Assembly (NCBI RefSeq): GCF_002159335.1
Contig: NZ_NFHP01000004.1
Span: forward strand, 186,001-250,000
DNA from: Collinsella sp. An7
GTDB taxonomy: Bacteria > Actinomycetota > Coriobacteriia > Coriobacteriales > Coriobacteriaceae
Length of the DNA stretch: 64,000 nucleotides
Direction of reading: 5' to 3'
Position 1 is the first letter of the stretch, and the number at the start of each line of letters is the position of its first letter. The position numbers were made by a program, and so were the translations under genes. The notes below the pieces were generated by a model, which did not search any database, was not told the origin of the DNA, and was given only the letters and a program-made list of their open reading frames with translations. Positions 1 through 64,000 of the stretch are shown here, in pieces.

Positions 1-980
1 CCGACATCAAGGTCCACATCGGCACCGAGATCACCCGTGGCCTCGGCGCCGGCGCCAACCCCGAGATCGGCCGCAAGGCAGCCGACGAGAGCCGTGACGA
101 CATCAAGGAGGCGCTCGCGGGCGCTGACATGGTGTTCATCACCGCGGGCGAGGGCGGCGGCACCGGTACCGGCGCGGCACCCATCGTGGCCGATATCGCC
201 ATGAACGACATCGGTGCGCTCACCGTCGCCGTGGTCACCAAGCCCTTCACCTTTGAGGGTCGCAAGCGCAAGAAGTCGGCCGAGGAGGGCATCGCCACGC
301 TCTCGCAGTGCGTCGACACCATGATCGTCATCCCCAACGACAAGCTGCTCGACATCGCCGACAAGAAGACCACCATGCTCGAGGCCTTCTCCAACGCCGA
401 CGGCGTGCTCTCGCAGGGCACCCAGGGCATCACCGACCTCATCACGGTCCCGGGCGTCATCAACCTCGACTTCGCCGACGTAAAGACCATCATGAAGCAG
501 GCCGGTACCGCCATGATGGGCATCGGCACCGCCTCTGGCGACAACCGTTCGGTCGACGCTGCCCAGCAGGCCATCTCGAGCCCGCTGCTCGAGAGCTCCA
601 TCGACGGCGCGACCCGCGTGCTGCTCTCTATCGCCGGCTCCAAGGACCTCGGCATCCAGGAGATCAACGACGCGGCCGACCTCGTTGCCAACGCCGTCGA
701 CCCCGAGGCCAACATCATCTTCGGTACCGTGGTGGACGAATCCCTGGGCGATCAGGTGCGCATCACCGTCATCGCCACCGGCTTCTCCGATTCCAACGTC
801 AGCCGTCAGGACGAGCTCTTTGCCGCGGCGCCCAAGTCGAGCGATTCGTCGAGCTCCTCGCGCGGCACCAGCTCCTCCACGAGCGCTCCCGCGAGCCGCA
901 CCATCGGCGGCCAGGAGGTCCACAACTTTGGTAACGACCAGTTTGAGCTCCCGGACTTTCTCAAGCGCGGTAACTTTTAA
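1..980 (+). CDS. ftsZ: Cell division protein FtsZ (3' part; start lies before the window)
   Basis: FtsZ is the tubulin-like GTPase that forms the cytokinetic ring. The reading frame is open from base 3 and the first visible residues ([13 protein letters not shown]) are typical of the FtsZ GTPase domain just before the signature. The tubulin signature GGGTGTG is at about base 153-175. The T7 synergy-loop region and the C-terminal subdomain follow. A Ser/Thr/Ala-rich linker ([15 protein letters not shown]) leads to a short conserved tail ([11 protein letters not shown]), which is the usual peptide that docks SepF or FtsA. The nearby sepF, yggT and divIVA genes confirm the division cluster. The N-terminal nucleotide-binding strands are outside the window. 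Confidence 0.97.
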
Positions 981-1006
981 GGGTTTGTGCTAGAAGCGCA
1001 AACCTC
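981..1006 (+). terminator. Weak hairpin just after ftsZ
   Basis: A hairpin with arms GGTTTGTGC and GCGCAAACC (one mismatch) and a four-to-five base loop begins directly after the ftsZ stop. There is no T-run, so it is at best an mRNA 3'-end structure, not a clear intrinsic terminator. Confidence 0.4.
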
Positions 1007-1014
1007 GACGCTGC

Positions 1015-1113
1015 GCGGGCCTCAGGCACGTCATCTTGCCGTTCACTCGTGGGTCGCCGCCGTAAGGCGTGCTCCCTCTTAGTTCACGGCAACCTGGCGT
1101 GCCTGGGGCCCGC
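1015..1113. repeat. Long imperfect palindrome downstream of ftsZ
   Basis: Two 27-base arms (1015-1041 and 1087-1113) are inverted copies of each other at about 23 of 27 positions; the outer 16 bases match at 15. The 45-base cap can fold a small CGCC/GGCG hairpin. It resembles, in degraded form, the palindromes at 8555, 9506, 12041 and 12284. No T-run follows it. Confidence 0.6.
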
Positions 1114-1115
1114 TC

Positions 1116-1330
1116 GCTGTTGTGGGTCCGACCTACGGGGATAAATGCTTGTGCGGGGGTGGCACGCTTGCTGTGGTGGGCTCTACCTATAGCGTTAGAT
1201 ACCTACGTGAACTGTGGCGTTCTCGCTATAGCGGGCTCCATCTAAGGAGGTCGAGTAGCTGTCCCTCTGAGGCTACCCTTGGCCGTGCGGGCTCTAGCCG
1301 GAAATGCGGTTGCCGCGCATGTATGGGGCT
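1116..1330. repeat. Degenerate tandem repeat, period about 55 bp
   Basis: Most of the 434-base gap between ftsZ and pgeF is gene-free. Four imperfect copies of a block that begins GCTGTGGTGGGCTCTACCTA start near 1116, 1170, 1225 and 1282. The first 20 or so bases of each copy are the best conserved; the rest drifts. Short open frames here lack a ribosome binding site and coding character. Confidence 0.45.
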
Positions 1331-1414
1331 CACTGGCTGATGCCGGTGCCGCTTGGGTTGTGTCTCAGCAACGCCGGGTATAACGTTGCCTAACCGTTGT
1401 GGAGAGGAGCGCAG

Positions 1415-2200
1415 ATGGAGCGGCGTACGTATAAGAACGGCGTGACACTCGTCGGGTCGTCTGAGGGGCCGGTTGCTTTTGCCTTTACGGAGCGGACGGG
1501 CGGGGTTTCTCATCCGCCCTTCTCCTCGTTGAACCTTGGGACGCACGTGGGGGACGACCCCGCGGCAGTGGGGGAGAACCGTCGCCTCGTACTCGAGGCT
1601 CTAGGCTGCGAAGATGCGCTCTGCCACCTCATCGTGCCCAATCAGGTCCATGGTGACCATGTGGCTGTGGTCCGCTCTCCAGACGAAGAGGCCCTCGACG
1701 CCGTGCGGGCCGAGGTGGCCGACGGAGCGGACGCCGTCGTCTGCACCTTGCCCGGTGTGCCCGTACTCCTCTGCTTTGCCGACTGCGTGCCGGTGCTGCT
1801 TACCTGCGAGCGCGGCTTTGCCGTGGTGCACTCCGGCTGGAAGGGCACGATCGCGGGCATCGCGGCCAAGGCCGCGCGCGTGCTCGCCCAAGAGACCGGT
1901 GCGGCGCCGCGCGAAATCCGCGCCTATATCGGCCCGCACATCACGGGAGCGGAGTACGAGGTGTCGACCGAGCTCATCGAGCGCTTCGCCGAGCGCTTCC
2001 CGGGTGTGGTCGCGCTTGGGCCGTCGCGCCTGCTCGACCTCGCCGCCTGCATCCGCGCCGCCTTGGGCGAGGCGGGGGTTTCCGCGGAAAACGTCTGCGA
2101 CCCCGACCTCTCCACCGTGCGCGAGAACGACCGGTTCTTCTCCTACCGGGCGGAGAACGGGCGCTGTGGCCGTCACGGTGCGGTCGCCATCATGCGGTAG
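1415..2200 (+). CDS. pgeF: Peptidoglycan editing factor / YfiH-type polyphenol oxidoreductase
   Basis: Member of the YfiH/YlmD (DUF152, 'laccase domain') family. Escherichia coli PgeF keeps peptidoglycan composition correct by removing wrongly made precursors; other members have been reported to have purine nucleoside activity. The zinc/active-site residues of the family are visible: His in VHSGWKG, Cys in CFADCVPVLL and the glycine-rich YIGPHI segment. The ATG at 1415 is preceded by GGAGAGG at ideal spacing, so an upstream in-frame TTG at 1397 is not used. Length (261 aa) is normal. Its place between ftsZ and the yggS-sepF-divIVA genes is the usual one in Gram-positive bacteria. Confidence 0.9.
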   Translation: MERRTYKNGVTLVGSSEGPVAFAFTERTGGVSHPPFSSLNLGTHVGDDPAAVGENRRLVLEALGCEDALCHLIVPNQVHGDHVAVVRSPDEEALDAVRAEVADGADAVVCTLPGVPVLLCFADCVPVLLTCERGFAVVHSGWKGTIAGIAAKAARVLAQETGAAPREIRAYIGPHITGAEYEVSTELIERFAERFPGVVALGPSRLLDLAACIRAALGEAGVSAENVCDPDLSTVRENDRFFSYRAENGRCGRHGAVAIMR

Positions 2201-2410
2201 GCGCCGCCCGCGTCTGCCCTCGCGACGCGCCGCTATCGCACCAAACGCGCCCTGGCGGGCCCTGCACCGCGTGGGCGCCACTGCCCGCCGCATTGCCCAG
2301 CGCAGCCTTACCGTGACAGCGCGCTTACAAAACCCTGACACCCGCCCTCTAGACTAACGATGCGACTATTCCGGGGCGCTTGAGCGCCCGGCACCGATTG
2401 GAGTCTAGCT

Positions 2411-3277
2411 ATGCGCAAACTGTTCTCCCGCCAGCTCGTCGAGGCGCGCCACGAGATGCTCGCCATCTACGAGGCCATCGACCTTACGCTTCACGACGCC
2501 GTGCACGCGTTTGTGACGGGCGACAAGAAGCTCGCGAGCAAGACCAAGAAGCGGACCCTCCAGATCGATGCGCGCTGCGCCAACCTCGAGGCCGTCTGCT
2601 ACAACCTCATCGCCACGCAGGGCCCTGTCGCCTCAGACTTCCGCCTGCTCCAGACCATCATCTACACTGACTTCTGCCTGCAGCGCATGTGCGATAAGGT
2701 GCGCCGCGTCGCGCGTGCGGCAAAGCTGCGCGTCTCGTCCGAGATCGAGCTGCCCGCCGAGCTCATCGAGCTCGTGAAGCAGGAGGCCTCGAGCGTCTAC
2801 AAGGTCATGGGCACCGCCGCCTCCGTCCTCGTGACGAACGACCTCGGTCTCCTCTGCACGCTGAGCGACCAGGAGGAGTCGGCGCACGGCATCTACGAGG
2901 AGTTCTTCCGCGCCTACAACCGCATGGTCACGGTCGAGCTCACCGACGACCGCTCCTACGATGACCTGCGCCGCGTGATCATGGTGTCGCGCTACCTCGA
3001 CCGCTGCGCGCAGTATGCCATCGACGCTGCGGGCCGCATCGCCTTCCTCCTCACGGGGCAGCGCCTCAACTCCGGTGACATCGCAGGCTTTGACGAGGAC
3101 GACCTCGAGGCCCTGCGCGTTCCCTCGGGCGAGGGCGTGATTCTGCGCCCTGCCATCGATGCCCAGAGCGTGGCCGAGATCCCGCTCGACGAGGTCACGC
3201 CCGAGCTGCGCGAGCTCATCGAGAACCCCGTCGACGAGGACGAGGACGACGAGGAGGAAGAGGACGGCCTCGCTTAG
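2411..3277 (+). CDS. PhoU-family protein with acidic C-terminal tail
   Basis: An all-helical protein of 288 aa with the PhoU pattern: MRKLFSRQL start, then two three-helix-bundle repeats with the E/D-rich metal-binding helices (about residues 10-100 and 120-215). PhoU proteins restrain phosphate uptake through PstSCAB and the PhoR kinase, but no pst or phoR gene is next to it here. The last 25 residues are almost entirely Asp/Glu (VDEDEDDEEEEDGLA), which is unusual for PhoU. A GGAG sequence lies 7-8 bases before the ATG. A second PhoU-like (DUF47) protein is encoded at 11400. Confident on family, not on the process it controls. Confidence 0.8.
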   Translation: MRKLFSRQLVEARHEMLAIYEAIDLTLHDAVHAFVTGDKKLASKTKKRTLQIDARCANLEAVCYNLIATQGPVASDFRLLQTIIYTDFCLQRMCDKVRRVARAAKLRVSSEIELPAELIELVKQEASSVYKVMGTAASVLVTNDLGLLCTLSDQEESAHGIYEEFFRAYNRMVTVELTDDRSYDDLRRVIMVSRYLDRCAQYAIDAAGRIAFLLTGQRLNSGDIAGFDEDDLEALRVPSGEGVILRPAIDAQSVAEIPLDEVTPELRELIENPVDEDEDDEEEEDGLA

Positions 3278-3428
3278 TAGCGCGGACCGCAGCCTGCGCG
3301 TGTGAAGCGGACGGTATGCGGTGCACTTCGTAAACCTTGCGTGATATGGGCGCGGCTCCCGGCTGGGGGCCGCGCCCTGCGCTAGTATGGGGCGGGGCGT
3401 TGTCCCCATCGAGGAAGAGGGTGCATCC

Positions 3429-4262
3429 ATGACCACGTGCTTCGATATTCAGGCATATCGCGAGGAGCTCCGTCGTCGCCGCGGCGAGATTCTCACGCGC
3501 TTTGACGCCGCCCTCGCGCGTTCCGGGCGCCCGCGCGGATCAGCGCAGCTTATGGCCGTGTCCAAGACCGTTGGGGTCGACGAGGTGCTTGCGGCCATAG
3601 AAGTGGGCTACCGTCTCTTTGGCGAGAACCGCCCTCAGGAGCTCAACCGTAAGCTCGAGGGCCTGTCTGCGGCTGGCGTACCGGTAAACGGGCTCACCGC
3701 GTCGTCTGAGGCGGCGCCTGCGACTCCGGATGCCTTGACGGGGGAGACCGATGCCGAGCAGGCGTCTGTCCGCCTCGACATGATCGGGAATCTCCAGAAG
3801 AACAAGATCAACAGCGTCCTCGGCCGCGCCGCGCTCATCCACTCCGTGAGCTCGCTTCATCTGGCGCGCGCCATCTCCGAGCGGGCGGCGCGGCGCATCG
3901 CCGACGGCGGGCTTGCCGCTCCGCAGGACGTGCTGCTCGAGGTCAATGTATCGGGCGAGGCGTCCAAATCGGGCTTCGCCCCGGAGGAGCTCCGCGCGGC
4001 GATCGACGAGTTGCAGGGTCTTGATGGAATCCGCATCAGGGGGCTTATGACGATGGCTCCACGGGGGGATAACCGCATCGTGCACCAAACCTTCGCGGGC
4101 CTGCGCGAGCTGCGCGACGAGCTCGCCGCGGCGCATCCTGCGCTCGACCTCGCGGAGCTCTCGTGCGGCATGAGCGAGGACTTTGAGGCGGCGCTTGAGG
4201 AGGGGTCGACGCTCGTCAGGCTGGGCAGGGTGGTTTTCAACCCCGCCTTTGAGCTAGAATAG
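3429..4262 (+). CDS. yggS: YggS-family pyridoxal phosphate homeostasis protein
   Basis: PLP-binding protein of the YggS/PROSC family, which buffers free pyridoxal phosphate and affects amino acid pools; no catalytic activity is known. The PLP lysine is in LMAVSKTVG near the N-terminus, followed by FGENRPQEL, the MIGNLQKNK motif and the C-terminal LSCGMSEDFEAAL and LVRLGRVVF phosphate-binding motifs. Between FGENRPQE and MIGNLQKNK there is an extra Ala/Thr/Glu-rich stretch of roughly 30-40 residues (about residues 82-115) that most family members lack. ATG at 3429 with GAGGAAGAGG upstream is chosen over the in-frame ATG at 3387. It sits before sepF, as in many Gram-positive division clusters. 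Confidence 0.93.
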   Translation: MTTCFDIQAYREELRRRRGEILTRFDAALARSGRPRGSAQLMAVSKTVGVDEVLAAIEVGYRLFGENRPQELNRKLEGLSAAGVPVNGLTASSEAAPATPDALTGETDAEQASVRLDMIGNLQKNKINSVLGRAALIHSVSSLHLARAISERAARRIADGGLAAPQDVLLEVNVSGEASKSGFAPEELRAAIDELQGLDGIRIRGLMTMAPRGDNRIVHQTFAGLRELRDELAAAHPALDLAELSCGMSEDFEAALEEGSTLVRLGRVVFNPAFELE

Positions 4263-4327
4263 GCTGATAGCACATCTGTTGGGTAAAGCGTGTGTGCCAA
4301 ACGCTCCATACGGAGGGGTTGAGTGAC

Positions 4328-5050
4328 GTGGGATTCTTAGACGATATCAAGAGCCGCCTTCCCTTTGGTCAGCAGCAGGCTGGCTACGGGCAGGACGGAT
4401 ATGCCGATGACGGATACGATGACGGCTACTACGATGGCGATGGCTACGATGACGACTACGGCACGCAGGATGCGGGCTATGGCCAGAGCTACACCCCGCA
4501 GCACCAGCCCGAGACGAGCGGCGTGCTCGGTCAGACCCGCCGTGGCGAGGCCGAGTCGGTAGCGGTCTATACCCGCTCCGGTCAGCTCGTGGGCGACGCC
4601 GACCGCCACGCCACCACCTACAACCCGCCCGCTCGCTCGCAGGACGCCTATCGTCCCGGCGCGTACGACACTCCCTCGAGCTACGCCGCCACGAGTGCCG
4701 CTCGTGCCGCCGCGGCTCCAAGCCCGGCTGCATCTGCCGCCGAGAGCCATGCGGCCGCCATCTTAAACGCCACTCCGCAGCTGCCCATCTACGTGCTGCG
4801 TCCCGAGAGCTACGACGATGTGGAGACCGTCGTGCGCCGCGTGCGCACCAAGCAGCCTGTCGCCCTCATCTTTGTAGGCGTGCGCACCGAGGTTGCCAAG
4901 CGCGTGCTCGATTTTAGCTACGGCTTTGCCTGCGGTCTGGGCGCCTCGGTGCGTGAGGTGGGCGACCGCGTCTTTGTGGTGCTGCCCCAGGGCTGCGAGG
5001 TCACCGAGTCCGACCTCGCCAAGCTCCGGGCCGACGGATACCTCAAGTAA
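4328..5050 (+). CDS. sepF: Cell division protein SepF
   Basis: SepF links FtsZ filaments to the membrane. The GTG start at 4328 follows CGGAGGGG at 4311-4318 and yields the N-terminal amphipathic membrane helix MGFLDDIKSRLPFG. Residues about 15-65 are a low-complexity segment rich in Gly, Tyr and Asp (repeats of GYxDDGYDDG), followed by an Ala/Pro/Ser linker. The C-terminal SepF domain (about residues 155-240) starts with PQLPIYVLRPESYDD and contains the conserved VALIFVGV and LDFSYGFACGLGA segments. The Tyr/Asp-rich linker is longer than in Bacillus SepF. Downstream yggT follows after 15 bases. Confidence 0.93.
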   Translation: MGFLDDIKSRLPFGQQQAGYGQDGYADDGYDDGYYDGDGYDDDYGTQDAGYGQSYTPQHQPETSGVLGQTRRGEAESVAVYTRSGQLVGDADRHATTYNPPARSQDAYRPGAYDTPSSYAATSAARAAAAPSPAASAAESHAAAILNATPQLPIYVLRPESYDDVETVVRRVRTKQPVALIFVGVRTEVAKRVLDFSYGFACGLGASVREVGDRVFVVLPQGCEVTESDLAKLRADGYLK

Positions 5051-5065
5051 CAGGAGCTGATTACC

Positions 5066-5329
5066 ATTTATCAACTCGCACAGCTCGTCAGCACGCTCGT
5101 TAACTTCTACGAGATGCTGCTTCTCGTCTACATCATCCTCACGTGGTTTCCCCTGCGCGAGGGTGGGATTGTCTACGACATCGCGATGGTGCTGCGCTCG
5201 CTCTGCGAGCCGTTCCTCGGCATCTTCCGGCGCTTCATCCCGCCTATGGGCGGGATCGACTTCTCGCCGGTTATTGCAGTTCTTGCGTTGAACGTCGTGG
5301 CGCGACTGGTAATAGGTATACTGGTCTAG
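5066..5329 (+). CDS. yggT: YggT-family membrane protein, probable AUU start
   Basis: Small protein (87 aa) with two hydrophobic helices of the YggT/YlmG family, a partner of SepF and division genes in Gram-positive bacteria. The frame is open from just after the sepF stop. The only ATG (5114) would delete half of the first helix and has no ribosome binding site. AGGAG at 5052-5056 sits nine bases before an ATT codon at 5066, which gives the full first helix (IYQLAQLVSTLVNFYEMLLL). No ATG, GTG or TTG exists between 5051 and 5113 in this frame. The second helix region carries the family pattern PFLGIFRRFIPP followed by a C-terminal hydrophobic helix. Confidence 0.85.
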   Translation: MYQLAQLVSTLVNFYEMLLLVYIILTWFPLREGGIVYDIAMVLRSLCEPFLGIFRRFIPPMGGIDFSPVIAVLALNVVARLVIGILV

Positions 5330-5384
5330 ACGAAGCCTGGGCGTCCGCGAGCCCGTGCGGGCGCGAAGAAAAAGGAGTTTTCGC

Positions 5385-6056
5385 ATGGCTATCACACCCC
5401 AAGACATCCAAGCGCAGACCTTCTCCGAGGCCAAGCGCGGGTACGATCCCGCCGAGGTCGACGTCTTCCTCGAGCAGCTTGCCTCCGAGGTCGACGCGAT
5501 GCTCTCCAAGATCGTCGACCTTAAGAACCGCCTGACCGCGACTGAGCACGAGCTCGCCGACGCCCAGGCTCAGCTTGCTGCGCAGCCCGCGCCCGCTCCG
5601 GCGCCTGCGCCCGCTCCTCAGGCCGATTACTCCGCCACCGAGCGCCAGATCTCTGCCGCGCTCATCGCCGCTCAGCAGACGGCCGATCAGATCGTGGCCG
5701 AGGCGCAGCAGAACGCCGAGCGCATCTGCAACGAGGCCGACGCCAAGGCGCGCGATGTCATTCGTCAGGCGCTCCAGGAGAAGCAGAACGAGCTTGCCGA
5801 GATCGACCGCCTCAAGGCCTCTCGCGAGGAGTTCAAGAGCGAGTACCTCAAGCTCATCCAGCACTTCATGGACGATGCGCAGAACTCCTTCCCGTCCGAC
5901 CTGCTGTCCTCCGCGCCCGTGGGTTCCGCTGCCGCCACTCCGCTGCCCGCTGCGGCACCTGCCCCTGCGCCTGCTCCGGCGCCCGCGCCTGAGCCCGCTC
6001 CGGTTGCCGATCCGTTTGCTCCGCTCGACAACTTTGGCATGGACGACCTGGACTAA
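5385..6056 (+). CDS. divIVA: DivIVA-domain cell division/polarity protein
   Basis: DivIVA proteins bind negatively curved membrane at poles and septa. ATG at 5385 follows AAGGAG at ideal spacing. The N-terminal DivIVA domain is clear: ITPQDIQAQTFSEAKRGYDPAEVDVFLEQL. A central coiled coil (about residues 30-65 and 85-165) is interrupted by a Pro/Ala repeat (AQPAPAPAPAPAP, about residues 66-80). A second Ala/Pro-rich stretch (about residues 185-210) leads to an acidic end (NFGMDDLD). Length 223 aa fits the actinobacterial Wag31-like group. It ends the division cluster and is followed by a strong terminator. Confidence 0.93.
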   Translation: MAITPQDIQAQTFSEAKRGYDPAEVDVFLEQLASEVDAMLSKIVDLKNRLTATEHELADAQAQLAAQPAPAPAPAPAPQADYSATERQISAALIAAQQTADQIVAEAQQNAERICNEADAKARDVIRQALQEKQNELAEIDRLKASREEFKSEYLKLIQHFMDDAQNSFPSDLLSSAPVGSAAATPLPAAAPAPAPAPAPAPEPAPVADPFAPLDNFGMDDLD

Positions 6057-6117
6057 CCGTCTGGAGCATGCTGACCGCGAGGTCGTTTGCGGCTCGCACG
6101 TCATAGATTTGGTCTAC

Positions 6118-6150
6118 GAGGCTGGGGTTTGCGCCCCGGCCTCTTTTTTT
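6118..6150 (+). terminator. Intrinsic terminator of the division cluster
   Basis: Arms GAGGCTGGGG and CCCCGGCCTC (one wobble pair), a six-base loop and a run of seven T's. It lies 60 bases after the divIVA stop. Confidence 0.9.
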
Positions 6151-6643
6151 GCGCCGCATGGGCGTTGGGGATACGCCTCGTCCCTTCCGCGCTGCTGTGA
6201 TTCTCAGCTGCTTCTGCCCATGTCTCCGCACCCGGGCGGTCCGCGTCTCGGCGCTCAGGGTGTTATCGCTTTGAGGCACGGCAGCCCTTCTGTGCTGTCG
6301 CAGCCCGCGATATCGCACTTCACCTGCCTCTGCTTCTCGTCGCAGCGCCTTGACCGCCCGTTTTGTCGTTCGCCCATGGTTTGTGCAAAATACGGGCTGA
6401 AAACGGCCGATAAAAGGGCAAACGGCATTTCTGCAAATGCGGTTCGTCCTTGTAAACGGCAAAACGGCGCCTAGCGGCCTTTTGAGTGAGAAGCTGCGGC
6501 GCAAGGCGGACCCTCGGGGCCTGCCAAGGCAGCGCCGGTGGCGTAAGGCTGACCCTGGGACGGTGCGCATTGTGTCCGCCCGATGGGGCATAATGGCTCC
6601 ATCGGGCAACACGCGGGCGCGGGTTCGCTGAAAGGGGTTTTCG
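6151..6643. other. Gene-free interval before the TPM gene
   Basis: Nearly 500 bases with no credible gene on either strand. Short open frames on both strands lack ribosome binding sites and have no family resemblance. A mildly A-rich patch at about 6380-6470 carries repeated AAAACGGC/GTAAACGGC words. No clear promoter pair was identified. Confidence 0.6.
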
Positions 6644-7735
6644 ATGGGCAGATCGGCAGGCGGCGGTGGCGGCTCCCGAGGCGGAGGCGGCTTTGGCGGC
6701 GGAGGCCGAAGCTCTGGCGGATTCTCCGGCAGGCGCGGAGGCGGCGGAAGAAGTTTTGGCTCCCGTGGGTTCGGCGGCGGGGGAGCGCCGTGGGGCGGCT
6801 TTCGTCCGCCGCGACCCCCGCGCAGGGTCTATTACGGCGGGGGAGGCGGTTTTTGGCCCTTCCTCGCCGGCTGGGGCATCGGCAGGGGCTCATCTGCCCG
6901 TCGTGCCGCCGCAGCCGGACCGATGCCGCCCACATCGTGCGGCGACCCCGAGCGCAACAACGGAGCTGCGCGCGGCTGTCTCATCGGCATCGTGGTGGTG
7001 ATTGCCTGCTTGCTGCTTTTTATGGTCATGGCACCGGGGCGCTCGTGCTCGATGTTCTCGGGCGGAGATGTCACGGCATCCACCCATACGCGCGAGCCAC
7101 TGTCCGCCAGTGCAGTCAACGAGACGGCCTACTACACCGACGAGAGTGGCGACTGGATCCGCAGCCCCTCGACGCTCGAGCAGGGACTTCGCGCTTTTCA
7201 GGAGAAGACCGGCGTCCAGCCCTACATCTACATCCTGCCGAATGGCACCACAACATCTACCTCAGAGCTTACCAAGCGGGCCGAAGAGCTCTATGACACA
7301 CTCTTTACCGACGAGGGGCATTTTCTGCTCGTTTTCTGTGACGACGGCAACGGCTCCTTCAACTGCGGCTATACGGCTGGGTCGCAGGCAAAGTCCGTTA
7401 TGGATAGCGAGGCGGTCGGTGTTCTTGCCGATTATCTCGACCGGTATTACCAAGACCTCTCGCTAAGCGAGGAAGAGATCTTCTCCAAGGCGTTTTCGAG
7501 CACCGCCGACCGCATCATGTCGGTCACCACCTCGCCCATCGTTTATGTGGCGATCGCCGGGGCGGTGGTTGTGGTGGCCGTGATCGTGGTCGTTGTGGTG
7601 CGCCGCCGCGCGGAGGTCCGCCGCCGCGAGCAGGAGCACTTGGAGGAGATGCTCAACACCCCGCTCGAGACGTTTGGTGACGCTAAGCTCGACGATCTGG
7701 AGGAGAAGTACCGCTCGTCCTCCTCAGAGCAGTAG
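6644..7735 (+). CDS. TPM-domain membrane protein with glycine-rich N-terminus
   Basis: A 363-aa protein. Residues 1-75 are Gly/Arg/Ser-rich with repeated GGGG and FGGGG blocks. A hydrophobic helix (about residues 108-128, GCLIGIVVVIACLLLFMVMA) is followed by an exported TPM domain (about 150-285: YYTDESGDW, TGVQPYIYILP, LLVFCDDGNG, GYTAGSQAK). A second helix (about 300-323, VAIAGAVVVVAVIVVVVV) and a basic cytoplasmic tail follow. TPM proteins include photosystem II repair Psb32 and the YgcG family; biochemical roles vary. The gene lies 106 bases before pspA, suggesting an envelope-stress unit. ATG at 6644 has GGGG upstream. Confidence 0.8.
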   Translation: MGRSAGGGGGSRGGGGFGGGGRSSGGFSGRRGGGGRSFGSRGFGGGGAPWGGFRPPRPPRRVYYGGGGGFWPFLAGWGIGRGSSARRAAAAGPMPPTSCGDPERNNGAARGCLIGIVVVIACLLLFMVMAPGRSCSMFSGGDVTASTHTREPLSASAVNETAYYTDESGDWIRSPSTLEQGLRAFQEKTGVQPYIYILPNGTTTSTSELTKRAEELYDTLFTDEGHFLLVFCDDGNGSFNCGYTAGSQAKSVMDSEAVGVLADYLDRYYQDLSLSEEEIFSKAFSSTADRIMSVTTSPIVYVAIAGAVVVVAVIVVVVVRRRAEVRRREQEHLEEMLNTPLETFGDAKLDDLEEKYRSSSSEQ

Positions 7736-7841
7736 CGGCGCTTGCGCAGCGGGCTGACGGGGTACAAGAGTGGCTATATCGCGCGCGGGGACCGGCCTGC
7801 GCGCCCGGGCGATGCCCGGACCCGATGTGAGGGGAGCCCAA

Positions 7842-8522
7842 ATGGGAGTGCTCGACCGTTTTGCAGACATCATCAAGGCCAACGTCAACGACTTGCTCGA
7901 CCGCGCGGAGGACCCCGCCAAGATGGTCGATCAGTATCTGCGCGACCTTACCGAGTCGCTCGCGGAGGTTAAGCATGAGACCGCTGGGGTGATGGCCGAG
8001 GAGGCCCGCACGGCGCGCGCCGTGGCCGAGAACAACAAAGAGATCGAGAAGTACGCGGGTCTTGCGCGTCGGGCGCTGCAAGCCGGCAACGAGGACGATG
8101 CCCGCACCTTCCTTGCCAAGAAGCAGCAGCTTGAGGCTAAGGGCGAGAGCCTGGGCACGGCTGCCGAGGCTGCCTCGACAAACGCCCAGAGGATGCGCGA
8201 CCTGCACGACAAGCTTGTGAGCGATATCGAGACGCTGCGTGGTCGGCGTGAGGCCATCAAGGCCAAGGTCGCCGTTGCCAAGACGCAGGACAAGGTCAAC
8301 AAGGTGAGCTCAGCCGGTGATGGTGCCGCTGCCGCCATGAGCGCCTTTGACCGCATGGAGGCACGGGCGGACGAGATGCTCGACCGCTCCAACGCCATGA
8401 GCGAGCTCAATGCCACGCCCGAGGATGCGGCGGCTGCGCTGGAGCGCAAGTACGCTGAGGCCGGCTCGACGGCCGCGGTGGATGAGGAGCTTGAGGCGAT
8501 GAAGCGGGAGATGGGGTTGTAG
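7842..8522 (+). CDS. pspA: PspA/IM30-family envelope stress protein
   Basis: PspA/Vipp1-type ESCRT-III-like protein, which coats and repairs damaged cytoplasmic membrane. The start MGVLDRFADIIKANVNDLLDRAEDP is the classic amphipathic helix plus first coiled coil, and AEDPAKMVDQYLRDL is a family signature. Almost the entire 226 aa is predicted coiled coil, ending in the Ala/Glu-rich helix with LERKYAEAG. ATG at 7842 follows GAGGGGAGCC; an in-frame ATG at 7770 would add a non-homologous 24-residue leader. The neighbouring TPM protein gene is probably in the same transcript. Confidence 0.93.
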   Translation: MGVLDRFADIIKANVNDLLDRAEDPAKMVDQYLRDLTESLAEVKHETAGVMAEEARTARAVAENNKEIEKYAGLARRALQAGNEDDARTFLAKKQQLEAKGESLGTAAEAASTNAQRMRDLHDKLVSDIETLRGRREAIKAKVAVAKTQDKVNKVSSAGDGAAAAMSAFDRMEARADEMLDRSNAMSELNATPEDAAAALERKYAEAGSTAAVDEELEAMKREMGL

Positions 8523-8554
8523 CTCTTCGCTTGATAAGTTGACTGACCTGATCG

Positions 8555-8635
8555 CCCGGGGAGGGCGGGTCCCCATGAGGTTCGGCGCCTTCGGCTCGCT
8601 GCGCGCTCACCTCACGGGGACCCGCCCTCCCCGGG
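8555..8635. repeat. Long palindrome A (27-bp arms, two-hairpin cap)
   Basis: Arms 8555-8581 and 8609-8635 are inverted copies with 26 of 27 matches. The 27-base cap, read on the minus strand, is nearly the same sequence as the cap of the palindrome at 9506 and contains CGC-GCA-GCG and GCC-GAA-GGC mini-hairpins. It sits between the convergent pspA and nitroreductase genes, so it may also end transcription, but no T-run is present. Confidence 0.85.
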
Positions 8636-8644
8636 TTGCTGGTA

Positions 8645-8665
8645 CGTTGTCGCTTCGCTCCAACG
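8645..8665. repeat. Small hairpin with GCGAAGC cap (minus strand)
   Basis: Arms CGTTG and CAACG enclose, on the minus strand, GA-GCGAAGC-GA, i.e. tandem G/A mismatches below a GC-GAA-GC triloop. It lies just beyond palindrome A in the pspA-nitroreductase interval. Confidence 0.45.
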
Positions 8666-8747
8666 TTGGGGGAAGGGCTAAGGTTGCAACTCGAACGTTG
8701 GGGGTGGGGTCGGCTTGGGTGCGCGGTCCCTGACCCGCTCTTCGGGC

Positions 8748-9284
8748 TTAGGCGTTGATGCTGGTGAACTCCTCTAGGGGGATGCGCCTTGCTTCTCGCT
8801 TGATGGGGTCGGCGATCGTGTCGGCTGGGTAGCCTAGGGTGAGCATCGAGATGGGGTCTGTACCCTCGGGGAGGCCAAATTCGGCGCGGGCGATGTCGGG
8901 GTCGAACATGCAGACCCAGCAGGTGCCGAGGCCAAGCTCGCAGGCCTGCATCATCATCTGGTCGACCACGATCGAGGAGTCGATGAGGGCGGCGCTCATG
9001 CCGTCGCCCCTTCGCATCCACGCGTCTTCAGTGCGGGCGCAGGCAAGGATAACCACCGGTGCCCCAAAGACGCTGCCGTCTTTAGCAAAGTGGTGCGCCG
9101 CACGCGCCGCCTTCTCGCGCAGCTCGGGCGTGTCACAGACCACGATGCGGGTAGGGTGGTTGTTATGGGCGGACGGAGCGACACGTCCCGCCTCGACCAC
9201 CGCAGCAAGCACCTCAGGTTCAACGGCGCGCGACTCATAAGAACGGCACGAATACCGAGCAAGCGTAAGATCAGCAAAAGACAT
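8748..9284 (-). CDS. Nitroreductase-family flavoprotein
   Basis: A 178-aa FMN-dependent nitroreductase-like protein. The N-terminal RYSCRSYESRAVEPEVL matches the family's 'RxSxRxF' FMN-phosphate motif, followed by AGRVAPSAHNNHP, and the C-terminal GLGTCWVCMFDP and ISMLTLGYPAD segments line the flavin pocket. Such enzymes reduce nitro compounds, quinones or dehalogenate substrates using NAD(P)H; the physiological substrate is not predictable. It is transcribed alone, converging on pspA and diverging from rnpB. GGAGG-type ribosome binding sequence is on the minus strand just beyond 9284. Confidence 0.9.
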   Translation of the reverse strand: MSFADLTLARYSCRSYESRAVEPEVLAAVVEAGRVAPSAHNNHPTRIVVCDTPELREKAARAAHHFAKDGSVFGAPVVILACARTEDAWMRRGDGMSAALIDSSIVVDQMMMQACELGLGTCWVCMFDPDIARAEFGLPEGTDPISMLTLGYPADTIADPIKREARRIPLEEFTSINA

Positions 9285-9505
9285 AGGTTCCTCCCAAGTT
9301 GAAGGACATTCTCACCGCATTGTACCGCCCATAAAAACTCGTGACAGGAACAACGCGTATGAGGAAGCGTCGTTCAGCCAACTCAACGAGCCCAGAAACC
9401 CATGCATCCCCTCAGTGCGGACAAGCCATAGTTCGAACCCGCGAGGCTCTACCTGCCTGTAGCCCGCGCAGTATCCTTCCACCCCTATTGAAGCGTGGGA
9501 GACAA

Positions 9506-9607
9506 GGCTGATGCCGGGAGCCCCTGCCGCCCACTGGGCAGTGAGTCGCGAAGCGAGCCGCAGGCGCCGAACTGCCCTGTGGGCGGCAGGGGCTCCCGAC
9601 ATCAGCC
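9506..9607. repeat. Long palindrome B upstream of rnpB (37-bp arms)
   Basis: Arms 9506-9542 and 9571-9607 match at 35 of 37 positions as inverted copies. The 28-base cap contains TCGC-GAA-GCGA and GCC-GCA-GGC mini-hairpins. It ends 17 bases before the rnpB extended -10 element and lies between divergent transcription units, so it is not at the end of either. Confidence 0.9.
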
Positions 9608-9623
9608 GATGCGGGCCCGACTG

Positions 9624-9632
9624 TGCTACAAT
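9624..9632 (+). promoter_or_regulatory. Extended -10 promoter element of rnpB
   Basis: TGCTACAAT (TG-n-TACAAT) ends eight bases before the likely 5' end of RNase P RNA. No good -35 hexamer is visible; that position is occupied by the end of palindrome B, which is consistent with an extended -10 promoter. Confidence 0.65.
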
Positions 9633-9640
9633 CTCCCTCC

Positions 9641-9995
9641 GAAGCGGGCCAGACGGTCGCGCGAGGACGCTTTGCGCTCTCGTGAGGAAAGTCCGGGCTC
9701 CACAGGGCAGCATGCTGGCTAACGGCCAGGCGGGGCGACCCGACGGAAAGTGCCGCAGAAAAGAAGACTCCCACCTGCGCACAAGCGTAAAGGGAAAAGC
9801 TGAAACGGTGGTGTAAGAGACCACCAGCGCCGCGGCGACGTGGCGGCTGGGTAAACCCCATGCGGAGCAAGCGCGAATAGGAGCGCGATGGGCCGGCCCG
9901 GTCCGCGCTCGGGTAGCGTGCGAAGAGCCGCGCGGCAACGCGTCGGCCAAGATAAATGACCGTCCGCGACAGAACCCGGCTTATCGGCCCGCTTC
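9641..9995 (+). ncRNA. rnpB: RNase P RNA (bacterial type A)
   Basis: RNase P RNA is the ribozyme that trims tRNA 5' leaders. The P1 helix pairs GAAGCGGGCC (9641-9650) with GGCCCGCTTC (9986-9995). Conserved blocks are present in order: GAGGAAAGTCCGGGCTCC (about 9683), CGGAAAGTGCCGCAGAAA, the AAGGGAAAAGCTGAAACGGTG stretch near 9788, GTAAACCCC near 9851, and AGATAAATGACCGTC with ACAGAACCCGGCTTATCGG near the 3' end. Exact ends are from the P1 pairing and could differ by a few bases. Confidence 0.97.
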
Positions 9996-10008
9996 ATATC
10001 TTGCCTCC

Positions 10009-10030
10009 GCCGCCCGCGGCAGGGTGTTTT
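10009..10030 (+). terminator. Possible terminator of rnpB
   Basis: GCCGC-CC-GCGGC arms followed by AGGGTGTTTT. The stem is short and the T-run imperfect. The remaining 230 bases to the phosphate permease hold no recognisable gene; a GTTAAGAACCGTTAA inverted motif lies near 10184. Confidence 0.5.
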
Positions 10031-10259
10031 GATTCCGCTCAAGGCGTCAGATGTACGTAAGGTAAATGTAAAGGCTTCGTAAGCTCATAAACCCCCTCTA
10101 TAGAACGGGCAGGTCAGAGCGCTGCCGCCTGCCGGCGCCGCGTGCCGGGGAGCGACAAATTGTCAGCTCAACATCAGAATCACGTTAAGAACCGTTAAAA
10201 TGTTTGCGGTTTTGTGAAACAGTGCGCCTCGGCGCATCACGTGAGGGAAAAGAGCATAC

Positions 10260-11312
10260 GTGGACGTTTCGCTAGGGCTGTTCCTGCAAGAGGTGGTGGC
10301 AAACCCCATCCTCGCCATCACCGTGTTGCTCACGCTCGGTGTCATCTTCGTCAACGGGTGGACCGACGCGCCCAACGCCATCGCAACCTGCGTTACCACG
10401 CGCTGCATGAACGCCCGTCCGGCGATCATCATGAGCGCCATCTTCAACTTCATGGGCGTGCTCATCATGACGCACATCAACGCCTCGGTGGCCTCAACCA
10501 TCTCCAACATGGTCGACTTCGGCACCGATACGCAGATGGCCCTCGTGGCGCTCTGCGCGGCCCTCTTCTCCATCGTGGTTTACAGCGTGGGCGCCTCGAT
10601 CTTTGGCATTCCCACGAGCGAGAGCCACTCGCTCATTGCCGGCCTTACCGGTGCCGCGCTCGCCACGCAGGGCGGCCTCGACGGCGTGAACGGCGAGGAG
10701 TGGGTCAAGGTCATCTACGGCCTCGTGCTGAGCTTGGCGATCGGTTTCGCCCTCGGCTGGGGCATCTGCAAGGGGCTGACCATCTTGTGCCGTAACATCG
10801 ACCGGCGGCGCGCCAACGGCTTCTTTACGGGTGCGCAGATTTTTGGTGCGGCGGCCATGAGCTTCATGCACGGCGCGCAGGACGGCCAGAAGTTCATCGG
10901 CGTGCTGCTGCTCGGCGTGGCCTTCTGCAACGGCCAGCCCGATGTCTCCGGCGCGGTCATCCCCGTGTGGCTCATGATTCTCTGTTCCACGGTGATGGGC
11001 ATCGGTACGAGCGTCGGCGGCGAGAAGATCATCAAGTCGGTGGGTATGGACATGGTCAAGCTCGAGAAGTACCAGGGCTTCTCGGCCGACCTCGCGGGCG
11101 CCATCTGCATCCTGCTCTCCACGGTCTTCGGAATCCCCGTCTCCACCACGCACACCAAAACGAGCGCCATCATGGGCGTCGGCGCGGTCAAGCGCCTCTC
11201 GGCCATCAACTTTACCGTGGTGCGCGATATGGTGCTCACCTGGATCTTCACCTTCCCGGGGTGCGGCCTCATCAGCTTTGTGATGGCCAAGATCTTCCTC
11301 ATGGTGTTCTAG
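10260..11312 (+). CDS. PiT-family inorganic phosphate transporter
   Basis: A 350-aa membrane protein with about ten hydrophobic helices and both copies of the PiT signature: NGWTDAPNAIATCVTTRCM near residue 32 and the related VSTTHTKTSAIMGVGAVKR near 300, with GxxDGQKFIG in the middle. These low-affinity phosphate (metal-phosphate) symporters are driven by H+ or Na+. The GTG at 10260 is the most likely start, giving a periplasmic N-terminus MDVSLGLFLQ; the ribosome binding site is modest (AGGG or AGAG). The DUF47 gene follows 87 bases later, the standard Pit-accessory pairing. Confidence 0.93.
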   Translation: MDVSLGLFLQEVVANPILAITVLLTLGVIFVNGWTDAPNAIATCVTTRCMNARPAIIMSAIFNFMGVLIMTHINASVASTISNMVDFGTDTQMALVALCAALFSIVVYSVGASIFGIPTSESHSLIAGLTGAALATQGGLDGVNGEEWVKVIYGLVLSLAIGFALGWGICKGLTILCRNIDRRRANGFFTGAQIFGAAAMSFMHGAQDGQKFIGVLLLGVAFCNGQPDVSGAVIPVWLMILCSTVMGIGTSVGGEKIIKSVGMDMVKLEKYQGFSADLAGAICILLSTVFGIPVSTTHTKTSAIMGVGAVKRLSAINFTVVRDMVLTWIFTFPGCGLISFVMAKIFLMVF

Positions 11313-11399
11313 GCGAGTTATCTCTTTAGGTTGGACGGATCGGCGCGGCGCGGCCGCGTCTTCGCAAGGTTGCGATCAGCGATTGGGAGGCAATCTGCC

Positions 11400-12023
11400 A
11401 TGGCAAGAAAGAATGACGCGTTTTACTACGACTCGTTCCGCGAGCACGCTGCGCTCTCGTGCAAGGCGGCCGAGCTTCTGCACGAGGTCATGAGCTCCTA
11501 TAACGTGGAGGAGTTCAAGGCCGCGGTGGACAAGATGCACGCCATCGAGCAGGCGGCCGACGAGAAGAAGCACGAGATCAACGACGCCCTCGTCACCGCC
11601 TTTGTGACCCCGATCGAGCGCGAGGATATCGCCTTGCTGAGTGAGAATCTCGATACGGTGACCGACCGCATCGAGGGCGTGCTGCACCGCCTCTACTTTG
11701 ACAACATCACCGAGATTCGCGATGATGCGCTCGAGCTTTCCGAGATGATCGTGCGCGCCTGCACCGAGATGGCCGCGCTCCTCGAGGAGCTTCCGCAGTT
11801 CAAGCGCTCCAAGACCCTGCGCGAGCACGTGATCGCCATCAACTCCCTCGAGGAGGAGGCCGACCACGCCTACATCCGCGCCATGCGCCGCCTGCACACC
11901 ACCTGCACCGATCCGCTGACGGTCTTTAGCTGGCACGAGGTCTACACCTTCCTGGAGTACTGCGTCGACAGCTGCGAGCACGTAGCCGACACGGTGAGCA
12001 GCATCGTAATGAAGAACTCGTAG
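11400..12023 (+). CDS. DUF47 (PhoU-like) Pit accessory protein
   Basis: A 207-aa all-helical protein of the DUF47 family (YkaA/TIGR00153 type), a distant PhoU relative that is almost always encoded next to PiT permeases and thought to tune their activity. Signature segments include FREHAALSCKAAELL, EQAADEKKHEINDALVTAF, TPIEREDIALLSENLDTVTDRIE and the C-terminal WHEVYTFLEYCVDSCEHVADTV. ATG at 11400 is preceded by GGGAGG. It is very probably cotranscribed with the permease. Confidence 0.92.
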   Translation: MARKNDAFYYDSFREHAALSCKAAELLHEVMSSYNVEEFKAAVDKMHAIEQAADEKKHEINDALVTAFVTPIEREDIALLSENLDTVTDRIEGVLHRLYFDNITEIRDDALELSEMIVRACTEMAALLEELPQFKRSKTLREHVIAINSLEEEADHAYIRAMRRLHTTCTDPLTVFSWHEVYTFLEYCVDSCEHVADTVSSIVMKNS

Positions 12024-12040
12024 CGGCGTTTCGCATGCAG

Positions 12041-12181
12041 CGATGGGCGCCTGCGGCGGGAGCCCCACCTTCATCCTACGCTTCGGACAGTCCTGACTCG
12101 CGCGGAGGCGCCACTGGCGCCTCCGGCTCATGCGGAACTCGCGTAGGACGAAGGTGGGGCTCCCGCCGCAGGCGCCCATCG
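12041..12181. repeat. Long palindrome C (41-bp arms) after the DUF47 gene
   Basis: Arms 12041-12081 and 12141-12181 match at 40 of 41 positions as inverted copies. The 59-base cap contains a perfect 10-bp inner hairpin (12103-12112 with 12116-12125). Read on the minus strand the start of the cap resembles the caps of palindromes A and B (GAGTTCCGCATGAGCCGGAGGCGCC). Confidence 0.85.
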
Positions 12182-12283
12182 GCATTTTGTCCACGGGTGC
12201 CCTTGTAACGAGTTGACGTTCCAACTCATAATAGGCTGCGGTATTGCACATGTTTGTTATCGTGTCGAATCACTCATGCGGCA

Positions 12284-12371
12284 GGTCGCCGGTCGGGGTC
12301 TCCTGTTAGGGTGAATCGCGAAGCGAGGCCGCAGGCCGCTGAGCCCTAACAGGAGACCCCGACCGGCGACC
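12284..12371. repeat. Long palindrome D (28-bp perfect arms) before yigZ
   Basis: Arms 12284-12311 and 12344-12371 are perfectly complementary over 28 bases. The 32-base cap contains TCGC-GAA-GCGA and GGCC-GCA-GGCC mini-hairpins, the same arrangement as palindrome B. It lies 26 bases before the yigZ start, so a transcript crossing it would carry a very stable 5' structure. Confidence 0.9.
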
Positions 12372-12397
12372 GGTGGGATGCGTATAGGGAGGGTACC

Positions 12398-13033
12398 GTG
12401 GAGAGCTATCTTACGCTGCGTGAGGGCGTTGAGGCGGTTGGGGAGTTTGAGGATCGCCGTAGCCGCTTTATTGCGCAGCTCGTGCATGTCTCTTCTGAGG
12501 AGGAGGCTGCGGCGCACCAGGCTGCGGTGAGGGCGCGGCACTTTGATGCGCGGCATAACGTCCCTGCGTGGATTCTCGCAAACGGTACGGAGCGCGCGAG
12601 TGACGATGGCGAGCCGCAGCGTACGAGCGGTCTTCCCACGCTTGAGGTGCTCCGCGGGGCGGGGTTGCGCGATGTCTGCTGTGTGACCACTCGATACTTT
12701 GGCGGGACGCTTCTCGGTCCCGGCGGGCTCGTGCGGGCCTATACCGCGGCTGCGCAGGCGGCCATCGCTGCGGCGGAGCGCGACGGCCAGGTGGTAGAGA
12801 TGACGAGCGTGCTGCCCGTTTTGCTCACGGTGCCCTACGCCCGCTACGACCAGGTGCGCGATCTGGTGGAGCGCACGGGTGGCAAGATCGCGGATACCGC
12901 CTATACCGATGCGGTGGCGCTCAGCCTCGTATATAAAGCGGGAGAGGAGCGCCCGTTTCTCGATCTGCTAACTGAGCGCTTTGCCAATACGCTTGAGCCG
13001 AGTGTGGGCGAGCCTAGGTTCGCGGAGTTCTAG
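12398..13033 (+). CDS. yigZ: YigZ / IMPACT-family protein
   Basis: Member of the YigZ/UPF0029 (IMPACT) family: an N-terminal RNase PH/EF-like fold (ERSRFIA-type motif seen as DRRSRFIAQL, HNVPAWIL, DDGEPQRTSGLPTL, VTTRYFGGTLLGPGGLVRAY) and a C-terminal DUF1949 ferredoxin-like domain (about residues 135-205). Eukaryotic IMPACT regulates Gcn2; the bacterial role is unresolved. GTG start at 12398 with AGGGAGGG upstream. 211 aa is normal. The perfect palindrome D lies immediately upstream. Confidence 0.92.
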   Translation: MESYLTLREGVEAVGEFEDRRSRFIAQLVHVSSEEEAAAHQAAVRARHFDARHNVPAWILANGTERASDDGEPQRTSGLPTLEVLRGAGLRDVCCVTTRYFGGTLLGPGGLVRAYTAAAQAAIAAAERDGQVVEMTSVLPVLLTVPYARYDQVRDLVERTGGKIADTAYTDAVALSLVYKAGEERPFLDLLTERFANTLEPSVGEPRFAEF

Positions 13034-13090
13034 AAGGGCCGCTGCCTGTTCCGTCTCGTTCGCATCGTATCATCCAGTCAGCATACTCAA

Positions 13091-13125
13091 ACAAAAACGG
13101 ACCCCGCACGCGTGTGCGGGGTCCG
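13091..13125 (-). terminator. Terminator of the kinase-like gene
   Basis: Arms CGGACCCCGCAC (13098-13109) and GTGCGGGGTCCG (13114-13125) are perfectly complementary; on the minus strand the hairpin is followed by TTTTTGTTT. It could also slow transcription arriving from yigZ. Confidence 0.92.
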
Positions 13126-13160
13126 CTGCATCTCGGGCTTACATCCGAGCTTGGGAGTTA

Positions 13161-13925
13161 TTAGCCCTGGTAATCGACGACATCGATCCAGCTCAGGAGG
13201 AACTCCTCGTCGACCTTGCGACCGCGCGCGAGCTCGGAGGCGGCGACGATGCTCATCCACTGGCGGACGACCTGCATCGGCATGTCGGCGCGCTCGCAGT
13301 AGAGCTCGAGGTAGGCGTCGGCCTGCTCCTTGGAGTGCAGGGCAAAGAGCAGGTAGGTCATTGCGGCGTCGGCGGCAGGGGAGCCCTGGGTGGCGTGTGC
13401 CCAGTCGCAGACGTAGAACTCGCCGTCGTCACCCACGATGACGTTGGTGGGGTTAAAGTCGCCGTGGCAGACATAGCCCTTGCTCTTGAGGCCGTTCAGA
13501 CGCTCGAGCAGGTTATAGCGGGTGGTCGCGTTGATCTGCTCGAGGGAGTTGATCATGCGGGTGTACTTGTCAAACTGACGGTTGAGCTGGGTGCAGGTGT
13601 AGCTGTTGATCTTGATCTGCAGATCGACAAACTGCTCCAGGTACTCGCCAAAGCGCTGGGGCTCGGCGTCCATCTTCTCGGCGAGGGTGACGCCGGGAAC
13701 CTTGCTCGTGATGAGCGCCCAGCCGCCGTCATCGAGCTGCGTGACCTCGAGCGCCTTGGGGCTCGGGATGCCGGTCTCGTTGATGCGGGCGAGGTTAAGG
13801 GCCTCGTTAAAGACGTCGGAGACGGGCTTGGTCTCGTTAAAGACCTTGGCGATCTTGTCACCGAGGTCGTAGACGACCTTGTTGCCACGGTGGACGAGCT
13901 CGACCTTGGAATCGGGAAGCATCAT
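13161..13925 (-). CDS. Aminoglycoside phosphotransferase (APH)-fold kinase-like protein
   Basis: A 254-aa protein with the APH/choline kinase fold. The catalytic loop CHGDFNPTNVIV (about residues 155-166) and the metal-binding CDWAHATQG (about 175-183) are intact; the N-terminal part has the small-lobe pattern VVYDLGDKIAKVF with the ATP-contacting lysine. Members of this fold phosphorylate diverse small molecules, so calling it a resistance enzyme would be unsupported. Two adjacent ATG codons exist at 13925 and 13922; AAGGACGG precedes them. It is monocistronic between two intrinsic terminators. Confidence 0.8.
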   Translation of the reverse strand: MMLPDSKVELVHRGNKVVYDLGDKIAKVFNETKPVSDVFNEALNLARINETGIPSPKALEVTQLDDGGWALITSKVPGVTLAEKMDAEPQRFGEYLEQFVDLQIKINSYTCTQLNRQFDKYTRMINSLEQINATTRYNLLERLNGLKSKGYVCHGDFNPTNVIVGDDGEFYVCDWAHATQGSPAADAAMTYLLFALHSKEQADAYLELYCERADMPMQVVRQWMSIVAASELARGRKVDEEFLLSWIDVVDYQG

Positions 13926-13987
13926 GACGTAACCGTCCTTTCAATCAGAAATCAGGATTGCGACCTGACGTAATGGTACCCCGTCGC

Positions 13988-14022
13988 AAAAAGCGCCGTC
14001 CGCGTTGGCGGCGAACGGCGCT
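13988..14022 (-). terminator. Terminator of adhE
   Basis: On the minus strand, AGCGCCGTTCGC and GCGGACGGCGCT form a 12-bp stem with one wobble pair, followed by TTTTTGCG. It lies about 40 bases after the adhE stop. Confidence 0.88.
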
Positions 14023-14062
14023 CTGTGCTAGGTAAACGAACGGGTACCGAGCTCCGTGCGCC

Positions 14063-16702
14063 TTACGCCTCGTAGGACTGCGGCTCGCGGCCGTAGTACG
14101 CGTCGAGGTAAAGCTCCTTGATCTCGCTCATGAGCGGGTAGCGCGGGTTGGCGCCCGTGCACTGGTCGTTGAACGCGTTCTCGGACATCTCGTCGAGCGT
14201 CTCGAGGAAGTACTTCTCGTCCACACCGTAGTCGGCGATGGTCTTCTTGATGCCGATGGTGTCCATGAGCTCCTCGAGCTTGGTGATGAAGTTCTCAAAG
14301 ACCTCGCGATCGTCGGCGCCGGTGCAGCCGCAGTAACGGCCGAGCTCAGCGTAGTCGTGGAGCGCGTGCGGATACTGATACTGCGAGAAGGTGCCCATCT
14401 TGACGGGCTTCTCGGCGGCGTTGTAGCGCATGACGCGCGTCAGGATGACGGCGTTGGCCAGGCCGTGGGGCAGGTGATGGTAGGCACCGAGCTTGTGGGC
14501 CATGGAGTGGTTGAGGCCGAGGAAGGCGTTGGCAAAGGCCATGCCGGCGAGGCAGGAGGCGTTGTGCATCTCTTCGCGGGCGTGCGGGTCGCTGGCGCCC
14601 TTCTCGTAGGCCGCGGGCAGGTTCTCAAAGACGAGCTTAGCGGCGCGCATGGAGAGGCCGCGCGTGTAGTCGGAGCTCATGATGGAGACGTAGGACTCGA
14701 TGGCGTGGGTCATGACGTCGATGCCCGAGGCGCAGGTGAGTCCCTTGGGCGCGGTCATGGCGTTGTCGACGTCGACGATGGCCATGTTCGGCATGAGCTG
14801 GTAGTCGGTGATCGGCCACTTGATGCCGGTCTCGGCGTCGGTGATGATGGCGAACGGCGTCACCTCGGAGCCAGTGCCCGAAGAGGTCGGCACGGCGACG
14901 AAGTAGGCCTTCTTGCCCATCTCGGGGAAGGTGTAGACGCGCTTGCGGATGTCCATGAAGTCCATGGCCATATCCTCGAAGTTCGCCTCGGGGTGCTCGT
15001 ACATGAGCCACATGATCTTGCCGGCGTCCATCGCGGAGCCGCCGCCGACGGCGATGATGAGGTCGGGTTCAAACAGGCGCATGCGCTCGACGCCCTTCTC
15101 GGCGTCCTGCAGGCGCGGATCGGGCTGGATGTCGTAGAACGCGTCGTGCGCGATGCCCAGCTCGTCGAGCTTGTCCTCGATGGCACGGCAGTTGCCGTTC
15201 TTGTAGAGGAACTGGTCGGTCACGATGAAGGCGCGCTTCTTGCCCATGACGCGGCCGAGCTCCTCGATGGCGACGGGCGTGCAGCCCTTCTTGAAGTAGA
15301 TCTTCTCGGGAGCGCGGAACCACAGCATGTTCTCGCGGCGCTCCGCCACGGTCTTGATGTTCAGCAAGTGCTTCACCCCAACGTTCTCGGAGACGGAGTT
15401 GCCACCCCAGGAGCCGCAGCCCAGCGTGAGGGACGGCGCCATGGCAAAGTTGTAGAGGTCACCGATGCCGCCCTGGCTGGACGGGGTGTTGATGACGATG
15501 CGGCAGGCCTTCATGGTCTCCTCGAAGAGGGCGATCTTCTCGCGCTCGGCAGGGTGCACGTAGAGCGAGGCGGTGTGGCCCGGGCCGCCGGCGAGCACGA
15601 GGTGCTCGGCCTTGTCGACAGCCTCCTGGAAGTCCTTCGCGTGGTACATGGCGAGCACCGGCGAGAGCTTCTCGTGGGAGAACTCCTCCTTGAGCGGATC
15701 GGTGGAGGTGCACTCGACGATCAGGATCTTGGTCTTGGCCGGAACCTTGATACCGGCAAGCTCGGCGATCTGGGGAGCGGGCATACCGGGGATGCGGTGA
15801 TCGAGGGCGCCGTTCTTGAACATGGCCTCGCGCAGGGCCTCGAGCTCCTTGCCCTTCTTGACAAAATAGCAGCCGCGGTACTGGAACTCGGCCTTGACCT
15901 CGTCGTAGATCGAGTCGAGCGCGGTCACGGACTGCTCGCTCGCGCAGATCATGCCGTTGTCGAAGGTCTTGGAGTGGATGATGGAGTTGACGGCGAGCTT
16001 GATGTCAGCCGTGTCGTCGATGACGACGGGGGTGTTGCCGGCGCCGACGCCGAGGGCGGGCTTGCCGGAGGAGTAGGCGGCCTTCACCATGCCGGGGCCA
16101 CCGGTGGCGAGGATGATGTCAACGTCGCTCATGAGCTTGTTGGTGAGCTCGAGGGAGGGCTGATCGATCCAGCCGATGATGCCCTCGGGGGCGCCGGCCT
16201 TGACGGCGGCGTCGAGCACGACCTTGGCGGCGGCGATGGTGCACTTGGCCGCGGCGGGGTGCGGGGAGATGATGATGGCGTTGCGGGTCTTCAGGCAGAT
16301 GAGGCACTTGAAGATGGCCGTCGAGGTGGGGTTGGTGGTGGGGATCACAGCGCCCACGATGCCGATCGGCTCGGCAACCTTGGTGATGCCATAGGCCTCA
16401 TCGCGCTCGACGACGCCGCAGGTCTTGGTGTTCTTGTAGGCGTTGTAGATGTACTCGGCGGCGTAGTGGTTCTTGATGACCTTGTCCTCCACGACGCCAC
16501 GGCCGGTGTCCTCGACCGCGAGCTTGGCGAGCGGGATGCGCTGCTTGTTGGCAGCCATGGCGGCCTCGTAGAAGATCTTGTCGACCTGCTCCTGCGTGTA
16601 GGTGGCGAAGACCTTCTGGGCCTCACGCATGTGCGCGAGCTTGGCCTCGAGGGCGTCGACGGAATCGATGACCTCAGGCGCGGCTGTTGGTTTTTTCACC
16701 AT
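14063..16702 (-). CDS. adhE: Bifunctional acetaldehyde-CoA / alcohol dehydrogenase AdhE
   Basis: Converts acetyl-CoA to ethanol in two NADH-dependent steps, regenerating NAD+ during fermentation; family members assemble into helical spirosomes. The N-terminal aldehyde dehydrogenase domain (about residues 15-450) has the catalytic Cys253 in NGMICASEQS and the VGAGNTPVV motif. A linker (WFRAPEKIYFKKG, about 468) leads to the iron-type alcohol dehydrogenase domain, with GGGSAMDAGK, the iron ligands in DNAMTAPKGLTCASGIDVMTHAIE and in HSMAHKLGAYHHLPHG. Length 879 aa is standard. GAGGAG precedes the ATG, and an extended -10 element lies about 40 bases upstream. It is monocistronic. Confidence 0.97.
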   Translation of the reverse strand: MVKKPTAAPEVIDSVDALEAKLAHMREAQKVFATYTQEQVDKIFYEAAMAANKQRIPLAKLAVEDTGRGVVEDKVIKNHYAAEYIYNAYKNTKTCGVVERDEAYGITKVAEPIGIVGAVIPTTNPTSTAIFKCLICLKTRNAIIISPHPAAAKCTIAAAKVVLDAAVKAGAPEGIIGWIDQPSLELTNKLMSDVDIILATGGPGMVKAAYSSGKPALGVGAGNTPVVIDDTADIKLAVNSIIHSKTFDNGMICASEQSVTALDSIYDEVKAEFQYRGCYFVKKGKELEALREAMFKNGALDHRIPGMPAPQIAELAGIKVPAKTKILIVECTSTDPLKEEFSHEKLSPVLAMYHAKDFQEAVDKAEHLVLAGGPGHTASLYVHPAEREKIALFEETMKACRIVINTPSSQGGIGDLYNFAMAPSLTLGCGSWGGNSVSENVGVKHLLNIKTVAERRENMLWFRAPEKIYFKKGCTPVAIEELGRVMGKKRAFIVTDQFLYKNGNCRAIEDKLDELGIAHDAFYDIQPDPRLQDAEKGVERMRLFEPDLIIAVGGGSAMDAGKIMWLMYEHPEANFEDMAMDFMDIRKRVYTFPEMGKKAYFVAVPTSSGTGSEVTPFAIITDAETGIKWPITDYQLMPNMAIVDVDNAMTAPKGLTCASGIDVMTHAIESYVSIMSSDYTRGLSMRAAKLVFENLPAAYEKGASDPHAREEMHNASCLAGMAFANAFLGLNHSMAHKLGAYHHLPHGLANAVILTRVMRYNAAEKPVKMGTFSQYQYPHALHDYAELGRYCGCTGADDREVFENFITKLEELMDTIGIKKTIADYGVDEKYFLETLDEMSENAFNDQCTGANPRYPLMSEIKELYLDAYYGREPQSYEA

Positions 16703-16742
16703 GTGTCTCTCCTCGTGACTGGTGATTTACCCTACGGCCTTG

Positions 16743-16751
16743 ATTTTAGCA
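16743..16751 (-). promoter_or_regulatory. Candidate extended -10 promoter of adhE
   Basis: On the minus strand TGCTAAAAT (TG-n-TAAAAT) lies about 40 bases before the adhE ATG. Further upstream two direct copies of TGAAACG (16800-16806 and 16818-16824, minus strand) could be regulator sites. A canonical Rex operator (TTGTGAAnnnnnnTTCACAA) was looked for and not seen. Confidence 0.5.
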
Positions 16752-16974
16752 AGTAAGAACTCGGTGAATGGCAAGATTCTGGTAAACGGTACATTAAAAC
16801 GTTTCATTTATTTGGAGCGTTTCAATTTTGAATGAGGGGGATTGGCGGCGAATTTGACAGCGGATACCCGGGTGGATGGGAGGGCGGAAACATTGCCTGA
16901 CGCGCGGACGAACGGACTTGCCGGTTCGCCGGAAAAGGGGTCGGTCGAAGCGTCACCGCCGGCCGGTGGTAATT

Positions 16975-17038
16975 CCTTCTATTAGAACGAATTGGTCAAG
17001 TGCAACCCTTCAATTGACTGATTCGTTCTAGTAGAAGG
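16975..17038. repeat. Imperfect 28-bp palindrome between adhE and the moaB/mog gene
   Basis: Arms 16975-17002 and 17011-17038 match at 24 of 28 positions as inverted copies, with an eight-base loop. Unlike the other palindromes in the window it is A/T-rich and includes CCTTCTA and AGAACGAAT words. The rest of the 573-base interval 16703-17275 holds no recognisable gene. Confidence 0.7.
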
Positions 17039-17275
17039 GATCGGACATTGTTGGTAGAAGGATTTAGGCAGGCGACGTTGTGCTGGCGGAAAGGGTCGGC
17101 CAACCAACGACACCTTGGTGAGAAGCCAGGCCGGCGCCGGCGGGCCTTGAGGCAGAATGGGTCAGACTGGATCGACGGTATGCTGTCGGGAGGAGTCAGG
17201 CTGGTGCGCCGTTGTGCCGGTAAAAGGTATCGGGCAGGCGGCGCGTCATATCGGTGGAAAACCGTTCGGGCGATC

Positions 17276-17788
17276 TCAGTGCCCGCCGCCGGCCATCATC
17301 TTGACGGCGTGGCCGAACTGGTCGGCCACGGCCTCCCAGCACTCGCGCGCGGCCTTGGTCGAACCGGGAAAGTTCACAACGAGGGTGTGCCCGCGCTGCA
17401 TGCAGCGGGCGCGCGAGAGCATGGCGCGGCGCGTCTTGGTGAGGGAGTAGGCGCGCATGGCCTCGGCGATGCCGGGCACGTCGCGCGGGCAGACGTCGGC
17501 GGTTGCCTCGGGTGTTACGTCACGGGGCGAAAGGCCCGTGCCGCCGCAGGTGATGACGATATCGGCCCCCTCATCGGCGGCGGCGCGGATCGCCTCGGCG
17601 ATCTGGGCTCGGTCGTCGCGTACGACCACATGGCCCGTACAAACCCAGCCGGCATGGGCGACGAGCTTCTCCAAGGCCGCGCCCGCCTCGTCCGAGGCGA
17701 GGTCGCGCGTGTCCGAGCATGTGACGATGGCGAGCTTGACCGCCGGCCCCTCTGCGTGCATGTGGGCCTGCTTCATCTCCGCCGCCAT
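17276..17788 (-). CDS. MoaB/Mog-family molybdenum cofactor protein
   Basis: MogA/MoaB-type adenylyltransferase that activates molybdopterin before molybdate insertion. The GTGLSPRDVTPEATA motif (about residues 83-97), the preceding VITCGG and VNFPGSTKAARECWEAV are the molybdopterin-binding signatures. The 170-aa length fits MoaB/Mog. Its ATG (17788-17786) shares one base with the moeA stop (TAATG), so translation is coupled to moeA. No other Moco synthesis gene (moaA, moaC, moaE) is visible in the window. Confidence 0.9.
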   Translation of the reverse strand: MAAEMKQAHMHAEGPAVKLAIVTCSDTRDLASDEAGAALEKLVAHAGWVCTGHVVVRDDRAQIAEAIRAAADEGADIVITCGGTGLSPRDVTPEATADVCPRDVPGIAEAMRAYSLTKTRRAMLSRARCMQRGHTLVVNFPGSTKAARECWEAVADQFGHAVKMMAGGGH

Positions 17789-19056
17789 TAGAGTTCAGCC
17801 CCTTCGGGGAGGTCGATGCGCACGCACGTGGCCTCGTCGCCCGCCGTGTAGCCCTGCAGGCCCTCCGGGACCATGAGCAGGCAGTTGGCGCGATGGAGCG
17901 TGCCGAGCAGGGCGGAGTTCTGCGAGCGCTCCTCGGTGACGGTGGCCTCGCCCGTCTCGGGGTCGCGCGCCACGCGGGCCCGGTCGTAGAAGCGCCGCTC
18001 CTGCCGTTTGCGCACGTTGTGGGTCACACGGGCGCGCTCGAGCGGCCGCTCGAGCAGGGTGTGGCCGCGCATGGCGCGGATGGCCGGGCGCGCGAGCATC
18101 TCAAAGCCCACACAAGCGGCAGCCGGGTTGCCCGAGAGCCCGAGGAAGGGCACGCCGCGCACGAGCCCAAAGGTGATGGCCTTTCCGGGGCGCATGGAGA
18201 TGCGGTCGAAGAGCACCTCGCCCTCGCGCTGCACCAGGGCCTCGATGTAGTCGTAGTCGCCGGCGGAGGCGCCGCCGCTCGTTACCACAAAGTCGCAGCT
18301 CTCGACCATTTCGAGCACCGCTTGGGCAATGGCATCCTCGTCATCCGCCACGATGCCGAAGAATCGCGGCTCCGCGTCCGCGTCGAGCGCGGCGGCCATA
18401 AGGGCCGGTCCGTTGGCGTCGCGGATCTGCCCTCGCTGGGGCTGCTCCGTGGGCGGGACGAGCTCGGTTCCCACCGAGAGGATTCCCACCCGCGGGGCCC
18501 GGCGCACGGCGACCTCCGCCACGCCTGCCGAAGTGAGGAGCCCCGCACCCGCTGCGGTCACCACCTCGCCGGCATGCATGATAACGTCGCCCGCATGCGC
18601 TTCGAGGCCCGCCTCGCGGATGTTTTCGCCCGGTTTCGCCGGCGCCCGGAAGGTCGCGAGGGCACCCTCGTTGCCCGAGCCGTCGCCACCGGTGACCTCA
18701 ACGATCTCGTACTTCACCACGGCGTCGGCACCAGCGGGTACCGGGGCGCCCGTCATGATGCGCACCGCCTCGCCAGGGCTCACCTCGCCGGTAAAGACGT
18801 GGCCCGCCGCCTCGTGGCCCGTGACCTTGAGGGTGACGGGGCGTGCGTCCGAGGCGTCCGCCAGATCGGCCGTGCGTACCGCATAGCCGTCCATGGCGCT
18901 GTTGGCAAAGGGGGAGAGGTCGATGTCGGTGGTGGCGTCGGCTGCGAGCGGCAGGCCCACGGCCCGCCATGCCTCGAGGTGCTCCTCGGGCATGGGGTGT
19001 ATGTGCTCGAGCACGATGGCGCGCGCTTTTTCGACCGAGATCATCTGCTCAGACAT
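17788..19056 (-). CDS. moeA: Molybdopterin molybdenumtransferase MoeA
   Basis: Inserts molybdate into adenylylated molybdopterin. Domains in order: N-terminal MoeA region (PMPEEHLEAWRAVGLPLAAD; DLSPFANSAMDGYAV), a beta-rich lobe with the IMTGAPVPAGADAVV motif, the MogA-like domain III (GILSVGTELV; VVTSGGASAGDYDY, here GGAS instead of GGTS; FGLVRGVPFLGLSGNPAAA) and a C-terminal beta-barrel. 422 aa is standard. The minus-strand start follows GAAAGGAACG. It is divergent from modABC, with 337 bases in between. Confidence 0.95.
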   Translation of the reverse strand: MSEQMISVEKARAIVLEHIHPMPEEHLEAWRAVGLPLAADATTDIDLSPFANSAMDGYAVRTADLADASDARPVTLKVTGHEAAGHVFTGEVSPGEAVRIMTGAPVPAGADAVVKYEIVEVTGGDGSGNEGALATFRAPAKPGENIREAGLEAHAGDVIMHAGEVVTAAGAGLLTSAGVAEVAVRRAPRVGILSVGTELVPPTEQPQRGQIRDANGPALMAAALDADAEPRFFGIVADDEDAIAQAVLEMVESCDFVVTSGGASAGDYDYIEALVQREGEVLFDRISMRPGKAITFGLVRGVPFLGLSGNPAAACVGFEMLARPAIRAMRGHTLLERPLERARVTHNVRKRQERRFYDRARVARDPETGEATVTEERSQNSALLGTLHRANCLLMVPEGLQGYTAGDEATCVRIDLPEGAEL

Positions 19057-19289
19057 CGCGTTCCTTTCTCACGTGGCCGGGGCTGCCCTGGCGGCGGGCC
19101 CGGGATGCGCCGGTTCGATTGCTGCTCGGCGAGCCCGCGCTGGGCTGTGCGGACGCAGCGCCCCGAGGCGGAATCTCGCGGGGGTTTGGCCGAATACAGC
19201 CGACCCCCTCTGATAGTAACAACCGATTGGGGCGCCGTGCCGGACGAGCTAGCGCCCCTTCGTCAAGAGGCGAACCGGGCTCGCCAAGA

Positions 19290-19320
19290 TTGAATTATTC
19301 TCAAGTGAGTATAATATAGA
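19290..19320 (+). promoter_or_regulatory. modABC promoter region with overlapping inverted repeat
   Basis: A perfect TATAAT lies at 19310-19315, with TTGAAT at 19290-19295 (a short 14-base spacer). An imperfect inverted repeat TTATTCTCA..TGAGTATAA (19295-19314, 8 of 9 pairs) covers the spacer and -10. The position would suit a molybdate- or metal-responsive repressor; no ModE consensus is recognisable. Leader from here to modA is about 80 bases. The rest of the 337-base interval shows nothing clear. Confidence 0.55.
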
Positions 19321-19393
19321 ACAGCACTCTCGTTGCGAAGCGGAGGAGGGGCGGCATACGTTGCCCCGCGCATTCGCAGAGAAAGGAGTAATC

Positions 19394-20269
19394 ATGTCGC
19401 GCGCAACCTGCTCTCGCCGGAAGTTCGTGGCCCTCGGAGGTGTTGCCGCGGCTGCCGCCCTAGCGGGTTGCAGTTCGCAGACCGATTCAGACACGTCGGC
19501 GACCGGCTCTATGCCTGTTAAGGGTGACGCGACCGCCGATGACGTTGTGAATCTCCAGATTTTTGCCGCCAACTCGCTCGAGAAGGCCCTGCCCGATGTT
19601 GAGTCGCTCTACACCGAGCAGACCGGCGTGACGTTTGCCGACACGCAGTACAAGGGCTCCGGCGACTTGGTGGAGCAGATGCGCGGCGGCGCTCCGGTGG
19701 ACATCCTCATCACCGCTTCCGCGGGCACTATGGACGATGCCGCCGAGGACGGGCTCATCGATGACGATACGCGCAAGGATATGTTTACCAATGAGCTGGT
19801 GATCGTCCGTGCGATGGGCAGCGACGTAAAGGTGGATTCGCTCGAGGACGTGGCCTCCGTCGAGGGCAACATCGCCATCGGCGAGCCGGGCGCCGTGCCC
19901 GCCGGCAAGTACGCCAACCAGGCGCTTGCGAGCGCGGGGCTCTATAGCAACGTCGAGGGCGAAGACGGCAAGTACGCCTCTTCGATCGCCGATCGCGTGG
20001 TTGAGGCGGACAAGGTCGGAACCGCAGCGCAGTATGTCGCCACAGGCGACTGCACCATCGGCTTTGTGTACTCCTCGGACGTCTATCGCTACGACGGTAT
20101 CGAGATCGCCTATACCTGTCCGGCGGAGTCGCACCAGCCGATCGTCTATCCGGGTGCAGTTGCGGCCTCCTCAAAGCAGGCAAAGGCGGCCGAGGAGTTC
20201 CTCGACTTCTGCATGACCAACGAGGATGCACTCGGCGTGTGGGCCGAGTACGGCTTTGAGCTCGCTTAG
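19394..20269 (+). CDS. modA: Molybdate ABC transporter substrate-binding lipoprotein
   Basis: Binds molybdate/tungstate outside the membrane for ModBC. The signal peptide has a twin-arginine-like SRRKFVALGG and a lipobox LAGC (lipidated Cys26). Mature motifs match ModA: LQIFAANSLEKALPDV, GSGDLVEQMRGGAPVDILITAS, NELVIV, IAIGEPGAVPAGKYANQAL, VGTAAQYVATGDCTIGFVYSSDV and YPGAVAASSKQAKAAEEFLDF. ATG at 19394 with AAGGAG; an in-frame upstream ATG at 19361 would precede the signal peptide with an unrelated leader. First gene of modABC. Confidence 0.95.
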   Translation: MSRATCSRRKFVALGGVAAAAALAGCSSQTDSDTSATGSMPVKGDATADDVVNLQIFAANSLEKALPDVESLYTEQTGVTFADTQYKGSGDLVEQMRGGAPVDILITASAGTMDDAAEDGLIDDDTRKDMFTNELVIVRAMGSDVKVDSLEDVASVEGNIAIGEPGAVPAGKYANQALASAGLYSNVEGEDGKYASSIADRVVEADKVGTAAQYVATGDCTIGFVYSSDVYRYDGIEIAYTCPAESHQPIVYPGAVAASSKQAKAAEEFLDFCMTNEDALGVWAEYGFELA

Positions 20270-20295
20270 CGCGGCTCTAGCTACCGAAGAAGCAT

Positions 20296-21927
20296 GTGCC
20301 GTATCCAGCCATGATGATTAACGCCGTACCGACCGCCATGTATCGCTGGGCCCGCGGCCTTGCGTGTGTATTGCTCGCGCTCGCGCTGGTATGCGCGGGC
20401 GCGGCTGCTTGCTTGGCGCCCATGCCTGCGTGGGCGGAGGTTGAGTCGGGGGCAGAGGAGGGGAGCGCCCTCGATGCGGACTCCGGCTTGGGCGTGATCG
20501 GCTTTACACGCTATCAGCGCGGTGCCGCGCGCCCGGTTGCGGGCGAGGACGTGGGCTATCGCTTCCCCCTGCCCGCGGGCGCCAACCTCGTTGCCCTGAA
20601 CACCCCGGAGCATCTGCTTGTGTACGTGGCGCCCGAGGCGGCGGAATCCCTAGAGCTCGACCTTGCGGACCCCGCCAGTGCGCAGGCGGTTTTTGAACTT
20701 GTTGCTACGCTCGACGATGAGGCCTCGCATGGCGGCGGGCGCATGTCTGACGAGGCCGGCAGCAAAAGCCTCGTGGTAACGAGCGACCCGAGCGTTAGCG
20801 TGGGCGCCTACACCTATATCTTTTTCATCGAGGCCGGGGGGCGCGCCTATTGCGCGGTGCAGCCCGCCGGCCTTGCCGCGGGCGCCGCGCCCACCGAGGC
20901 GGCCGAGGCCATGGGGCTCGATCTGGGCGAGGGCGCCGGGTGGTGCGACGGCGGTACGCTCGTCTCGGCCGAGGACGTGGCGCCCGCTGTGGAGCCTGGT
21001 CCGTTCGACCGGTTTCTCTCCTCTATCTCCCATGTTGACCTGAGCCCCCTTTGGGTCTCGCTCAAGACGAGCTTCACCGCGCTCGCCATCACCTTCGTGC
21101 TCGGGCTCTTGGCCGCGTGGCGGACCATGGGCACCTCGAGCCGCCTCAAGGGGCTCCTCGACTCCGTCTTTACCATCCCCATGGTGTTGCCGCCCACGGT
21201 CTGCGGTTTTCTGTTGCTTCTGCTCTTTGGGCGGGCCACGCCGGTGGGCAGGTGGCTCATCGAGCATGGGGTGTCGCTCGTCTTTACCTGGGAGGCCGCC
21301 GTTATCTCGGCCGTGGTGGTGAGCTTTCCGCTTATGTACCGCACGGCGCTCGGCGCCTTCGAGTCGCTCGACGCCGCCATGCTCGATGCGGCTCGCACGC
21401 TCGGCTGGAGCGAGGGCCGGATTTTCCGCAGGCTTATGATGCCCCTTGCCTGGCCGTCCATTGCGGCGGGGACCGTGCTCGCCTTTGCGCGCGCAATGGG
21501 CGAGTTTGGGTGCACGCTCTTTTTTGCCGGCAACTACGCGGGCGTTACGCAGACGATTCCGATCGCCATCTACTTTGAGTGGATGAGCGGCAACACCGAT
21601 GTGGCGATCTTCTGGGTCGTCGTGGTGATCGCGCTCAGCTTTGCGGTGGTGCTCCTCATCAACCTCTACGCGGCGCGCTCGCAGCGCTATCGGATGCGCG
21701 GCGGCATTGCCCGGGGGCGGGCACGGCGGCGGGCGCCGGGGGTGGTTGCCTCTGAGGGGGATCGAGGCGGCGTCGTCGGCGCGGATGAAGATGCCGAGGC
21801 AGGCGGAGACGTGCTGCGCATCGACCGTGAGGCGCTCCGCGAGCTGCTTGGCGAGCCGGCTGGGGGCTCGGGCGCGGGCCGCCACGCCGCCGACGATGCG
21901 TCCGCGCACCCGAAGGGAGGCCGCTGA
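20296..21927 (+). CDS. modB: Molybdate ABC permease ModB with large extracytoplasmic N-terminal domain
   Basis: The permease core (about residues 250-460) is ordinary ModB: LKTSFTALAITFVLGLLAAW, FTIPMVLPPTVCGFLLL, the cytoplasmic EAA loop DAARTLGWSEGRIFRRLMMP (from about residue 364) and AMGEFGCTLFFAGNY. Before it lie a signal-like hydrophobic segment (about residues 20-45, ending AWA) and roughly 190 residues of exported, acidic, beta-type sequence of unknown family. After it is an 80-residue Gly/Arg/Ala-rich cytoplasmic tail. Typical ModB is about 225 aa; this one is 543. The start is uncertain: GTG 20296 is given; ATG at 20311 or 20338 is possible. The stop overlaps modC by one base. Confidence 0.88.
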   Translation: MPYPAMMINAVPTAMYRWARGLACVLLALALVCAGAAACLAPMPAWAEVESGAEEGSALDADSGLGVIGFTRYQRGAARPVAGEDVGYRFPLPAGANLVALNTPEHLLVYVAPEAAESLELDLADPASAQAVFELVATLDDEASHGGGRMSDEAGSKSLVVTSDPSVSVGAYTYIFFIEAGGRAYCAVQPAGLAAGAAPTEAAEAMGLDLGEGAGWCDGGTLVSAEDVAPAVEPGPFDRFLSSISHVDLSPLWVSLKTSFTALAITFVLGLLAAWRTMGTSSRLKGLLDSVFTIPMVLPPTVCGFLLLLLFGRATPVGRWLIEHGVSLVFTWEAAVISAVVVSFPLMYRTALGAFESLDAAMLDAARTLGWSEGRIFRRLMMPLAWPSIAAGTVLAFARAMGEFGCTLFFAGNYAGVTQTIPIAIYFEWMSGNTDVAIFWVVVVIALSFAVVLLINLYAARSQRYRMRGGIARGRARRRAPGVVASEGDRGGVVGADEDAEAGGDVLRIDREALRELLGEPAGGSGAGRHAADDASAHPKGGR

Positions 21928-22997
21928 TGTCGCTCTCGCTCGATATCCGCAAGCGCTATCCCGGCTTTACGCTCGACATGCAACTCGAGGCGGGGGAGGA
22001 GCGCGTAGCGCTGCTCGGTGCCTCGGGGTGCGGCAAGAGCTGCACGCTCCGGTGCATCGCCGGCGTGGAGACGCCTGACGAGGGCAGGATCGTGGTTAAC
22101 GGCGTTACGTTCTTTGATTCGGCGAGGCGCATAAACCTCTCGCCCCAGAAGCGAAAGTGTGCCCTCCTCTACCAGAGCTACCAGCTCTTTCCCAACCTCA
22201 CGGTGGCCGAGAACGTCTGCGCCGGCATGGACCGCGCTCGCCCCGCCCCCGAGCTCCGCGCGCTTGCGGAGCGCTACCTCGCGATCTTTGGCATGGAGCG
22301 GTTTGCCGAGCGCTACCCCGCTCAGCTCTCGGGCGGGCAGCAGCAACGGGTGGCGCTCGCCCGCATGGTGGCCGCGCGTCCGGGCATCTACCTGCTCGAC
22401 GAGCCGTTCTCGGCGCTCGATGCCTACCTCAAGAGCGCGCTTGAGCAGAACCTCCTTGACCTCTTTGACGTGGTGGGTTCGACCGTGCTCTATGTGAGCC
22501 ACGATATCGACGAGGCCTGCCGCCTGTGCGACCGCATCTGCGTGGTGCACGAGGGGCGCGTGGCCGAGTCGGGGACGCCCGAGGAGCTCATGCGCCGCCC
22601 GCAGACGCTCGCGGCGCTCCGGCTCACGGGGTGCAAGAACACCTCGCCGGCGCGCAAGGTGGGCGAGACCGTGGTTGAGGCGCTCGATTGGGGGATGACC
22701 TTCGACGTGGGGGCACCGGTGCCCAACGACGTGGCCTACCTGGGCGTTCGCGCGTCGTACTTCCATCGTGACAACCGTCGTGCGCCCGGGCGCAACACCT
22801 ACGACCTCACCGTGGTGCGCGTGAGCGACGCGCGTTTTGAGCGGCTGGTGCTGCTTGAGCCCCCGCGGGCGGACTCGCCGCACCTCCTGCAGTGGAAAGT
22901 GAACCTGGTGGGTGCCGACCGGGATGCACTGCCGCGCGAGGGCGAGACGCTCCGGATGCACTTTGACGCGCGGCGCATCCATCTGGTGAGTCGCTAA
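21927..22997 (+). CDS. modC: Molybdate ABC transporter ATP-binding protein
   Basis: ATPase of the molybdate importer. Walker A GASGCGKS (about residues 33-40), Q-loop LLYQSYQLFPNLTV, signature LSGGQQQRVALARM, Walker B YLLDEPFSAL and the switch His in YVSHDIDEA are all intact. Residues about 235-356 form a shorter C-terminal region that reads as one MOP-like/TOBE domain (LGVRASYFHRDN). The ATG overlaps the modB stop (TGATG) and AGGGAGG precedes it, implying coupled translation. Confidence 0.93.
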   Translation: MSLSLDIRKRYPGFTLDMQLEAGEERVALLGASGCGKSCTLRCIAGVETPDEGRIVVNGVTFFDSARRINLSPQKRKCALLYQSYQLFPNLTVAENVCAGMDRARPAPELRALAERYLAIFGMERFAERYPAQLSGGQQQRVALARMVAARPGIYLLDEPFSALDAYLKSALEQNLLDLFDVVGSTVLYVSHDIDEACRLCDRICVVHEGRVAESGTPEELMRRPQTLAALRLTGCKNTSPARKVGETVVEALDWGMTFDVGAPVPNDVAYLGVRASYFHRDNRRAPGRNTYDLTVVRVSDARFERLVLLEPPRADSPHLLQWKVNLVGADRDALPREGETLRMHFDARRIHLVSR

Positions 22998-23104
22998 CGA
23001 GTGCGGCCGCGGCCCCCGTCACACCGCTTGCTCGGCTGCGCGGCCCCGCGAGGCGGGCTGCGGTATCCTAAGGGCGTTACGACCGCTTACGTTGAGGAGG
23101 ATTC

Positions 23105-23485
23105 ATGAGCAAGACCGCCGTTGTTTCCGACCAGGCGCCCGCCGCGGTGGGCGCGTACTCCGCCGGCATCTCCGCGGGTGAGACCGTTTACCTCTCGGGC
23201 CAGCTCGGACTCGACCCTGCCACTGGTGCCCTCGTGGAAGGTGTTGAGGCCCAGGCGGCCCAAGCGCTGCGCAACATCGGCGCTCTGCTCAAGAGCGAGG
23301 GGCTCGACTACGGCGACGTGGTCAAGACGACCGTGCTGCTTGCGAATATCGACGACTTCGCCAAGGTCAACGAGGTGTATGCGACCTTCTTTGCCAAGCC
23401 CTACCCGGCGCGCAGCTGCTTTGCCGTGGCGGCGCTCCCCAAGGGTGGGCTTGTTGAGATCGAGGCGACGGCCGTTCGCGACTAG
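23105..23485 (+). CDS. ridA: RidA-family reactive enamine/imine deaminase
   Basis: RidA hydrolyses reactive 2-aminoacrylate and related enamines made by PLP enzymes. The 126-aa sequence has the family features: [14 protein letters not shown] near the N-terminus, [33 protein letters not shown], and the catalytic arginine in [28 protein letters not shown] precedes the ATG. It stands alone, convergent with the DUF218 gene. Confidence 0.96.
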
Positions 23486-23523
23486 GGGCGACCGGGCGTC
23501 GGCGCCCTCAGCCGCACTGCCGG

Positions 23524-24264
23524 CTACATTGTGCCGAGCAGCGTGTTCTTAAGGATCGCGAAGCACTCCCGCAGCAGGTTGTTGGGGAGGTACCACGGCG
23601 TTGAGTACGCCGGGATGCCCCAAGTGTGCTCGAGGCCCTGGTGCTCGGCAATCTGCAGCGCGCGGTAGACGTGGAAGTTGTTGGTGACAATCCCCACGCG
23701 GTCGCGCGCGGGGTCGATGAGCTTGCTCGCAAAGGCGAGGTTCTCGGCCGTGGTGGTCGAGCGGTCCTCCCGGATGATGCGCTCGGAGTCTATCCCGGCA
23801 TCCACGAGCCAGGCGGCCATGCAGTCCGCCTCGGACACGGGTTCGTTGTCGCCCTGGCCGCCGCAGGCGATCGCCTTCGTCTCGGGATGGTCCGCGAGGT
23901 AGTTGCGGGCCGTCTCGAGGCGATGACGGAGGACCTCGGCCGGCGTGCCGTCGGCGCGCACTTGGGCGCCGAGCACGAGCAGGTAGTCGAGGTCGTCGGG
24001 CGTCTCGGTGCGGTCCGCCGTCATGATAAAGGTGCTGAGTGCCACGGTTGCGACCACAAACACCACCGTGATGGCGCTCGCCGCGATGCGCGCCATGCGC
24101 ACAGCGGCATTCTCCGGAGCGAGGAGGCTCGCGATGCCGGGGACGAGACACACCGCGGCGATGACGTACCACACAAGAAAAAACGAGCTCCCTGAGTTTA
24201 CGAGCATGATGGTTGTGCCATAGAGGGCGCACGCGGCGCCAAAGACGATGAGCGCGATGGCCAT
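23524..24264 (-). CDS. YdcF/SanA-family (DUF218) membrane protein
   Basis: A 246-aa protein with three hydrophobic helices in the first 90 residues, then a DUF218 domain: DYLLVLGAQVRADGTPAEVLRHRLETA, AIACGGQGDNEPVSEADCMAAWLVDAGI, EDRSTTTAENLAFA and VTNNFHVYRAL. DUF218 proteins such as SanA and ElyC affect envelope integrity and peptidoglycan or lipid carrier metabolism; the reaction is not established. The ATG at 24264 has GAGGAGG upstream on the minus strand; earlier in-frame ATG codons to 24315 add a basic leader without a binding site. Confidence 0.88.
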   Translation of the reverse strand: MAIALIVFGAACALYGTTIMLVNSGSSFFLVWYVIAAVCLVPGIASLLAPENAAVRMARIAASAITVVFVVATVALSTFIMTADRTETPDDLDYLLVLGAQVRADGTPAEVLRHRLETARNYLADHPETKAIACGGQGDNEPVSEADCMAAWLVDAGIDSERIIREDRSTTTAENLAFASKLIDPARDRVGIVTNNFHVYRALQIAEHQGLEHTWGIPAYSTPWYLPNNLLRECFAILKNTLLGTM

Positions 24265-24540
24265 GGAGCCTCCTCGCTGGTGGGTGCGTTTGATTTTGCG
24301 TGTCCATTGTTGCATAGAAGTGCGTGGTTGCCGCCGGTAGGTTATCCCGCGCCTGCGCTCCGGTGCCGGTGTCCGCGCTCGCCCCCTGCGGCGCTCGTCA
24401 CTGCCGTTCCCGCCTCCGGCGTCCGCCGCGCCCTCCGCATATCAGCGTTTTGAAAAGAAGTGTCAGGATCCTGCAGCTCACTTGTCCGAACGAGTGGTCG
24501 CGCGTATCGTGGTGGGCGTGTGTTGTCGTTGGGAGGGCTC

Positions 24541-25752
24541 ATGCCTGCAGGATTGCTTCCGATTATCTACCTCGCGTTCATCAGCCTCGGCTTGCCCGAT
24601 TCGGCGTTGGGCTCCGCTTGGCCGACCATGGCGCCCGGATTTGGCGCGGGTGTGTCGTGGGTCGGTCTTGTCACCATGATCATCGCGGCGGGGACGATCG
24701 CGTCGAGCCTCATGTCGGTTAAGGTAGTCGATCGCTTTGGCACGGGGCGCGTGACCGTCGCGAGCGTCTTTCTTACCGCGGCGGGTCTCGTGGGCTTCTC
24801 CCTCTCCGATGCGTTCTGGCAGCTCTGCGTGTGGGCGATTCCCTACGGGCTCGGTGCGGGCGCGGTCGATGCGGCGCTTAATTCCTTTGTGGCCGTGCAT
24901 TACGAGTCGCAGCACATGAGCTGGCTCCACTGCATGTGGGGCGTGGGCGCGAGCGGCGGGCCCGTCATCATGGCGCAGTGCATCGGCGCGGGGTCGTGGT
25001 CGCTCGGCTTTATGGTGCTCGGCGGCATCCAGGTGCTCATTGCCGTGGTGCTCACGGTCTCGCTGCCGCTGTGGAAGGACCGCACGCTCCCCAAGCCGGC
25101 TGGCCGTGGCGCGGGCGATGGGTTGGGCGACGGCGCAACGGAGGAGGGCGCTCTTGCCGTGAGCCGGCGCGACCTTCTGCGCCGCCCGGGCGTGCTCGCC
25201 GTGCTGGTCTGCTTTTTCTGCTATTGCGCGCTCGAGACCACCTGCGGCGCGTGGGCGGCCACGTACTGCACGCTCGCGCGCGGGATCCCGGCCGAGACGG
25301 CGGCCGCCTGGGCGTCGCTTTTCTATATCGGAATCACCATCGGGCGCGGCGTGAGCGGCTTTATCTCCATCAAGGTGGCCGACCACAACATGATTCGTCT
25401 GGGTCAGGTGCTCGTTGCGGTGGGCGTTGCCTGCATGTTGCTGCCTCTGGGTGACGGTGCGCTCGTGGCGGGGCTCGTGCTCACCGGCCTCGGCTGCGCG
25501 CCGATCTACCCCTCGATCATCCACGCCACGCCCGCGCGATTCGGCGACGACGCGGCGCTCGCGCTCACCGGCATGCAGATGGCATTCGCCTATGTGGGAT
25601 CGCTGGTGATGTCGCCGCTCTTTGGCGTGCTCGCGCAGCTCATCAGCCCTGAGCTGTATCCGTTCTACCTCGCGGTTCTCTTGGTGGTGATGATCCTCTT
25701 TGCCGAGAAGCTCAACCGCGTGGTGAGCCGCCGCCGGGCGCGCGCGGCATAG
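24541..25752 (+). CDS. Major facilitator superfamily transporter (fucose permease-like)
   Basis: A 403-aa, 12-helix MFS protein. It shows the FucP/YfkF-like pattern: GLLPIIYLAFISLGLPDSALGSAWP in helix 1, conserved SLHCMWGVGASGGP-type segment (seen as MSWLHCMWGVGASGGP) in helix 5, the TCGAWAATY segment at helix 7 and GCAPIYPSIIHATPARFG in helix 10. Related proteins carry fucose or other sugars, but substrate cannot be assigned from sequence. ATG at 24541 follows GGGAGGG. Two open frames flank it without gene character; no operon partner. Confidence 0.85.
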   Translation: MPAGLLPIIYLAFISLGLPDSALGSAWPTMAPGFGAGVSWVGLVTMIIAAGTIASSLMSVKVVDRFGTGRVTVASVFLTAAGLVGFSLSDAFWQLCVWAIPYGLGAGAVDAALNSFVAVHYESQHMSWLHCMWGVGASGGPVIMAQCIGAGSWSLGFMVLGGIQVLIAVVLTVSLPLWKDRTLPKPAGRGAGDGLGDGATEEGALAVSRRDLLRRPGVLAVLVCFFCYCALETTCGAWAATYCTLARGIPAETAAAWASLFYIGITIGRGVSGFISIKVADHNMIRLGQVLVAVGVACMLLPLGDGALVAGLVLTGLGCAPIYPSIIHATPARFGDDAALALTGMQMAFAYVGSLVMSPLFGVLAQLISPELYPFYLAVLLVVMILFAEKLNRVVSRRRARAA

Positions 25753-25890
25753 GGGCGGCAAGCCTGCCGGGCTGCGCCGTACGGATGGCGGTGTTACAGA
25801 AGCCCGCTCGGCGGATTGATGAGTAGCTCACCCGCGAGTTGGCGCTGCACGGTAAGCGCTGCGGACATAGGCGACAGAAGGGGAGTCACC

Positions 25891-26469
25891 ATGACGGAAC
25901 GGGAGAAGATGGAGCAGGGCGCCTGGTACGATCCCGGTGCAGACTGGGAGCTCCGCGAAGCGCGGCGCCGGGCGGCGGACCTCGCGTTTGCTTACAACCA
26001 GACGCAGCCGAGCGACCGCGACCGCCAAGGCGAGCTCTTGCGGGAGCTCTTTGGTCATGTGGGAGATCACGCGAGCGTGCTTGCGCCCCTGCAGGTCGAT
26101 TACGGATACAACGTGTCGCTCGGCAACCGGTCGTTTATCAACCACGGGGCTTACCTTATGGATTGTGCACCGATCACGATTGGCAACGACGTCTTTATCG
26201 GCCCCAACCTCGGCGCGTACACCGCTCAGCATCCGCTGGTTGCCGAAGAGCGCAACCTCGGGGTGGAGCGGGCATTACCCATCACCATCGAGGACGATTG
26301 CTGGCTCGGAGGCGATGTCAAGATCATGCCGGGTGTGACCATCGGCCGCGGCTGCGTGATCGGCGCGGGGAGCATTGTCACGCGCGACGTGCCCGCCGGG
26401 CATCTTGCCGTGGGCGCGCCGTGTCGGGTGGTTCGCGCTATCACCGACGAGGACCGGATCGGGCTGTAA
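25891..26469 (+). CDS. maa: Maltose/galactoside O-acetyltransferase-type hexapeptide protein
   Basis: Acetyl-CoA-dependent sugar acetyltransferase of the LacA/Maa group. After the N-terminal Maa helical domain (MEQGAWYDPGADWELREAR; about residues 8-65) comes the left-handed beta helix with hexapeptide repeats: VSLGNRSFINHGAYLMDCAPITIGNDVFIGPNLGAYT, and VKIMPGVTIGRGCVIGAGSIVTRDVPAG. The catalytic His is in AQHPL. ATG at 25891 follows AGGGGAG. 192 aa is standard. The enzyme acetylates non-metabolised sugars, probably for detoxification; the exact acceptor is unknown. Confidence 0.92.
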   Translation: MTEREKMEQGAWYDPGADWELREARRRAADLAFAYNQTQPSDRDRQGELLRELFGHVGDHASVLAPLQVDYGYNVSLGNRSFINHGAYLMDCAPITIGNDVFIGPNLGAYTAQHPLVAEERNLGVERALPITIEDDCWLGGDVKIMPGVTIGRGCVIGAGSIVTRDVPAGHLAVGAPCRVVRAITDEDRIGL

Positions 26470-26545
26470 CGGCGGCAGCATTCGCGCATCTCGTGAAAGC
26501 GTTGCCCCGGCTGGCGTTTGGCCGTATACTACTGGCTCTGGACGT

Positions 26546-26622
26546 CGGGACGTGGCGCAGTTTGGTAGCGCGCCTGCTTTGGGAGCAGGATGTCGCAGGT
26601 TCGAATCCTGTCGTCCCGACCA
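26546..26622 (+). tRNA. tRNA-Pro (anticodon TGG)
   Basis: Cloverleaf with acceptor CGGGACG/CGTCCCG, D-arm GGCGCAGTTTGGTAGCGC, anticodon arm CCTGC-TTTGGGA-GCAGG, T-arm GCAGGTTCGAATCCTGT and encoded CCA. The anticodon TGG reads proline codons. Confidence 0.97.
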
Positions 26623-26625
26623 TAT

Positions 26626-26699
26626 GCGGGCGTAGTTCATCGGTAGAACCTCAGCCTTCCAAGCTGATGAGGCGGGTTCGACTCCCGTCGCCCGCTCCA
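26626..26699 (+). tRNA. tRNA-Gly (anticodon TCC)
   Basis: Acceptor GCGGGCG/CGCCCGC, D-arm with GTTCATCGGTAGAAC, anticodon loop CTTCCAA (TCC), T-arm GCGGGTTCGACTCCCGT and encoded CCA. It starts three bases after the tRNA-Pro CCA, so the two are one transcript. Confidence 0.97.
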
Positions 26700-26709
26700 T
26701 TGAGAGACG

Positions 26710-26740
26710 AGCCCGGTGCCCACGCGGCGTCGGGCTTTTT
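26710..26740 (+). terminator. Terminator of the tRNA pair
   Basis: AGCCCG at the left pairs with CGGGCT at the right (inner pairs GCC/GGC), followed by TTTTT. Confidence 0.9.
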
Positions 26741-26933
26741 GCTACCGCGTGCCGGGAGTCGAACCCGGGAGGGTGCGGAACAGAGCCGGCGGCATCGTTC
26801 GTGACCGATTCCGCGTGCGTTGTTACATCGTCGGGCCATTCGCCGACATCTTCCCGCTCCCGCACCGAGCGTGTCCGTACCATAGGGCTGTGTGTTGCCG
26901 GACACGACGGCAACGGGAAGGAAGGAGATCCGT

Positions 26934-27650
26934 ATGAGGGCCGTTCCGGCGATTCTGTCCGTGTTCTGCTTGTCCGCCGTGCTCCTTACGGGGTGCAGCC
27001 AGGGCGCGTCTGCAGGCTCCACGCCGTCCGAAGGGTCCACGCTCGCGGCGGTGGAGGAGGAGACCTCCGAGCCCGCCATGGAAAACTGGACGGAGAGTGC
27101 ATTCTACGAGCGCCCCGTCACCGAGGTCATCTCCGATCTTGAGCTGCTCTCCTTTGAGGTGGCGGATGCGTACTACGACGGCAGCGAGGAGTACGGCTAC
27201 AGTTACTTCTATATCACCCTGACCGGCGAGCTCAACCAGCCGCTTGTCGAGGGGGCGAGCGAGTACCTGCAGATCTCGCTGACCATCGATCATCCGGTAT
27301 TCACGAGCGACTCTGAACAGACCTTGGAGGCGCTCGACCCCGCGACCATCGTCACGGGGGTCGATGCCATGATGTACCACCCCGAGGTCGATCCTTCGGA
27401 ATGGGAAGGTCTGGCGCAGCAGGCGATCGACGCGTTCGGTCTTGAGCCTATGACGAGCTCCTCAACCGATGTGAGCCCGTTTGACGAGAACAGGATGCTC
27501 GGCAACTACACCGGACCCTCGACGTTTAATGGTCAGGAGGCCGAGTACATGATCATCATCTCCTCGTCTAGGGAGGGCGGTGACCTCCCTGAGCCTGACA
27601 AGCCGCTCTTCATCGACGTTTCGCTTTTCTTTATAGCTGCAACCGAGTAG
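26934..27650 (+). CDS. Uncharacterised lipoprotein
   Basis: Not recognised as a known family. The N-terminus is a lipoprotein signal (MRAVPAILSVFCLSAVLLTGC, lipidated Cys21), followed by a Ser/Gly/Glu-rich linker to about residue 50 and an acidic globular part of about 190 residues with many Tyr, Glu and Asp (YYDGSEEYGYSYFYITLTGEL; VTGVDAMMYHPEVDPSEW). There are no cysteines in the mature domain apart from the lipid site. ATG at 26934 has AAGGAG. It is monocistronic; its surface location is inferred from the signal only. Confidence 0.8.
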   Translation: MRAVPAILSVFCLSAVLLTGCSQGASAGSTPSEGSTLAAVEEETSEPAMENWTESAFYERPVTEVISDLELLSFEVADAYYDGSEEYGYSYFYITLTGELNQPLVEGASEYLQISLTIDHPVFTSDSEQTLEALDPATIVTGVDAMMYHPEVDPSEWEGLAQQAIDAFGLEPMTSSSTDVSPFDENRMLGNYTGPSTFNGQEAEYMIIISSSREGGDLPEPDKPLFIDVSLFFIAATE

Positions 27651-27751
27651 GAAGAGCTGCTTCATTCGCGGTCGTTCTCCTGCTCATCTACCCCCGCGAG
27701 CCGGGCGTGGCCATAACACCGCCCTGTCCGCGGGGGCCTTGCGCTGCGTGT

Positions 27752-27780
27752 CTCCGGCGTCGGGCAGTCCGGCGCCGGAG
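27752..27780. terminator. Hairpin between convergent lipoprotein and aldehyde dehydrogenase genes
   Basis: CTCCGGCG (27752-27759) and CGCCGGAG (27773-27780) are perfect inverted copies with a 13-base loop, five bases before the aldehyde dehydrogenase stop on the other strand. No T-run on either side. Confidence 0.5.
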
Positions 27781-27785
27781 GCCGC

Positions 27786-29171
27786 CTAGCGCAGCACGAG
27801 GCGGATGAGCCGATCCTTCCAGCGGGCATAGGGCTGGTAGCGCATCGGCGGGTCCGCCCACAGGCTGCGCTTGAGGATGCTCTTCTCGTGGCTGAATGTG
27901 TCGAAGCTCTTCTTGCCGTGGTAGCTGCCCATGCCGGAGGCGCCCACGCCGCCGAAGCCCATCTCGCTCGTGGCGAGGTGCACGATGGTGTCGTTTATGC
28001 AGCCGCCGCCAAAGGGCACGTAGCGCAGTAACCGGTCCTCGAGCGCGCGGTCGCGCGTAAAGAGGTAGAGCGCGAGCGGCTTGGGCCGCGCCTTGATAAG
28101 TGCCTCCGCCTCCTCGACGCTACGGTAGGTGATGACGGGCAGGATGGGTCCAAAGATCTCCTCGCCCATGACGGCGTCCTCGGCGGTGACGCCGTCCATC
28201 ACCGTGGGCTCGATCTGGAGCGTCTCTGAGCACGACCCGCCGCCCGTGACGACCTTGCTCGGGTCGATGAGGCCGAGAAGCCGGTCGAAGTGCTTGCGGT
28301 TGATGATCTTGCCCCAAGCGGGGTTCTCCAGCGGGCGCTCGCCAAACATCTTGTTGATCTGCCGCTCTACCTCGCTTAGAAAGGCATCGTGCACCCGCTC
28401 GTCTACGAGCACATAGTCCGGGGCAACGCAGGTCTGCCCGCAGTTGAGAAACTTGCCAAAGACCACGCGCGCCGCGGTGACGCGCAGGTCGGCGTCGGCG
28501 GCGACGATGCACGGGCTCTTGCCGCCAAGCTCAAGCGTGACGGGCGTGAGGTGCTCTGCGGCGCGCTGCATAACGAGACGCCCTACCGCAACGCTGCCGG
28601 TAAAGAAGATGTAGTCAAAACGCTGGTCGAGGAGCTCGGTGTTCTCGGCGCGGCCGCCCTCCACAACGGTGACGAGCTCGGGCGGCAGGCAGCTCTCCAC
28701 AATCTGGCGGATGACCACGGAGGTGGCGGGCGCGTAGGCGCTCGGCTTGACGACGCAGGTGTTGCCGGCGGCAAGCGCGCCCACGAGCGGCTCCATGGTG
28801 AGCATGAAGGGGTAGTTCCACGGGCTCATGATGAGGACGACCCCGTACGGCTCGGCGATGGTGAAGCTCCGGCCGGGGAGGTTTGCGAGGTCTGTGCGCA
28901 CACGGTGGCGGCGAGCCCAGCGGCCAACGTGGTGGAGCTGATAACGGAGTTCGGCGAGGGTGAGGCCGACCTCGCACATGTAGCCCTCGGTCGGCGTTTT
29001 ACCGAGGTCCGCGTGGAGCGCCTCCTCGATGTCGCTCTTGTGCGCGCGGATGGCGCGGTCGAGTGCGGTGAGTGCGCTGCGGCGCGCGGCGAGGGGGATG
29101 GTCGCTCCGGATGCGGCGTAGGTGCGGCAGCGCTCGACCTTCTCGGCGATGGACGCGGGTGTGGTGGTCAT
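27786..29171 (-). CDS. Aldehyde dehydrogenase family protein (class 3-like)
   Basis: NAD(P)+-dependent aldehyde dehydrogenase of 461 aa. Substrate-binding and catalytic features: SPWNYPFMLTMEPLVGALAAGN, FFTGSVAVGR, the glutamate in LELGGKSPC, the catalytic cysteine in NCGQTCVAPDY, and EEIFGPILPV. The short length and the lack of a long N-terminus place it with the class 3/coniferyl aldehyde group. GGGAGGACC precedes the ATG at 29171. It is monocistronic; substrate not predictable, though fermentation of fatty or aromatic aldehydes is possible. Confidence 0.93.
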   Translation of the reverse strand: MTTTPASIAEKVERCRTYAASGATIPLAARRSALTALDRAIRAHKSDIEEALHADLGKTPTEGYMCEVGLTLAELRYQLHHVGRWARRHRVRTDLANLPGRSFTIAEPYGVVLIMSPWNYPFMLTMEPLVGALAAGNTCVVKPSAYAPATSVVIRQIVESCLPPELVTVVEGGRAENTELLDQRFDYIFFTGSVAVGRLVMQRAAEHLTPVTLELGGKSPCIVAADADLRVTAARVVFGKFLNCGQTCVAPDYVLVDERVHDAFLSEVERQINKMFGERPLENPAWGKIINRKHFDRLLGLIDPSKVVTGGGSCSETLQIEPTVMDGVTAEDAVMGEEIFGPILPVITYRSVEEAEALIKARPKPLALYLFTRDRALEDRLLRYVPFGGGCINDTIVHLATSEMGFGGVGASGMGSYHGKKSFDTFSHEKSILKRSLWADPPMRYQPYARWKDRLIRLVLR

Positions 29172-30967
<1,796 letters not shown>

Positions 30968-30995
30968 CTGCCTGTCTGACGCTTTGGACGAATTT

Positions 30996-31020
30996 GGGGG
31001 CCCTTCGGGGCCCTCTTTTT
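30996..31020 (+). terminator. Terminator of gdhA
   Basis: GGGCCC-TTCG-GGGCCC stem with a stable TTCG tetraloop, followed by TCTTTTT. Confidence 0.93.
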
Positions 31021-31150
31021 GAGCGGTTTGTCGGGCGCGAAAGCTTTTAATCGGAGTTTTTACTAGATTCCGGCTCGATGCATCGACCTGCTGAGAGGCG
31101 AGCGCCCCGCGATTCGCTGTACGAGCCAGGACGCTGCCGCCGGGCGGGCC

Positions 31151-31156
31151 TATAAT
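31151..31156 (+). promoter_or_regulatory. Candidate -10 element of the small membrane protein gene
   Basis: A perfect TATAAT, 35 bases before the ATG at 31191. No convincing -35 element. Confidence 0.45.
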
Positions 31157-31190
31157 GAACGCCATTGCCCCATTCGCGTTGGGAGGAACC

Positions 31191-31451
31191 ATGCCCAAAG
31201 AGATCGCGTCGATCGTGCTTGGCGTGCTGTCGATGATCGTATCGTTTGTGCCGATTATTCCGCTCCAGATCGTGGGCGCCGCGGTGGGTGTGTGGGGCTT
31301 TTTGATGGGGCGTCGCGCTCGTCGGGAAGACTATCGCCGCGACCTTCCTGCGACGATCGGCCAGATCTGCTCGGGCGTCGGCGTTTTTCTGTGCCTGCTC
31401 GCACCCGTGCTCGCTGTGGTGAGCAACATCGTCTTGCTGTTCATGCGTTAG
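31191..31451 (+). CDS. Small two-helix membrane protein, unknown function
   Basis: 86 aa, not recognised. Two hydrophobic helices (about residues 4-40, SIVLGVLSMIVSFVPIIPLQIVGAAV, and 60-85) flank a very basic loop GRRARREDYRR. ATG at 31191 follows GGGAGG, and a TATAAT lies upstream, which supports it as a real gene. A palindrome array begins 64 bases after the stop. Confidence 0.65.
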   Translation: MPKEIASIVLGVLSMIVSFVPIIPLQIVGAAVGVWGFLMGRRARREDYRRDLPATIGQICSGVGVFLCLLAPVLAVVSNIVLLFMR

Positions 31452-31514
31452 GGGATGTTGGCCGAAGGGGACTGCGGACGTTTTCTGGTGCATCCCCGTC
31501 CTGCCGTTTGGATT

Positions 31515-31920
31515 CTGCTGCAGTTTGTCAAATAAGCGGGCCGACGCGTCGTTTGGATTGACGATTTGCGGCACTATTCGGCGCGCCATCTCAGTTCTGC
31601 TGCGGTTCGTCAAACAAGGGGCGCGCCGCCGCGCTACGATTGACCATCTGAAGCGCAATGCGCGGGCTCGCTTCTGTTGCGCTGCAGATCGTCAAAGGAT
31701 TGGTTGGGGATGTGTTCCGTTTGACCCATTCCAACCGCGGCTCGTCACGCAAGGCGGCGTTTCGACCGGTTTAGGTAACAATCTGCGGCAACGATGAGGA
31801 GGCGGGACCGCGGTTGCCGCACTTTGTCACGCAAGACCGTCGAGGCACCCCCTTAGGTGCGAAACTGCGGCAACGGTGGTCGGGCTCTCTTGCTGTTGCC
31901 GCAGATGGTCACGTAAGGAA
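31515..31920. repeat. Array of degenerate palindromes, period about 78 bp
   Basis: A motif close to GTTGCCGCAGATTGTCACGCA recurs in forward orientation near 31515, 31595, 31672, 31731, 31812 and 31891, and inverted copies (TGCGGCAAC-type ends) lie about 40 bases after most of them (31554, 31637, 31771, 31853). Each unit can thus fold as a hairpin of about 60 bases. The best unit, 31812-31876, pairs at 16 of 18 positions. Unit starts are spaced about 77-80 bases, with one shorter gap interrupted by another repeat (31702). The 770-base interval 31452-32221 has no gene. Confidence 0.75.
31702..31736. repeat. Copy of the GGTTGGGGACG palindrome family
   Basis: TGGTTGGGGATGTGTTCC, then GTTTGACCCATT, matches the left arms at 47287 and 57681 closely. 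GGTTGG (31702) and CCAACC (31731) close a short hairpin. It sits inside the 78-bp array. Confidence 0.65.
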
Positions 31921-31993
31921 ACGCTGGTGCATCGATCGACGTGCGTCCGTGGATGCCCGGGGCGCCCGGGAAGGGCTGGCATTCCGCACGATC

Positions 31994-32023
31994 GGTACAA
32001 AAGGGCAGGGGCTTTGTGATCGA
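31994..32023. repeat. Copy of the GGTACAAAGGGACAGGGGCTTTG element
   Basis: CGGTACAAAAGGGCAGGGG followed by CTTTGTG is nearly the same as 45647-45677. The arms here pair only over ACAAAG/CTTTGT. Confidence 0.55.
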
Positions 32024-32221
32024 CCCTGGCGCCCGACCGCGCGCCGGGGCAACCGTTTACCGAGAGAACGGCCGCGCTCACGATGCGACAGCGGGTATCT
32101 GCAGAAGATGTGCGTAAGGTAGTACCTGCGACAGGCATGCGCTTACATTGGTTACGCAATGAGAGGGCGGCACGGGCAGGTGAGCCAGGGCCGTCCTGAC
32201 GTGATACGAAAAGGAGCGCGC

Positions 32222-34468
32222 ATGCAACCCGATACCCCAACATCCAAACGCAAGACGACAAGCGCGCCGGCAACCCGCACGCAGAGTGACTCCAAGGCGG
32301 AGAGCCGCAAGGCAACGCCCTCTGGTGACGAGGCAAAGACGGCCGCGAAAAAGTCCGTCAGCCCGAGCAAGGCCGCTGCCGCCAAGCCCGCAGCAGCCAA
32401 GCCCGCCGCCAAGCGGCGCACGGCGGCCAAGGCGCCAGCTGCATCCACAGCGTCGGCCGCAGCAAAGCCGGCTGCCGCAGCGCCCGGGCCGAAGGCATCG
32501 GCCCCGGCAAAACCGGCTGCAGCCAAGGCATCGGCCACAGCCAAGTCAGCCGCGGCACCCAAGCCCAAGGCCAAGGCATCGGCCACACCCAAGCCGGCCG
32601 TGGCGTCCAAGTCCAAGCCCGCCGTCCCGGCCGGTCCGGATCCGCACTTTGCCGAGCGTCTTACCCGTCATCACGACGAGCTCCGCTGGCTCTACATGGA
32701 GCTATACGACAATCCCGACATGTTCGGCGAGCTCGTTGAGCAGATGGGGCGCTTCTCCACCGAGCGCAGCGCGGCGCTACGCGACCTCGATGCCGAGCGT
32801 GAGGCCGAGGGCGCCTGGTACCGCAACCGAGATATGCTCGGTATGCAGATGTATATCGACAACTTTGCCGGAACCATCAAGGGCGTCGAGGAGAAGCTCG
32901 ACTACCTCAAGCGCTGCAGCGTCAACTACATCCACCTCATGCCCTTCCTCGACACGCCGGCCGATAAGAGCCGCTCCGACGGCGGTTACGCGGTCAAGGA
33001 CTTCCGGCGTGTCCGCCCCGATCTTGGCACCATGGACGACCTCGCGCATCTTGCTGCGACCTGCCACAAGCAGGGCATCAGTCTCTGCATGGACTTTGTG
33101 ATGAACCACACCTCCGACGAGCACGAGTGGGCGCGCCGCGCTCGTGCCGGCGAGGGCGAGTACATGAGCCGCTATTTCTTTGAGGCAAACCCGGCGGTTA
33201 TCGAGCAGTACACACGCGACGTGCCGCAGGTCTTTCCCACCACGGCGCCGGGTCACTTTACCTACCTGCCCGAGCTCGGCCAGTCGGTCATGACGCAGTT
33301 CTATCCCTACCAATGGGACCTCAACTACCGCAACCCGCGCGTCTTTAACGAGATGATGTACAACTTCCTCTACCTCGCCAACCGCGGGCTCGACATCATT
33401 CGCATCGACGCGGTGCCCTACATCTGGAAGCAGCTCGGCACCAACTGCCGAAACCTCCCACAGGTACACACCATCGTGCGCATGATGCGCATGATCGGCG
33501 AGATCGTCTGTCCGGGGATCGTGCTGTTGGGCGAAGTCGTGATGGAGCCCAAGGAGGTCGCTCCGTACTTTGGCACGCCCGAGAAGCCCGAGTGCCACAT
33601 GCTCTACAACGTCACCACCATGGCGACCACGTGGCACACGGTGGCGACGCGCGACACGCGCCTGCTGCGTCGGCAGATGGACGCGGTCTGCAGCCTGCCA
33701 CGCAGCTACACGTTCCTCAACTACCTGCGCTGCCACGACGACATCGGCTGGGGGCTCGATTACCCCACCCTCAAGTGTTGGGGCATGGAGGAGGTCCCGC
33801 ACAAGCGCTACCTCAACGAGTACTTCCTCGGGCACGTGGAGGGCAGCGACAGCCGCGGCTCCCTCTACAACGCCGATCCGGTGACGGGCGACGCGCGCTT
33901 CTGCGGCACCACGGCCTCGATGTGCGGCGTGGAGGCCGCGGGCTTTGAGGGCGACGACGAGAAGATGGCGTGGGCGATCCAGAAGGACCTCATGCTCCAC
34001 GCCTATATGCTCACGCAGTCGGGCCTGCCCATCATCTACAGCGGTGACGAGGTCGGGCAGGTAAACGACTACTCCTACCAGGACGATCCCGAGCGTGCGG
34101 AGGACTCGCGCTACATTCACCGCGGCAAGTTCCCCTGGAACCTCGTGGACGAGATTGACGACCCCGCGACCGTGTCGCACCGGATCTTTGAGTCGCTCTC
34201 CGACCTTGAAGATATTCGCCGCGAGGAGCAGGTCTTTAACGCAGATGCCGAGGTTGAGGTCGTGGACTACAGCGATCCAGCCATTCTTTGGATCGTGCGC
34301 CGTGCGGGCGGCGAGACGCTGCACGCGGTCTTTAACTTCAGCGACGAGCCGCGAACCATCTGGATGCCCGCCGTGCGCGAGTACACCGACCTCGTAACAG
34401 GCGTGACCGAAGGGGTCGAGACGGTGGACCTCCAGGGTTGGGACTTCATCTGGATGAAGGAGGCGTAG
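32222..34468 (+). CDS. Amylosucrase-like GH13 enzyme with lysine/alanine-rich N-terminal tail
   Basis: GH13 subfamily 4-type enzyme; relatives cleave sucrose and transfer glucose to glucan (amylosucrase) or water. The catalytic domain begins about residue 140 and has YIHLMPFLDTP, DGGYAVKDF, nucleophile Asp396 in RIDAVP, acid/base Glu438 in LLGEVV, and Asp506/507 in CHDDIG, ending in a C-terminal beta domain. Residues 1-138 are almost only Ala, Lys, Pro, Ser and Thr (repeated AAKP/AKASA), like a histone H1 tail; no signal peptide is present. ATG 32222 has AAAGGAG. With the nearby alpha-galactosidase it could complete raffinose breakdown. Confidence 0.88.
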   Translation: MQPDTPTSKRKTTSAPATRTQSDSKAESRKATPSGDEAKTAAKKSVSPSKAAAAKPAAAKPAAKRRTAAKAPAASTASAAAKPAAAAPGPKASAPAKPAAAKASATAKSAAAPKPKAKASATPKPAVASKSKPAVPAGPDPHFAERLTRHHDELRWLYMELYDNPDMFGELVEQMGRFSTERSAALRDLDAEREAEGAWYRNRDMLGMQMYIDNFAGTIKGVEEKLDYLKRCSVNYIHLMPFLDTPADKSRSDGGYAVKDFRRVRPDLGTMDDLAHLAATCHKQGISLCMDFVMNHTSDEHEWARRARAGEGEYMSRYFFEANPAVIEQYTRDVPQVFPTTAPGHFTYLPELGQSVMTQFYPYQWDLNYRNPRVFNEMMYNFLYLANRGLDIIRIDAVPYIWKQLGTNCRNLPQVHTIVRMMRMIGEIVCPGIVLLGEVVMEPKEVAPYFGTPEKPECHMLYNVTTMATTWHTVATRDTRLLRRQMDAVCSLPRSYTFLNYLRCHDDIGWGLDYPTLKCWGMEEVPHKRYLNEYFLGHVEGSDSRGSLYNADPVTGDARFCGTTASMCGVEAAGFEGDDEKMAWAIQKDLMLHAYMLTQSGLPIIYSGDEVGQVNDYSYQDDPERAEDSRYIHRGKFPWNLVDEIDDPATVSHRIFESLSDLEDIRREEQVFNADAEVEVVDYSDPAILWIVRRAGGETLHAVFNFSDEPRTIWMPAVREYTDLVTGVTEGVETVDLQGWDFIWMKEA

Positions 34469-34513
34469 GAGTCCCGCAATGTGCTCGTTGGAGCACAGAT
34501 CATCTTGAAAATC

Positions 34514-34552
34514 GGGCCGCGGCGAGGTCGAACACCGACCTCGCCCCGGCCC
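34514..34552 (+). terminator. Strong hairpin after the GH13 gene
   Basis: 17-base arms (34514-34530 and 34536-34552) pair at 16 positions with a five-base AACAC loop. The following GGTTTGG is a poor T-run; on the minus strand ATTTTC follows. Confidence 0.65.
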
Positions 34553-34639
34553 GGTTTGGATGCACCTGGATTGCAGAGGTGCAGGGATATTCCGCGTTTC
34601 ACCGAAGGAACAAGGGGTGAATAAATCCCGGCACAGTAC

Positions 34640-34720
34640 TCGTAGATGCATTAGATTAAAACTATGTATAATCTAGCAATAATATGCATAACAATGCATG
34701 AAAGAAGCAAACTCCTGCCT
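34640..34720. other. A/T-rich island
   Basis: About 80 bases of markedly lower GC than all surroundings, with nested inverted words (TAGATT..AATCTA; ATGCAT repeats). No gene. Part of the 592-base gene-free interval 34469-35060. Confidence 0.5.
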
Positions 34721-34745
34721 AGTGGCGGCGAGCAAGTCGCACGCA

Positions 34746-34896
34746 TGGTCAAAATCCGGAGAAATCAACGATTCCTGAGAGCAGGACAACGGCCGAAGGG
34801 GTTGACTGAGACGCTGACGCAGTAAAACCGCAGGTGAAGTTATATGCAAAAGCAACGCACGCATGCCAAATCGTTGATTTCTCGAGATTTTGACCA
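34746..34896. repeat. 28-bp inverted repeats flanking a 95-bp spacer
   Basis: 34746-34773 and 34869-34896 are inverted copies at 26 of 28 positions (TGGTCAAAATC..AATCAACGATT). The spacing and total size (151 bp) resemble a miniature inverted-repeat element. No target duplication is obvious. It lies between the convergent GH13 and AraC genes. Confidence 0.7.
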
Positions 34897-34930
34897 AGCG
34901 AAGCCATGATACGCCTCGTGAGGGGTTTAT

Positions 34931-34957
34931 GCCGGGGACGGCAAAGCCGGCCCCGGC
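34931..34957. terminator. Hairpin between the GH13 and AraC genes
   Basis: GCCGGGGACGGC and GCCGGCCCCGGC pair at 11 of 12 positions around an AAA loop. No T-run, but it is placed for both convergent transcripts. Confidence 0.5.
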
Positions 34958-35060
34958 GGCGCCGGGATCCACCACCCTCACAGCCGCGTCGCTCACCCCG
35001 CAACCGCGTCACCGTAGGCCGCCCGGCACGCCCGAGGGCCGGTGGGACCAACGCGCGGGG

Positions 35061-35948
35061 CTACCGCACAGGCGTGATGTCGGCAGATGTGCTCACGTTC
35101 CCCGCGTGCTCCCGGCGCCACGCCCGCGGCGAAACCCCGTGGACGGACTTGAACGCGCGCGAGAAATGCAACTGGTTGGGGTAGCCTACGGCCCGGCCGA
35201 CCTCGGCCACCGAGAGCGCCGATAGCTTGAGCAGGTCCGCCGCCTTCTCCATGCGGTACCCGATCAAAAACTGCTGCGGCGAGACGCCCATGGTCTCTTT
35301 GAAAATCTTGCCAAAGTAGCTGCGGTTGAGCCCCACATGGCGTGCGATGTCTTCCACGCCGATATCGCTGCGGTAGCGCTCGGCGATAAAGGCGAGCGCG
35401 GCGTCGACGTAGTAGCCGTGGAGCTTACCGGCGGAGGCGGCACGATAGGGTTCGGCCGAGCGAACAAAGCCGTCGAGAAAGCGATAGGTCTCGGCCACGA
35501 GCACAAAGGGCGACGCGGCCCGTTTGGAGAGAAGCGACCGCATGGCGGCGAGCATGTCCGCGGCGGCCTCGGGGTCCTGTGCGCGGTAGACGGGCGCGGC
35601 GGGGGAGAGCCCGAGTCGGTCGAGCGTGCTTTTGACCTGCGTGCCGTCAAACTCGACCCAGATATACTCCCAGGGGTCGGCGAGGTCGGCCACGTAGGTG
35701 GTAATCTCGGTGGGGAAGATGAGAAAGCCCTCACCGGCCGAGATGGGGTGGTCGGTGCGCTCGCCGCTTCTGTTGACGGTGGTGTAGACCCCCGAGCCGG
35801 AGATCACGTAGTGAAAGAGGTAGTGGCTGCGCCGGGCCGGGCCAAAGGCGTGTCCAGGCGAGCAGACCTCGCGCCCGTACTGGTAGGGCATGAGGTCGGT
35901 GAAGACGCCGCCCTCAAAGGTCGAGAACTCGATTTCGTGTGGACGCAT
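35061..35948 (-). CDS. AraC-family transcriptional regulator (MsmR/RafR type)
   Basis: A 295-aa regulator with an N-terminal cupin-like sensor (about residues 20-165: HYLFHYVISGSGVYTT, GEGFLIFPTEITTYVADLADPWEYIWVEFDG) and a C-terminal pair of helix-turn-helix motifs (about 190-285: IGVEDIARHVGLNRSYFGKIFKETMGVSPQQFLIGYRMEKAADLL and VGRAVGYPNQLHFSRAFKSVHGVSPRAWR). This is the layout of AraC regulators of raffinose and melibiose systems. It is divergent from the Msm-type importer, which it probably activates. ATG 35948 follows GGGAGGAACC; earlier in-frame ATGs to 36008 have no binding site. Confidence 0.92.
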   Translation of the reverse strand: MRPHEIEFSTFEGGVFTDLMPYQYGREVCSPGHAFGPARRSHYLFHYVISGSGVYTTVNRSGERTDHPISAGEGFLIFPTEITTYVADLADPWEYIWVEFDGTQVKSTLDRLGLSPAAPVYRAQDPEAAADMLAAMRSLLSKRAASPFVLVAETYRFLDGFVRSAEPYRAASAGKLHGYYVDAALAFIAERYRSDIGVEDIARHVGLNRSYFGKIFKETMGVSPQQFLIGYRMEKAADLLKLSALSVAEVGRAVGYPNQLHFSRAFKSVHGVSPRAWRREHAGNVSTSADITPVR

Positions 35949-35982
35949 GGTTCCTCCCATGGTTCTTCTGACTGCTTCAAGA

Positions 35983-36252
35983 ATATACCAATATGCAACA
36001 AAGGTCAAATAATGCTATAAATTACTGATATAGAAGAACCATAATGGTATATAGATTTTCGCATCAAGTTTATGTCTCGCATTATAGCATGAGCACACTT
36101 AAAGCCAGCATAATAGGGGTGAAACAAGAGCAGGGGGTTATAAACCGCTGCCGCCGCAAAACCGACCGTTTGGCGAAAAAGCAGCAGATGTAACCGTCTT
36201 GAAACACCATAAACTACCTGCGTAACCACAGAATATGATAATAAATATACCA
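35983..36252. promoter_or_regulatory. A/T-rich divergent control region with three ATATACCA sites
   Basis: The 408-base region between the AraC gene and the ATPase gene is far more A/T-rich than the genes. ATATACCA occurs at 35983-35990 and 36245-36252, and inverted (TGGTATAT) at 36045-36052. Such repeats are candidate sites for the AraC regulator. No other gene is seen; several TATAAT-like words prevent a single promoter call. Confidence 0.5.
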
Positions 36253-36356
36253 AAACAACCGTCAAAGACAGCAAAATGGTAGGTGTTAGTATCACGAACA
36301 GATACGCTTTGCCTGTCGCACTGCAAAGCCAAACCCGCTATGGAAGGGGAAGATCA

Positions 36357-37466
<1,110 letters not shown>

Positions 37467-37485
37467 TCCGAGAGGAGCGCAACAC

Positions 37486-38802
37486 ATGCCCACCAAACCC
37501 ATCACGCGGCGCTCAATGCTCGGCCTTTCTGCCGCAGCGCTCTCGTCGCTCATGTTCGCGGGGTGCGCAAGCGAGGGCGCAGACGGCGCGGTCGAGGTCG
37601 AGATCGTCTCGTACAAGCAGGAGGCCAAGTCGATCTTCGATCAGATCCAGGCGGACTTTAACAAGACGCACGACGACGTCAAGCTGAAGATCGACAGCCC
37701 GGCAGACGCCGTGACCATCATGAAGACGCGCTTTGTGCGCGAGAACTACCCCGATGTCATCGGCATCGGCGGCGACGGCGACTACGCGAGCTTCACCGAC
37801 TCCGACATCCTCGCCAACGTGTCCGACTGCCCCGCGCTCGAGGAGGTCAAGCCGGCCTACACCGACATCCTCAAGAGCGTGACCTACATTCCCATGGAGG
37901 GCATCTACGGCGTGCCCTACGTGGCCAACGCCGCCGGCATGCTCTACAACAAGGACATGTTCGACGAGAAGGGATGGCCCATTCCCGAGACCTGGGATGA
38001 GCTCATGGACCTCTGCAAAGAGATCAAGGACGAGGGCCAGGTGGCGCCGTTCTACCTCGGCTACCTCGACACCTGGACGATCCTCTCCCCATGGAACTCC
38101 ATCGCCGTCAACATGGTCCCCTCCGACCTTGCCCGTCAGGTAAACGCCGGCAAGGCCAAGTTCGCCGACTACTACGCCGGTCCCGCTCGCCGCATGCGCG
38201 AGATGCTCCAGTACAGCCAGACCTGCCTGCCCGGCGAGCCCGGCCCCTTTGCCGCGAGCTACAACGACGCCTGCACGAGCTTCGCCAACGGCAAGAGCGC
38301 CATGTACCCCTGCGGCAGCTTTGCCGTGCCGCAGATCCTCACTGGCAACCCCGACATCAACGTCGGCATGTTTGCCATGCCCTCGGCCGACAACCCGGCC
38401 GACCGCATCGTGGTTTCGGGCGTCGACCTGCAGTGGTGCGTCTCGGCCGCCTGCAAGCACAAGGACGCGGTCTACGAGGTCATCGCCTATCTCTCCGACC
38501 CTGATAACCTCCAGACCTACATCTCCGACCAGCGCGCCATCCCGTGCCTCGAGGGCAATTTCCAGCTCGACCCGCTCTTTGATGGCATCCAGGAGTTCCT
38601 GGACGATGGCCGGGTGCTCGACTACCTCGACCACTCCTACCAGAGCGCCATGGCCGTCGATGCGCAGCTGCAGACGATGCTCCTCGACAACCGTGATGAC
38701 GACACCGCAATCGCCACCTTCCTCGAGAAATTCGACACCGACTGGCAGCGCTACAACCGCGATGTCATCCGCAAGGTCCAAGAATACGAGAGCCAGCAGT
38801 AA
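37486..38802 (+). CDS. Sugar ABC transporter substrate-binding lipoprotein
   Basis: A 438-aa family 1 solute-binding protein. Lipoprotein signal with a twin-arginine-like TRRSMLGLSAAALSS and lipobox FAGC (Cys27). Mature part has the SBP_bac pattern: IFDQIQADFNKTHDDVKLKI, YPDVIGIGGDGDYASF, GIYGVPYVANAAGMLYNKDMFDEKGWPIPETWDELMDL and FANGKSAMYPCGSFAVPQI. AGAGGAGCG precedes the ATG at 37486. Context (alpha-galactosidase, GH13 enzyme, AraC regulator) suggests raffinose-type oligosaccharides as ligands; this is inference. Confidence 0.92.
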   Translation: MPTKPITRRSMLGLSAAALSSLMFAGCASEGADGAVEVEIVSYKQEAKSIFDQIQADFNKTHDDVKLKIDSPADAVTIMKTRFVRENYPDVIGIGGDGDYASFTDSDILANVSDCPALEEVKPAYTDILKSVTYIPMEGIYGVPYVANAAGMLYNKDMFDEKGWPIPETWDELMDLCKEIKDEGQVAPFYLGYLDTWTILSPWNSIAVNMVPSDLARQVNAGKAKFADYYAGPARRMREMLQYSQTCLPGEPGPFAASYNDACTSFANGKSAMYPCGSFAVPQILTGNPDINVGMFAMPSADNPADRIVVSGVDLQWCVSAACKHKDAVYEVIAYLSDPDNLQTYISDQRAIPCLEGNFQLDPLFDGIQEFLDDGRVLDYLDHSYQSAMAVDAQLQTMLLDNRDDDTAIATFLEKFDTDWQRYNRDVIRKVQEYESQQ

Positions 38803-38814
38803 GGGGGATATGCC

Positions 38815-39690
38815 ATGGCAAGTCTTGCAAGAGCAAAGAGCAAGATCGGCTCCGGCCGCATGAAGACGTTCTACGCGATTCTTATCCCGGTGCTCATCCT
38901 GTTTTGTGCGTTCAACACGTTCCCGCTGATCACGGGCGTGTTCTACAGTTTTACCAACTCCAAGGGCTACGGTGCCTTTGACATCGTGGGCATTCAGAAC
39001 TACCTTGATCTCTTTAGCGACGCGCGCGTGGGAAACTCCTATCTCTTCACCTTTAAGGTGGCCGTCGTCGCCACGATCCTCACCAACGTGATCTCGCTCA
39101 TCCTGGCTATCGCGCTGTCGAGCAAGATCAAGTTCAAGAGCGCGCTGCGCGGCCTTTACTTTGTGCCGCAGATCCTGGGCGCACTCGTCGTCGGCTACGT
39201 CTTTAGCTACCTCTTTACCTGGATCATCCCGGCGCTCACCGGCTCCGAGTCGATCCTGGCATCGCCCGAGCTCGCGTGGATCGCGATCGTGGTGGTGCTT
39301 GTGTGGCAGAGCTGCGCGCAGACCACGATCATCTACATCACCGGCCTCTCGTCGGTGCCCGAGGACGTCTACGAGGCGGCGAGCCTCGACGGCGCCACGG
39401 GCTGGAACAAGTTCCGCTACATCACCTTCCCGCTCATCATGCCGAGCGTGACCACCAACATGGTGCTCGTGATGAAGAACATGCTCATGGTGTTTGACCA
39501 GATCATCGCCATGACCTCCGGCGGCCCGTCGCAGTCGACCGAGTCCATCTCGTACCTCATCTACAACAACGGCCTGTCGGGCGGCCAGTTTGGCTTCCAG
39601 TGCGCGAACGCCGTGATCTTCTTCCTGCTGATCGCGGTCATCTCGATCGTGCAGACCAACTTCCTGAGCAGCAGAGAGGAGCAGCTCTAA
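38815..39690 (+). CDS. Sugar ABC transporter permease (MalF/MsmF type)
   Basis: A 291-aa permease with six hydrophobic helices, starting FYAILIPVLILFCAFNTFPLITGVFYSFTN. The EAA loop is VYEAASLDGATGWNKFRYITFPLIMPS (about residues 183-209). AAGGGGG lies before the ATG at 38815. It is 12 bases after the binding protein gene and shares its last base with the next permease gene (TAATG). Confidence 0.93.
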   Translation: MASLARAKSKIGSGRMKTFYAILIPVLILFCAFNTFPLITGVFYSFTNSKGYGAFDIVGIQNYLDLFSDARVGNSYLFTFKVAVVATILTNVISLILAIALSSKIKFKSALRGLYFVPQILGALVVGYVFSYLFTWIIPALTGSESILASPELAWIAIVVVLVWQSCAQTTIIYITGLSSVPEDVYEAASLDGATGWNKFRYITFPLIMPSVTTNMVLVMKNMLMVFDQIIAMTSGGPSQSTESISYLIYNNGLSGGQFGFQCANAVIFFLLIAVISIVQTNFLSSREEQL

Positions 39691-40538
39691 TGGCTAAAGA
39701 CGCATTTGGGGCCAAGATTCGTGAGCGCGTCAACTGGCCCGTAACCGTGGCACTTATCCTCGTGGCGCTCATTGTCGTGGTGTTTCCGCTCTATATGACG
39801 GTGCGCATCGCCGTCTCCACCTCCATGCCCACCGGTCTCGAGATCTTCACCCTGCCCGAGCATTGGGACTTCGCGAACTTCGCCGAGGCCATGGAGGAGA
39901 CGCAGTTCTTCAGCTCCTTCATGAACTCGCTCATCATCACGGTCGTGGCCGTGGTGGTTTCGATCCTCGTGCATTCGCTCGCGGCGTACGCCATCGGGCG
40001 CAACATGGACCGCAGGGCCTTTAAGTGGAGCTATCTCTTTATCATCGCCGGCATGTACGTGCCCTTCGCGATCCTCATGATGCCCCTCGTTAAGCAAACG
40101 GCCATCATGCACCTCGACAACATGGTCGGCGTCATGATTCTCTATGTTGTGTTCTACATGCCGATGAACGTGATGCTCTACACCGGCTACCTGCGCAACA
40201 TCCCCGTTGCGCTCGAGGAGGCGGCGCGCGTGGACGGCGCCTCAACCTGGACGACGTTCTGGAAGGTGATCTTCCCGATCATGAAGCCCATGCACGCCAC
40301 CGTGGCGATCCTGACGGGCCTCGCGGTCTGGAACGACGTCATGACCCCGCTCGTCATCATGGGCGGCTCGGGCGTCTACACCCTGCCGCTTGCGCAGATG
40401 AGCTTCCAGACGGCGTTTGGTACCGACTACCCGCTGGCCTTCGCCTCGTACCTCTTGGCGATGCTGCCGATGATCATCTTCTACATCTTTGCCCAGAAGC
40501 AGATCATCAACGGCGTGACCAACGGTGCTGTGAAGTAA
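39690..40538 (+). CDS. Sugar ABC transporter permease (MalG/MsmG type)
   Basis: A 282-aa permease with six helices and a complete EAA loop, LEEAARVDGASTWTTFWKVIFPIMKP (about residues 177-202). Its ATG overlaps the stop of the previous permease gene by one base, and GAGGAGCAG precedes it. It ends the importer operon. The alpha-galactosidase gene follows after 176 bases with its own promoter-like sequence. Confidence 0.93.
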   Translation: MAKDAFGAKIRERVNWPVTVALILVALIVVVFPLYMTVRIAVSTSMPTGLEIFTLPEHWDFANFAEAMEETQFFSSFMNSLIITVVAVVVSILVHSLAAYAIGRNMDRRAFKWSYLFIIAGMYVPFAILMMPLVKQTAIMHLDNMVGVMILYVVFYMPMNVMLYTGYLRNIPVALEEAARVDGASTWTTFWKVIFPIMKPMHATVAILTGLAVWNDVMTPLVIMGGSGVYTLPLAQMSFQTAFGTDYPLAFASYLLAMLPMIIFYIFAQKQIINGVTNGAVK

Positions 40539-40564
40539 CCGTGCAGCTTGCGAGCTGATGAGAA

Positions 40565-40680
40565 CCCGGGCCGGTTGTGCCTATAATGCAAGGCTGCGAG
40601 GTGGGGTGAGCGCCCTTTCTCGCAGCTTGCGCGCCATATTGGCGCTTGGCCTAGGACGCGCCGCGCCGGCCCGGTTTTGT
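40565..40680 (+). promoter_or_regulatory. Promoter and structured leader of the alpha-galactosidase gene
   Basis: TATAAT at 40582-40587 is preceded by TTGTGC. The transcript would begin near 40594 with a hairpin GCTGCGAG (40593-40600)/CTCGCAGC (40619-40626), then GCGCC/GGCGC (40631-40645). CCGGGCCGG upstream of the -10 (40566-40574) and its inverted copy CCGGCCCGG (40666-40674) bracket the region, the second followed by TTTTGTTT, which could act as a terminator. GCAGCTTGCG also occurs twice (40543, 40622). Confidence 0.5.
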
Positions 40681-40714
40681 TTCTGCCCCTCGATTCCCCT
40701 GTAACGGAGGACCC

Positions 40715-42901
40715 ATGTCGATCGTTATCGATGAAGCGACGCTCACTTTTACCCTCAACACCCGCTCCGCGACCTACCAGATGGAGGTCGACCCCCACGG
40801 GTACCTGCTGCATCTCTATTACGGTACGCGCAGTAAGGGGAGGATGGACTACCTCATCACCTACGCAGACCGCAGCGGCATGTGCGCCACGCCCCACGAC
40901 GTGCGCGACCGCACCTGGTCGCTCGACTGGCTCCCGCAGGAATTCCCCTTTGACGGCGCGGGCGACATGCGCTCGCCGCTTATCCGGGTGCGCGATGCGC
41001 GCGGCATCTACGGGTGCGATCTGCGCTACGTGCGCCATGAGGTGCGCGAGGGCAAGTACGCGCTGCCCGGCATGCCCGCCGTGTACGACGAGGGTCCCGC
41101 CGACGGGGCGCAGACGCTTTCGGTTACGCTCGCCGACCCCAGGATCGGGCTCGAGGTCGAGCTCCTCTACGGCGTCATGCCCGAGCTCGACGTGATCTGC
41201 CGCGCCGCCGTGGTGCGCAACGCGGGTGCGGAGCCCTTTACGGTCGACCGCCTGCAGACGGCCTGCCTCGACTTTACGCACGGCAACTTTGACGTCATCA
41301 CCTTTAGCGGTCGCCACGCCATGGAGCGCCGGCTCGACCGCCATTATGCCGACCACGGGAGCTTCCGCGTGGGGAGCCGCCGCGGCATGTCGTCGGGGCA
41401 GTACAACCCGTTCATGATCCTCTGCGACCGCAATGCAACCGAGAACTCGGGCCGGGCCTGGTCGATGAGCTTTGTCTGGAGCGGTGGCTTTGACGCGGAG
41501 GCCGAGCGCTCGCAATACGCCGAGACCCGCATGCAGATGGGCCTTGCCGATGACCGGTTCTCGTACCCGCTCGCACCCGGCGAGGAGCTCATCGCCCCCG
41601 AGGTCATCATGACCTACTCCGCCACGGGCCTGGGCACCCTCTCGCAGAACCTCCACCGCTGCATCCGCACGCGCGTGGTGCGCGGCGAGTGGCGCGACCG
41701 TCCGCGCCCCGTCCTCCTCAACAGCTGGGAGGCGTACTACTTCGACTTTACGGGCGACAAGCTCGTCGAGCTCGCCGAGAAGGCGGCCGAGCTCGGTATC
41801 GAGATGCTCGTGATGGACGACGGCTGGTTTGGCGCACGCAGCGACGACTTCCGCGCGCTCGGCGACTGGTACGTCAACGAGGAGAAGCTCGGCGGCACCT
41901 TGCACGAGCTCGTGGAGCGCGTGAACGCCCTCGGCCTCAAGTTTGGCATCTGGGTGGAGCCCGAGATGGTCTCGGAGGACAGCAACCTCTATCGCACCCA
42001 CCCCGACTGGGCGCTCGCCATCCCCGGCAAGGACCCGGTGCTCGGCCGCGACCAGCTCGTGCTCGACTTCTCGCGCAAGGAGGTCCGTGACAACATCTAC
42101 GAGCAGCTCTGCGCGGTGTTCGATCAGGCAAATATCGACTACGTCAAGTGGGACTGCAATCGCAACATCGTCGACCTCTACTCCGCCACCGCTACCGACC
42201 AGGGGCGCGTTCTCTACGACTACACCCGTGGCCTCTACGATGTGCTCGAGCGGCTCGTCCAGCGCTATCCTCACATCCTCTTTGAGGGGTGCTCGGCGGG
42301 CGGCTGCCGCTTTGACGCGGGCATGCTCTACTACACGCCGCAGATCTGGACGAGCGACAACACCGACGCCGTCAACCGTCTGGCAATCCAGTACGGCACG
42401 TCGTTTGGCTACCCGGCGAGCACCATGGGCGCGCATGTCTCCGCTTGCCCCAACGAGATCAACTGGCGGACGACCCCCATCTCTGCCCGTGGCACCGTGG
42501 CTATGGCGGGCGGCGGCTTTGGCTACGAGCTCGACCTTCTGGACTTGCCCGAGCGCGCCTGCGAGCACATCAAGCAGCAGATCGCCCTCTACCACAAGAT
42601 CGAGGGCGTGGTGCGCGAGGGCAGCTACTTCAGGCTGTCCGGCCCCGCAGACGAGGCCTGCGCCTGGGAGTTTGTGTCCGAAGACGGCAGCATGGCCGTG
42701 GTGGGCATGGTGCTTCTGCTCATCGAGGGTTACGGCGCGGCCCGCTACGTAACGCCCCGGGGCCTCACGCCGGGCGCCTTCTACCGCGAGCTCACCACGG
42801 GCGCGGTCTTTGCGGCCGACGCCCTCATGGACAGCGGTTTTCCGTTGCCGGTCAATGCCGAGCCGTACATGGGTCGCATCTACCGCTTCGAGCGTCTGTA
42901 G
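40715..42901 (+). CDS. aga: Alpha-galactosidase, GH36
   Basis: Removes terminal alpha-galactose from melibiose, raffinose and stachyose. 728 aa in three parts: N-terminal beta-sandwich (about 1-330), (beta/alpha)8 barrel (about 330-640) with WEAYYFDFTGDKL and MDDGWFGARSDD, and a C-terminal beta domain. Nucleophile Asp480 is in YVKWDCNRN and acid/base Asp548 in IWTSDNTDA, between them the GCSAGGCRFDAGML substrate loop. No signal peptide, so it acts in the cytoplasm on imported sugar. ATG 40715 follows GGAGG. It lies directly after the importer operon. Confidence 0.96.
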   Translation: MSIVIDEATLTFTLNTRSATYQMEVDPHGYLLHLYYGTRSKGRMDYLITYADRSGMCATPHDVRDRTWSLDWLPQEFPFDGAGDMRSPLIRVRDARGIYGCDLRYVRHEVREGKYALPGMPAVYDEGPADGAQTLSVTLADPRIGLEVELLYGVMPELDVICRAAVVRNAGAEPFTVDRLQTACLDFTHGNFDVITFSGRHAMERRLDRHYADHGSFRVGSRRGMSSGQYNPFMILCDRNATENSGRAWSMSFVWSGGFDAEAERSQYAETRMQMGLADDRFSYPLAPGEELIAPEVIMTYSATGLGTLSQNLHRCIRTRVVRGEWRDRPRPVLLNSWEAYYFDFTGDKLVELAEKAAELGIEMLVMDDGWFGARSDDFRALGDWYVNEEKLGGTLHELVERVNALGLKFGIWVEPEMVSEDSNLYRTHPDWALAIPGKDPVLGRDQLVLDFSRKEVRDNIYEQLCAVFDQANIDYVKWDCNRNIVDLYSATATDQGRVLYDYTRGLYDVLERLVQRYPHILFEGCSAGGCRFDAGMLYYTPQIWTSDNTDAVNRLAIQYGTSFGYPASTMGAHVSACPNEINWRTTPISARGTVAMAGGGFGYELDLLDLPERACEHIKQQIALYHKIEGVVREGSYFRLSGPADEACAWEFVSEDGSMAVVGMVLLLIEGYGAARYVTPRGLTPGAFYRELTTGAVFAADALMDSGFPLPVNAEPYMGRIYRFERL

Positions 42902-42978
42902 ACGCTAGGGGGCGGGTGGCACCTTCGGCTCGTCCGATGTTTCCGGCCTGAGCGGACACACCGCGCGTCACCGGTGAC

Positions 42979-43022
42979 AGGCCGATGACTCCCACGCGTC
43001 TGGCGTCTGGAGCCATCGGCCT
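42979..43022. repeat. Hairpin between alpha-galactosidase and BMP-domain genes
   Basis: AGGCCGATGACTCC (42979-42992) and GGAGCCATCGGCCT (43009-43022) pair at 13 of 14 positions. No T-run; may be an mRNA end structure. Confidence 0.55.
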
Positions 43023-43079
43023 CGGCATCGGCGTTAGGTAGGTTGTCGGGGCCGTCCGTGTTGCAAGAGGGGAGAGCGC

Positions 43080-45038
43080 ATGCTCGACGACTACCGTCGC
43101 GCGCGCAAGCGCGGCATCAAGGAGTTTCAGTCCGACGTCCAGGCGGGCCGTTATCCGTATCCTCCGGCCCTCGACGATATCCTCAAAGGTCAGGGCTATC
43201 AGGGTGAGGTGCCCATCGGTACGACCGAGATCGACCTCCCGCTCATCGCGGGCACCCGCACGCGGGGGCGGCAGAACAGCTTCTCGTCGGGGTTCATGCC
43301 GCTTCAAGAGGCCGGCTCGGAGTTTGCGAGCAAGTGGAGCGACCTCATCGACTCGCAGCGCGCCGAGGGCATCCGCGAGCCCATCGTGGCCTACGAGTAC
43401 CTGCAGCGCTTCTATGTGCAGGAGGGCAACAAGCGCGTGTCGGTTCTGCGCTACCTCGGCCAGCCGACCATCTACGCCAAGGTCACGCGCGTGGTGCCCA
43501 TGCCCTCCGACTCCCAGGCCTACCGCGTCTACCAGGAGTTCATGCGCTTCTATAGCGCGGCCCCCATCTACGGCATCGTGTTTGACAACGAAGGCGACTA
43601 CCTCAAGCTCGCGGCGCTCGTGGGTGAGGACCTCGACCACCCCTGGACCGACGAGCACGTGCGCGACCTCCGCTCGCTCTACGGTGTGTTTGCGCAGGCG
43701 TTTCGCAACCGCCACGGCGAGAACCTCGGCCTCTCGGAGGGTGCTGCCTTTCTCATCTTTCTCAAGGCGTACGGGTTCCCGGCGGTGGAGCGCGCCACGC
43801 CCGCCGAGATCGACGGCTATGTGGCGCGCGTGTGGGGCGAGTTTGTCGTGGCGCGCGACGGGGGCCACGTCACGTACCTCGAGGACCCCTCGGGCGGCCG
43901 GCCACACCTCTTTCCCGAGGTCAAGAACCTCTATCACGATGTGGTGCACCCCAAGCCCTTCAGCCTCGCCTTTGTGTACGAGCGCAACCCGCTCACCAAC
44001 GGTTGGACGCTCTTGCACGAGAAGGGGCGCGTGCACCTCAAGGCGCGGCTCGGTGCGAGCGTGATGACGCGCGCCTACCCCGACTGCGCGGACGACGAGG
44101 CCTTTGACCATGCGGTCGACGATGCCCTCGCCGATGGGGCCGATCTGGTGGTCACCATCTCGCCCACGCAGATGCGCTCGTGCCTGCGTGGAGCGCTCGC
44201 CCATCCGGGTCGGCGCTTCATCAACTGCTCGGTGAGCCTCTCGCACAGTGCGGTGCGCACCTTTGCCTGCCGGACGTACGAGGCCAAGTTCTTGCTCGGC
44301 GCGCTTGCTGCGGCCATGGCCGAGAACCACCGCGTGGGCTATGTGGCCGAGACGCCGGTCTTTGGCATCGTGGCCGAGATCAACGCCTTTGCCATCGGCG
44401 CTCAGATGGTCGATCCGTACGCGACGGTCTATCTCAAGTGGTTCTCGGCCAAAGACTACGACTGGAAGCGCGAGCTCGCCGAGACGGACGTGCGCATCGT
44501 TTCGGCGCGCGACTACGTGAGCCCCAACGACCCAACCGAGCCGTGGGGTCTCTACCGCATCGGTGACGACGGTGTGGCGGAGCATCTGTCCGAGCCCGTG
44601 TGGGACTGGGGGCGCTACTACGAGCTCATCGTGCAGTCCATTCGCAACGACACTTGGGAGGAGGAGGGTCTTGCCCGGCGAGGCGAGGCGCTCAACTACT
44701 GGTGGGGGCTCTCGGCGGGCGTGATCGACGTCAAGCTCTCCGATGCCGTGCCCTACGGACAGCGGGTGCTCGTGGAGGGGATTCGGCAGTCGCTCCTCAC
44801 GGGGCGCATCAATCCTTTTGCCGGCGAGCTCGTGAGCCAGGAGGGCGCCGTGCTGCACGAGAGCCCCGAGCGCCTCTCGAGCAAAGAGATCGTGCAAATG
44901 CGCTGGCTCAACTCCAACGTGGTGGGGCGCCTGCCCGAGCAGCGCGAGCTCTCGCGCGATGGCCTTGAGAAAGTCGAGGTGAGCGGCGTGATTCCGCTTG
45001 ATCTGGAGCAGCTGCCGCACAAGGGAGCGCTCTCATGA
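43080..45038 (+). CDS. Cytosolic BMP (PnrA-like) domain protein with ParB-like N-terminal region
   Basis: A 652-aa protein without signal peptide or membrane segment. Residues about 1-90 are family-specific (GRYPYPPALDDIL; LIAGTRTRGRQNSFSSGFMPL). About 100-135 resembles a ParB/Srx nucleotide-binding core (PIVAYEYLQRFYVQEGNKRVSVLRY). About 295-520 is a BMP/PnrA-like periplasmic-binding fold (FSLAFVYERNP; LVVTISPTQMR; FLLGALAAAMAENHRVGYVAETPVFGIVAEINAFAIGA). PnrA proteins bind nucleosides outside the cell; here the fold is cytosolic. ATG 43080 follows GAGGGGAG. It overlaps the next gene, a phosphoesterase, by four bases. Function unknown. Confidence 0.75.
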   Translation: MLDDYRRARKRGIKEFQSDVQAGRYPYPPALDDILKGQGYQGEVPIGTTEIDLPLIAGTRTRGRQNSFSSGFMPLQEAGSEFASKWSDLIDSQRAEGIREPIVAYEYLQRFYVQEGNKRVSVLRYLGQPTIYAKVTRVVPMPSDSQAYRVYQEFMRFYSAAPIYGIVFDNEGDYLKLAALVGEDLDHPWTDEHVRDLRSLYGVFAQAFRNRHGENLGLSEGAAFLIFLKAYGFPAVERATPAEIDGYVARVWGEFVVARDGGHVTYLEDPSGGRPHLFPEVKNLYHDVVHPKPFSLAFVYERNPLTNGWTLLHEKGRVHLKARLGASVMTRAYPDCADDEAFDHAVDDALADGADLVVTISPTQMRSCLRGALAHPGRRFINCSVSLSHSAVRTFACRTYEAKFLLGALAAAMAENHRVGYVAETPVFGIVAEINAFAIGAQMVDPYATVYLKWFSAKDYDWKRELAETDVRIVSARDYVSPNDPTEPWGLYRIGDDGVAEHLSEPVWDWGRYYELIVQSIRNDTWEEEGLARRGEALNYWWGLSAGVIDVKLSDAVPYGQRVLVEGIRQSLLTGRINPFAGELVSQEGAVLHESPERLSSKEIVQMRWLNSNVVGRLPEQRELSRDGLEKVEVSGVIPLDLEQLPHKGALS

Positions 45039-45628
45039 AAATCCTCGCCGTCGCCGATGCCGAGGAGCGTTGGCTTACCGACCCCGAGGCCTGCCGTGAG
45101 CGGACGGGAGACGTGGACCTGATCGTATCGTGCGGCGACTTGCCGGCGCGCTACCTCGAGCACGTCGTGACTATCTACAACGAGCCGCTGGTGTATGTGT
45201 GGGGCAACCACGACAGCGCCTATCGCGATCACGCACCCGAGGGCTGCATGTCCCTTGAGGGGCGCATCCGCGAGGTGGCGGGCCTTCGCGTGATGGGGCT
45301 CGGCGGGAGCCTCCGGTACAACTCGAGCGTCTTCGGCTTCTCCGAGCGCGAGATGTACTGGCGGATGCTCAAGCTCGCGCTCACGGCCAAAGCCCGCGGC
45401 GGAATCGATCTGCTCATCACGCATGCGCCCGCCCGCGGCTACGGTGACCTCGACGACCTTCCGCACCAGGGGTTCGAGGCGTTCAACACCGCCCTGGAGA
45501 TCCTCCGCCCGCGCTATCTGCTCCACGGGCACGTGCACCCCGAGTATGCGCGGATCCACCGCCTGATCGAACATCCCTCGGGCACCCAGATTATCAACTG
45601 CTGCGGTTATCAGATCCTCGAATGGTAG
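45035..45628 (+). CDS. Calcineurin-like metallophosphoesterase coupled to the BMP-domain gene
   Basis: A 197-aa metallophosphoesterase. Motifs in order: VADAEERW (the usual DxH first motif is DxE here), VSCGDLPARYL, VWGNHDSAY, LITHAPARGYGDL and LHGHVHPEYAR. These bind two metals and hydrolyse phosphodiesters or monoesters. The ATGA overlap with the BMP-domain gene implies tight translational coupling and a shared pathway. Substrate unknown; a nucleotide would fit a nucleoside-binding partner, which is inference. Confidence 0.88.
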   Translation: MKILAVADAEERWLTDPEACRERTGDVDLIVSCGDLPARYLEHVVTIYNEPLVYVWGNHDSAYRDHAPEGCMSLEGRIREVAGLRVMGLGGSLRYNSSVFGFSEREMYWRMLKLALTAKARGGIDLLITHAPARGYGDLDDLPHQGFEAFNTALEILRPRYLLHGHVHPEYARIHRLIEHPSGTQIINCCGYQILEW

Positions 45629-45646
45629 GGGAGGGCGTTGCCGCCC

Positions 45647-45677
45647 CCGGTACAAAGGGACAGGGGCTTTGTGCCGG
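45647..45677. repeat. CCGGTACAAAG hairpin element
   Basis: CCGGTACAAAG (45647-45657) and CTTTGTGCCGG (45667-45677) pair at 10 of 11 positions around GGACAGGGG. A sister copy is at 31994. It lies after the phosphoesterase gene and may be its terminator; no T-run. Confidence 0.6.
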
Positions 45678-45798
45678 CGAGCCAAGGGGGGTCAGACCGC
45701 TCGGGGGTATCGTCCGCGGCCCCGTCCCGCTCGGCGGGGAGAGGCGCTATCATGGCACGGGAACATCCTGTCCAGATGCCGTCCAAAGGAGGACCGCC

Positions 45799-47268
45799 AT
45801 GAACGTGTTCGTCGCGCACTTTACCGCCGAGTGCAACGACCATGTGACCCACGACGCCGACCTCGGCGCCTTTAACATCCGCCACGGCGAGGAGGCGATC
45901 GACGCCCTGCGCGTCCGCGATATCTTTGAGGAGGCGGGCTTTGGGATCATCCCGAGCATCTACGCCGCGCTCCCGCCGGCGGGCGTGATCGCCGCGGACG
46001 CCTTTGCCACGATCGAGGGCGAGATCATCTCCGACCTTAAGGCGCATCTCGACGAGATCGACGGCATCTACCTTCAGCTCCACGGCGCGAGCGACGTGCG
46101 GGGGCTCGAGTGCGTCTCGGGCGAGCACGCGCTTCTCAAGCGCATCCGCGAGATCGTGGGCGAGCACATGCCCATCGCCGTGGCGCTCGACCCGCACGGC
46201 AACGTGACCGCCGAGCTCTGCAGCCGCGTGAACATCGTGCGCTGCTTCCGCGAGTCGCCGCACATCGACACCGTCGAGACCTGGCGCCTTGTGGCCGAGA
46301 AGCTCGTGGACCTCATGCTCCATCGCCGTCCGATGCACCCCGTGCTCCGCAAGCTCCCCATCGCGGTGGACGGCGAGCGCAGCATGTCGGCCTATGAGCC
46401 GCTCCGCACCATCAACGCGATGCTCGATGAGGCCGAGCAGGACCCGCGCGTGTTTTCGAGCTCCTATCACGTGGGCTACATGCGCCACGATGACGACAAG
46501 CTCGGCGCCGCCATCGTGGTGGTGCCCAACACCCCGGCCGACCGCGCCTGGTGCGAGGAGATTGCCGACCGCGTGGCCGCCTATACCTGGGAGCACCGCG
46601 ACGAGTTCACCTTCTCGGGCAATTTTGCCGAACCGGCCGATGCCGTGCGCGACGCGGTGGCCTTTGCGGGCAAGACGGCCGTCATCACCGACTCGGGCGA
46701 CAACTGCGGCGCCGGCGCTGCGGGGCATAACACCCAGATGCTTCGCGAGCTCCTCGCGGCCGACCTCAAGGGCAAGTCGGTCTTGGTAGCGGGCATTAAC
46801 GACCCGGCAGCCAACGAGTACCTCGGCACTTGCAAGGAGGGCGAGCATGTTTCGTTTGACTTGGGGACGGGCGAGGACGTCTATGCCGAGCCGGTTCACA
46901 TCGAGGGCACCCTCAAGGTTGCGGGCGACGCACAGGTGGGCTCGCGCAACGGCTGGCGCGTGGGGCCGAGCTACACGGTCTCCGTCGACGGCACGGGCGT
47001 AGACGTGATCGTGCTCAACCGGAACGTCCAGTACGGCACCATGGGGCAGTTTACCGCCGCGGGCGTGGAGTTCCACGACTACGACATCGTCGTGGTGAAG
47101 ATGGGCTACCTCGACACGTTCCTCATCCCCGAGACCGCCTACCACACCATGGCGCTCTCCGGCGGAGCGACGGTCCAGCGCTGCGAGGACATCCAGATTC
47201 GCCGGATGTTCCGCCCGATGTGGCCGTTTGACGAGATGGACGAGCTCATGCTCATCGAGAGCTGCTAG
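45799..47268 (+). CDS. M81-family metallopeptidase (MlrC-like)
   Basis: A 489-aa protein of the M81/MlrC group, related to microcystinase C, which cleaves linearised peptides. Start MNVFVAHFTAECNDHV has the conserved ExNxH-like region altered (FTAECN); the metal-binding DPHGNVTAEL (ALDPHGN) and ITDSGDNCGAGAAGHN (family DxxDNxGGG) are present. The domain order DUF1485 N-terminal half and MlrC C-terminal half is complete. AAGGAGG precedes ATG 45799; an in-frame start near 45622 adds an unrelated leader. No signal peptide. Physiological substrate unknown. Confidence 0.87.
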   Translation: MNVFVAHFTAECNDHVTHDADLGAFNIRHGEEAIDALRVRDIFEEAGFGIIPSIYAALPPAGVIAADAFATIEGEIISDLKAHLDEIDGIYLQLHGASDVRGLECVSGEHALLKRIREIVGEHMPIAVALDPHGNVTAELCSRVNIVRCFRESPHIDTVETWRLVAEKLVDLMLHRRPMHPVLRKLPIAVDGERSMSAYEPLRTINAMLDEAEQDPRVFSSSYHVGYMRHDDDKLGAAIVVVPNTPADRAWCEEIADRVAAYTWEHRDEFTFSGNFAEPADAVRDAVAFAGKTAVITDSGDNCGAGAAGHNTQMLRELLAADLKGKSVLVAGINDPAANEYLGTCKEGEHVSFDLGTGEDVYAEPVHIEGTLKVAGDAQVGSRNGWRVGPSYTVSVDGTGVDVIVLNRNVQYGTMGQFTAAGVEFHDYDIVVVKMGYLDTFLIPETAYHTMALSGGATVQRCEDIQIRRMFRPMWPFDEMDELMLIESC

Positions 47269-47286
47269 GGTTGCTTGTCAAAAACG

Positions 47287-47355
47287 GGTCAGTTGGGGAC
47301 GTGCCCGGTTTAACCCATTTTGGATGGGTTAAACCGGGCACGTCCCCAACTGACC
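47287..47355. repeat. Perfect 32-bp palindrome between convergent genes
   Basis: 47287-47318 and 47324-47355 are perfect inverted copies with a TTTGG loop. The left arm matches the elements at 31702 and 57681. It sits in the 105-base gap between the convergent M81 and transglutaminase-like genes, where it can serve as a bidirectional terminator. Confidence 0.92.
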
Positions 47356-47373
47356 TATTTGGTGTGGCGCGCG

Positions 47374-50073
47374 CTACGCGGCGGCGAGGCGCACGAGCTT
47401 GAGCACGAAGTCGACGGTGCCCACGTTGTAGCCCGCGCTCGCGTAGCGGCCGATGAGCCGCCCCGTGCGCACATCCACGAGGATCGCGAGCGGGAGCTTC
47501 TCGGGGTTTACGAACATACGGCGCGCGAGTCGCTCGGCATACGCATCAAAGTCGCAGGTCATAAGCTGCGCTGCGGGCAGCGCCTCGAGCGTGTGGCTGA
47601 GCGTCGGGTCGCGGCGCGCAATGTCCGCATCGCTTACGGCACACACGAGCGCAAGCCCCGCCTCTGCCACGCGGTCGGCGTGCTGGCGCAGCTCGTTGAG
47701 CAGGTGCTCGGTGGGCTCCTCCGCGGGCTCGAGCAGCGCCACGAGCGCAAAGGAGGCGCCGTGCGCGGTGGCTGCGGTATGCGCCGTGGTTGGCTCGCCG
47801 GCAGCGTCCTCGAGCGGGAAGTCGTCGAGCGGGATGTCGCAGAGCATGTCCACAGCCTTGGGCTCGCGGAACTCAAGTGCTACCATGCGCTCTGCGGCGG
47901 CATCGGCTATATCGAAGTCGAGCTCGCTTGCCAGCTGGTTGCCGTTGGGCAGGCGCACCGCGGTCGTGAGGCGGTAGCGCCCGGGGGTGACGTCCACAAC
48001 GAGCTTTCCATCCGCAAACGCAGACCCCCACAGGTCGAGCATCTGGTACTCGCGGCAGGTGGCACCGCTCGGGGCAACGGCGCAGACCGCGGCGGCAAGG
48101 CCCCAATCCTGCTCGTAGATGGGCGACATGCCCTCCGGGCACGTGAGCACAAGGTGGGCGCGCGGCGTTGTGTCCACCGCCTCCGCGCGGCGGAACGCCC
48201 CTTCGGCAAAGAACTCGGGTGCGCGGTCCACCGGGTTCAGGCGTGCCGGGATGCCGAGCGTGCGGGCGATAGCCACAAAGAGCCCGCGCTGCGTGGAGGG
48301 ATTGCCCTGGTGCGAGACGAGCGCTCCCACCGGTGAGGCCGCCAGGTGCATGAGCTGGCGTGCCGGGTCAAAGGTCACGTTCTCGCGAATGAAGGTCCAG
48401 ATGCTGGCGGGGTCCTCGGCAAACGAGCGGCGCTGGTCCTCGTCGAGGAGGTCGAGCAGGCCCGTACGATACGGGGTGAGCTGCTCGATATCGGTGCGCG
48501 GGCTCAGCACGTAGCGACGGAAGAGGTCTGATGCCTCGGCCGCGTCAAGATCCTGCGCAAGAAGGGAGCGTTCCACTGCATCGCGGAGGGCCCGGGCGTG
48601 CTGCAGGTGGTCCTCGAGCACCGCGGCGCACAGGTCGCGGAAATCTTTGTCGGAAAGCGTGGAGACGAGCTCCAGGCGGTCGCGCGCGATATCCTCGGTG
48701 AGAAACGCCTCAAGTTCGGGGGCGTTGGCAAACGAGAGCGAGAAGATGCCCGCAAGGGTGCGGCCGTCCGGCAGCTCGACGGAGCAGCCCGCCTCCGCAT
48801 AGCGTGTCGCCACGCGTTCGGCTGCCTCGTGCACTGCGGCGGCAAGGCCTTGGAGCCGCTCCACGCGCATACGGTCGGCCTCGGCCTTGCGCACGCGCCC
48901 CGCCGCCTGCTGCTCGGGCGTGAGCGACATCGAGGGGGCCGGATGGTCCGCCGGGGCGTCGAGGTCAAGCGCGCGCCAGGCGGTGGCGGGGAAGGCGGCA
49001 TCATACGCCGCGAGCTGCAGGTGCACCTCGTGCACGGAAGCGGTGTCGATGATCGTGTCGGCCTCGCCCGTGGCCGTGCGCGCGTAGACGCGGAGCGACC
49101 CTGCGCCCACCTCGATCGCCGCGTGGCCGTCCTCATCGGTAACCAGGCGGGCGATGTCGCGCCAGCCGCCGGCGTTCATGATGGAGAGGTCCACGTCCAC
49201 GCCCGCCGCGGGCGCGCCGGTGGCATCTGCCACCTCAACGGTTAGGGTGATTACGGGGGCATAGGAGGAGGTCACGTTGACGATGACCATGTCGCCCTCG
49301 CGCGTCAGGCGGGCGCGGTCGCGTTCAAAGTTAAAGCCAAAGTCGGCGTAGGTACGGGTCTGCACCGCCATGGCGCGGCCCGAGGCGGCGGTAAACCAAC
49401 CCCGGTCGAGAGCCTCCTCGGGCTCACACGCCCCGAGGTAGTGCCAACTGCCGTCTACCTGGGCCTCAACCCAGGCGTGGTTGTCGTCGCAGTGCGCCCA
49501 CCACGGCACGTAGAGCTGGCGCGCCGGGATGCCGATGGAGCGGAGCGCCGTGACGAGGAAGGTGGACTCCTCTCCGCAGCGGCCGTCACCCGAGGCGAGC
49601 ACCCCGAGCGGACCGAGCGTACGGCCGTCGGACGCCTGGTAGGTGGCGTGCTCGGCGCACCAGTAGTTTGTCTCGATCACGGCCTCCGCGGCGCTCTTGC
49701 CCCGCATGCGCTCGACGAGCTCACGCCAGAAGACGGGGCGGCAATCGGTGACGGGTTCGGTGTTGATGCGCGGATAGGCCACAAAGTGCACAAAGGTGGG
49801 TTCGTCGAGGGCGGCGCACCAGGGCATCTCGCGGCGCAGCATGAGGGCGTGGCGGGCAAACGAGGCGAGGAGCGCAGGCTCGGTGTCAAACACGTCGGAC
49901 AGGGGGAGCGTGGCGCAGAAGAAGCGGACGAGCAGGGCCTCATCGGCTTCGAGGGCGGCGAGCTCCGCCTCGATGTGCGGCATGACGGGCGCGAGCTCGC
50001 TGGCACGCGCGGCGAGGTGCTCGTCGGTGTAGCGTGCGAGCGTGGTGGAGAGCAAGGGTTCAGAAGCGGTCAT
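47374..50073 (-). CDS. Large transglutaminase-like protein
   Basis: An 899-aa protein. After a helical N-terminal region comes a transglutaminase/protease-like core (about residues 125-235) with Cys166 in GDGRCGEES, His199 in DDNHAWVE and GACEPEEALDRGWFT in place of the usual catalytic Asp. A beta-sandwich segment follows (about 255-360, VTLTVEVADATGAPAAGVDVDLSI), then a long helical region and a second transglutaminase-like region (about 555-640: FIRENVTFDP, GNPSTQRGLFVAIARTLGIPARL), and a C-terminal thioredoxin-like end (LPLAILVDVRTGRLIGRYASAGYN). No signal peptide. The ATG at 50073 has only a weak GGAA site. Confidence 0.78.
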   Translation of the reverse strand: MTASEPLLSTTLARYTDEHLAARASELAPVMPHIEAELAALEADEALLVRFFCATLPLSDVFDTEPALLASFARHALMLRREMPWCAALDEPTFVHFVAYPRINTEPVTDCRPVFWRELVERMRGKSAAEAVIETNYWCAEHATYQASDGRTLGPLGVLASGDGRCGEESTFLVTALRSIGIPARQLYVPWWAHCDDNHAWVEAQVDGSWHYLGACEPEEALDRGWFTAASGRAMAVQTRTYADFGFNFERDRARLTREGDMVIVNVTSSYAPVITLTVEVADATGAPAAGVDVDLSIMNAGGWRDIARLVTDEDGHAAIEVGAGSLRVYARTATGEADTIIDTASVHEVHLQLAAYDAAFPATAWRALDLDAPADHPAPSMSLTPEQQAAGRVRKAEADRMRVERLQGLAAAVHEAAERVATRYAEAGCSVELPDGRTLAGIFSLSFANAPELEAFLTEDIARDRLELVSTLSDKDFRDLCAAVLEDHLQHARALRDAVERSLLAQDLDAAEASDLFRRYVLSPRTDIEQLTPYRTGLLDLLDEDQRRSFAEDPASIWTFIRENVTFDPARQLMHLAASPVGALVSHQGNPSTQRGLFVAIARTLGIPARLNPVDRAPEFFAEGAFRRAEAVDTTPRAHLVLTCPEGMSPIYEQDWGLAAAVCAVAPSGATCREYQMLDLWGSAFADGKLVVDVTPGRYRLTTAVRLPNGNQLASELDFDIADAAAERMVALEFREPKAVDMLCDIPLDDFPLEDAAGEPTTAHTAATAHGASFALVALLEPAEEPTEHLLNELRQHADRVAEAGLALVCAVSDADIARRDPTLSHTLEALPAAQLMTCDFDAYAERLARRMFVNPEKLPLAILVDVRTGRLIGRYASAGYNVGTVDFVLKLVRLAAA

Positions 50074-50140
50074 GGCGTTTCCATCTAGCAGGAGGTTTGC
50101 GGTAGTGCACGGTGACGCGGGCCTGTTCCAACGGGACGCG

Positions 50141-50173
50141 GCGCCCGTGCGCAGCGAAGCGCGGGCACGGCGC
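50141..50173. repeat. GC-rich hairpin with GCGAAGC cap
   Basis: GCGCC and GTGC on the left pair with GCAC and GGCGC on the right, with bulges, around GCGCAGCGAAGCGC. It lies in the 159-base gap between the fucosidase stop and the transglutaminase-like start (both minus strand). Confidence 0.4.
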
Positions 50174-50232
50174 ACGGCCTGCGCTCCAGAGACCCAGAGG
50201 CGCGGCCCAAGCAGCCCCGCGCGCAGCGGTCC

Positions 50233-51555
50233 TTAGGCAACCGTTACGGCAAGGACGGTGTCCACCGGGTCGGGGAGGACGGGTGAGGGGCCGAGGTCGG
50301 CAAAGGCGATATCGGGGTAGTCGCTGTGGATCCAGCTCGTGGAGAGGGGCACCTCGGTGCCGTCCGAGACGCGGCGGATGCGCGCGATGCGCTCCTTGGG
50401 AAAGCCCATGAGCGGCACGGGGCCAAAGAACCCCTCAAAGAGGTGCACGTAGTAGGTGTCACCCTTGCGGGTGAGGCGCCCGACCTCGGGGCGCTCGGCG
50501 TCGATAGGGCCGTCCGCCGCCGGGCCGCAGCCGTAGATGCTCTCGCCGTTGCGGTCCATCCAGTCGCCGATCGCGGCGAGGATCTCCTCGCTCTGGCGGG
50601 GGAAGCGCCCGCGCGCGTCGGGCCCCACGTTCAGGATGAGGTTGCCGCCCTTAGAGACGCACTCCACGAGTTTGCGGATGATGAGGTCGGCCGGCTTGTA
50701 GTTGGTGTCGGTGGCGACGTAGCCCCAGTTGTCGTTCATGGTGATGCAGGCCTCCCAGGCAAGGGGTCGTCCCTCGGCGTCAAAGAGTCCCGCGGGCGGG
50801 ATGATCCGCTCGGGTGTCACAAAGTCGCCGTGGAAGGGCGTGGGCTCGCAGGCCGCGAGCGACCCCATGCCCTCGCCGCTCACCTCAAGACGGTTGTTGA
50901 GGATGATGCCCGGCTGAAGGGTGCGCACCATGTCGGCAAGCTCGGTGGCGCGCCATTTCTCGCCCGTCATATCGTCGTAGGAGAAGTCGAACCACATGAG
51001 GTCGAGCTTGCCGTAGCGCTCGCAGAGCTCGCGCACCTGCGCGTGCATGTAGTCGAGGTAGCGGCTAAAAATGCGCCCCTCGTTGGAGCCGGCCACCGGG
51101 TCGCGGCGCAGCGGCGCCTGACGGTCGCCGTACTGCGGAAAGTCGGGGTGGTGCCAGTCGATGAGCGAGTAGTAGAGGCCCACGCGGATGCCCTCGGCGC
51201 GGAACGCCTCCAAAAAGTCGGCCACGATGTCGCGCCCATAGGGGGTGTTGGTGCTCTTGAAGTCGGTCGTGTCGGTGTCGTAGAGGCAAAAGCCGTCGTG
51301 GTGCTTGGCGGTGAGGACGGCGTAGCGCATGCCGGCCCGCTTGGCGCTCCGGGCCCAGGCGCGCATGTCGAGGTCCTTGGGGTTGAACTCGTCAAAGTAG
51401 GGGAGGTAGCGCTCCTCGGGCATCTCCTCGGTGCTGCGCAGCCACTCGCCGCGCGCCGGGATGGCGTAGAGGCCAAAGTGGATGAACATGCCAAAGCGGT
51501 CGTGGAGGTACCAGCGCATGCGCTCGTTGTAGCGGTCGCGGTCGAAGCGGTACAT
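50233..51555 (-). CDS. Alpha-L-fucosidase, GH29
   Basis: Cleaves alpha-L-fucose from glycans, typically host mucin or milk oligosaccharides. 440 aa. N-terminal barrel features: RFGMFIHFGLYAIPARGEW, YAVLTAKHHDGFCLYDT, GLYYSLIDWHHPDFP; the nucleophile Asp190 is in LMWFDFSYDD; NDNWGYVATDTNYK and SKGGNLILNVGPDARG complete the barrel, followed by a beta domain. No signal peptide, so it acts inside. ATG 51555 follows AAGGAGAC. A cluster of phased AACGT sites lies upstream. Confidence 0.95.
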   Translation of the reverse strand: MYRFDRDRYNERMRWYLHDRFGMFIHFGLYAIPARGEWLRSTEEMPEERYLPYFDEFNPKDLDMRAWARSAKRAGMRYAVLTAKHHDGFCLYDTDTTDFKSTNTPYGRDIVADFLEAFRAEGIRVGLYYSLIDWHHPDFPQYGDRQAPLRRDPVAGSNEGRIFSRYLDYMHAQVRELCERYGKLDLMWFDFSYDDMTGEKWRATELADMVRTLQPGIILNNRLEVSGEGMGSLAACEPTPFHGDFVTPERIIPPAGLFDAEGRPLAWEACITMNDNWGYVATDTNYKPADLIIRKLVECVSKGGNLILNVGPDARGRFPRQSEEILAAIGDWMDRNGESIYGCGPAADGPIDAERPEVGRLTRKGDTYYVHLFEGFFGPVPLMGFPKERIARIRRVSDGTEVPLSTSWIHSDYPDIAFADLGPSPVLPDPVDTVLAVTVA

Positions 51556-51692
51556 CGTCTGTCTCCTTGGGTCGTGGGACTGGCTTACGCGGGTGTGCCC
51601 GGCGCACGTTCACCGGCTCGATTGCTACCCTTCGCCGAGCCGGGCGGTCGGGCCGGAGCCCATGGTACTATAGCTATCACTATTGTGGTCGG

Positions 51693-51750
51693 CGAACGTC
51701 TGTCGAACGTTTCGAACGTGTACTTAACGTTTGTTAAACGGTTGTAACGT
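51693..51750. promoter_or_regulatory. Six helically phased AACGT half-sites
   Basis: AACGT occurs at 51695, 51706, 51715, 51726 and 51746, with AACGG at 51737. Spacings are 11, 9, 11, 11 and 9 bases, i.e. about one DNA turn each. The cluster lies between the divergent fucosidase and peptide-binding-protein genes and is a strong candidate for cooperative regulator binding on one DNA face. Confidence 0.6.
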
Positions 51751-51853
51751 GCGGGGTGCGCCTGGTGCATGGTCTACCTACGCTCCGTATCATCGACAGC
51801 GACGCCGACGCTGTGCGGTATCAGTCAGCTTCTCGATGAAGGAAGGTCTGGGT

Positions 51854-53533
51854 ATGGCAAACATTTCTAAGAACGTGTCGCGCAGGGGCTTTGTGGCGGC
51901 TGCCGGCGCAACGGTGGCGGGCCTCGGGCTTGCTGGTTGCGCGGGCAACTCCGACTCCACCACCGACACCACGACGGGCTCTGCGGACTCCACCGAGCTC
52001 ATCACCACCGACAAGGACGGTTTTGTCGTCCGTGCCGAGCAAACCGACGGCAAGGCCCCGGCCAACGAGTGCATCATCGCCCTCGAGGGCGCCATCCAGG
52101 ACACCAACCCGATGACCTGCTCCGACGGCAACTCCGTCAACGTGATGTACTACATCTACGACACGCTCGTCTGCTGGGATTCCAACTTCGAGCTCCAGCC
52201 CGCCGCGGCCGACAGCTGGGAGATCTCCGAGGACGCCTGCACCTACACCTTCCACATCCGCGACGGCATCACCTTCGAGGACGGCACCCCCTTTGACGCC
52301 GCCTGCGTGGTGACCAACTACCAGGCCGCCATCGACCCGGCCAACAACTGGCGCCGCCGCCGCATGTTCATCCGCACGCTCGACGACGACACCGAGGAGG
52401 TACGCGTCGACAACGTCTACGCCGTGGACGAGATGACCGTCGCCTTCCACCTCGTCAAGCCCTACTCGCCCTTCATGAACAGCGTCTCGCAGTTCTCGAT
52501 CGTCAACCCCACCGTCGTGGTCCAGGGCAACAACTACGACTACTCCAAGGGCTCCGCGGGCTCCGGTCCGTACCGCCTCGTGGAGTACGCGCAGGGCGAC
52601 CACACCTCCCTCGAGCTGCGTGAGGGCTACTGGGGCGAGGAGCCCGCGATCGAGAAGATCACTTTCCGCGAGGTGCCCGAGGCTGGCTCCCGTATCGCCA
52701 TGCTCCAGACCGGCGAGGCCACCGTTGTCTACCCGACGCCGTCCGACCAGGTCGAGACGATCCGCTCGGCGGGCGACATCAACATGTGCTCCACGCCGTC
52801 TAACATCATGCGCTACGTCACGCTCAACAACGACGTCGAGGCCCTCTCCGACGTCCGCGTGCGCCAGGCCATGAACTACGCCATCGACAAGGACGCCTAC
52901 ATCCGCGTCATGTTCTCCGGCGCCGCCACCGAGGCCACCTCGGTGCTGCCCACCATCGTGCCGGGCTACGCCAAGCAGGAGCCCTACAAGTTCGACCTCG
53001 AGAAGGCCAAGAGCCTCATGGAGGAGGCCGGCTACGCCGACGGTTTTGACATCAACCTCATCGGCGACAACTCCACCCAGGAGACCAAGGGCATGACCTT
53101 CGTCATGCAGCAGCTCGCCCAGATCAACATCAACGTCAACGTCCAGCCCAACGAGCCGGCCACCAACGCCGAGATCACGGCTGAGCCCGAGGACACCACC
53201 ACCGTTCAGATGTGGTACGTCAACTGGTCGCAGTCCGACGCCGACGGCTTCCTGCGCTCGCTGCTCTACAGCACGTCGCTGCCGCCCATCGGCTACAACA
53301 CCGCCTTCTGGAAGAACGCCGACTTTGACGAGCAGGTCGATGCCGGCAACGCGGCTGCCACGGTCGACGAGCAGAACGAGCACTACGCCGAGGCCCAGTC
53401 CATCGCGTGGGAGGCCTGCCCGTGGCTCTTCCTCGCTTCGGACAACTACCTGTACTCCTACAAGTCGTACCTGTCCGACGTGAAGATGATCCCCAACGGC
53501 ATCGATGTCATGCACTCGACGCTCAACGTCTAG
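51854..53533 (+). CDS. Peptide ABC transporter substrate-binding lipoprotein (SBP family 5)
   Basis: A 559-aa family 5 binding protein. Twin-arginine-like signal SRRGFVAAAGATVAGLG with lipobox LAGC (Cys29). Family 5 features: YYIYDTLVCWDSNFELQPAAADSWEISEDACTYTFHIRDG, GTPFDAACVVTNYQAA, GSGPYRLVEYAQGDHTSLEL, ALSDVRVRQAMNYAIDKDAYI and LPTIVPGY. ATG 51854 with AAGGAAGG. It heads an operon with two permeases and two ATPases. Peptide type unknown; the neighbouring peptidase and fucosidase suggest glycopeptides, which is inference. Confidence 0.93.
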   Translation: MANISKNVSRRGFVAAAGATVAGLGLAGCAGNSDSTTDTTTGSADSTELITTDKDGFVVRAEQTDGKAPANECIIALEGAIQDTNPMTCSDGNSVNVMYYIYDTLVCWDSNFELQPAAADSWEISEDACTYTFHIRDGITFEDGTPFDAACVVTNYQAAIDPANNWRRRRMFIRTLDDDTEEVRVDNVYAVDEMTVAFHLVKPYSPFMNSVSQFSIVNPTVVVQGNNYDYSKGSAGSGPYRLVEYAQGDHTSLELREGYWGEEPAIEKITFREVPEAGSRIAMLQTGEATVVYPTPSDQVETIRSAGDINMCSTPSNIMRYVTLNNDVEALSDVRVRQAMNYAIDKDAYIRVMFSGAATEATSVLPTIVPGYAKQEPYKFDLEKAKSLMEEAGYADGFDINLIGDNSTQETKGMTFVMQQLAQININVNVQPNEPATNAEITAEPEDTTTVQMWYVNWSQSDADGFLRSLLYSTSLPPIGYNTAFWKNADFDEQVDAGNAAATVDEQNEHYAEAQSIAWEACPWLFLASDNYLYSYKSYLSDVKMIPNGIDVMHSTLNV

Positions 53534-53576
53534 CGCGCATGGCACGGTCCGTCTAATCCAGCTACGATTCGCTTCC

Positions 53577-53603
53577 GCCAGCTCCCTTACCGGGGGAGCT
53601 GGC
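53577..53603 (+). terminator. Intercistronic hairpin after the binding-protein gene
   Basis: GCCAGCTCCC and GGGAGCTGGC form a perfect 10-bp stem with a seven-base loop, without a T-run. At this place it probably protects or partly ends the binding-protein mRNA, giving more of it than of the permeases. Confidence 0.7.
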
Positions 53604-53634
53604 GGCTGCATGTGTAAAAAAGGGAGGGTGCGCA

Positions 53635-54555
53635 ATGGGCAAATACATCGTCAAGCGCGTGCTGAGCATGATCCCGCTGCTCTTTGTGGTCTCCGTGATC
53701 GTGTTCATGTTCATCCACCTGATTCCGGGCGATCCTGCCCGCCAGATCGCCGGCGTTGACGCCACCATCGGCGAGATCGACAACATCCGCCGCCAGCTCG
53801 GCCTCGACCGTCCGCTCGTGGAGCAGTACGTGACGTGGATCACGGGTATCTTCCATGGCGACTTTGGCATCTCCTACAGCAACAACATGACGGTCGCGGA
53901 GCTGCTCATTCCGCGCTTCCCGATCACGATCTACCTCACGATCTGCTCCATCACCTGGTCGGCGCTCATCGGTATCGCCATCGGCGTGATCGCCTCGATC
54001 AACCGTGGCAAGACGCTCGACCTCGTGGGCATGGTCATCGCCATCGCCGGTATCTCGCTGCCCAACTTCTGGCTCGGCCTGCAGCTCATGCAGATCTTTG
54101 CCGTCGACCTGCGCCTGCTGCCCACGGGCGGCGTCAACACGTGGCAGGGCTACATCCTGCCGTCGGTCTCGATGGGTGCGGGCATCATGGCCATTCTCGC
54201 GCGCGTTACGCGCTCCTCGATGATCGAGAACCTCAACAAGGACTACATCCGCACGGCCCGCGCCAAGGGCCTGCCGGAGCCGCGCGTCATCATGCGCCAC
54301 GCCTTCAAGAACTCCGCCATCGACATCATCACCGTCACCGCGCTCCAGATCGGCGCGCTCATCGCCGGTTCGGTCGTGGTGGAATCGGTCTTCTCCATCC
54401 CGGGGATGGGCCGTCTGCTCGTGGACTCCATCGGATTCCGCGACTACGAGGTGGTTCAGGCGCTCATCCTGTTCTTCTCGGTTGAGTACATGGTGATCAA
54501 CCTGCTCGCCGATGTGCTCTACGGCATCATCAACCCGCGCGTGCGCTACGAATAG
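53635..54555 (+). CDS. Peptide ABC transporter permease (DppB/OppB type)
   Basis: A 306-aa permease with the N-terminal helix IVKRVLSMIPLLFVVSVIVFMFIHLIPGDP typical of DppB, about six helices, and the EAA loop NKDYIRTARAKGLPEPRVIMRHAFKNS (about residues 201-227). ATG 53635 has GGGAGGG upstream. The next permease gene begins nine bases after the stop. Confidence 0.94.
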   Translation: MGKYIVKRVLSMIPLLFVVSVIVFMFIHLIPGDPARQIAGVDATIGEIDNIRRQLGLDRPLVEQYVTWITGIFHGDFGISYSNNMTVAELLIPRFPITIYLTICSITWSALIGIAIGVIASINRGKTLDLVGMVIAIAGISLPNFWLGLQLMQIFAVDLRLLPTGGVNTWQGYILPSVSMGAGIMAILARVTRSSMIENLNKDYIRTARAKGLPEPRVIMRHAFKNSAIDIITVTALQIGALIAGSVVVESVFSIPGMGRLLVDSIGFRDYEVVQALILFFSVEYMVINLLADVLYGIINPRVRYE

Positions 54556-54564
54556 GAGGGGACC

Positions 54565-55455
54565 ATGAGCGAAACCACCACCAGCCAGACCGCTTCTGCG
54601 GAGGCGCTGCCCAAGGCGCAGAACCCTGCAAAGCAGTTCATCAAGAAGTTCACGCAGCGCAAGTCCGCCGTGGCGGGCCTTGCCTTCATCATCTTCATCC
54701 TGATCATCGCCGTGATCGGCCCGAGCATCACGCCCTATAACCCCAACGCCTACGACTACAACGCGCTCCTCGCGGGGCCCTCGCCGCAGCACATCTGGGG
54801 CACGGACGAATTCGGTCGCGACGTCTTTAGCCGCATCCTCGCCGGTGCCCAGCTCTCGCTCGGCACGGCCCTCACCGCGTCGGTGATCGGCACGGCGGCG
54901 GGCGTGGTCCTCGGCCTCATCGCCGGCTTCTTTGGCGGGATCGTTGACTCATTTATCATGCGCGTCTGCGACGTCATGTTCGCCTTCCCGGGTATCCTGC
55001 TCGCCATCGCCATCGTGGCCATCATCGGCCCGGGCATCACCAACGTCATGATCGGTGTGGCGGTCTTTACCGTGCCCTCGTTTGCGCGCATCATCCGCGG
55101 CGCCGTGCTCGAGGTCAAAAGCGAGCTCTACGTCGAGGTTGCCCAGTCCATCGGCTGCAGCCGCCTGCGCACCATGTTCGTGCACGTATTCCCGGGTACG
55201 CTCCAGGCGCTCATCGTCAACTTCTCGATGAACGTCGGCGGCGCGATCCTCTCGGCCTCGAGCCTTTCGTTCCTCGGTTTTGGCGCGAGCGTGACGCAGG
55301 CCGAGTGGGGCGCGATCCTCTCGCAGGGCCGCAACTACCTCGCCACCGCTCCGCACCTCGTGTTCTTCCCGGGTCTGGTGATCTTCCTCACGGTGCTCGC
55401 CTTCAACCTCTTCGGCGACGGCTTGCGCGACACCCTCGACCCCAAGCTCAACTAA
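54565..55455 (+). CDS. Peptide ABC transporter permease (DppC/OppC type)
   Basis: A 296-aa permease. Cytoplasmic N-terminus, then [23 protein letters not shown] and the DppC signature [24 protein letters not shown], with the EAA region [23 protein letters not shown] and the C-terminal [39 protein letters not shown] precedes the ATG. It is 12 bases before the first ATPase gene. Confidence 0.95.
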
Positions 55456-55467
55456 AGGAGGCCCCCT

Positions 55468-56455
55468 GTGTCAGATACCCTGCTCGAGGTCAAGGGCCTC
55501 GCTACTGAGTTTAAGCACGGCAAGAAGAACTGGATCAGCGCCGTGAGCGACGTCTCGTTTGAGGTGCGCCCCGGCGAGATCGTGGGTCTGGTGGGCGAGT
55601 CGGGCTGCGGCAAGTCCGTAACCTCGCTCTCGGTGATGCGCCTGCACCGCAAGGACACCACGCGCATCTCGGGCGACATCATCTTTGAAGGCAAGCACCT
55701 GCTCGAGCTCTCAGACCGCGATATGCAGGCCATCCGCGGCAACGAGATCTCGATGATCTTCCAGGAGCCCATGAGCGCGCTCGACCCCATCATGCGCATC
55801 GGCGACCAGCTCGCCGAGGCCCTCACCCTCCACACGGACCTCTCCAAGAAGGAGGTTCACGAGCGCTCGGTTGAGGTGCTCCGTCAGGTGGGCATCCCCG
55901 AGCCCGAGATGACGCTCAGGAACTATCCGCACGAACTCTCGGGCGGTATGTGCCAGCGCGTGATGATCGCCATGGCCATGAGCTGCGAGCCCAGGCTCCT
56001 CATTGCCGACGAGCCCACCACGGCTCTCGACGTGACCATCCAGGCGCAGATCCTCGCCCTCATGGAGAAGATTCGTCGCGAGAACAACACGGGCATCCTC
56101 CTCATCACCCACGACCTCGGCGTGGTGGCCGAGACCTGCAGCCGCGTGATCGTGATGTACGCGGGTCACGTGGTTGAGGAGGCGCCGGTTGACGAGCTCT
56201 TCAAGCACCCGCAGCACCCCTACACCCAGGGGCTCATCGCCTCGGTACCGCGCCTCGGCGAGCGCCTGCGCCGCCTGCCTTCCATTCCGGGCAGCGTGCC
56301 CGACCTCGCCGCGATGCCGGATGGTTGCCGCTTTGCCCCGCGCTGCCGCTATGCGCAGGAGCGCTGCCGCTGCAACGATCCCGTGCTGCATGAGGTGTCC
56401 CCAGACCATACGTCGGCTTGCCTTCTGAGCGAGCAGGAGCGAGAGGAGGTAGCGC

Positions 56456-56463
<8 letters not shown>
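55468..56463 (+). CDS. Peptide ABC transporter ATP-binding protein (DppD/OppD type)
   Basis: A 331-aa ATPase. Walker A GESGCGKS (about residues 43-50), Q-loop [13 protein letters not shown], signature [15 protein letters not shown], Walker [14 protein letters not shown] and switch His in [10 protein letters not shown]. The C-terminal oligopeptide region has [13 protein letters not shown], the cysteine motif linked to an iron-sulfur cluster in this family. GTG start at 55468 with AAAGGAGG. It overlaps the second ATPase gene by eight bases. Confidence 0.95.
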
Positions 56464-57469
<1,006 letters not shown>

Positions 57470-57488
57470 CCCGCGCATCGAGCGGAAG

Positions 57489-57525
57489 CAGGGCCGGAGG
57501 TCGCATGCCTCCGGCCCTGTTTTTG
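57489..57525 (+). terminator. Terminator of the peptide importer operon
   Basis: CAGGGCCGGAGG and CCTCCGGCCCTG form a perfect 12-bp stem with a seven-base loop and TTTTT after it. Confidence 0.95.
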
Positions 57526-57592
57526 TGGGGAGCGGGCGCGCGTCCCGCGGCGGCGCTCCCTGTGGCGTCATATTCCATGTCCGCCCCACGCA

Positions 57593-57656
57593 TTTGATGC
57601 AAATTGGTCCGTGATAGGACGGAATTCGGTCCCATCATCGGCCTTGTTGCATCAAA
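57593..57656. repeat. Inverted repeat TTTGATGCAA with 44-base spacer
   Basis: TTTGATGCAA (57593-57602) and TTGCATCAAA (57647-57656) are perfect inverted copies; inside is TCCGT..ACGGA. No gene in this 367-base interval (57470-57836) other than the elements listed. Confidence 0.5.
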
Positions 57657-57680
57657 GGTGTAAAGGCATCTGCCCGGGGA

Positions 57681-57754
57681 GGGTCGGTTGGGGACGCGTT
57701 CCTTTTGCCCCATTTTTGAAAACGGCGCAAAAGGGACACGCCCCCAGCCGATCC
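57681..57754. repeat. Degenerate palindrome of the GGTTGGGGACG family
   Basis: Arms 57681-57711 and 57724-57754 pair at 25 of 31 positions; nearly all mismatches are transitions that still allow wobble pairs in RNA. The left arm matches those at 31702 and 47287. Confidence 0.75.
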
Positions 57755-57836
57755 CGTTTGGCAACCCTGTGCAGGTGAGGCGTCTCGCGTGGGAGCCGCG
57801 CGTTTCTGCTATCATGTCAAGTCTGTGCGTCTCTGT

Positions 57837-57920
<84 letters not shown>

Positions 57921-58019
57921 ACGCGCTCAGCGGGGCTTGGCCCCGCAGCCCTGTGGGGCGACATGGCAACAAGGGGTACCCAGCACCCAACCGAGCTGGG
58001 CCACGCAAGAGGAGGAACG

Positions 58020-59309
58020 TTGAACATCACGCAATCCGAGGTGCAGGACGGCAAGCTCACCGCCACGGTGACCATCCCCGCGGCCGACGTGGACGCCGCC
58101 ATCAAGAAGGCGTACAAGGACGCGGCCCACAAGTACCGCTTCCAGGGGTTCCGCCCCGGTCACGCCCCGCGCCCCGTCATCGATAGCGCGCTCGGCAAGG
58201 AGGCCACGCTCGCGCAGGCCACCAACGACATCCTCGGCTCCACCGAGCCGGCCGTCATCAACGAGCTCGACATCGTGCCCGTCAAGGACGCCGACTACGA
58301 GGGCATCGAGCTCGTCAAGGACCACGAGGACTACACCTACCAGGTGGTCTTCCCGCTGCGTCCCACCCCGGCGCTCAGCTCCTACGACCCCGTCGAGATC
58401 GAGATGCCGCCCGAGGAGGTCACCGAGTCCGAGATCGACGCGCAGATCGACCTACTCCTCGGCTACCACGCGACCTTTGAGGACGTCGAGGACCGCGGTG
58501 TCGAGGACTCCGACTTTGTGACCGTCAACGTCAAGAACATCAAGAACGCCGAGGCGCTCGCCGGCGAGTCCCGCATGATCGCCATGGGTTCCGGCAACCT
58601 GCCCAAGGCCTTTGACGAGGGCCTTATGGGCATGAAGATCGGCGAGACCAAAGAGATCAGCTGGACCCCCGAGGTCGAGGGTGCCGAGGAGGCGGCTGTG
58701 GAGGTCACCGTCAACGGCATCAAGGCCCGCAAGCTCCCCGAGCTCACCGACGAGTTTGCCAAGACCGGCTTTAGCTTTGACGACATCGCCGCCATGCGCG
58801 ACGCCGTCAAGGAGGAGCTCGCCGCTGACAAGACCTCGCGCTTCCCGCAGCTCAAGGAGAACCGCGCCGTGGCCAAGCTCGCCGAGCGCCTTGAGCTCGA
58901 CGAGATGGACGCCGACTACGAGCAGTCCGTCTTCCAGGAGCTCGGCCAGAACTTCCTCCAGAGCCTGGCCGCCCGCGGCATGAGCCTCGACGCCTGGCTG
59001 CAGGCCAACGGCCTCTCGAGTGAGCAGTTCATCGCCGACCTGCATCATCAGGCCGACGACGTGGCCCGCGAGTCCCTCGCCCTCGATGCGCTCGCCCGCG
59101 AGCTCAAGGTTGAGGTGACCGAGGAGGACGTGGACAAGGAGTTCCAGAGCGCCGGCGTTGAGGATCCCGACTCTGTCCGTGAGCGCTTTGTTGCCGAGGG
59201 CCGCATGCCCGCCGTCCGCGATTCCATCCGTCGCTCCAAGGCCGTCGACTGGCTCGTGGAGAACGCCAAGGTCACCGAGATCGACGAGACCGCCAAGACC
59301 GAGGCGTAA
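58020..59309 (+). CDS. tig: Trigger factor, ribosome-associated chaperone
   Basis: Binds nascent chains at the ribosome exit and has peptidyl-prolyl isomerase activity. 429 aa in the standard order: ribosome-binding domain with the YRFQGFRPGHAPRPVI loop (about residues 38-53, family GFRKGKxP), the FKBP-like domain (about 150-240: DFVTVNVKNIKN, KAFDEGLMGMKIGETKEI) and the helical C-terminal chaperone domain. The start is TTG at 58020, seven bases after AGGAGGA; no ATG suits the start, and open frame further upstream runs through tRNA-Leu and is not coding. clpP and clpX follow, the usual order. Confidence 0.96.
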   Translation: MNITQSEVQDGKLTATVTIPAADVDAAIKKAYKDAAHKYRFQGFRPGHAPRPVIDSALGKEATLAQATNDILGSTEPAVINELDIVPVKDADYEGIELVKDHEDYTYQVVFPLRPTPALSSYDPVEIEMPPEEVTESEIDAQIDLLLGYHATFEDVEDRGVEDSDFVTVNVKNIKNAEALAGESRMIAMGSGNLPKAFDEGLMGMKIGETKEISWTPEVEGAEEAAVEVTVNGIKARKLPELTDEFAKTGFSFDDIAAMRDAVKEELAADKTSRFPQLKENRAVAKLAERLELDEMDADYEQSVFQELGQNFLQSLAARGMSLDAWLQANGLSSEQFIADLHHQADDVARESLALDALARELKVEVTEEDVDKEFQSAGVEDPDSVRERFVAEGRMPAVRDSIRRSKAVDWLVENAKVTEIDETAKTEA

Positions 59310-59362
59310 GAGCCCCTGGGGCGCACCTCCCGCTCGCGACGTATGCTGTCTGCGCGGTGGGG

Positions 59363-59424
59363 TATGATAAGACGACGCACAATGCACGGTGCCCGGCTCC
59401 GCAGTGGCGGGTCGGGCACCGTGC
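59363..59424 (+). promoter_or_regulatory. Candidate clpP promoter and leader hairpin
   Basis: TATGAT at 59363-59368 could be a -10. Shortly after, GCACGGTGCCCG (59384-59395) and CGGGCACCGTGC (59413-59424) form a perfect 12-bp stem near the likely transcript 5' end (or a tig terminator; no T-run, AAAAGG follows). The 315-base interval to clpP has no other feature seen. Confidence 0.5.
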
Positions 59425-59624
59425 TCACAAAAGGGGAAGCACGGATCACAGGCTTTCGTGTTCCGGACCAGCGTGGCGAGGCGGATCGGGGCACAGGCGA
59501 GGAAGGCGCAGCGGCGCTGTTCCGACGTAGCTTGAGGCCAGAGGCGCCCGCCGCGGCGGACGGGGTACGGAATACTGTGACCGTTGCTTCTCCAAGGTAC
59601 TCCGGGAAGGGAAAGGAAGACCGC

Positions 59625-60248
59625 ATGATCTCGCACATCGATAACGCGCTCGTGCCCTATGTCATCGAGCAGACGCCGCGAGGCGAGCGCAGCTACGACA
59701 TCTACTCCCGTCTTTTGAACGACCGCATCGTCTTTCTAGGCGAGGAGATCAACTCCGTTACGGCCAACCTCGTGATCGCCCAGCTCCTGCACCTCGAGAG
59801 CCAGGACAGCGAGAAGGACATCTCGCTCTACATCAACTCGCCCGGCGGCGAGGTGTACTCGGGTCTGGCGATCCTCGACACCATGAACTTCATCAAGCCC
59901 GACGTCTCGACCATCTGCGTGGGCATGGCCGCCTCGATGGCGGCGGTGCTGCTCGCCAACGGTGCCAAGGGCAAGCGCTTCTGTCTGCCCAACTCGATGG
60001 TGATGATTCACCAGCCGAGCGGTGGCGCCCAGGGCCAGCAGACCGAGATCGAGATCGTGGCCCAGGAGATCAAGGAGAACCGTCGCAACCTCAACCAGAT
60101 CCTGGCCGATGCCACCGGTCAGCCGTTTGAGAAGGTCGAGGCCGACACCGAGCGCGACCACTACATGCGCGCCACCGACGCTCTGGCCTACGGTCTGGTG
60201 GACCGCATCATCTCGTCCCGTACCGACGCTGCGAAAGGCGACGCATAA
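59625..60248 (+). CDS. clpP: ATP-dependent Clp protease proteolytic subunit
   Basis: Serine protease of the ClpXP/ClpCP machines. 207 aa, with [37 protein letters not shown], catalytic Ser104 in [10 protein letters not shown] and His129 in [12 protein letters not shown], and the acidic Asp in the ERDHYMRA region (family D). ATG at 59625 follows AAGGAAG. Its stop overlaps the clpX start by one base (TAATG). Confidence 0.97.
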
Positions 60249-61702
60249 TGCCGCGCGACTACGATAACGACGCCTTTGGCGCACCCGGCTACCCCGGCGA
60301 CGAGGAGCCCATCCGCTGCTCGTTCTGCGGCAAGACGCGCGACCAGGTCCGCAAGCTCATCAAGGGCCCGGGCGACATCTACATCTGCGACGAGTGCGTC
60401 TCGGAGTGCTCGGATATCCTCGAGGAGTCCATTGCCCGCGACATCATGACGCAGGGCGGCTTCTCGGGGCTCGGGAACTTTGGCTTTATGCAGCCGCCGG
60501 CTGAGGCCGCGCCCGCCGAGGAGGCCGATGAGGCCGGGGAGACCCCGCAGAAGCAGGTGATCCGCCGCGTGCCCACCCCGCACGAGATCTACGACGAGCT
60601 CTCGCTCTACGTGATGGGCCAGGAGGAAGCCAAGCGGGCGATGTCGGTGGCGGTCTACAACCACTACCGGCGCGTCATCGAGGGCGGTGCGGCCGAGGAG
60701 GCGCTCGACGAGAGCTCGGGTCACCCCGCGCACGAGCCTATCGGCAAGCACGCCGCCGGGCCGGACGACCTCTCCGACGTGGAGCTCGCTAAGTCCAACA
60801 TCCTTCTGCTCGGGCCCACCGGTACGGGCAAGACGCTCTTGGCGCAGACGCTCGCGCGCATCCTTGAGGTGCCCTTTGCCATCGCCGACGCCACGGCGCT
60901 CACCGAGGCGGGCTACGTTGGTGAGGACGTGGAGAACATTCTTCTCAAGCTCATCAACGCCGCCGATGGCGACGTGGAGCGCGCCCAGGTGGGCATCATC
61001 TACATCGACGAGATCGACAAGGTTGCCCGCAAGGCCGAGAACCTCTCCATCACGCGCGACGTGTCGGGCGAGGGCGTGCAGCAGGCGCTCCTCAAGATCC
61101 TGGAGGGAACGGTTGCGAGCGTGCCGCCCACGGGCGGGCGCAAGCACCCCCAGCAGGAGCTCATCGACATCGACACCACCAACATCCTCTTTATCTGCGG
61201 TGGCGCCTTTGTGGGGCTCGACAAGATTATCGCCGACCGTGTGGGCAACAAGGGCGTGGGCTTTAACTCCGAGCTCGCCGGCCCCACCTCCACCGACGAG
61301 AACGACCTGCTGCGCCAAGTGCTCCCGCAGGACCTCAACGCCTTTGGCATGATCCCGGAGTTCATCGGCCGCACGCCGGTGATCACCGAGACCCGTGCGC
61401 TCGACGAGGACGACCTCGTGTCGATCTTGACGCAGCCTAAGAACGCGATCGTGAAGCAGTACCGCCGCATGTTCCAACTCGAGAACGTTGAGCTGGAATT
61501 TGAGGACGACGCCCTGCACGAGATTGCGCGCCTTGCGCTCGCTCGCAAGACCGGCGCACGCGGTCTGCGCTCCATCTGCGAGCAGCTGCTTCAGCAGACG
61601 ATGTTCGATCTGCCCTCCGAGGAGGGCGTTGAGCGGGTCGTGGTGACGGCTGCCTCCGTGCGCGGCGAGGAAGAGCCGCTGCGGGTGTACCGCGCGGCGT
61701 AA
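60248..61702 (+). CDS. clpX: ATP-dependent Clp protease ATP-binding subunit ClpX
   Basis: AAA+ unfoldase that feeds ClpP. 484 aa: N-terminal zinc-binding domain [15 protein letters not shown] with a second pair CDECVSEC, Walker [13 protein letters not shown], Walker [11 protein letters not shown], the [13 protein letters not shown] and [10 protein letters not shown] segments, the IGF-loop region replaced by VGFNSE-type sequence, and sensor 2 [13 protein letters not shown]. About 35 residues of Glu/Ala-rich sequence and a further insert with [14 protein letters not shown] (about 155-175) make it longer than E. coli ClpX (424). Translation is coupled to clpP. Confidence 0.97.
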
Positions 61703-61714
61703 CGGTGCCGGAAT

Positions 61715-61785
61715 CGGGCCGAGGGTTTGCGGTTGGGCCGCTGGGTGCTGAGCGCCTGGGAGGCACCGCGCTCTCGGCCCGTTTT
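61715..61785 (+). terminator. Terminator of clpX
   Basis: CGGGCCGAG (61715-61723) pairs with CTCGGCCCG (61773-61781), followed by TTTTGTTTG. The 49-base loop contains GGTGC/GCACC. Confidence 0.75.
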
Positions 61786-61948
61786 GTTTGCTGCTGGTGC
61801 GCGCCGTGCACCTGGGCACCCCTGCCTCTATCCCATGTGTTTGCGGTCGCCTGTGTTGCGCGCCTCGGGCGCTGCTGGCCCCGCCCCTAGTGTTAGCGGC
61901 CGTCGGGTACCGGGCGCCATGGGTGCCGCCCTTCGGCTCGTTTCCTCC

Positions 61949-62012
61949 TTGCACTTGGAGTGCACTCCTATGCTATGATGCCTCCGGCTAGTAACACGAA
62001 TTCAAAATTCGT
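61949..62012 (+). promoter_or_regulatory. Promoter with two palindromic operator candidates
   Basis: TTGCAC (61949-61954) and TATGAT (61974-61979, with TG one base before) form a promoter with a 19-base spacer. The spacer holds the perfect palindrome GGAGTGCACTCC (61957-61968). Downstream of the -10, ACGAATT-CAA-AATTCGT (61996-62012) is a perfect 7-bp inverted repeat flanked by AACAC. Both are placed to control the binding-protein gene at 62030, probably by a metal- or ligand-sensing repressor. Confidence 0.65.
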
Positions 62013-62029
62013 AACACTGAGGGGGCATT

Positions 62030-63700
62030 ATGGCTCACACAACCTTTGCACACCCGGTTTCGCGTCGTGCCTTTGCGCTGGCTGCCGGATGGGGAGCGCT
62101 CTCGGTGGCGGGAGCGCTCGCGGGCTGCGCGGGCGGCTCCAGCGAAGGCCCCCAGGGCTCCGTGCAAGGGGTGGGGAGTGCCGGTGACGGCGCAACCTCG
62201 CAGGTGATCGTGGCCATGAACACCGAGAGCGAGCCCGCCGCGGGCTTTGACCCGCTCGTTGCCTGGGGCTGCGGCGAGCACGTGCACGAGCCCCTCATCC
62301 AGTCGACCCTCATCACCACCGACGAGGAGCTCAACTTCCAAAACGATCTTGCCACGTCCTATGCGTGCTCCGATGACGGGCTCACCTGGACCTTTACCAT
62401 CCGCGACGACGTGGTCTTCTCGGACGGGGAGCCGCTCACGGCCTCCGATGTGGCCTTTACCATCAACGGTGCGGTGCGCTCCACCGCCTTTGAGGCCGAT
62501 CTCTCGATGGTGGATGAGGCGGTGGCCACGAGCGACACCACCGTGGAGCTCCATCTCAACAAGCCCTTCAATGCGCTCCTCTATACGCTTGCCGTGCTTG
62601 GCATCGTGCCCGAGCACGCCTACGACGAGGGCTACGGCGAGGCGCCCATCGGCTCCGGCCGCTACCTGCTCGAGCGCTGGGACCGCGGGCAGCAGGCCAT
62701 CTTTGTCGCCAATCCCTCGTATTATGGCGAGACTCCGCAGATGGAGCGTGTCGTGGTGGTCTTTATGGATGAGGATGCGGCGCTTGCGGCCGTGCAGGCG
62801 GGCGAGGTCGACATCGCCTTTACTTTTGCCACACATGCGGGCCAGAGCTTTGCCGGCTACGAGCTCGTGCACTATGCCACGGTGGACTCGCGGGGCATCT
62901 CGTTGCCGGTGCTGCCGGCGGGCGGCACCAAGGTCGTTGAGGGGGATATGACCTATGCGCAGGGCAATGATGTCACCTCCGACGTGGCGGTGCGCCGGGC
63001 AATCAACTGCGCTATCGACCGCGACGCTATGATCGAGAACGTGCTCCAGGGCTACGGCAAGCCGGCCTTTAGCGTAAGCGACGGCATGCCGTGGTCGAGC
63101 GACGACATGCAGGTCGACTACGATCCCGATCGCGCGCGCGATTTGTTGGATGAGGCAGGATGGGTCCTCGGCGACGACGGCGTGCGTGAGCGGGACGGCG
63201 TGCGTGCCGCGCTCACCGTGTGGTACTCCTCGGATGACTCGGTCCGCCAGGCGCTCACCTACGAGCTTGCCAACCAGCTGGCAAAGATTGGCATTGAGGT
63301 AACGCCCGCGGGTGGCAGCTGGGATGAGCTCTATGCGCACCAGTACGAAGATCCCATCATGTGGGGCTGGGGCTCCAACTCGCCCATCGAGGTGTATGCG
63401 CTCAATTACTCCAGCGGCTGGGGCAACTATGCGGGCTACGAGAGCGCCGCAATCGATGCTCATCTCGATGCCGCCCTTGCCGAGCCGCGGGTTGAGGACT
63501 CCTATGCCCACTGGCGGCTCGCCGCATGGGACGGCTCGGACGGGTTTGCTCCGTGCGGTGCCGCCACGTGGGCATGGATCGCCAACGTCGACCATCTTTA
63601 CTTCAAGCGCGACGGACTCGACGTGGCCGCGCAGAAGCCGCACCCCCATGGGCACGGCTGGTCGCTCGTCAATAACGTCGACCGCTGGAGCTGGGCGTAG
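62030..63700 (+). CDS. Peptide/nickel-type ABC transporter substrate-binding lipoprotein
   Basis: A 556-aa family 5 binding protein. Twin-arginine-like signal SRRAFALAAGWGALS with lipobox LAGC (Cys33). Features: VAWGCGEHVHEPLIQSTL, SDDGLTWTFTIRDDVVFSDGEPLTASDVAFT, GSGRYLLERWDRGQQ, DVAVRRAINCAIDRDAMI, and the ending KPHPHGHGWSLVNNVDRWSW, a His-rich C-terminus seen in a nickel/metallophore-like subgroup. ATG 62030 follows GAGGGGG. It is regulated by the palindromes just upstream. The permease gene begins directly after its stop. Ligand (peptide, nickel or a metal chelate) not settled. Confidence 0.9.
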   Translation: MAHTTFAHPVSRRAFALAAGWGALSVAGALAGCAGGSSEGPQGSVQGVGSAGDGATSQVIVAMNTESEPAAGFDPLVAWGCGEHVHEPLIQSTLITTDEELNFQNDLATSYACSDDGLTWTFTIRDDVVFSDGEPLTASDVAFTINGAVRSTAFEADLSMVDEAVATSDTTVELHLNKPFNALLYTLAVLGIVPEHAYDEGYGEAPIGSGRYLLERWDRGQQAIFVANPSYYGETPQMERVVVVFMDEDAALAAVQAGEVDIAFTFATHAGQSFAGYELVHYATVDSRGISLPVLPAGGTKVVEGDMTYAQGNDVTSDVAVRRAINCAIDRDAMIENVLQGYGKPAFSVSDGMPWSSDDMQVDYDPDRARDLLDEAGWVLGDDGVRERDGVRAALTVWYSSDDSVRQALTYELANQLAKIGIEVTPAGGSWDELYAHQYEDPIMWGWGSNSPIEVYALNYSSGWGNYAGYESAAIDAHLDAALAEPRVEDSYAHWRLAAWDGSDGFAPCGAATWAWIANVDHLYFKRDGLDVAAQKPHPHGHGWSLVNNVDRWSWA

Positions 63701-64000
63701 ATGGCGTGCGAAGCGGGTGCGAGCCGTCCCAGCGTAGTGCGGGGGAGGGGGCTGAAGGTCTCTGTGACAGCCCTCAGTCGCGCATGGCGCCGCGTGCCAG
63801 CGCCGCTCCGGGTGCTTGTGCGGCTCACGGTGCTTTTGCTTGCGGTGAGCCTGGTGACCTTTGCCCTGGTGAGCGCCTCGCCCATCGACCCCGTGCAGGC
63901 CAATGTGGGCCAGACGGCCTACCTCACCATGAGCCCGGAGCGGCGGGCGGCACTCGCCGAGCGCTGGGGCGCGGGCGAGGGGGTGCTGGAGCGCTGGGCC
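63701..64000 (+). CDS. Peptide/nickel-type ABC permease (5' part; runs off the window)
   Basis: Open to the window end. The segment LTVLLLAVSLVTFALVSASPIDPVQANVGQTAYLTMSPERR is the first helix and signature loop of DppB/NikB-like permeases. The frame is open from an ATG at 63701, directly after the binding-protein stop, but a GTG at 63764 with GAAGG before it would remove 21 non-conserved residues and is an alternative start. Confidence 0.88.
   Translation, partial: MACEAGASRPSVVRGRGLKVSVTALSRAWRRVPAPLRVLVRLTVLLLAVSLVTFALVSASPIDPVQANVGQTAYLTMSPERRAALAERWGAGEGVLERWA

Follow-up and report, generated by a model that had tools for sequence, protein, structure and literature searches.

A ParB-like/BMP fusion protein and its metallophosphoesterase partner: a candidate control module for sugar metabolism in Coriobacteriia

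The window analysed here, a 64,000-nucleotide stretch of the Collinsella sp. An7 genome (Coriobacteriaceae), carries two overlapping genes downstream of a co-directional CUT1 sugar importer and a GH36 alpha-galactosidase (Table 1). The first encodes a 652-aa protein, named LRG, and the second a 197-aa metallophosphoesterase, named MPE. LRG starts behind a strong ribosome-binding site, GAGGGGAGAGCGC-ATG, and its stop codon overlaps the MPE start codon in the sequence ATGA. Both the long BMP/ParB-like protein and the four-base overlap had been described in the initial annotation, and both are real. Fifteen full-length relatives, 59-75% identical, keep the start, length and reading frame of LRG. 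The genome has its relatives in Collinsella and Enorma, and a survey of the class found one LRG copy per genome. A strong hairpin, GGCCGATGACTCC...GGAGCCATCGGCC, with no T run after it, lies in the 178 bp that separate GH36 from LRG (42902-43079). Elsewhere in the window, a 933-aa open reading frame (47374-50175, minus strand) has no NCBIfam match at E 1e-10.

Table 1. Positions of the LRG-MPE pair, its predicted domains and the adjoining sugar genes in the window.
Feature	Coordinates	Strand	Basis
AraC-family regulator (MelR/AraC-like), divergent from sugar operon	35061..36008	-	NCBIfam below cut-off: AraC E 2.6e-20, MelR E 1.6e-15
CUT1 sugar importer: UgpC/MsiK-type ATPase, SBP, two permeases	36360..40538	+	NCBIfam UgpC above cut-off E 9e-143; carbohydrate SBP; UgpA/MalG-type permeases
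GH36 alpha-galactosidase, next gene before LRG, 178 bp apart	40715..42901	+	PF02065/PF16875/PF16874
LRG gene	43080..45038	+	ORF; 652-aa putative ParB-like + DUF4032-like + BMP (type I periplasmic-binding-fold) fusion, most likely cytosolic
ParB/Srx-like module + DUF4032-like helical region (predicted), ~residues 1-255	43080..43840	+	hhalign, PDB profile matches
P-motif segment YVQEGNKRVSVLRY, residues 112-125; GxxR = G116-N-K-R119	43413..43454	+	invariance in 58 LRGs
BMP / PBP type I substrate-binding domain, residues 292-652	43953..45035	+	PF02608 E 6.7e-11; AtzT 6pi5; 3s99; pocket mapping
ATGA start/stop overlap of LRG and MPE	45035..45038	+	sequence
MPE gene	45035..45628	+	PF12850/PF00149; calcineurin-like, first-motif His missing (D8-A-E10)

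The distribution of the two genes was surveyed in 298 genomes of the Coriobacteriia, 87 of which contain LRG. In all 87, MPE directly follows LRG, with contig and strand shared and a median gap of 29 nt, and the strong MPE-profile matches fall in exactly these 87 genomes. Weak matches elsewhere amount to one BMP-only match to LRG (G038) and six to MPE. The pairing is obligate in the class and far beyond chance. The pair is also found in Clostridia, in Subdoligranulum (L033) and on a contig of faecal origin that is catalogued as phage (L058), which agrees with the similar long BMP proteins of gut Clostridia mentioned in the initial annotation. Viral contigs were searched for LRG and none was found. 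On the IMG/VR contigs L062 (4998), L063 (4792) and L064 (3595), the MPE gene immediately borders a mobile element with a serine recombinase, and LRG is missing from the available stretches, which would fit an insertion of the element that separated the two genes.

The C-terminal part of LRG is a substrate-binding domain. In the first 70 residues of LRG, no hydrophobic N-terminus is found (maximal 19-residue Kyte-Doolittle mean of 0.35), in contrast to the SBP of the same operon, with a maximum of 1.54. This bears out the missing export signal noted in the initial annotation, and because the stretch present in the neighbouring importer's SBP is lacking, LRG is most likely cytosolic despite its substrate-binding domain. 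Pfam Bmp (PF02608) covers residues 315-465, and using phmmer, residues 292-619 were aligned over the full length to AtzT (6pi5, E 3.7e-30) and 3s99 (E 4.7e-24), which have guanine and adenine, respectively, as ligands. These matches uphold the PnrA-type fold proposed earlier, but not the nucleoside or purine pocket attached to it. When the guanine contacts of AtzT were mapped onto the LRG alignment, the stacking position of Tyr45, occupied by the invariant Trp309 in LRG, was the sole purine contact kept. The position of Ser97 varies among LRGs; Pro362 stands in for Phe98, which contacts guanine by its backbone NH, and Gly429 for Glu165, while Asn218 and Asn220 have no conserved counterpart in the alignment. 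The equivalence of Trp194 is uncertain, as it aligns with D459 in a gapped stretch with W454, Y460 and W462 nearby. Among 58 diverse LRGs, W454, C383-S384, R393, E401 and W510 are invariant, and N382 and D478 are kept in 57. Since these residues are invariant while the AtzT contacts are lost, the BMP domain likely has a conserved pocket other than the known purine pocket. No second BMP protein is encoded in the same genome.

Profile comparisons were employed to assign the N-terminal half. Using hhalign, residues 3-189 were aligned with a family of standalone ParB/DUF4032 proteins (prob 98.3, E 1.7e-14), arguing that the N-terminal half of LRG is homologous to them. A profile combining the N-terminal halves with two standalone relatives matches only three PDB chains, namely sulfiredoxin 6ky4 (E 0.0034), Spo0J 6sdk and ParB 4umk; a profile from the standalone family alone finds no ParB chain in the PDB. 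The residues E115-G116-N117-K118-R119, which include the GxxR motif, are invariant in 58/58 LRGs, and so are S121, V122 and E153, the last a possible equivalent of Box III. Of 18 standalone members, six match DUF4032 (best E 2.2e-11), and weak matches of the family include ParBc_2, ParB_N, SerK and Noc. No Pfam model, PF02195 included, matches LRG residues 1-290. An AF2 model of the N-terminal half, built with 17 close relatives, reached a pLDDT of 56.9 and gave no significant match with Foldseek; at this low confidence (pLDDT 57), it places a helical region at residues 146-255 after the ParB core. Because structure prediction failed, the fold call rests on the profile evidence and motif conservation, which point to a diverged ParB/sulfiredoxin-fold module, as the initial annotation had proposed. 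Such a domain may bind an NTP. The canonical ParB features, a DNA-binding HTH and a C-terminal dimerisation domain, were not matched by Pfam in LRG, and the gene has no parA neighbour, being flanked by GH36 and MPE. In four genomes (G207, G108, G201 and G230; loci L049, L051 and L050 are from G207, G108 and G230), LRG matches its profile as two pieces within a single open frame, split at about residue 140-148 in the first three and 274-291 in G230. The splits appear to mark insertions particular to these lineages, placed either behind the ParB core or ahead of the BMP domain.

The partner protein could be modelled with confidence. The AF2 model of MPE has a pLDDT of 90, and its best Foldseek match is MPPED2 (3rl4, E 1.3e-9), followed by Dbr1. 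D8, D35, N58, H59, H130, H166 and H168 are conserved in 73/73 LRG-linked MPEs. The first metal motif had been described as DxE instead of DxH, which is correct for the Collinsella sp. An7 protein and does not extend to a family-wide Glu: position 10 is E in 66 and P in 7 of the LRG-linked MPEs, and V in 26, A in 1 and E in 1 of those linked to ParB/DUF4032 genes. Given this variation among E, P, V and A, the family has lost the first-motif His ligand rather than exchanged it for a conserved Glu.

MPE of the same type accompanies ParB-like proteins that have no BMP domain. Of 20 Actinomycetota loci sampled, 15 have it next to the standalone ParB/DUF4032 gene, and so does Tsukamurella, where CUT1, UgpC and alpha-amylase genes lie alongside. 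In Cetobacterium (Fusobacteriota), the ParB-like and MPE pair stands beside sugar permeases and glycogen phosphorylase, and the C-terminal part of the ParB-like protein matches no Pfam family. As BMP-less homologues usually adjoin the same MPE type, the ParB-like protein and MPE form the core unit, to which the BMP domain was apparently added as a lineage-specific sensor in Coriobacteriia and Clostridia. In Actinomycetota other than Coriobacteriia, 9/20 loci have a CUT1 permease pair in the vicinity of the ParB/DUF4032 gene versus 1/20 controls, and 6/20 versus 0/20 have GH13 there. Pairing in Actinomycetota is not absolute, since at L087, L088, L089 and L091 the ParB/DUF4032 gene has a CUT1 operon close by and no MPE gene up to 6 kb away. 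Short ParB-like relatives of about 160 aa are found on Rubrobacter plasmids; one of them (L059, 3842-4321) belongs to a cluster of arsenic-resistance genes, close to which a different metallophosphoesterase is encoded.

The genes around the LRG-MPE pair point to sugar, mainly galactosides. The block UgpC-SBP-permease-permease-GH36 followed by the pair is syntenic in eight related loci (L002, L003, L005, L006, L008, L014, L015 and L016). Of 57 Coriobacteriia loci, 38 have GH36, GH42, GalK or GalT within ~6 kb of the pair, versus 0/20 control windows, which were taken from class genomes that are complete or nearly so. Some of the 57 loci share a genome or come from close relatives, and because of this relatedness, Fisher p-values for gene co-occurrence overstate independence. 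Although relatedness weakens the statistics, a functional link can be argued since the galactoside genes come in at least five arrangements. Besides CUT1-GH36-LRG-MPE, the pair is convergent with GalK-GalT(-GH36), follows GH36-GalT-GalK in a single direction (L036), precedes GalK-GalT (L013, L105 and L108), stands between GH42 and UgpC (GH42-LRG-MPE-UgpC, L048) or is convergent with GH36-CUT1 (L109). In the survey of 298 genomes, LRG is present in 45 of the 48 genomes with GH36, and GalK in 84 of the 87 with LRG; GH36 lies less than 20 kb from LRG in 37 genomes and GalK less than 10 kb in 30. Sugar genes are not found beside C. aerofaciens-type copies, which are near ribosomal genes, several Atopobiaceae loci, most Rubrobacter-type loci (these names inferred from relatives) or both Clostridia loci. 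No nucleoside genes stand out around the pair in the neighbourhood survey.

Since the pair sits among galactose-utilisation genes, these data suggest a module for the control of sugar metabolism that has not been described before. Tentatively, at somewhat under an even chance, LRG and MPE would form a two-gene cytosolic module of a sensor and a phosphoesterase that serves sugar, mainly galactoside, catabolism. The BMP domain of LRG would capture a small molecule; the likeliest candidates are sugars, sugar phosphates and nucleotide sugars from the galactose pathway, as cytosolic sensors of the LacI/GalR type use the same PBP fold. In the ParB/Srx-type domain, the invariant GxxR motif would serve to bind an NTP. 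The state of LRG with respect to ligand and NTP would, possibly through physical interaction, control the co-translated MPE or be reset by it, and MPE may hydrolyse a small phosphoester as effector or reset enzyme. A bolder version is doubtful, in which the fusion is a new metabolite-gated NTP switch that senses a galactose-pathway metabolite and controls its own phosphoesterase, with the core reused with different or no sensors in several phyla. The low pLDDT of the N-terminal model (57), which leaves the NTP pocket without structural support, the copies that lie away from sugar genes, the relatedness of the loci and a BMP domain closest to purine-binding proteins speak against the sugar-sensor module.

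The purine link also bears on the proposal of the initial annotation, a cytosolic nucleoside or nucleotide sensor with a BMP domain for purines or nucleosides, a ParB domain for nucleotides and MPE as a (cyclic) nucleotide phosphodiesterase. The purine ligands of AtzT and 3s99, MPPED2 as the nearest MPE structure and the retained stacking aromatic W309 agree with it. The pocket mapping against AtzT has lowered it to an unlikely reading, as the polar guanine contacts are lost, with a Pro at the residue whose backbone NH contacts guanine, and sugar rather than nucleoside genes are prominent near the pair. SerK and Srx carry out phosphate transfer with a ParB/Srx fold, and the pair could likewise be a kinase and phosphatase or a metabolite-repair system, in which a sugar or a by-product is phosphorylated by the ParB/Srx fold and dephosphorylated by MPE, for example relieving toxic galactose-1-phosphate. 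GalK and GalT adjoin the pair, and the standalone relatives have D-G-(N/H)-H-R, with 4/18 weakly matching NCBIfam SerK; however, the best of these matches has an E of 0.014, and in EGNKR the LRG proteins carry Glu and Lys in place of the motif's Asp and His, making this quite unlikely.

A DNA-binding transcription regulator like LacI/GalR, with a ParB-like clamp replacing the HTH, would explain the PBP type I sensing fold, the helical region behind the ParB core and the location in catabolic operons. It is improbable, as no HTH family is matched in LRG while ParB proteins bind DNA through a separate HTH domain, an AraC regulator already lies beside the operon, and MPE would be left without a role. 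The match of MPE to a candidate defence model, PDC-S10 (E 4e-14), raised a phage-defence module, which was rejected as very improbable: the match spans the common phosphoesterase fold, no defence model matches LRG, and the context is catabolic with one copy per genome.

ParB-type folds have lately been shown to be versatile NTP-binding modules, and their metabolic roles are almost unknown. If the sugar-sensor reading is true, an obligate ParB-like/phosphoesterase pair across phyla would link the ParB fold to sugar control in gut bacteria. Found in galactose and alpha-glucoside operons, the pair offers a concrete two-protein system with candidate ligands and with R119, K118, W309 and W454 as predicted key residues of LRG. 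The literature search returned no paper on the LRG-MPE pair and none on the function of DUF4032 or the standalone family. LRG is rated as a putative ParB-fold fusion of unreported make-up, with a well-supported, uncharacterised partner gene.

According to the main text of Kaljevic et al. (2025, PMC12704722), ParB-CTPase folds are often fused and bind several NTPs, and an R-to-A change in GxxR abolishes NTP binding in other ParB-fold proteins. The survey described there used PF02195 as query, which does not detect LRG. Like these fusions, SerK and sulfiredoxin, LRG appears to join a GxxR P-motif fold to a lineage-specific domain outside parAB operons; the motifs in this group are GERR, GCHR or GHHR, whereas LRG has EGNKR, and that main text does not contain the words phosphoesterase, periplasmic or BMP or mention a PBP/BMP fusion. 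The standalone DUF4032/ParB-like proteins of Actinomycetota and Cetobacterium have the ParB-like and DUF4032-like region in common with LRG, usually the same MPE type and often CUT1 transporters, but no BMP domain and DGNHR or DGHHR where LRG has EGNKR. BMP proteins of the AtzT/PnrA type, to which LRG residues 292-619 align in full, are exported lipoproteins with a signal peptide, while LRG has no signal, is the sole BMP protein of its genome and has lost the purine contacts. MPE shares the calcineurin-like fold of MPPED2/YfcE-type enzymes and keeps all canonical metal and catalytic positions checked, except the His of their DxH first motif, where its family has E, P, V or A. The LacI/GalR regulators would work in a similar way and are, as LRG is predicted to be, cytosolic proteins of sugar operons with a PBP type I sensing domain; they carry an N-terminal HTH, in place of which LRG has a ParB-like module and a phosphoesterase partner.
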